Positions 1-22,890 of a DNA stretch of 22,890 bases are shown here, piece by piece (the first letter of the stretch is position 1; each line of letters starts with the position of its first letter). The translations under genes and the position numbers were made by a program. The DNA lies in the IMG/VR virus record IMGVR_UViG_3300025849_000241, positions 1 to 22,890 of that record. The stretch is one strand, 5' to 3'. The notes beneath the pieces were generated by a model that saw only the letters and a program-made list of their open reading frames with translations, had not been told where the DNA came from and ran no database searches. Origin of the DNA: a virus.

Positions 1-3
1 TGG

Positions 4-123
4 CCGATTGCCAGCCCGATTGCCAGCCCGATTGCCAGCCCGATTGCCTGGCCGATTGCCAGCCCGATTGCCAGCCCGATTGCCTGGCCGATTGCCAGCC
101 CGCCCGCCTGGCCGCCCGCTTTC
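4..123. repeat. 12-bp GC-rich tandem repeat
   Basis: Ten head-to-tail units of 12 bp. Six are ccgattgccagc, two are ccgattgcctgg, and the last two degenerate (ccgcccgcctgg, ccgcccgctttc). The order of variants (three of the first type, one of the second, two of the first, one of the second, one of the first) suggests a higher-order unit of 36-48 bp. The array probably continues left of the window. Because 12 is a multiple of three it is open in several frames on both strands, giving PARL-type repeats on + and AIGL- or AGNR-type repeats on -, so an open frame here is not evidence of a gene. It is richer in G+C than the genes that follow. The role is unknown. Confidence 0.95.
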
Positions 124-192
124 CAGGCGAAAAGCGCGCCGCGTAAATATCGCCGCACATTGCCCAAACCTATCGCGCCACCCTATCGGCCC

Positions 193-207
193 GCCGGATA
201 TTCCGGC
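193..207. repeat. Small perfect inverted repeat
   Basis: GCCGGA-tat-TCCGGC: a perfect 6-bp stem with a 3-base loop in the leader before terS. It could be a protein-binding dyad or a short hairpin. No T-tract follows, so it is not an intrinsic terminator. Confidence 0.5.
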
Positions 208-373
208 CATGAGCGCGCCTAAAAAGGGGCCGTTTTTAAGCCGTTTTAAGCGCGGTTTGCAATCAAATGGCTTGTCACCCATCCAAACCTATCCCACCCA
301 CTCAAATCGACGTACAATCGCGCGCAAGCGGGTCCTCCGGCAAAGATGCCCTGCGGGTACGCGCGAGGCACGT

Positions 374-401
374 TTGTTTTTTAGTGATAGGAATGTATAT
401 A
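374..401 (+). promoter_or_regulatory. Candidate promoter ahead of terS
   Basis: TTGTTT at 374-379 and TATATA at 396-401 with a 16-bp spacer resemble a sigma70-type promoter. They would place a transcript start some 20-25 bases before the terS ATG. The match is moderate and the region is locally AT-rich, so chance is possible. It is the best-placed promoter candidate for the late operon in the window. Confidence 0.35.
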
Positions 402-431
402 TGGGGGTGTATGAGAAAGGGACTAAGTAAA

Positions 432-905
432 ATGGCAACCATGTCAGATTTGGCAGCACATCTTCAAATGACCACGAAGAGCGTTCAAGAGCTTATAAAT
501 AAAGGTATAATTGAGAAGAAGGAGCGTGGCAAGTACGAGATCGACGCGGTTCGCAAGCAATACATCCTGCATGTCAGAGAAGTCGCTGCTGGCCGAGCAA
601 AGGTTGGCGATCTCGACCTGCAAGAGGAGCGAGCGCGTCTGGCTAAAGAGCAAGCTGACTCCAAGGAAATGGAAAACGCTGTTGAGCGTGGTGATCTTGT
701 GTATATCGAAAATGTAGCTAAACAGTTTGAATTGCAGTTGACCAAGGTTAGAACAAAGTTGTTGGCTGTACCAACAAAGGTTGCACCTGAAGCTCACATT
801 GCTGCAACGGTAAAAGAGGTCCAGAGCTTGATTGAGGCCGAAATAGTAGAGGCACTGAATGAATTGGTCGGATACGATAAAGAAGCAGCAAGCGAAGAAA
901 CTTGA
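432..905 (+). CDS. terS: Terminase small subunit (Nu1-like)
   Basis: A 157-aa DNA-packaging protein that would bind the packaging site and recruit the large terminase. Residues 1-45 look like a winged helix-turn-helix of the lambda Nu1 type (DLAAHLQMTTKSVQELINKG, then a basic KKERGKYE wing). A charged, helix-rich stretch (about 60-95, ERARLAKEQADSKEMENAV) resembles the oligomerisation region of Nu1-type proteins, and a final helical segment follows. The frame is open upstream to 267 with in-frame ATGs at 411 and 441. I chose 432 because AAAGGGA (416-422) sits 9 bases before it and the Nu1-like domain begins there. It overlaps the large-subunit start by 47 bp, which suggests translational coupling. 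Confidence 0.85.
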   Translation: MATMSDLAAHLQMTTKSVQELINKGIIEKKERGKYEIDAVRKQYILHVREVAAGRAKVGDLDLQEERARLAKEQADSKEMENAVERGDLVYIENVAKQFELQLTKVRTKLLAVPTKVAPEAHIAATVKEVQSLIEAEIVEALNELVGYDKEAASEET

Positions 906-2709
906 TTCTTGCTTATCTGCGGCTATCGCTAACGCATTAAGGCCTCCTCCAAAGTTGGAAGTCAGTCAATGGGCTGACAATTACCGACAGCTATCAAGCG
1001 AAAGCTCTGCGGAAGCTGGAAGATGGACGACATCAAGAGCTGAGTATCAACGTGGAATGATGGATTCCGTTTCAGACACGAATATTGAGACAGTTGTGCT
1101 TATGACTGCCGCTCAGATTGGCAAGACAGAGCTGATTAACAATGTTGTCGGTTATCACATCCATCAAGACCCAGCTCCGATGCTTGTTGTGCAGCCAACT
1201 CTTGAGATGGCGCAAACTTGGTCAAAAGACCGTTTATCACCAGCCATCAGGGATACGCCTGTTTTATCTGATAAGATTAGGAATCCAAGGTCGCGCGACA
1301 GTGGTAATACAACTTTGCATAAAGTATTCCCAGGCGGTCATGTCACTGCGTGTGGAGCAAACTCTCCCTCCTCTCTGGCATCTAGGCCATGTCGAATTAT
1401 TCTGTGCGATGAGGTTGATCGCTATCCTTTATCTGCTGGCACTGAGGGTGATCCTGTTTCGCTGGCTAAGAAGAGGTCCGCAACATTTTGGAATCGCAAG
1501 ATTATTATGGTCAGCACGCCAACCGACAAGGGCGCCAGCCGAATTGAGGCGGCGTATGAGGAAAGCGATAAGCGCAGATATTTTGTTCCGTGTCAGGACT
1601 GCGGTGAGCATCAGATATTAAAGTGGGCCAATGTGAAGTGGGAAGAGGGAAAGCCTGCATCGGCTGAATATATCTGCGAGCATTGCGGTAGCTGTTGGAG
1701 CGATGTGAAGCGTTTTGCGGCGATCAGGTATGGCGAATGGCGATCTACGGCTAAAGGTGATGGTAAGACTGCTGGCTTTCACCTTTCGGGCCTTTATTCA
1801 CCTTGGACGCCGATGGAGGATACGGTCAGAGACTTTCTGGCGTCTAAGCGAGACCCAATGCGGCTCAAGACGTGGGTTAACACTTTTTTAGGTGAGACCT
1901 GGGAAGAGCAAGGCGACCGGGTTGATGATATTGACTTGATGGAGCGCCGAGAAGATTGGGGTGATGAGCTTCCGGCAGATGTTCTTATTATGACTGCTGG
2001 CATTGACGTTCAGGATGATCGCTTGGAGGTTGAGGTCGTTGGTTGGGGCAGAGGTGAGGAAAGCTGGTCGATTTCTTACGATACGCTTTATGGAGACCCT
2101 TCAACATCTGAGCTTTGGATTAGGTTAGATAGCTTGTTGCAAAAGACGTTTACGCATCCCTTGCATGGTGAAATGGTGATCCGTTCCTCCTGCATTGACT
2201 CTGGCGGTCATTATACACAGCAGGTTTACAATTATGCGCGGCAAAGGTCTGGCAGGAGGGTATTTGCGATAAAAGGCATCGGCGGTGAGGGGAAGCCTAT
2301 CATTGGTCGGCCAACCAAGAATAACATAGGAAAGATAAACCTTTTCCCAGTGGGTACTGACACTGCCAAGGAATTAGTGTATGCTCGCCTGAAGATGACG
2401 GATGAGGGTGATGGTTACTGCCACTTTCCAGATGATCGAAATGCGGAATATTTCCGTATGTTGACTGCTGAGAAGAAGATCACCAAATACTTTAAGGGGC
2501 GCCCAAAACGCGAGTGGGTTAAGATTAGGCAAAGGAACGAAGCATTGGATTGCAGAGTTTACGCTACCGCCGCATTGGCCGTATTAAACCTGAATATTGA
2601 AGCAGTTTACAAGCAGGCACAAAATAGGGTATTATCCGAACAAACTAAACGTCCGTCTAGGGGTCCAGTAGTACCTAGACGCAGTTCCTTTGTGCATGGG
2701 TACAGATAA
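859..2709 (+). CDS. terL: Terminase large subunit (GpA family)
   Basis: A 616-aa packaging motor ATPase and nuclease, close to lambda gpA (641 aa). It opens with the family hallmark LRPPPKLEVSQWAD near residue 28, then SSAEAGRW. A variant Walker A lies at 84-91 (AAQIGKTE), Walker B at 180-187 (IILCDEVD), and the coupling motif at 217-222 (MVSTPT). Two CxxC pairs (C245/C248 and C273/C276) look like a zinc-binding insert typical of gpA relatives. The nuclease domain has candidate acidic residues D383 (GIDVQDDRLE) and D447 (CIDSGG). The ATG lies inside the terS end, preceded by AGAGG at 848-852 with a 6-base spacer. The stop overlaps the next ATG by one base. All expected motifs are present, so it is probably functional. 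Confidence 0.97.
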   Translation: MNWSDTIKKQQAKKLDSCLSAAIANALRPPPKLEVSQWADNYRQLSSESSAEAGRWTTSRAEYQRGMMDSVSDTNIETVVLMTAAQIGKTELINNVVGYHIHQDPAPMLVVQPTLEMAQTWSKDRLSPAIRDTPVLSDKIRNPRSRDSGNTTLHKVFPGGHVTACGANSPSSLASRPCRIILCDEVDRYPLSAGTEGDPVSLAKKRSATFWNRKIIMVSTPTDKGASRIEAAYEESDKRRYFVPCQDCGEHQILKWANVKWEEGKPASAEYICEHCGSCWSDVKRFAAIRYGEWRSTAKGDGKTAGFHLSGLYSPWTPMEDTVRDFLASKRDPMRLKTWVNTFLGETWEEQGDRVDDIDLMERREDWGDELPADVLIMTAGIDVQDDRLEVEVVGWGRGEESWSISYDTLYGDPSTSELWIRLDSLLQKTFTHPLHGEMVIRSSCIDSGGHYTQQVYNYARQRSGRRVFAIKGIGGEGKPIIGRPTKNNIGKINLFPVGTDTAKELVYARLKMTDEGDGYCHFPDDRNAEYFRMLTAEKKITKYFKGRPKREWVKIRQRNEALDCRVYATAALAVLNLNIEAVYKQAQNRVLSEQTKRPSRGPVVPRRSSFVHGYR

Positions 2710-3296
2710 TGGCTAATCTTTTTGACTCGGATAATGCACCAGAGGGCGAACCTCTCGAAGTTGTTGTAGGTGACTTTCTCCAATGGAAGCGAAGTGATCT
2801 TGTCGCTGACTACCCTTCTGCAACGCATAGTGTTGAATATGTGGCAAGAGTAACGCAGGGCGGAAGTAGCGAAATCAAGTTTGCTGGGGTTGGTAGTGCA
2901 GATTATTATCTGTTCACTGTTGATAGCTCTGTATCTGAGGATTTTGAAGCTGGCTTCTACCATTGGCAGCTTGAGGTCACTGAGACCTCTAGTGGTAATC
3001 GCATTGTTGTGCAGCGCGGTGAGTTTAAGGCTGTGGTTGACCTTGACGTAAACGGCACTGATCCTCGGACGCACTCTGAGGTAATGCTGGACAAGATTGA
3101 AACTATACTTGAAGGCAAAGCTGACAGTGATGTTTCTAATTATAGCATTGCTGGTCGATCTCTAACCAAGATGACTTTTGATGAGTTGATGGTCGCGCGC
3201 GACAGGTATCGTCAAGAGGTCTTAGCTTATCGTAGGAAGCTAAGTATAGAGAGCGGTAAAGCCAGCGGAACAACTGTAAAGGTTAGATTTAGCTAA
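2709..3296 (+). CDS. gpW-like head-tail connector with N-terminal beta domain
   Basis: A 195-aa protein between terL and portal, exactly where lambda has gpW. The C-terminal part (about 120-180) looks like gpW: a helix (EVMLDKIETILEGK), a short beta hairpin with YSIAGRSLTKMT, and a second helix (FDELMVARDRYRQEV). gpW joins the filled head to later connectors. Lambda gpW is only 68 aa. Here about 115 residues of predicted beta sequence precede it (EVVVGDFLQWKRSDL, YYLFTVDSS, GFYHWQLEVTE), resembling Ig-like or BppU-N-type domains. It starts at TAATG, overlapping terL by one base, and ends the same way on the portal. The gpW assignment is by position and pattern; the role of the beta domain is unknown. 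Confidence 0.72.
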   Translation: MANLFDSDNAPEGEPLEVVVGDFLQWKRSDLVADYPSATHSVEYVARVTQGGSSEIKFAGVGSADYYLFTVDSSVSEDFEAGFYHWQLEVTETSSGNRIVVQRGEFKAVVDLDVNGTDPRTHSEVMLDKIETILEGKADSDVSNYSIAGRSLTKMTFDELMVARDRYRQEVLAYRRKLSIESGKASGTTVKVRFS

Positions 3297-4777
3297 TGGG
3301 CATTTTGGACATCTTCAATCGGTCTAAAAAGCCGAAAAGTCGCAGAAACTATGCAGCCGCCAGCAAAGGGCGGCTTTTCGCTGACTTCAACGCAAGTAAT
3401 CGAAGTGCTGATAGTGAAATCTACCCAGTATTGCGCGATTTGCGCAATCGGTCGCGCGACTTGGAGAGAAACAACGAATACATGCGCCGTTATTTGCAGT
3501 TGCTGCGCACGAATGTGGTCGGAGAGGGTGGTATTCGACTACAGATGAAGGCTCGCAATCCAGATGGCGGCATGGACATTGGTGGCAACAATATTGTTGA
3601 GTCTGCCTGGAACGAGTTCTGCCGATACGGTGGCCCGACAGTTGACGGTCAGATGTCTATGATTGACCTGCTAAATCATGTGATAACTGGCGTTGCTAGG
3701 GACGGCGAAGTATTCTTGATGAAGGTTCGCGCGAACTATTTGCGTCAGGGGTATGCTTTGCAGCCCATAGAGCCTGACATGATTGATGAAAGCCACAATG
3801 AGCGGGTCCGTGGCGGCAATCCTATTCGTATGGGTATTGAGATTGATGAGTCCACCCGACGACCAGTTGCTTATCATGTTCTAACGGCTCACCCTGGTGA
3901 TTTCGACTACACTACATTGGCGAATGGTAAGAAGCGCAATCGTGTTCCTGCGGATCGCATGATGCACATCTATCGTCCAGATCGGGCAGATCAGACGCGT
4001 GGCGTTCCTTGGTCAGTTTCCGCTATATCCTCTTTGAAGATGTTACATGGCTACCGCGAGGCTGAATTGGTTGCGGCCCGAGTTGGCGCTGCCAAGATGG
4101 GTTTCTTTACGTCTCCAGCGGGCGATGGCTTTACCGCTGACGATTACGAGGACAACGTAACTCCAATCTATGATGCGGAAGCTGGAACCTTTCATCAGCT
4201 TCCTGCTGGCGTTGACTTCACTGCGTTTGATCCGAGCCACCCTAATTCAGCCTTTGCTGACTTTGAGAAGGCTGTATTGCGTGGGATCGCAGGCGGCTTG
4301 GGTATTAGCTATACGTCTCTGGCGAATGATCTGGAGGGTACTTCATATTCATCTATTCGTCAGGGCGCGCTTGAGGAACGTGATTTCTATCGCACCCTGC
4401 ATCGGTTTATGATTGACCACTTCATTGATCCGTTTTTCCGTGAGTGGCTTGAACATGTAATGGGATTTGGCGTTATTCCGATCTCTGGCACCAATAAGGT
4501 TGCAAAGTTCAGCGCAGGTATTTCTTGGCGGGCGCGTGGCTTCCAGTGGGTTGACCCGCTGAAGGAGATCAATGCGGCTGTTGTTGGCCTGCAAAACGGC
4601 ATTTTGAGCCACACTGACATTGCTTCCAACTATGGCCGAGATGCAGAGGAAACATTTTCGCAGATCAGCCGTGACAAAGAGATGGCCGCTGCTTACAACT
4701 TATCAATGGCTTACGAGCCATTTGGCGATAAGCAGCCTGTCCCAGCGGAGGTTGAGGCAAATGACGAACAAACCTAA
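3296..4777 (+). CDS. Portal protein (lambda gpB family)
   Basis: A 493-aa dodecameric portal that would form the DNA channel at one capsid vertex and dock terminase and connectors. Family signs include an N-terminal basic segment, SRDLERNNEYMRRYLQLLR (about 53-71) followed by NVVGEGG, the DGEVFLMKV block, QPIEPDMID, HIYRPDRADQTRGVPW, and a C-terminal GTSYSSIRQGALEERDFYR block before the crown region. This is the lambda B type (Phage_portal_2), with length close to lambda gpB (533 aa). It overlaps the previous gene by one base (TAATG), and the next gene starts 17 bases before its end. No frame damage is visible. Confidence 0.95.
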   Translation: MGILDIFNRSKKPKSRRNYAAASKGRLFADFNASNRSADSEIYPVLRDLRNRSRDLERNNEYMRRYLQLLRTNVVGEGGIRLQMKARNPDGGMDIGGNNIVESAWNEFCRYGGPTVDGQMSMIDLLNHVITGVARDGEVFLMKVRANYLRQGYALQPIEPDMIDESHNERVRGGNPIRMGIEIDESTRRPVAYHVLTAHPGDFDYTTLANGKKRNRVPADRMMHIYRPDRADQTRGVPWSVSAISSLKMLHGYREAELVAARVGAAKMGFFTSPAGDGFTADDYEDNVTPIYDAEAGTFHQLPAGVDFTAFDPSHPNSAFADFEKAVLRGIAGGLGISYTSLANDLEGTSYSSIRQGALEERDFYRTLHRFMIDHFIDPFFREWLEHVMGFGVIPISGTNKVAKFSAGISWRARGFQWVDPLKEINAAVVGLQNGILSHTDIASNYGRDAEETFSQISRDKEMAAAYNLSMAYEPFGDKQPVPAEVEANDEQT

Positions 4778-7277
4778 TAGTGGCATGGTATCAGAGGCCA
4801 AGAAGGGTTTGGCTTGGCGTAGCGAGTATGGTCGCGGCGGGACTGAGGTTGGCATTGCACGGGCGCGGGACATTTCAAATAGTAAGAACTTGTCTGATGA
4901 TACAGTCAAGCGAATGTATTCTTTTTTCAGCCGACATGAGGTTGATAAGAAGGCTGATGGATTTCGCCCAGGTGAAGATGGTTATCCGTCAAACGGTAGA
5001 ATTGCTTGGGCTTTATGGGGTGGCGACAGCGGCTTTTCTTGGTCGCGCAAGTTAGCTGCTAAAATGGAAAAGGAACGCTCTATGGAAGATTTGGCAAAAT
5101 CTGATATACTGCCCGAAACTACAGAGGGCGAAGAAATGGAAACTGAAGTTAGGGCAGAGCCAGATGGCTTGAGTGTTGGCGATTACGTCCAGTGGGATAG
5201 CTCTGGCGGTTCAGCTTATGGGCGCATAGATCGCATAGAGCGTGACGGCTCAATAAACGTGCCAGACAGTGATTTCACTGTGAATGGTGATGCGGATGAT
5301 CCAGCGGCTTTGATTGAAGTGTACCGCGAAGGCGAGGATGGCTATGAAGCCTCTAGCCGGATGGTGGGGCATCGGTTCTCCACGCTAACTAAAGTGGCTG
5401 AACGTGGTTACAAAGACAAAGAGCGTCACATTGTAAACATTGAGGAAACCGAAAGCACAATCGTCATTACATACGCAAAAGATGACGAAGAGACGACTGA
5501 AGAGCGTTTTGAGCGTGAAGAGATGAAGACGCGCGGCATGATGTTCGACAATAAGGTTGTAAATGAAGAAATGCGGACGGTTCAGATAGCTGTATCCAGC
5601 GAAGAACCTGTTGAGCGTAGCTTTGGAACAGAAATATTAGATCACAATGATCGCAGCATTGACCTTAGCTTTGCTCGATCAGGTACGATGCCTTTGTTGC
5701 TGGATCACGATCCACGTCAGCAGATTGGCGTTGTGGAAAACGTAGACCTTGATGGCTCGGCGCGTAGATTGCGCGCGACAGTTCGTTTCGGAAGGAATGG
5801 GCTTGCCAAAGAGGTCTTCGATGATGTTGTTGATGGTATCAGAAGCAACATTTCGGTTGGCTATCATGTCAACTCAATGGTCGAGGACGGCGAGGCAAGC
5901 TACCGCGTCAATAATTGGCTACCAATGGAAGTTTCGGTTGTATCCATCCCCGCTGACAGGACAGTCGGTGTCGGACGTTCCGCAGCAGAAGCGCCACCCG
6001 CAAAACCCAAAACTGAAACTCGTAATGAGGTAAAGACTATGACAGAAGAAGTCAAAGTTGACGTAGAGGCGGTTCGCGCAGACGCAGCTCGCGCCGCAGC
6101 TAAAGATACAGCAGAAATGTACCGTTTAGCAGCAAAACACAGCAAACGTGACATGGCAGATAAAGCGGTTGCAGAAGGCCGCACACTTGCAGAGTTCCGT
6201 GGTGAACTTTTGGAAGCAATCGGAAATCAGCCACTTGATACGCAAGAGATTGGCCTTACAAAAAGCGAAGTTCGTGACTTCTCTTTGATGAAGGCAGTTC
6301 GTGCGATGGCAAACCCAACTGACCGCAACGCCCAGCGCGATGCAGAGTTTGAGTTTGAAGCATCACGCGAAGCGGCACAGCGTGCAGGCATTGACCCACA
6401 AGGTCTATATTTGCCACACGACGTTTTGCGCTCTTGGAACCAACGTGATCTGAACACATCGAATGACAGCGCATTGGTTGCAGAAGCATACCGTGGCGGT
6501 GATTTCATTGATGTACTTCGCAACGCATCATCCGTGATGCAAGCTGGTGCAACAATGCTGACAGGTCTTTCCGGCGACGTAAAAATCCCGAAAAAGACTG
6601 CTGCTTCATCTGGTGCATGGATTGCAACTGAAGGTGGCGCGTCTACTGAAAGCGAGCCAACATTCGGTCAGGTAACAATGTCACCTAAGACTGTTGGTGC
6701 GTTCACAGACATCACTCGTTTGATGATGATGCAGTCCAGCTTGGACATCGAGAGCCTTGTGCGTAATGACCTTTCAACAGGCATCGCATTGGCTATCGAC
6801 AACGGTGCGCTTCAAGGTTCAGGTTCCTCTGGTCAGCCAACAGGTATCAAGAACACATCAGGCATTAACGCTCCGACTTCTTTCGCCGCAGCTAACCCAA
6901 CTTTTGCTGAAGTTGTTGCGATGGAAACTGCGGTTGCAGAAGATAATGCTTTGATGGGCAACTTGGCCTATATCCTGCCAGCGTCTATGCTGGGTGCGTT
7001 GAAAACAACTGCAAAAGACACTGGCTCCGGCTTGTTTGTTGCAGATGGCAACCAGCTCAACGGTTATAATGCAATCGTATCAAATCAGGTTACTGCTGGT
7101 GATCTGTACTTTGGTAACTTTGCTGACTTGTTGATTGGTATGTATGGCGGCTTGGACATCACAGTTGATCCATACACAGCATCAACATCCGGCACCGTTC
7201 GTATTGTTGCATTGCAAACTTGTGACGTAGCAGTACGTCACGCAGTGAGCTTCGCACTTAATAACGACGGCGCATAA
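4761..7277 (+). CDS. Fused prohead protease and major capsid protein
   Basis: An 838-aa polyprotein. Residues 1-105 form a conserved phage domain (KKGLAWRSEYGRGGTEVG, YPSNGRIAWALWGGD). Residues 137-212 look like a small Tudor/DUF2945-like barrel (VGDYVQWDSSGG to GHRFSTLTKV). Residues 255-405 are an HK97-type (U35) prohead protease with candidate catalytic H316 (LLLDHDP) and S365 (SNISVGYHV), and conserved E390 and D399. About 427-495 is a charged, helix-rich scaffold/delta-like segment, and about 498-838 is an HK97-fold major capsid protein (TKSEVRDFSLMKAVRAM, LSGDVKIPKK, SPKTVGAFTDITRLMMMQSS, LQGSGSSGQPTGI, YILPASML). The ATG at 4761 has GCGGAGG at 4745-4751. The frame is open back to 4620 but that part lies inside the portal. 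Protease-capsid fusions are known in other phages. The shell must be freed by cleavage near 427-500 or made separately from 6039. Confidence 0.93.
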   Translation: MTNKPNSGMVSEAKKGLAWRSEYGRGGTEVGIARARDISNSKNLSDDTVKRMYSFFSRHEVDKKADGFRPGEDGYPSNGRIAWALWGGDSGFSWSRKLAAKMEKERSMEDLAKSDILPETTEGEEMETEVRAEPDGLSVGDYVQWDSSGGSAYGRIDRIERDGSINVPDSDFTVNGDADDPAALIEVYREGEDGYEASSRMVGHRFSTLTKVAERGYKDKERHIVNIEETESTIVITYAKDDEETTEERFEREEMKTRGMMFDNKVVNEEMRTVQIAVSSEEPVERSFGTEILDHNDRSIDLSFARSGTMPLLLDHDPRQQIGVVENVDLDGSARRLRATVRFGRNGLAKEVFDDVVDGIRSNISVGYHVNSMVEDGEASYRVNNWLPMEVSVVSIPADRTVGVGRSAAEAPPAKPKTETRNEVKTMTEEVKVDVEAVRADAARAAAKDTAEMYRLAAKHSKRDMADKAVAEGRTLAEFRGELLEAIGNQPLDTQEIGLTKSEVRDFSLMKAVRAMANPTDRNAQRDAEFEFEASREAAQRAGIDPQGLYLPHDVLRSWNQRDLNTSNDSALVAEAYRGGDFIDVLRNASSVMQAGATMLTGLSGDVKIPKKTAASSGAWIATEGGASTESEPTFGQVTMSPKTVGAFTDITRLMMMQSSLDIESLVRNDLSTGIALAIDNGALQGSGSSGQPTGIKNTSGINAPTSFAAANPTFAEVVAMETAVAEDNALMGNLAYILPASMLGALKTTAKDTGSGLFVADGNQLNGYNAIVSNQVTAGDLYFGNFADLLIGMYGGLDITVDPYTASTSGTVRIVALQTCDVAVRHAVSFALNNDGA
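6039..7277 (+). CDS. Possible separate major capsid protein from internal start
   Basis: An in-frame ATG at 6039 (residue 427 of the fusion) is preceded by GAGGTAA (6027-6033) with 5 bases between, a good ribosome-binding site. It opens exactly at the helix-rich delta region and would yield 412 aa, a normal size for an HK97-type capsid protein with its scaffold domain (HK97 gp5 is 385 aa). From here to the stop all 20 arginines I counted use CGT or CGC, whereas 4761-6038 freely uses AGA, AGG, CGA and CGG. This suggests selection for high expression restricted to this part. The separate product is inference; the fused product would also be made from 4761. Confidence 0.5.
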   Translation: MTEEVKVDVEAVRADAARAAAKDTAEMYRLAAKHSKRDMADKAVAEGRTLAEFRGELLEAIGNQPLDTQEIGLTKSEVRDFSLMKAVRAMANPTDRNAQRDAEFEFEASREAAQRAGIDPQGLYLPHDVLRSWNQRDLNTSNDSALVAEAYRGGDFIDVLRNASSVMQAGATMLTGLSGDVKIPKKTAASSGAWIATEGGASTESEPTFGQVTMSPKTVGAFTDITRLMMMQSSLDIESLVRNDLSTGIALAIDNGALQGSGSSGQPTGIKNTSGINAPTSFAAANPTFAEVVAMETAVAEDNALMGNLAYILPASMLGALKTTAKDTGSGLFVADGNQLNGYNAIVSNQVTAGDLYFGNFADLLIGMYGGLDITVDPYTASTSGTVRIVALQTCDVAVRHAVSFALNNDGA

Positions 7278-7286
7278 TGCTTACTT

Positions 7287-7321
7287 GGGGCGGCTTAAAG
7301 GCCGCCCCCTCTAACGGGGGG
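7287..7321 (+). promoter_or_regulatory. Overlapping hairpins between capsid gene and next ribosome site
   Basis: GGGGCGGC (7287-7294) and GCCGCCCC (7301-7308) form a perfect 8-bp stem with loop TTAAAG. The 3' arm also offers CCCCC (7305-7309), which can pair with GGGGG inside 7316-7321, the purine run that would be the ribosome-binding site of the gene at 7328. The two hairpins exclude one another. No T-run follows, so simple intrinsic termination is unlikely. An mRNA-end stabiliser, pausing site or translation switch separating abundant capsid synthesis from connector synthesis is plausible but inferred. Confidence 0.55.
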
Positions 7322-7327
7322 TCAAAA

Positions 7328-7522
7328 ATGAAATACATTATTCTTAAATCTTGCGTTGCATCAGGCGCATCAAGAAACGCTGGTGAAATTATAGAATTAT
7401 CTGCGGATGAGGCAGCTTCATTAACTTCATACGGTCGTATTGCCCCCGCACCAGAACCTAAACCGACTGCGGCACCAAAAGATCGTGCGGCAGCTCCCAA
7501 ATCAACGCGAGCTAAGAAATGA
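7328..7522 (+). CDS. Small protein, connector region, paralogue of next gene
   Basis: A 64-aa protein. I chose ATG 7328 because GGGGGG (7316-7321) lies 6 bases upstream; the same frame is open to 7277 but that reads through the hairpin. Residues 1-40 (MKYIILKSCVASGASRNAGE then IIELSADEAASLTSYGRIAP) follow a pattern also seen in the next gene: hydrophobic strand, glycine, (A)G turn, acidic E, an alanine-rich helix, G. The tail (41-64) is Pro/Ala/Lys-rich and likely disordered. Position after the capsid suggests a small head or connector accessory protein. I do not recognise a defined function. It overlaps the next gene by ATGA. Confidence 0.7.
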   Translation: MKYIILKSCVASGASRNAGEIIELSADEAASLTSYGRIAPAPEPKPTAAPKDRAAAPKSTRAKK

Positions 7523-7695
7523 AGATAACTTTGCTAAAGCTGGCCCGTTGGGGCGACATTACGGCGGGTCAGGGGACTGTGCATGAAGTGCATGACGCTA
7601 TCGCCGTAAAACTTATTGCGCGTGGTTATGCAGAGGAATATTCAGAGGAAGATCAAGTCGAACTTGAACCCCAAGAAGAAGATGAAAGTGAATAA
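7519..7695 (+). CDS. Small protein paralogous to preceding gene
   Basis: A 58-aa protein starting at the ATGA overlap with the preceding stop and ending at the TAATG of the next gene. It reads MKITLLKLARWGDITAGQGT, then VHEVHDAIAVKLIARGYAEE, and ends in an acidic tail (EEDQVELEPQEEDESE). The N-terminal 40 residues share the layout of the neighbour at 7328 (strand, G, turn with G, V/I-x-E, alanine/leucine helix, G-x-A), but the tails differ: basic/proline-rich there, acidic here. It lies between capsid and gpFII-like genes, so it is probably a head or head-tail accessory protein. Function unknown. Confidence 0.7.
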   Translation: MKITLLKLARWGDITAGQGTVHEVHDAIAVKLIARGYAEEYSEEDQVELEPQEEDESE

Positions 7696-8009
7696 TGGCT
7701 ATTCCATTTGCCGATGATCTGAATGCTATACTTGACGTAGATGAATTTGCGTCTAGCGTCTCTTATCGGCGCAAACTTGGCCTGGGCGATAGCTCGATCA
7801 TAGGTATATTTGACAACGAAACTGTCCCAGTTGATGCTGGCGGCATTGCATCGGTGCATCAAGAGCAACCGCGCTTTACTTGTAGGACGACAGATGTTCC
7901 ATACATTGCTGAAGATGATGTTATTATTGTCAGTAGCATTGAATATAGAGTTGTCGCTTGGTTGCATGATGGAACGGGCGTAACAACATTGCAGTTGGAA
8001 AAACAATAG
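7695..8009 (+). CDS. Head-tail attachment protein (gpFII-like)
   Basis: A 104-aa predicted beta protein that would plug the portal exit and provide the tail docking surface. Its position (after capsid and small genes, before the tail terminator) and length match lambda gpFII (117 aa). The sequence has a helical N-terminus (FADDLNAILDVDEFASSV), then beta strands (IIGIFDNETVPV, PRFTCRTTDVPYIAEDD, EYRVVAWLHDGTGVTTLQLE), a pattern typical of this family. It starts at TAATG, overlapping the previous stop by one base, and the next ATG follows its TAG immediately. The family call rests on synteny and strand pattern rather than diagnostic residues. Confidence 0.68.
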   Translation: MAIPFADDLNAILDVDEFASSVSYRRKLGLGDSSIIGIFDNETVPVDAGGIASVHQEQPRFTCRTTDVPYIAEDDVIIVSSIEYRVVAWLHDGTGVTTLQLEKQ

Positions 8010-8453
8010 ATGGCGCATGTTCGTAAGCAAATCAGGGACCGCGTTGCCGAGAAAATAAAGTCGGATGTCAGCTTAGTTAAGCGTAATGTGTTTACTACGC
8101 GAGTGCATCCGTTGAATGATACTAATTTGCCTGCCATAAGCGTTTATACTGGTTCTGAGACCAGTGAGCGCATGAATGCAGGCGTCACTGACATTATTCG
8201 CGAACTTACGCTAGACGTAGACATCTACGTCCGCGAAACAAGTAAGTTCGATGATGATGTGGACGCGATAGCCGTTCAAGTTGAGGAGTCATTAGCCGGA
8301 GATTTTACGATTAATGGTCTTGCTAAGTTTAGCGTTTTACAATCAACTGAAATTCAATTTGATGGTGAGGCTGACCAAATACTTGGTATAGCCAAGCTGA
8401 CATACTCAATCAGATATGTTACTGCTATCGGTGACGTAGAAACAGCCAAGTAG
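8010..8453 (+). CDS. Tail terminator (gpU-like minor tail protein)
   Basis: A 147-aa protein with an N-terminal helix (MAHVRKQIRDRVAEKIKSDV), an alternating beta region (PAISVYTGSE, IRELTLDVDIYVRE), a helix (FDDDVDAIAVQVEESLAG) and further strands (ILGIAKLTYSIRYVT). This alpha/beta layout and the place just before the tail tube gene match lambda gpU, which forms the hexameric ring ending tail polymerisation and joining the head. Lambda also has gpZ; only one gene is present here, so it could combine or replace both roles. The ATG follows the upstream TAG with no gap and only a weak ribosome site, which suggests coupling. Confidence 0.72.
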   Translation: MAHVRKQIRDRVAEKIKSDVSLVKRNVFTTRVHPLNDTNLPAISVYTGSETSERMNAGVTDIIRELTLDVDIYVRETSKFDDDVDAIAVQVEESLAGDFTINGLAKFSVLQSTEIQFDGEADQILGIAKLTYSIRYVTAIGDVETAK

Positions 8454-8464
8454 GAGTTCCAACA

Positions 8465-8869
8465 ATGGCAACACATACAGGAAGTGAAGGAACCGTTAAA
8501 GTCGGCGCGGCTGGTTCTGACACCGTAATCGCAGAAATCCGCACCTTCAGCATTGAAGAATCTGCGGACACACTAGAAACGACAGCTATGGGCGACACAT
8601 CTCGCACATATTCCCCTTCACTCAAAAACTTCACGGGTTCCGTTGATGTTTTCTGGGATGAAACAGATACAAGCGGCCAAGGCGCTTTAACTGTTGGGGC
8701 TGAAGTTACTCTTAACTTCTATCCAGAAGGTGCGACCTCTGGCGACACATACTATGGCGGTTCTGCCATTGTTACTGGTCGTACAATCAATTCATCGTTT
8801 GATGGGTTGGTAGAGGCTTCACTCACCATCCAGGGTTCTGGCGCACTAACTGAAACGACGGTGTCATAA
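8465..8869 (+). CDS. Major tail tube protein
   Basis: A 134-aa predicted beta-rich protein forming stacked hexamers of the tail tube. Typical signs are a short N-terminus (MATHTGSEGTVKVG), FSIEESADTLETTAMGDTSR, LKNFTGSVDVFWDE, GAEVTLNFYPEG and GSAIVTGRTINSSFDGLVEA before a final strand. Length fits a bare tube domain without the C-terminal Ig domain of lambda gpV. AGGAG at 8452-8456, overlapping the previous stop, lies 8 bases before ATG, a stronger ribosome site than those of its neighbours, as expected for an abundant protein. The tail chaperone gene follows within 2 bases. Confidence 0.88.
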   Translation: MATHTGSEGTVKVGAAGSDTVIAEIRTFSIEESADTLETTAMGDTSRTYSPSLKNFTGSVDVFWDETDTSGQGALTVGAEVTLNFYPEGATSGDTYYGGSAIVTGRTINSSFDGLVEASLTIQGSGALTETTVS

Positions 8870-8870
8870 T

Positions 8871-9215
8871 ATGACTTTAGCAAAACGTATCGCGGCGAAG
8901 CGAGCGGATCAGCAGCGTGGTTTCTCTGACGTTGAAGAGTGGGGCGAGGCGGATAATCCGCTTCGCCTTTACTTCACACAAGTCTCGGCAAGAGATATTG
9001 AGAAGGTCCAGCGGAAATACCCTAACTTTCTGGCTGAACCCAGCATGAGTGCAATGGTCGAGATGATTATTGTCAAAAGCGAAGATGAAGATGGTGAGAA
9101 AGCATTCACATTGGAAGATAAGTCTATCCTTCTGGGCGAGCCTGTTAATGTGATTGCAAAAGTGTTTGGTTCTATCTTTGATACTGATAGCCCAGAGGAT
9201 CACTTAAAAAACTAA
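8871..9215 (+). CDS. Tail assembly chaperone, short form (gpG-like)
   Basis: A 114-aa acidic/helical protein between tail tube and tape measure, the place of lambda G. It begins MTLAKRIAAKRADQQRG and contains RLYFTQVSARDIEKVQRKY and a C-terminal helical part ending DSPEDHLKN. In lambda, gpG coats the tape measure during tail assembly. The last codons TTA AAA AAC precede the TAA stop and form an A AAA AAC slippery site, so some ribosomes should shift -1 and produce the longer form. The start has little recognisable ribosome site and probably relies on coupling to the tube gene two bases upstream. Confidence 0.85.
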   Translation: MTLAKRIAAKRADQQRGFSDVEEWGEADNPLRLYFTQVSARDIEKVQRKYPNFLAEPSMSAMVEMIIVKSEDEDGEKAFTLEDKSILLGEPVNVIAKVFGSIFDTDSPEDHLKN

Positions 9216-9361
9216 AGGGCGACCCATTTAGGTGCAATCTTCTCGGATTAGCTCTCAGACTTGGCAAGACGATCTCAGAGATTGAGGAAATTAGTCTTTC
9301 GGAGTATAATGAATGGGTCGCATATTTTGCACTGATTGAGGAGCGCGATAAAAATGAGTGA
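8871..9361 (+). CDS. Tail assembly chaperone, -1 frameshift form (gpGT-like)
   Basis: Product of a -1 frameshift: the first 114 codons are read to AAC at 9210-9212, then reading resumes at 9212 in the -1 frame to TGA at 9359-9361, giving 163 aa. The extension begins LKGDPFRCNLLGLALRLG, continues KTISEIEEISLSEYNEWVAY and ends FALIEERDKNE. This acidic helical segment with a W-x-x-Y motif looks protein-coding, resembles small T-domain extensions of alphaproteobacterial phages, and has no start codon of its own near its beginning. It overlaps the tape measure start by 8 bases. Lambda needs both G and GT at a fixed ratio. The shift efficiency cannot be told from sequence. Confidence 0.82.
9206..9212 (+). 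promoter_or_regulatory. Programmed -1 frameshift site A AAA AAC
   Basis: In the zero frame the codons are TTA AAA AAC TAA, so the heptamer has the canonical X XXY YYZ form. An SD-like AGAGGA (9194-9199) lies 6 bases upstream and might stimulate shifting, although the spacing is shorter than in well-studied cases. TAAAGGG (9213-9219) can pair with CCCATTTA (9223-9230, one bulged A) directly downstream; the lack of a spacer makes its role uncertain. Confidence 0.85.
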
Positions 9362-11204
9362 AAAGATCAACATTATTATCGCTGCCCAGACCAATAGCGC
9401 GGTCAAGGGCTTGGACCAGGTTTCCAGGTCCACCCAGCGCGTTGGTAATTCTGTGCAGAATGCTCAAGCTAAGATGGGCAGTTTTAATAAGGGTGTAACT
9501 GCTGGCAACGTAAATCTGCGTAAATTTGCCATGGGGGGTGCGCAGCAAGCTGGTTATCAAATCGGTGACTTTGCAGTTCAGGTTGCTAACGGCACATCCA
9601 AGATGCAAGCGTTTGGGCAACAGGCTCCGCAGCTCTTGCAAATCTTTGGACCAATTGGTGCGGTTGTCGGTGCGGCGGTTGCTATTTTTGCAGCGTTTGC
9701 TGTTGTTGCTGAGAAGACAAAGAAAAAGACGGTCGAAACTGCAACTGCAATTGACCGATTGAATAAATCATTTAATTCGCTTGCGGCGACTGACTATACT
9801 TCACTTGGCGAGAAGATGTCTGCCCCTGTGCAGGAAGTATTTGATAAGTATAAGAACTTGATCGCGGCGGCTCGTGAATATGCAGAGCTGCAACGTGCAG
9901 CGGCTTTGGGCGAGATCATAGAAACGCTTAGTCCAACGGACGAGATGGACGCTACGCGAAAGTCTCTTAAAGAAGCTCTGAGAATCCAGCGTCAAATGAA
10001 GAACCAGGGTATTGCCGTTGGTGATAACTACGATGACCATGTTGCCAAGATTGGAGAGCTTAACGATAAGTTGCTGCGCCAGCATAATATTTCTGCAATT
10101 ATATCTAAAGTAAATGGGAAGACGAGAGCAGAAACAGCCGCGAATTTAGATATAGCCATTGTGCAGCTCAAAAAGGCTGGTGCCTACACAACGGAAGTGC
10201 AAAGAACCATTATGCTGTTTAAAGAGCAGGCTGGTCTTATTGGGGCTGTTAACCAAGAGCTTGACGAAGCTGTTTCCACTGAAAAGGATCGGGTTCAAAC
10301 GCTCACCGAATCCAGTGACAAGTTATTCTATCAAGACGGCATTTTGCGGGCGATGAACATCAAAGCGGGCAATATGCGGGCCTTGTTTAATTCGATGAAG
10401 GCGGATCATGATAGAAGGCTTAAAACACTTCAGGATGAAGACGCGGTTATGGGCCAACTTGTGGTCAAAGGTCTTGTCTTTAACAAGAGTGTTTATCAAG
10501 GTGGTCGCGGCGGCGATCCTCGCATATTTACCGAGATGGATGAATTGCGCAAGCAGCTTGCAGCTGCAGAGGCCGCTGCGGCGAAGCTAAACGATACTGC
10601 TCCCAAGGGTATATCAAAGCTGGCAGTCAAAATTGACAGTGAGCTTTCACCAGCCATGAAGCGCCTTAACGGGATAATGGATTCAGTAGGTCAGTCATTT
10701 GAGGACGCCATGATGAGTGCTGTTGATGGCACAAAATCAACAAAAGAAGCGTTCAAGTCAATGGCGAGTGAGATCATCAAAGAGCTGTATCGTGTGTTTG
10801 TTGTAAAGCAGATCACAGGGTTCATCACCAGCGCCATTGGTGGTTACTTCAATGCTAATCAGGTCTCTGGGCCATCAATGCCATTGGGGACAGGTAACGT
10901 CCGCCCGCAGGCCCGCGCCTTCGCAGGTGGCGGCTACACAGGCAACGGCGCAAGAGCTGGTGGCCTTGATGGCAAAGGTGGCTTTATGGCCATGATGCAC
11001 CCAAGGGAAACTGTAGTTGACCACACCAAGGGTCAGGGCGGCGGCCAGGTCATCGTAAACCAAACCATCAACGTATCAACTGGCGTACAACAAACTGTAC
11101 GGACTGAAATCAAGTCACTGATGCCACAGATTGCCGAGAGCGCGAAAGCGGCGGTTGCAGACGCTAAACGGCGCGGTGGATCATACGGAAGGGCTTTTGC
11201 ATAA
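9354..11204 (+). CDS. Tail tape measure protein (gpH-like)
   Basis: A 616-aa protein that sets tail length and is ejected with DNA. Residues 1-95 are helical (AAQTNSAVKGLDQVSRS, AFGQQAPQLLQIFG). Residues 99-120 are a hydrophobic segment (GPIGAVVGAAVAIFAAFAVV) that could enter a membrane. Long charged helices follow (about 125-440), then a C-terminal part typical of lambda-family tape measures (SFEDAMMSAVDGTKSTKEAF, GFITSAIGGYF) and a Gly-rich end with the FAGGGYTG-type motif and MMHPRETVV. By the lambda relation of length to tail, about 616 residues imply a tail around 90-110 nm. I chose ATG 9354 because GAGGAG (9338-9343) precedes it and it overlaps the frameshift product end; the frame is open to 9336. 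Confidence 0.93.
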   Translation: MSEKINIIIAAQTNSAVKGLDQVSRSTQRVGNSVQNAQAKMGSFNKGVTAGNVNLRKFAMGGAQQAGYQIGDFAVQVANGTSKMQAFGQQAPQLLQIFGPIGAVVGAAVAIFAAFAVVAEKTKKKTVETATAIDRLNKSFNSLAATDYTSLGEKMSAPVQEVFDKYKNLIAAAREYAELQRAAALGEIIETLSPTDEMDATRKSLKEALRIQRQMKNQGIAVGDNYDDHVAKIGELNDKLLRQHNISAIISKVNGKTRAETAANLDIAIVQLKKAGAYTTEVQRTIMLFKEQAGLIGAVNQELDEAVSTEKDRVQTLTESSDKLFYQDGILRAMNIKAGNMRALFNSMKADHDRRLKTLQDEDAVMGQLVVKGLVFNKSVYQGGRGGDPRIFTEMDELRKQLAAAEAAAAKLNDTAPKGISKLAVKIDSELSPAMKRLNGIMDSVGQSFEDAMMSAVDGTKSTKEAFKSMASEIIKELYRVFVVKQITGFITSAIGGYFNANQVSGPSMPLGTGNVRPQARAFAGGGYTGNGARAGGLDGKGGFMAMMHPRETVVDHTKGQGGGQVIVNQTINVSTGVQQTVRTEIKSLMPQIAESAKAAVADAKRRGGSYGRAFA

Positions 11205-11815
11205 TGGCTATCACTTACCCTTTAGCTTTGCCGTCACATACGGGCATCGCCGCGATTGAGCTTAGGGCTGTAAATGCAGTGGCATATAGCCAATCACCAT
11301 TTACGTTTGCGGGTCAGGCCCATGCTTACAGTGGCGAAATGTGGCAAGCTGACATTACATTGCCGCCGATGAAGCGTGCAGATGCGGAGCAATGGATTGC
11401 CTTCCTGATTAGCTTGCGTGGTCAATATGGCACTTTTTACCTCGGTGATCCTACGGCAGCGGCTCCGCGTGGAACTGTGACAGCCAATAATGATGTTAAT
11501 TCTGCTACAGGTAGCGCGGGAGCTAGAACTATTTCCGTTACTATATCATCGGGTGAAACTCTCCTGGCTGGCGATTACATACAGATCGGCACAACGGCCA
11601 ATCGTTCACTGCACAAGGTTTTAGTTAATGCGACTGGAACGGGAGCCGCACAGGACATAGAAATATGGCCAGCTTTGCGAGAGGCTAAATCTAGCGCGGG
11701 TGTTAATATACTAAACACAACTGGCAAGTTTAGGCTGGCAAGCAATCAGCAAAATTGGTCAGTCAATGAAGCTAGCATTTACGGCCTAACATTTGGAGCG
11801 TTTGAAGCGATATGA
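11204..11815 (+). CDS. Distal tail protein (gpM position)
   Basis: A 203-aa beta-rich protein directly after the tape measure, where lambda has M and other siphophages a distal tail (Dit) protein that caps the tube and carries the hub. The N-terminal part (AAIELRAVNAVAYSQSPFTF, GEMWQADITLPPMKRADAEQ, WIAFLISLRGQYGTFYLGDP) is a pattern recurring in alphaproteobacterial phage tail-tip genes. The C-terminal half (about 90-200) is a second beta region (RTISVTISSGETLLAGDYIQ, IEIWPALRE). It starts at TAATG and ends in an ATGA overlap with the next gene. The role is given by position and pattern and is moderately sure; a precise family name is not claimed. Confidence 0.7.
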   Translation: MAITYPLALPSHTGIAAIELRAVNAVAYSQSPFTFAGQAHAYSGEMWQADITLPPMKRADAEQWIAFLISLRGQYGTFYLGDPTAAAPRGTVTANNDVNSATGSAGARTISVTISSGETLLAGDYIQIGTTANRSLHKVLVNATGTGAAQDIEIWPALREAKSSAGVNILNTTGKFRLASNQQNWSVNEASIYGLTFGAFEAI

Positions 11816-12387
11816 GTAGAACAGTTCCCGGCGCATTACTTACAGCACTTGACGGCGATGAGATTGAAGTTTTCTATGCGGTCGATCTGGACTTTGATAC
11901 CGCCAATTTGCGCTTCTGGACGGGCTACGGCAACAAAACGATTAATGGCAACACCTACACCGGGACGGGCAACTTACTCGCCATAGATGGCTTAGAGGAA
12001 GCATCAGACCTATCTGCGCGTGGAACTACGCTAACTTTGAACGGACTAGATAGCACAATAATTTCCTATGCTTTGACTGAGGAATATCAGGGTCGATTAG
12101 TCACTATCTATTGGGGCGTTGGTACAGATACCGTTGAGGTGTTCAGCGGCTTTATGGATAAGATGACTATCCAAGATAGTGCCGAAACTGCAACAATCAG
12201 TTTGACCGTAGAGAGCCGTTTAATTGTCCTAGAGCGTCCAAACGTGCGCAGATACACCCGAGAGAGCCACGCAGGCGTTAGAGTGGCCAAGAGCTTGACG
12301 GGCGATGACACATTCTTTGACTGGGTTACAAAGCTCCAAGACAAGCAAATCGTATGGGGCAGGGCGACAGAAAATGGTGAAGCCTGA
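11812..12387 (+). CDS. Minor tail / hub protein (gpL position)
   Basis: A 191-aa beta-rich protein in the lambda L position. It begins MSRTVPGALLTALDGDEIEV, then FYAVDLDFDTANLRFWTGYG and NTYTGTGNLLAIDGLEEASD, and includes LTLNGLDSTIISYAL, VEVFSGFMDKMTIQD and LTVESRLIVLERPNVRRYT near the end. This layout is that of tail-tip proteins that connect the distal tail to the gpJ-like hub in siphophages and gene transfer agents. In lambda gpL binds an iron-sulphur cluster through cysteines; I see no cysteines in this protein, so it would not do so. It starts at ATGA overlapping the previous gene and overlaps the next start by 14 bases. Confidence 0.7.
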   Translation: MSRTVPGALLTALDGDEIEVFYAVDLDFDTANLRFWTGYGNKTINGNTYTGTGNLLAIDGLEEASDLSARGTTLTLNGLDSTIISYALTEEYQGRLVTIYWGVGTDTVEVFSGFMDKMTIQDSAETATISLTVESRLIVLERPNVRRYTRESHAGVRVAKSLTGDDTFFDWVTKLQDKQIVWGRATENGEA

Positions 12388-12793
12388 TTTAGACGCGCTA
12401 AACGATTACATAAAAAAGATGCGTAATGTATCTTTTCAGTGGCACACCAATGATTGCTTTATGTTTACAAATAACGCCTATAAGGCCATGTATGGCGAAG
12501 GCTGGGCGGATGATTGGGTTGGCAAATATACTAAGGGCGGCATGTATTTGAAGCGTGATGACCTGCGCAAAGTGTTTAAATCTAACACTCTTCAGGATGC
12601 AATTGATTGTAAGTTGACGCGGGTTGACCACATCCCACCCAAGGGTGCGCTGGTTACTTGTGATCGTGCTAGGCGGTGGGTAATTGGTGAAGCACTTGGA
12701 ATTTCTGTAGGCACAAAGGCTATCTTTTTGGGCGAAAAAGGTTTAGTTTCGCAGCAAATAGACTTCATTACGGGCGCGTGGATTAAAGCATGA
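12374..12793 (+). CDS. NlpC/P60-like tail protein (DUF6950-type, gpK position)
   Basis: A 139-aa protein in the position of lambda K, a tail peptidase acting on cell-wall peptides during entry. The N-terminal WHTNDCFMFTNNAYKAMYGE (W23, C28) and the later GALVTCDRARRW and ALGISVGTKAIFLGEKGLV resemble the DUF6950 branch of the NlpC/P60 fold. C28 fits the catalytic cysteine, but the usual histidine before the GI pair (normally HVGI) is replaced, reading EALGI, so hydrolase activity is doubtful. I chose ATG 12374 because the conserved domain starts just after; the frame is open upstream to 12305 inside gpL. It ends in an ATGA overlap with the gpJ-like gene. Confidence 0.72.
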   Translation: MVKPDLDALNDYIKKMRNVSFQWHTNDCFMFTNNAYKAMYGEGWADDWVGKYTKGGMYLKRDDLRKVFKSNTLQDAIDCKLTRVDHIPPKGALVTCDRARRWVIGEALGISVGTKAIFLGEKGLVSQQIDFITGAWIKA

Positions 12794-15700
12794 CATACAA
12801 GCTAGGTGATCTAACCGTTAAGAATTGGAATAGCTGGGATCGTGTCCCGCGCGCTGAAGTTATAATGTCTACGGTCTTCAGTAGTTTGACCGCTGGTACT
12901 CTTGCATATTACGCAGCGTATGCGGTCTCTTATATAGCCGTTACCGCTGTTACATCTTGGGCCTTGCGTGCGTTGTCCCCTAGCCCCAGCTTTAGCGGCG
13001 CTGGATCACGCGGCTTATTAACTAACACCCGTAATGCCACTGCACCGCAGCAAATTGTGTACGGTGAGATGCGCAAAGGTGGCGTTGTTACGTTTATCGA
13101 AAGCACAGGCGACACTAATCAATATTTGCATCAGATCATTGTGCTTGCTGGCCATGAGGTCAACAGCATTGGCGACATTTATATTAATGAAAACAAATAT
13201 GAAGTTAATGGCAGCGGTTACGTCACAGATCAGCGATACGATGAAGAAACAGAAGCCTACGTTACTGACAATAAGTGGGGCTACGATAGTGGAACATCCA
13301 CTTCCAAAATACGCATCAAAAAGCATACGGGTGCTGACAACCAGAGCGCAGATAGTGATCTAGAAAGTGAAACATCTGTTACGTCTGATTTTAAGGGCGA
13401 AGGCATTGCGTACATCTATGTTCGTATGGAATACGATCAGGACGTTTTCGCTGAAGGGGTTCCACTGTTTACTGCAAAAGTGCAGGGCAAGAAGTTATAT
13501 GATCCGCGCACGTCCACAACGGTTTATTCTGCCAATGCAGCTTTGTGTATTCGCGATTACCTTGTTTCTGCGTATGGCTTAGACAATTCGGGTGACACAA
13601 ACGACGCATACTTTCAGACCGCCGCAAACACATGCGATGAGGACGTTACCCTCTCTGGCAGCGGTACAGAGAACCGATATGAGATCAACGGTGTCATAAG
13701 CCTAGATCAGACCCCTTCCGACGTTCTAGGCGATATGATGACAGCCTGCGCTGGAACATTGTTCTGGGGGCAAGGTGAGTGGCACCTAAAGGTTGGTGAA
13801 TATACATCATCTATTAAGACATTCACCCTTGATGACTTGCGTGGACCGATCACCCTAGACACAAAGCACAGCCGACGTGACAACTTCAACATTGTCAGAG
13901 GTACATTTAATGATGCGAATCAGGGCTTTATTCGTTCGGACTATCCAGAGATAAGATCATCTTCTTTTATTACGGACGATAACGGTGTTGAAAGTGCGCT
14001 TGATTTAGCTTTGCCACTAACCACATCGGCCTCAATGGCGCAAAGACTGGCCAAGATGACTCTGTTCCGTGGCCGTGAGCAAATGACCCTTTCTGGTGAT
14101 TTTGGGCTAGAGGCTTTTGAGGTTGAGTGCGGTGATATAATTGCGCTGAATATGGACCGATATGGCTTTTCAGCTAAAGAGTTTGAGGTTGTTGGCTGGA
14201 AGTTCCGAAATGATGGTGATGCTGGCGACCTTAGAGTTGGCCTTACATTGCGCGAGACTTCATCCGCTGCGTTTAGTTGGTCCGCTGAAGAGAGCGACAT
14301 TACTGGCAATGACAGCACGCTCACAGACCCAACTGCATCTTTAGATATAGCAAGTCTAACAACGTCAGGCGGTGGGCGAACAACTACAGACGGCACGTTT
14401 ATCAACAGCGTCATTGTGTCTTGGGCCGCGCCAACAAATAAATTCATTACGCATTATGATGTTGAGTGGAAGGCGGTCGCTGATAGCAACTATGCTGCTA
14501 CAACCACAACTGAAACGAGTATTGAGCTGAGTCCTTTGGTTGACGGTGTCCAATATATTATTCGGGTCAGGGCGGTAGCTGCAAACGGTCGTCGCGGTGA
14601 TTTCGTCACGGCTACCTTTACGGGCGGTGGTGATACGACCGCGCCAGCACTGCCAACTGCGATCAGCGCCACTGGCGGGTTTAAATACATTACAGTCGAG
14701 TGGACTAACCCAGCCGACAGCGATCTTAACTTTGTTGAGATATACGAGAACACAACGAACACTAGCACGGGCGCGTCTAAGGTTGGTATCTCTGGCGGTG
14801 ACAGCTTCACACGCACAAATCTTGGACTTAATCTGACAAGATATTACTTCCTTAAATCGGTAGATTACAGTGGCAATGCTTCTGCATTTACTACTGGTGT
14901 ATCAGCGACGACCAACTTTATCGATGACGATGACTTCGCTAATGGTGTCTATAGTTTGTTCACCGATCAAGGTTTATATGCCATTGAGGATGTTACATCT
15001 CTACCTGCATCTGGTGACTTTGAGGGTCAGAAGGTGTTTAACCGTACTGACGGGAAGTTATATCAGTGGACAGGTTCCGCTTGGGAGCAAGTTGTCGGAG
15101 GTGCTGAGGACTTTAGTGACTTAACCGGGTCTATTGCTGGCGCTCAAATACCAGATGGTCTGATTGACACACTCAAGCTCGCTAATGATGCAGTAACAAA
15201 TGCTAAGATTGCGACAAATGCAGTCACTGGTGATGTCATTGCATCGGGGGCTATAACAGAGACTAAAATATCTAGCGGTGCAATCACTACGCCTAAGATT
15301 GCCGCTGGTGCTGTGACAGCTTCTGAAATTGCCGCAGGGAGTATCACCTCAAGTCAAATTGCAGCAGATACGATTGCAGCGGGTAATATTGCCACTGGAG
15401 CTATCACAGCGGATGAGATTGCATCCAACGCTATAACTTCTGCGAAGATTACTGCTGGTGCTATCATTGGTGATAAGATTGCTGCTAATGCAATTACAGG
15501 GGCCAAGATTGCAGCAGGTGAAATCACGGGTGATAAGATCACTGCTAACACGATCACAGGTGGTCTGATTGCTGCATCAGGTATCATTACAAACTCAGCG
15601 CAGATTACCGATGCTGTCGTGACTAACGCTAAAATCGCAAACGCTGCAATCACATCTGCAAAAATACAAGACTTGGCAGTAACCAGCGCAAAGATTGGAA

Positions 15701-16167
15701 GTTTAAACGCGGATAAGATTACTGCTGGTGTCCTTAATGCAGCGCGAATCCCTACTTTATCGACCAATAAGTTTTCTACAATGTCCGGCCAATATGGGAA
15801 CAGAAGTGGCGACACCGATAGCCCTGCTGCTTCAGGTACAATCACAAGTTTTACTTACACTCCAAGCTCTGCTTCTGTAGCCCTACTCACTCTGTTTATA
15901 CAGGGTGTTTTGGAGACACGCCCCGGCGGTGAGGGCAGTTATAGTTTTACGATAGAAGTCTTTGTAAATAGCTCACTTGTGTTGTCCACGGGCGGTGTGG
16001 GCAATACTGACGGTACAGTAAGCGTTACTCTGCAAGGCAACTATGCTTTCAACGCCTCTGCCAATACATCTCAAACTGTAACTGTAGGTTGGAGGCAGTA
16101 TAACGGAAGAAAGGGTAAGTTGCAGATAAACAATGGCGTTATTTCTTCAATCTTTACTCAGGATTAA
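12790..16167 (+). CDS. Host-specificity / central tail tip protein (gpJ-like)
   Basis: A 1125-aa tail-tip protein, similar in length to lambda gpJ (1132 aa). Near residues 38-62 is a hydrophobic stretch (GTLAYYAAYAVSYIAVTAVT). Then comes a conserved hub part (RNATAPQQIVYGEMRKGG, HQIIVLAGHEVNSIGDIYI, LDQTPSDVLGDMMTACAGTL, FNIVRGTFNDANQGF). Two fibronectin-type III-like domains follow, about 525-612 and 616-705 (YDVEWKAV, VQYIIRVRAVAANGRRGDF; TAPALPTAISATGGFKYITV). A short FNRTDGKLYQWTGSAWEQV module sits near 750. About 18 ten-residue repeats of the xAITxxKIAA type run from about 800 to 980, then a tip domain (985-1125) that probably contacts the receptor. It starts at ATGA on the NlpC-like gene. 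No separate gpI gene is visible. Confidence 0.92.
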   Translation: MTYKLGDLTVKNWNSWDRVPRAEVIMSTVFSSLTAGTLAYYAAYAVSYIAVTAVTSWALRALSPSPSFSGAGSRGLLTNTRNATAPQQIVYGEMRKGGVVTFIESTGDTNQYLHQIIVLAGHEVNSIGDIYINENKYEVNGSGYVTDQRYDEETEAYVTDNKWGYDSGTSTSKIRIKKHTGADNQSADSDLESETSVTSDFKGEGIAYIYVRMEYDQDVFAEGVPLFTAKVQGKKLYDPRTSTTVYSANAALCIRDYLVSAYGLDNSGDTNDAYFQTAANTCDEDVTLSGSGTENRYEINGVISLDQTPSDVLGDMMTACAGTLFWGQGEWHLKVGEYTSSIKTFTLDDLRGPITLDTKHSRRDNFNIVRGTFNDANQGFIRSDYPEIRSSSFITDDNGVESALDLALPLTTSASMAQRLAKMTLFRGREQMTLSGDFGLEAFEVECGDIIALNMDRYGFSAKEFEVVGWKFRNDGDAGDLRVGLTLRETSSAAFSWSAEESDITGNDSTLTDPTASLDIASLTTSGGGRTTTDGTFINSVIVSWAAPTNKFITHYDVEWKAVADSNYAATTTTETSIELSPLVDGVQYIIRVRAVAANGRRGDFVTATFTGGGDTTAPALPTAISATGGFKYITVEWTNPADSDLNFVEIYENTTNTSTGASKVGISGGDSFTRTNLGLNLTRYYFLKSVDYSGNASAFTTGVSATTNFIDDDDFANGVYSLFTDQGLYAIEDVTSLPASGDFEGQKVFNRTDGKLYQWTGSAWEQVVGGAEDFSDLTGSIAGAQIPDGLIDTLKLANDAVTNAKIATNAVTGDVIASGAITETKISSGAITTPKIAAGAVTASEIAAGSITSSQIAADTIAAGNIATGAITADEIASNAITSAKITAGAIIGDKIAANAITGAKIAAGEITGDKITANTITGGLIAASGIITNSAQITDAVVTNAKIANAAITSAKIQDLAVTSAKIGSLNADKITAGVLNAARIPTLSTNKFSTMSGQYGNRSGDTDSPAASGTITSFTYTPSSASVALLTLFIQGVLETRPGGEGSYSFTIEVFVNSSLVLSTGGVGNTDGTVSVTLQGNYAFNASANTSQTVTVGWRQYNGRKGKLQINNGVISSIFTQD
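15187..15735 (+). repeat. 30-bp / 10-aa repeat array in gpJ-like gene
   Basis: About 18 copies of a ten-residue unit of the form (G/N)AITxxKIAA, for example GAITTPKIAA, NAITSAKITA, NAITGAKIAA and AAITSAKIQD. One unit near 15585-15620 is irregular. The periodic I and A positions suggest a trimeric shaft leading to the C-terminal tip. At DNA level the units are diverged, so recent amplification is not obvious. Confidence 0.85.
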
Positions 16168-16179
16168 AAGAGGTTAACA

Positions 16180-16395
16180 ATGAATAGCATAGACTTTGAC
16201 GTATCAGACCCTTGGCAAAGGCTAAGGCACGAAAGAAACTTTATATTAAATAAGTCAGACCGACATATGTTTTGGGACAGCCCACTAACAGATGCCAAAA
16301 AGCAGGAGTGGGCCACCTACCGTCAAGCCCTGCGCGACTTACCAGCGAATACAACTGACCCAGAAATTCCAGCTTGGCCCACACAACCTTCGTGA
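16180..16395 (+). CDS. Small tail-assembly-chaperone-like protein 1
   Basis: A 71-aa protein with the pattern of phage tail (fibre) assembly chaperones: LRHERNFILNKSDRHMFWDS, PLTDAKKQEWATYRQALRDL and a Trp/Pro-rich end (EIPAWPTQPS). Family members typically read LRxERdxLLxxtDWxxxxDxPLs and YRQALRD. The same pattern occurs in the longer protein at 20939, so the window carries two. AGAGG (16169-16173) is 6 bases upstream, right after the gpJ-like stop, so it probably helps gpJ or the following fibres to fold or assemble. The family call is by motif; the partner is inferred. Confidence 0.75.
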   Translation: MNSIDFDVSDPWQRLRHERNFILNKSDRHMFWDSPLTDAKKQEWATYRQALRDLPANTTDPEIPAWPTQPS

Positions 16396-16462
16396 TTTAC
16401 TACTGATATCCTTTGTGCTAAATTGCGAGTGCATATGCTAACATAAACCTCGGAGGCCTATC
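16396..16462 (+). promoter_or_regulatory. Intergenic gap with strong ribosome site, weak promoter-like hexamers
   Basis: At 67 bases this is the longest truly non-coding gap between genes after the leader and the 7278-7327 hairpin region. GGAGG (16452-16456) lies 6 bases before the ATG at 16463. TATGCT (16434-16439) with TTTGTG (16412-16417) at a 16-base spacer is only a weak promoter match. A secondary transcript start for the fibre block is possible but not shown. I see no terminator here. Confidence 0.3.
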
Positions 16463-16900
16463 ATGGCAACTTTTAACAAGGTGAACGATTTCGTTGCAAA
16501 CGCTGTTCACAACATGGATTTAGAAAGCGACCAGATCGTTGTAGCTCTGTCCAACACTGCACCGGGTTCGGAAACACCCAACCCAGCTGCGGATGGAAAT
16601 GGTGTACTCGCCAATGTCACTCAGATTGCTTACACAAACTTGTCTGCACGAAACGTGACTACATCCTCGTCTGCGCAAACTGGCGGAACATACAAGCTGG
16701 TACTGGCTGACATCACGTTGACATCTTCCGGCGGCTCAACAGGCCCGTTCCGCTATGTGTATATCTACAATGACACAGTGACCTCTCCTGCTGACCCTTT
16801 GATCGGTTACTATGATTACGGTTCATCTTTGACGCTTAACGATGGTGACAGTTTGACTGTAGATTTCTCTGCTGCAAACGGAGTTCTTCAACTCGCATAA
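16463..16900 (+). CDS. Virion-associated beta protein of fibre region
   Basis: A 145-aa protein preceded by a strong ribosome site. It begins MATFNKVNDFVANAVHNMDL, then SDQIVVALSNTAPGSE, with later beta strands (TYKLVLADITLTSSGGSTGP, FRYVYIYNDTV, LIGYYDYGSSLTLNDGDSLT) and ends in FSAANGVLQLA. The NKVNDFVxxxxHNM / VALSNTAP opening recurs in phage structural genes near tail fibres, most likely a beta-sandwich decoration or fibre-base protein. No catalytic motif is visible. It sits between the first chaperone-like gene and the fibre block, on the same strand, with the next gene 11 bases away. The structural role is likely, the exact role unknown. Confidence 0.65.
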   Translation: MATFNKVNDFVANAVHNMDLESDQIVVALSNTAPGSETPNPAADGNGVLANVTQIAYTNLSARNVTTSSSAQTGGTYKLVLADITLTSSGGSTGPFRYVYIYNDTVTSPADPLIGYYDYGSSLTLNDGDSLTVDFSAANGVLQLA

Positions 16901-16911
16901 GGTGACTGAAC

Positions 16912-17277
16912 ATGGTGACGCTTGCAAATAGAGTTAAGGTTGAAACGTCTACAACAGGCACTGGGACGATAACTCTCGGTTCTGCTGTAGACGGCTTCCA
17001 AACATTTTCAGATGCGGATGTCTCAACTGGCGACACTGTTCGCTATGTAATAGAAGATGACGACTACTGGGAAATTGGTTCTGGTGTCTTCAACAGCGGT
17101 GCTGGGACTATGACTAGAGTAGTTCTCCAAAGCAGTAACTCAGGGTCACTTATTGACTTGTCGGGTTCTGCAATAGTTTTTCTTAGTGTCATCGCAGAAG
17201 ACCTTAATGATACTTTGGATTACGGCCTTGTCACTGGTGCAGTTACTTTAACGGATGATTACGGAGGGCTGGTCTAA
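16912..17277 (+). CDS. Short fibre-associated beta protein
   Basis: A 121-aa protein starting MVTLANRVKVETSTTGTGTI, then LGSAVDGFQTFSDADVSTGD and TVRYVIEDDDYWEIGSGVF, with SGAGTMTRVVLQSSNSG in the middle. The motif set (ANRVKVxTSTTGTGTITLG, DTVRYVIEDxxxWEIGxGxY, TLTR) is a recurring module in marine phage fibre genes, usually at the start of fibre proteins; here it stands as its own gene next to the fibre. It probably forms part of the fibre base or adaptor. AAGGTGA (16899-16905) lies 6 bases upstream, and it ends TAATG on the long fibre gene, which implies coupled synthesis. Confidence 0.65.
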   Translation: MVTLANRVKVETSTTGTGTITLGSAVDGFQTFSDADVSTGDTVRYVIEDDDYWEIGSGVFNSGAGTMTRVVLQSSNSGSLIDLSGSAIVFLSVIAEDLNDTLDYGLVTGAVTLTDDYGGLV

Positions 17278-19544
17278 TGGCACGGCAAATTCAATTACGT
17301 CGCGGGACGACGACACAAACCAATGCTTTTACTGGAGCTTTGGCGGAAGTTACTGTTGATACAGACAAAGATACTGTAGTCGTTCACGATGGCTCTACCG
17401 CTGGCGGCCATCCATTAGCCAAGACCTCAGACCTCGGCACAGCGGCCACTACAGCGGCGACTGACTACGCGACTGCGGCACAAGGCACATTGGCTGACAC
17501 TGCTGTCCAGCCAGACGACAGCCCATCTTTTGGAAGCGTTACGGTAAGTGGTACGGTAGATGGGCGAGATGTAGCGGCTGATGGTACTAAATTAGATGGC
17601 GTAGAAGCTGGCGCTACCGCTGACCAGACGGGCGCACAGATTAAAACTGCATATGAGGCGGAAACCAGCGCCTTTACTGACGCTCAGTTCACCAAACTGG
17701 CAGGGATAGAAGCATCTGCTGATGTTACGGATACAGTCAACGTAACAGCCTCTGGGGCATTAATGGATAGTGAAATCACTAACCTCGCTCAAGTAAAGGC
17801 TTTCGATAGCTCAGATTACGCTACAGACGCGCAGGGAACAACCGCTGACGCAGCCTTGCCAAGGGCTGGTGGAGCTATGACTGGCCCAATTACGACCAAT
17901 TCAACCTTTGACGGAGTTGATATTGCAACCCGTGACGCAGTTTTAACGTCAACCACAACAACAGCCAATGCTGCTCTACCCAAAGCTGGTGGAGCCATGA
18001 CAGGGGCTATTACAACTAACTCAACATTTGATGGACGGGCAGTTGCTACAGATGGTGCCAAGCTAGACAACATCACGGTAACTCAGGCAGTTGACCTAGA
18101 CCAAATGGAAATAGACATTGCTGCCCTTGCGAATGGCATGGTCTATAAGGGCGATTGGGATGCTTCTGCAAGTACCTTCCCTGGCTCTGGCTCGGCGCAA
18201 ATTGGTTGGTTTTATTATGTTTCGGTTGCTGGAACTGTAGGAGGAGTATCATTTTCGGTTGGCGATAATATTGTTGCGATAGCTGATAACGCTTCAACCT
18301 CAACATACGCAAGCAACTGGTCAAAACACGATCAAACAGACGCGGTTACAGCGGTTGTGGGCCTCAATGGGTCAATAACCAAAAGCGGCCTTCTCTCTGC
18401 CTTAAATGTAGAGGACGGTGCTGACGTAACAGACGCCACTAACGTGACAGCGGCTGGCGCTCTTATGGATAGCGAAGTCACCAACCTTGCACAGGTTAAG
18501 GCCTTTGACTCTACCGATTACGCTACAGCTGCTCAAGGTTCCACTGCTGACGCAGCATTGCCTAAATCTGGCGGGGCCATGACGGGGGCGATAACAACAA
18601 GCTCTACCTTTGACGGGCGTGATGTTGCTACAGACGGTGCTAAGTTAGATGGAATTGAGAGTGGTGCTACAGCAGATCAGACAAATGCTGAGATACGAGC
18701 AGCGGTCGAAGCTGCTACAGATAGCAACGTATTTACAGATGCTGACCACACAAAGCTAAACGGTATTGCCTCTGGTGCAACAAACGTCACAAACAACAAC
18801 CAGCTAACAAACGGCGCTGGATATACTACCAATGTGGGTGACATTACAGGTGTTACGGCTGGTTCGGGCATTAGTGGCGGTGGGACTTCTGGCACAGTTA
18901 CAGTGAGCCACGCTGATACGTCTAGCCAAGGCAGCGCAAACAATAGCGGTGCTACGGTTATCCAAGATGTGACGCTTGACACATATGGACACGTTACAGG
19001 CCTTGGTTCACATACCCTTACCTTAGCTAACTTGGGCTACACTGGTGCAACTAACGCTAACTACATTACAAATAACAACCAGCTGACAAACGGTGCTGGA
19101 TATACCACAAATACTGGCGACATCACTGGCGTCACGGCGGGTAGCAACTTAACTGGTGGTGGATCATCTGGTTCCGTTACTCTTAATGTCGCTAACTCTC
19201 CGTCCTTTTCTGGTGTTGTATTTGCTGAAAGCGTTCAAGAAGATTATGATGCTTTATCTGGCACTTCTCCAGCACCTGATGCAGATAATGCTGGTGGATT
19301 TAGCCTTACCATGACAGGAAACACTACGTTTTCTTTTGGCGGGGTTACTTCTGGTCGTGCCGTAGGCTTCATCCTACAGCTAACAGGTAATGGCTCAACA
19401 GTCACATGGCCTAGCTCAGTAGATTGGGCTGGCGGTACAGCCCCAGACGCGCCTGCCAGCGGCGCAAGCAACTTATATGTGTTCTACAGTAGAGATGGCG
19501 GGACTAACTGGATCGGCGTATTGTCTGCGGCAGCGTATGCGTAA
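17277..19544 (+). CDS. Repetitive tail fibre protein
   Basis: A 755-aa fibre. Residues 1-50 form an RRGT-type N-terminal domain (ARQIQLRRGTTTQTNAF, AEVTVDTDKDTVVVHDGSTA) like those attaching phage fibres or tropism proteins to the tail. The shaft is built of mixed repeats: ALPxxGGAMTGxITTxSTFDG occurs three times (near nt 17850, 17970 and 18550), DGRDVATDGAKLDGI-type segments several times, and NNNQLTNGAGYTTNxGDITG twice. The C-terminus (about 650-755) has TMTGNTTFSFGGVTSGRAVG, VTWPSSVDWAGGTAP and YVFYSRDGGTNWIGVLSAAA, a common marine-phage fibre end. It begins at TAATG. Repetition makes it prone to recombination and assembly error. It probably contacts the host surface, but the receptor is unknown. 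Confidence 0.87.
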   Translation: MARQIQLRRGTTTQTNAFTGALAEVTVDTDKDTVVVHDGSTAGGHPLAKTSDLGTAATTAATDYATAAQGTLADTAVQPDDSPSFGSVTVSGTVDGRDVAADGTKLDGVEAGATADQTGAQIKTAYEAETSAFTDAQFTKLAGIEASADVTDTVNVTASGALMDSEITNLAQVKAFDSSDYATDAQGTTADAALPRAGGAMTGPITTNSTFDGVDIATRDAVLTSTTTTANAALPKAGGAMTGAITTNSTFDGRAVATDGAKLDNITVTQAVDLDQMEIDIAALANGMVYKGDWDASASTFPGSGSAQIGWFYYVSVAGTVGGVSFSVGDNIVAIADNASTSTYASNWSKHDQTDAVTAVVGLNGSITKSGLLSALNVEDGADVTDATNVTAAGALMDSEVTNLAQVKAFDSTDYATAAQGSTADAALPKSGGAMTGAITTSSTFDGRDVATDGAKLDGIESGATADQTNAEIRAAVEAATDSNVFTDADHTKLNGIASGATNVTNNNQLTNGAGYTTNVGDITGVTAGSGISGGGTSGTVTVSHADTSSQGSANNSGATVIQDVTLDTYGHVTGLGSHTLTLANLGYTGATNANYITNNNQLTNGAGYTTNTGDITGVTAGSNLTGGGSSGSVTLNVANSPSFSGVVFAESVQEDYDALSGTSPAPDADNAGGFSLTMTGNTTFSFGGVTSGRAVGFILQLTGNGSTVTWPSSVDWAGGTAPDAPASGASNLYVFYSRDGGTNWIGVLSAAAYA
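18789..18866 (+). repeat. Direct repeat copy 1 in fibre gene
   Basis: Encodes NNNQLTNGAGYTTN and GDITGVTAG. It pairs with a second copy at 19068-19145, offset by 279 bp, with mostly third-position differences plus two amino-acid changes near the centre. The spacing keeps frame, so deletion or duplication between copies would leave the fibre readable. Confidence 0.8.
19068..19145 (+). repeat. Direct repeat copy 2 in fibre gene
   Basis: Second copy of the segment at 18789-18866, in the same frame and 279 bp downstream. Protein identity is high while many third bases differ, so the duplication is not very recent. Confidence 0.8.
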
Positions 19545-19554
19545 GGATTAAAGA

Positions 19555-20934
19555 ATGTCTAACTTTAAGAAACTTATGCTGGGTGCAGCAGTAGGAATCC
19601 CCGACCAAACGTACTGGCTCGTTATCAACGATAATACTGAGTTTACTAGCGGTGGAAATGGTATAACCTCTGATAATGACCAGAATGTCTATACTTCCGG
19701 CACATGGTACGATGGCAGTGGCAGCCAAGCGTTTGTTGAATCCTATGACCTAGACGGCGCACAACGATGGAGTAAATCTTTTGGCGGTTCATTGGCTGAA
19801 GGTTTCAATAGCATAGTATCAGACGGAACTGATATATACTTTCATGGATACTTACGAGGTGGGCTTCCCGGTGCTGGTACCAATAATGAGAATGGCGTTA
19901 TAAAAATAAATGCGTCAGGAGCAAGCCAGTGGCAAAAAATCTTTGGCGCAAACGCTGGAAATGGTAATTCATTGACCGTTGGTGCTACTAATGGCAAATC
20001 AAATATAATTGCTGGCGGAAATCAATACACAGTTCAAACTCATGCTACTAGTAACGCTATCTTTGTTACAAAGTACAATACGTCTGGCACACAACAGTTT
20101 AAATATAAAATAACCGGGAATTATGATGTAACGGCTCAGGCTATTCAAGTAGATAGCTCTGGTAATATGTACATTTGTGGACGTATTAAGGATACCTCAG
20201 CCGGTACGAATTATAACGGGTACATAGTAAAAACAAATTCGTCTGGTGTTGTCCAATGGACTCACATGCATGGCGGGACGGGCTATGATCTATGCGAAGA
20301 TATACTGATTAGTGGTTCTGATTTATATGCATCAGGTCGAACATCATCGAGCGGAAATGTATGCCGGGTGATGAAGCTAAACACATCTAATGGTAGCGTT
20401 ACATGGCAGAAAAAGATGTACCAGTCTACCTCCTTCGTGACATCTGGACACTCGCTACAAATGGACAGCACAGGCGCATTGTATGTTCTCTGTCTTGAGA
20501 CAAATTACAAATCACTTATAATTAAATTAGATAGTAGCAATGGAAACACTACTTGGGCTAGACGTTTTAGAGACGGTAATGCAGATCAGTTACGAAAGTC
20601 ATTACACAGGCTTGCTTTTGATAAGTATGATAATATGCTAATGTCAGGTTCGTCAATTTCGTACAGTTCAACTTACTCTCAACACAGAGGTCAATTGATT
20701 TGCAAACTACCTAATGACGGTACAGGAACAGGAACTTATACCTTTCCCTCTCCATTCTGGGCGATTGTTACATATGAGTCTGTTTCTTTGACTAATACCA
20801 CCTTGGGTGCTGACGTTTCGAGTACATCTGTAAGTTGGAGTACAACAACTCCAAGCCTTACAGAGCAAAACCCCAATCTATCATTTTCAAACACGGGATT
20901 TTCTCGTTCTATACAAACAGTAACGGCAGGATAA
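19555..20934 (+). CDS. Seven-bladed beta-propeller-like tail protein
   Basis: A 459-aa protein after the long fibre. A short N-terminus (MSNFKKLMLGAAVG) is followed by seven similar segments of about 40-52 residues at roughly 33-78, 83-131, 137-188, 193-241, 246-289, 299-339 and 350-386. Each has the form I-x-x-D-x-x-x-N-x-Y-x-x-G, a variable loop, then a strand with a K(Y/L)(N/D)xxG turn and an aromatic near the end (W72, W126, F182, W235, W284, W334). The pattern matches SBBP-type propeller repeats. A C-terminal beta tail (395-459, SVSWSTTTPSLTEQNP) follows. Propellers at tail tips usually bind surface sugars or proteins, so receptor binding is a fair inference. AAGGA lies 7 bases upstream. 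No catalytic residues are recognised. Confidence 0.78.
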   Translation: MSNFKKLMLGAAVGIPDQTYWLVINDNTEFTSGGNGITSDNDQNVYTSGTWYDGSGSQAFVESYDLDGAQRWSKSFGGSLAEGFNSIVSDGTDIYFHGYLRGGLPGAGTNNENGVIKINASGASQWQKIFGANAGNGNSLTVGATNGKSNIIAGGNQYTVQTHATSNAIFVTKYNTSGTQQFKYKITGNYDVTAQAIQVDSSGNMYICGRIKDTSAGTNYNGYIVKTNSSGVVQWTHMHGGTGYDLCEDILISGSDLYASGRTSSSGNVCRVMKLNTSNGSVTWQKKMYQSTSFVTSGHSLQMDSTGALYVLCLETNYKSLIIKLDSSNGNTTWARRFRDGNADQLRKSLHRLAFDKYDNMLMSGSSISYSSTYSQHRGQLICKLPNDGTGTGTYTFPSPFWAIVTYESVSLTNTTLGADVSSTSVSWSTTTPSLTEQNPNLSFSNTGFSRSIQTVTAG

Positions 20935-20938
20935 TAAA

Positions 20939-21400
20939 ATGGACTATGTAAAAGTTGTAAACTCTGAAGTAGACACTTATCCTTACAGTATTCGACAATT
21001 AAAAGCGGATAATCCAAACACGGGATTTCCACCTAATATCACCGAATCTTCGCTAGCTGAATGGAATGTCTATCCTATAACCCATTTAGACGCTGCTTCT
21101 CACAATGCAAGAACGCACATAGCAACACAGCAAACAACACCCACTTTTAATAATGATAGATGGGAGTTGGGTTGGGATATATCGGAGCAGACTGAAGAGC
21201 AAATTGCTTTATATGATGAACAAGTCGCACGAGGCATGAGGCAACTAAGGGATGAACTTCTAGAAGAAACAGATTGGCAAGCCCTGTCAGATGTAACGAT
21301 GTCTTCTGAGATGACTGCATACCGTCAATCGCTGCGTGACATTACCACAAGCGATAACTGGCCTCACTTGGATAGGGCTGACTGGCCTACTAAACCTTAA
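20939..21400 (+). CDS. Tail-assembly-chaperone-like protein 2
   Basis: A 153-aa protein with AGGA (20928-20931) 7 bases before its ATG. Residues 1-95 form an N-terminal part (TYPYSIRQLKADNPNTGFPP, SSLAEWNVYPI, RWELGWDISEQTEEQI). The C-terminal 55 residues carry the same chaperone pattern as the protein at 16180: GMRQLRDELLEETDWQALSD, AYRQSLRDITT and a Trp/Pro end (WPHLDRADWPTKP). Position right after the propeller gene suggests it assists folding or attachment of that protein or the fibre, as small chaperones do in other phages. The N-terminal domain resembles XkdW or fibre-assembly types; I am not certain which. Confidence 0.75.
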   Translation: MDYVKVVNSEVDTYPYSIRQLKADNPNTGFPPNITESSLAEWNVYPITHLDAASHNARTHIATQQTTPTFNNDRWELGWDISEQTEEQIALYDEQVARGMRQLRDELLEETDWQALSDVTMSSEMTAYRQSLRDITTSDNWPHLDRADWPTKP

Positions 21401-21414
21401 AGGGAGCTTAACAT

Positions 21415-22656
21415 ATGCTTGGCTTCGCACCACTGGCTTCTACGGCGCTTGGAGAGGATGTAGGCTTTACGGCTCACGATCTGGTGGTAGACGCTGGTTC
21501 TTTTGTGCTTTCTGGTCAAGATGTAGTTTTTGCAACCAGTGAGATCATCGGTACGGGCGTATTTACCTTTACTGCTCAAGACGCTGAATTTGTTGTTACT
21601 AAACCAGTGGTTGCAGGGTCTTTTGCAGTCTCTGGTCAAGATGTCACTTTCAATAAAGGTTACGCAATAGATGCGCGGCAAGGCACATTTATTATATCGC
21701 CTCAAAATATTACTGATAATACTCGCAAAGTTGCAAGTACAGGTCAGTTTGCTCTTAATGGCCAAGACAGCGGCTTAAATTATCCACTGGTAGCTGACCA
21801 TGCGAACTTTTCCATTACGGGTCAGGTTAGCTTATTTGGCGTCACAATGCTGGCTGGAACTGGTGCGCTTGCACTGGCGGGTCAGGCTGCGAATACAAAC
21901 ACAAGCATAGCTTCTGGCGCTGGCTCGTTTAATTTAACAGGGCAAGACGCAACATTACTTCCAGTCGTTGTTATAGCTGTAGAGCCTGGTATATTTGCTC
22001 TAACAGGCCAAGACAGCCGTTTAAATACCCATGAGATTTTTGAGGTTGGTACGGGTCAATTTACTCTTACCTTTACTGATACTGACACAGCCACCAGCAT
22101 CATCGCCGGAACTGGTTATTTCAATGTAACCAATCAAGACGCTGTTTTAAATATAAGTGAAATACTCAATGCAGACGCTGGTGTATTTTCGTTAACAGGC
22201 CAAGACATCAACTTTGATGTTAGTGACAACTTCGTTGCGGAAGTTGGGATATTTAACTTAAATACGGAAACCGTTGCTCTCAAGGCTCGTTTCCACATTT
22301 CACCTTCCGCTGGTAGCTTTGCGCTACAGGGTCAAGATATTGACTTCGTAGAAGCGGAAGTAATTAAAGTAGAGGCGGGTATCTTTACAGTTACGACTGA
22401 AGAAGCCCAATTCATTCCTTTATTAACTTTGCCCGCTGAAACTGGCACGTTTGCGCTGGCTGGCCAAAACATTGGCATTGGATACTTCTTTAAGATTGAT
22501 GGTGTTGGAGTATTTACGTTAACTGGCCAAGACAACAGTATGATTTCAGGAAGGGCTAGACGCTTTGAGTTTGCTGATGTTGCAAATGCCGTGAGCCTAT
22601 CGCAAGATGGGCCAAACAATGCTATACTTGTAAATGCAAACAATGAGGCGGCTTAG
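21415..22656 (+). CDS. GxFxLTGQD-repeat beta protein
   Basis: A 413-aa protein with AGGGAG (21401-21406) 8 bases before the ATG. After MLGFAPLASTALGEDVGF it consists almost entirely of 17 repeats of 20-22 residues with consensus xxxAxxGxFxLTGQDxxL, for example DAGSFVLSGQDVVF, EPGIFALTGQDSRL, DAGVFSLTGQDINF and GVGVFTLTGQDNSM. Repeats 10, 13 and 15 have lost the GQD core. Alternating hydrophobic positions suggest each repeat supplies two or more strands of an elongated beta structure. The last 35 residues (RARRFEFADVANAVSLSQDG, PNNAILVNANNEAA) form a different end. Such arrays recur in fibre regions of marine alphaproteobacterial phages, so a structural or receptor-contacting tail role is likely. 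The next ATG follows its stop directly. Confidence 0.8.
   Translation: MLGFAPLASTALGEDVGFTAHDLVVDAGSFVLSGQDVVFATSEIIGTGVFTFTAQDAEFVVTKPVVAGSFAVSGQDVTFNKGYAIDARQGTFIISPQNITDNTRKVASTGQFALNGQDSGLNYPLVADHANFSITGQVSLFGVTMLAGTGALALAGQAANTNTSIASGAGSFNLTGQDATLLPVVVIAVEPGIFALTGQDSRLNTHEIFEVGTGQFTLTFTDTDTATSIIAGTGYFNVTNQDAVLNISEILNADAGVFSLTGQDINFDVSDNFVAEVGIFNLNTETVALKARFHISPSAGSFALQGQDIDFVEAEVIKVEAGIFTVTTEEAQFIPLLTLPAETGTFALAGQNIGIGYFFKIDGVGVFTLTGQDNSMISGRARRFEFADVANAVSLSQDGPNNAILVNANNEAA
21460..22551 (+). repeat. 17-unit 20-22-residue repeat array
   Basis: Protein-level repeats with core GxFxLTGQD; units are 60-66 bp but third bases and many residues differ, so the array is old or under diversifying change. 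GQD is intact or near-intact in most units and lost in a few. Repeat length alternates between 20 and 22 residues without an obvious order. Confidence 0.85.
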
Positions 22657-22890
22657 ATGTCTACTTTTCACATAAAGCAAAACGATACTGTGCCGTCGCT
22701 ACGGGCGGCATTAGAAAACGGCAGCGGTGACGCGGTAGACTTAACCAATGCGACGTGTCAATTCCATCTACGCAAAATAGGCTCAACGACCGTGGTGGTC
22801 GATGCGTCTGCGCAAATTGTCACGGAGGCCACTGGCATTGTGCAATATAACTGGATCGCCGCTGACACTAATACGGTTGGGTCGTATCAG
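22657..22890 (+). CDS. BppU-N-like baseplate/fibre protein, 3' truncated by window
   Basis: The ATG follows the upstream TAG with no gap, and the frame is open for 78 codons to the window edge. It begins MSTFHIKQNDTVPSLRAALE, then GDAVDLTNATCQFHLRKIGS and ends IVQYNWIAADTNTVGSYQ. The FxIKxNDTxPSLxxxLxxxxGxxVDLTxA pattern is that of the N-terminal Ig-like domain of phage baseplate upper proteins (BppU type), common in fibre regions. The rest lies outside, so its full size and C-terminal domains are unknown. The N-terminal beta domain of the gpW-like gene at 2709 may belong to the same broad fold. Confidence 0.7.
   Translation, partial: MSTFHIKQNDTVPSLRAALENGSGDAVDLTNATCQFHLRKIGSTTVVVDASAQIVTEATGIVQYNWIAADTNTVGSYQ

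What the first reader, a model, noticed from the sequence alone, without database searches (positions are those of the whole stretch)
6020..7277. Internal ribosome site and codon-use switch inside the protease-capsid fusion
GAGGTAA at 6027-6033 stands 5 bases before an in-frame ATG at 6039, exactly at the scaffold/capsid boundary. All 20 arginine codons after this point are CGT/CGC, while AGA, AGG, CGA and CGG are frequent before it. Together these suggest one reading frame makes a little protease-capsid fusion and much separate capsid protein, a nested-gene logic like lambda C/Nu3.
Basis: partly seen in the sequence, partly recalled or inferred. Interest (0 to 1): 0.6.

Follow-up and report, generated by a model that had tools for sequence, protein, structure and literature searches.

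The report
Nested capsid gene inside protease-capsid fusion
A marine phage gene that joins the head protease and the shell protein in one reading frame carries a second start signal at the junction, conserved across many phage lineages, so one gene very probably makes a few protease-shell fusions and many plain shell proteins.

Summary
GAGGTAA (6027-6033) and an in-frame ATG (6039, codon 427) lie inside the 838-codon ORF 4761-7277; Arg codons are CGY in 20/20 after it and 23/37 before. The site is at the protease/delta junction, not at the scaffold/capsid boundary: the mature capsid starts about 142 residues further on. Among 269 fused protease-capsid ORFs (54 clusters), no locus splits the two domains. 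In 51 clusters the linker carries an in-frame ATG; the other three carry GTG at the homologous codon. Near relatives and most proteobacterial phages have a Shine-Dalgarno (SD) match upstream; cyanophages do not. An a priori rare-codon set drops from about 20-25% to 5-7% at residue 431 (95% range 414-444) across 34 clusters. A single translation product should show no such step. Best explanation: internal initiation makes an excess of an HK97-gp5-like delta-capsid precursor (43 kDa), while upstream initiation makes a minority protease-capsid fusion (91 kDa). It works like lambda C/Nu3 but is not a member of that system. Fusions of this kind are named in databases; I found no report of the nested start in the open-licence library. 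No expression data were available. Synonymous-site evidence at the SD alone is modest.

The parts
4747..4751 (+). SD (GGAGG) of the upstream start, inside the portal gene
   Evidence: sequence; anti-SD energy at the 4761 start -10.7
4761..7277 (+). Fused ORF, 838 aa, 90.8 kDa: N-terminal domain, tudor-like domain, S78 prohead protease, linker, delta domain, HK97-fold major capsid
5673..5963 (+). Prohead protease domain (Peptidase_S78; residues 305-401), with H316 and S365 invariant in 26 diverse relatives
5979..6059 (+). Variable linker, residues 407-433, predicted disordered (pLDDT < 50)
6027..6033 (+). Internal Shine-Dalgarno GAGGTAA
6039..6041 (+). Internal start codon ATG (codon 427), present in all 87 near relatives
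6039..7277 (+). Nested cistron for the delta-capsid precursor (412 aa, 43.3 kDa), low in rare codons; matches the standalone HK97 MCP model TIGR01554 almost from its first position
6039..6464 (+). Delta (scaffold-like) domain, about residues 427-568, mostly helical in the model; end inferred from 8GTA
6465..7274 (+). Mature major capsid protein, about residues 569-838 (27.5 kDa)
   Evidence: PDB 8GTA aligns to 571-830; Phage_capsid 581-832
7287..7308 (+). Hairpin GGGGCGGC-TTAAAG-GCCGCCCC just after the capsid stop; stem covaries in relatives

Best explanation
One reading frame holds two nested cistrons. Ribosomes that start at 4761 make a minor long protein (N-terminal domains + S78 protease + delta + capsid). 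Ribosomes that start at the internal SD/ATG at 6027-6041 make a major short protein (delta + capsid, equivalent to HK97 gp5). The short form builds the prohead; a few long forms co-assemble through their capsid domain and so carry the protease inside; the protease then removes the delta domains and itself. Shown here: conserved start codon, SD in most lineages, step in codon use at the start, domain positions. Inferred: actual initiation at 6039, the ratio of the two products, co-assembly and release of the protease.
For: Start codon: ATG in all 87 near relatives although the linker around it varies. In 54 clusters (75% identity) spanning proteobacterial, cyanobacterial and gut phages, 51 have an in-frame ATG in the linker (in a few the first ATG listed is not the homologous one). 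The remaining three clusters belong to an S-LBS1-like cyanophage clade in which all 15 members have GTG, also an initiator, at the homologous codon; only 2 of 28 fully conserved Val columns in that clade keep one codon, both GTG, this one and one 10 alignment columns downstream. SD: mean energy -8.1 against -2.0 for 1257 other in-frame ATGs; 96% of 50 unique sites at or below -5 against 18%. The SD sits in different frames and peptides: AAG GAG (KE), CAA AGG AGT (QRS), AAA GGA GAG (KGE), AAT GAG GTA (NEV). At linker position 423 the codon agrees in 141/141 same-residue pairs, 84 expected. Codon step: changepoint at residue 431, bootstrap 414-444; pre > post rare fraction in all 49 sequences tested. 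Conservation does not explain it: protease 0.66-0.77 identity with 19-28% rare codons, delta 0.61-0.63 with 6-7%. TIGR01554 (standalone MCP) matches 421-831 from profile position 5. No promoter-like site was found between 4700 and 6039.
Against: No expression or proteomic data. S-CBS1/3 and S-LBS1-like cyanophages lack an SD; MQ-4 and FoX1 have weak ones (-2.7, -3.5). With the peptide held fixed, synonymous resampling gives a median P of 0.26 per sequence; combined P = 4e-4 is over non-independent sequences, so the SD is only modestly better than the peptide alone would give. In wider 75-codon linker windows the SD excess over background is about twofold. The low mRNA structure upstream is explained by base composition. 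The codon step persists in SD-less cyanophages, so it is not proof of SD-led initiation; it could in principle reflect an internal transcript.
Confidence: 0.85

Rival explanations
1. The gene is translated only as the full fusion, and capsid subunits are freed by self-cleavage near residue 427 and at about 569 (polyprotein model). The conserved Met would be part of a cleavage site or chance.
For: The protease keeps invariant H316 and S365; the mature capsid start at about 569 must come from cleavage. Fusions are annotated as one protein.
Against: A single product gives no reason for the rare-codon step at 431. Residues around 427 vary freely while the codon is ATG or GTG. It would put one 47.5 kDa N-terminal part in the prohead for each of about 415 subunits (copy number for R4C from PMC10276861).
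Confidence: 0.08
2. Protease and capsid were once separate genes; the fusion is recent, and the ATG, SD and codon step are unselected relics.
For: Separate protease and MCP genes exist in a distant phage, FP_Epona; the junction looks like a former gene start.
Against: All 269 ORFs with both domains are fused and no locus has them split, in lineages down to about 35% identity, so the fusion is old; relics would have decayed. The SD persists in different frames.
Confidence: 0.03
3. A separate internal transcript starting upstream of 6039 supplies extra capsid mRNA, with the SD used on that transcript.
For: Would also explain the codon step. A stable hairpin follows the capsid stop in most relatives, so the capsid segment may be a distinct mRNA unit.
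Against: No sigma-70-like match in 4700-6039; three matches in the region in all, 2.9 expected by chance, all downstream. Phage or host factors with other promoters are not covered. Not exclusive of the best explanation.
Confidence: 0.1

Closest known systems
Phage lambda C/Nu3 (also Mu I/Z and herpesvirus UL26/UL26.5), from general knowledge
   Same: A protease-scaffold ORF with a nested in-frame gene for the abundant product, starting at the protease/scaffold boundary
   Different: Here the nested product also carries the major capsid protein. The protease is S78 (HK97 gp4 type), whereas lambda C is of the S49 type (general knowledge). Herpesviruses use a separate transcript.
HK97 gp4 protease / gp5 capsid
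   Same: Same S78 protease, delta domain and capsid fold; the nested product would equal the gp5 precursor
   Different: In HK97 the two are separate genes with separate starts
Prohead protease/MCP fusions (PHROG 617 and 4523, NCBIfam NF045541; phages ep3, VP882, phiHAP-1, R4C, S-CBS1; unrelated Arthrobacter AM/AU/AN and Rhodococcus RRH1)
   Same: Same gene architecture; homologous for PHROG 617
   Different: Described in PMC5513430 as 'apparent fusion' of functions; no nested start is mentioned in the passages read or in the annotations retrieved

Membership tests
Protease-MCP fusion family (PHROG 617) | Profile match over protease and capsid | tested here: met
   phrog_617 E 6e-148 over residues 259-834
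Protease-MCP fusion family (PHROG 617) | Single uninterrupted ORF in relatives | tested here: met
   269 fused ORFs, no locus with both domains unfused; one contig (L049) has an in-frame stop within the protease part
NCBIfam NF045541 scaf_prot_MCP2 | Score above curated cut-off (525 bits) | tested here: not met
   147.7 bits, matching residues 267-513 only
HK97-type MCP with delta domain (TIGR01554) | Profile match of the nested product from near its start | tested here: met
   E 1.8e-32, residues 421-831 to profile 5-380 of 385, above cut-off
HK97-type MCP with delta domain (TIGR01554) | Delta domain removed in the virion | tested here: inconclusive
   R4C virion chain in PDB 8GTA is 268 aa and aligns from residue 571; not measured for this phage
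Lambda C/Nu3-type nested gene | In-frame internal start at protease/scaffold boundary | tested here: met
   (sequence level only)
Lambda C/Nu3-type nested gene | S49 (ClpP-like) protease and separate capsid gene | tested here: not met
   S78 protease and capsid in the same ORF
Lambda C/Nu3-type nested gene | Two protein products observed | not testable with these tools
   no expression data

The most novel reading that the evidence does not exclude
Across the protease-capsid fusion phages (at least 54 lineages here) the capsid is a hidden cistron, bounded by an internal start and in most lineages a 3' hairpin. The long form is not a precursor of capsid but a self-targeting protease: a minority shell subunit that delivers the protease into the prohead by its own capsid domain, with the dose set by the ratio of the two starts.
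Probability: 0.55. Interest if true: 0.65.

Novelty: new variant of a known kind. Interest (0 to 1): 0.5.

Why it matters
It resolves a stoichiometry puzzle: a shell needs hundreds of capsid proteins (415 in R4C) but probably few proteases, yet these phages fuse the two in one ORF. It means the annotated 'major capsid protein' in these records is likely two proteins, that the annotated start is wrong for the abundant one, and that codon-use steps inside ORFs can expose hidden cistrons in metagenomic phages. It also gives a simple route for protease delivery into proheads that can be tested in a single plasmid.

Tried and rejected
Synonymous resampling with the peptide fixed: weak per sequence. 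First synonymous-conservation scan peaked at codons 410-421 but was biased, because variable columns compare only close pairs; with pair-specific expectations the linker still ranks near the top (ranks 2-5 of the 9-codon windows) but so do codons 366-374 and 113-125, so it is not decisive. Low mRNA structure at -40..+5 is real but explained by A/C-rich composition. No internal promoter-like site upstream of the ATG. All ten literature searches found no report of an internal start in such fusions; the library lacks most subscription papers, and the DOI tried for the phiHAP-1 paper was not held. RRH1, an unrelated fusion (best match PHROG 2263), has an ATG at the junction (-5.7) but no codon step with this rare set; other ATGs in its protease part score as well, so it is only suggestive. 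The AlphaFold model is of low overall confidence (pTM 0.32) and was used only for the disordered linker and helical delta domain.

Full report
What is in the sequence. ORF 4761-7277 (838 codons) follows terminase, a head-tail joining gene and portal and overlaps the portal gene by 17 bases. Its product has an N-terminal domain (PHROG 2859), a tudor-like domain, an S78 prohead protease (Pfam 305-401), a linker, and an HK97-fold capsid (581-832). GAGGTAA at 6027-6033 stands 5 nt before an in-frame ATG at 6039 (codon 427). Arg codons are 20/20 CGY after it and 23/37 before (Fisher P = 0.001).

Where the boundary lies. The virion capsid protein of roseophage R4C (PDB 8GTA, 268 residues) aligns from residue 571. 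The standalone MCP model TIGR01554 matches from residue 421 at profile position 5. The AlphaFold model, of low overall confidence, has a disordered linker at 407-433 and helices from 435. The ATG therefore sits at the protease/delta junction, and the nested ORF corresponds to a complete HK97-gp5-like precursor of 43.3 kDa, with a mature form of about 27.5 kDa.

Conservation of the start. In 87 near relatives the Met is invariant while the linker around it ranges from EAPPAKPKTETRNEV to DDDLQHRTPNPTPQKEA. The SD is kept in all of these except the two cyanophages, and in different reading frames (CAA AGG AGT in CRP-823, AAA GGA GAG in L020, AAG GAG in most). Its mean energy is -8.1 against -2.0 for other in-frame ATGs; it is the strongest in-frame site in more than half of the unique sequences. 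In isolates of other lineages (ep3, KA2-1, Arya, Persinger, PPpW-3, R4C, RcCronus, VP882, phiHAP-1 and others) an ATG with an SD stands at the same junction, more weakly in Mica, Mano and Alexa (-4.0 to -4.6) and weakest in MQ-4 and FoX1. Of 54 clusters, 51 have an in-frame ATG in the linker. The other three, S-LBS1-like cyanophages, have GTG at the homologous codon in 15 of 15 sequences, preceded by C/A-rich leaders with almost no G. Among 28 fully conserved Val columns in that clade only this one and one 10 alignment columns downstream keep a single codon. The lack of an SD there is consistent with lesser SD use in cyanobacteria (general knowledge).

Codon step. With rare codons chosen beforehand, the fraction among Arg, Ile, Gly and Leu codons is 18-28% in every segment before residue 427 and 4-7% in every segment after it across 34 clusters. 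The best changepoint is residue 431 (bootstrap 414-444), 86 log units better than residue 561. The window itself goes from 33/111 to 3/107, and the gene after the capsid returns to 8/21. Conservation does not account for it: the protease domain is as conserved as or more conserved than the delta domain but rich in rare codons. Since a single chain is translated at one rate along its length, the step indicates that the part after 427 is translated more often. It is also present in cyanophages without SD, so it supports internal expression but not specifically SD-led initiation.

What is weak. If the peptide is held fixed, the SD is only modestly better than synonymous alternatives (median P 0.26), partly because Lys-Glu is easily encoded AAG GAG. 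The linker ranks high in synonymous conservation after correction for relatedness, but other regions do too. The low structure upstream follows from composition. There are no protein or RNA data. One of the six peptide patterns used to collect the near relatives (NEVKTMTE) spans the site itself, a slight bias; the relatives with other linker peptides and the wider families were collected with other patterns or by protein search, though one pattern (IEKEETAM) also spans the site.

A second element. Directly after the capsid stop lies a hairpin, GGGGCGGC-TTAAAG-GCCGCCCC (7287-7308). Stable hairpins of different sequence occur there in most relatives, and 4 of 7 predicted pairs show changes on both sides in 12 relatives. 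Two GenBank records (Mica, Mano) annotate a terminator there. In some cyanophages the next gene follows directly instead. It may end or protect the capsid mRNA; this was not tested.

Mechanism. I infer that the internal start makes the bulk of delta-capsid and the upstream start a minority of fusions that carry the protease into the prohead. R4C has 415 capsid subunits per head (PMC10276861); one 47.5 kDa N-terminal part per subunit would be about 20 MDa inside the shell. A single metagenomic contig, L049, has an in-frame stop in the protease part with the capsid part intact; if real, it could make capsid only from the internal start.

Relation to the known. Fusions are known and named (PHROG 617, NF045541; PMC5513430 for unrelated Arthrobacter phages). 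The nested logic is that of lambda C/Nu3, but the protease family differs and the nested product includes the capsid, so it works like C/Nu3 without being a member. I found no report of the nested start, with the limit that most subscription papers could not be searched.

Noticed in passing
window 7287-7308: Perfect 8-bp hairpin just after the capsid stop; stem covaries among relatives and hairpins recur at this place in most fused-gene phages, some with U-runs.
   Followed up: partly
L049:4852-4854: In-frame TAG inside the protease domain of an otherwise intact fused gene with capsid and internal start kept; could be a natural nonsense variant or a sequencing error.
   Followed up: partly
L084 (CRP-823) 1983-2699 and 2659-4911: The N-terminal domain is annotated as a separate CDS from protease-capsid in CRP-823, while CRP-821 has one CDS; frameshift or sequencing difference.
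   Followed up: no
window 4761-5550 and relatives: The part before the protease is modular: in relatives the stretch between residues ~109 and ~260 varies greatly in length, and it is missing in many other fused families.
   Followed up: no
window codons 366-374 (about 5856-5882): Second patch of high synonymous conservation within the protease part, unexplained.
   Followed up: no
window 19555-20934: Product matches the SBBP beta-propeller lipoprotein model NF047494 (E 9e-18, far below cut-off); unusual for a phage late gene.
   Followed up: no
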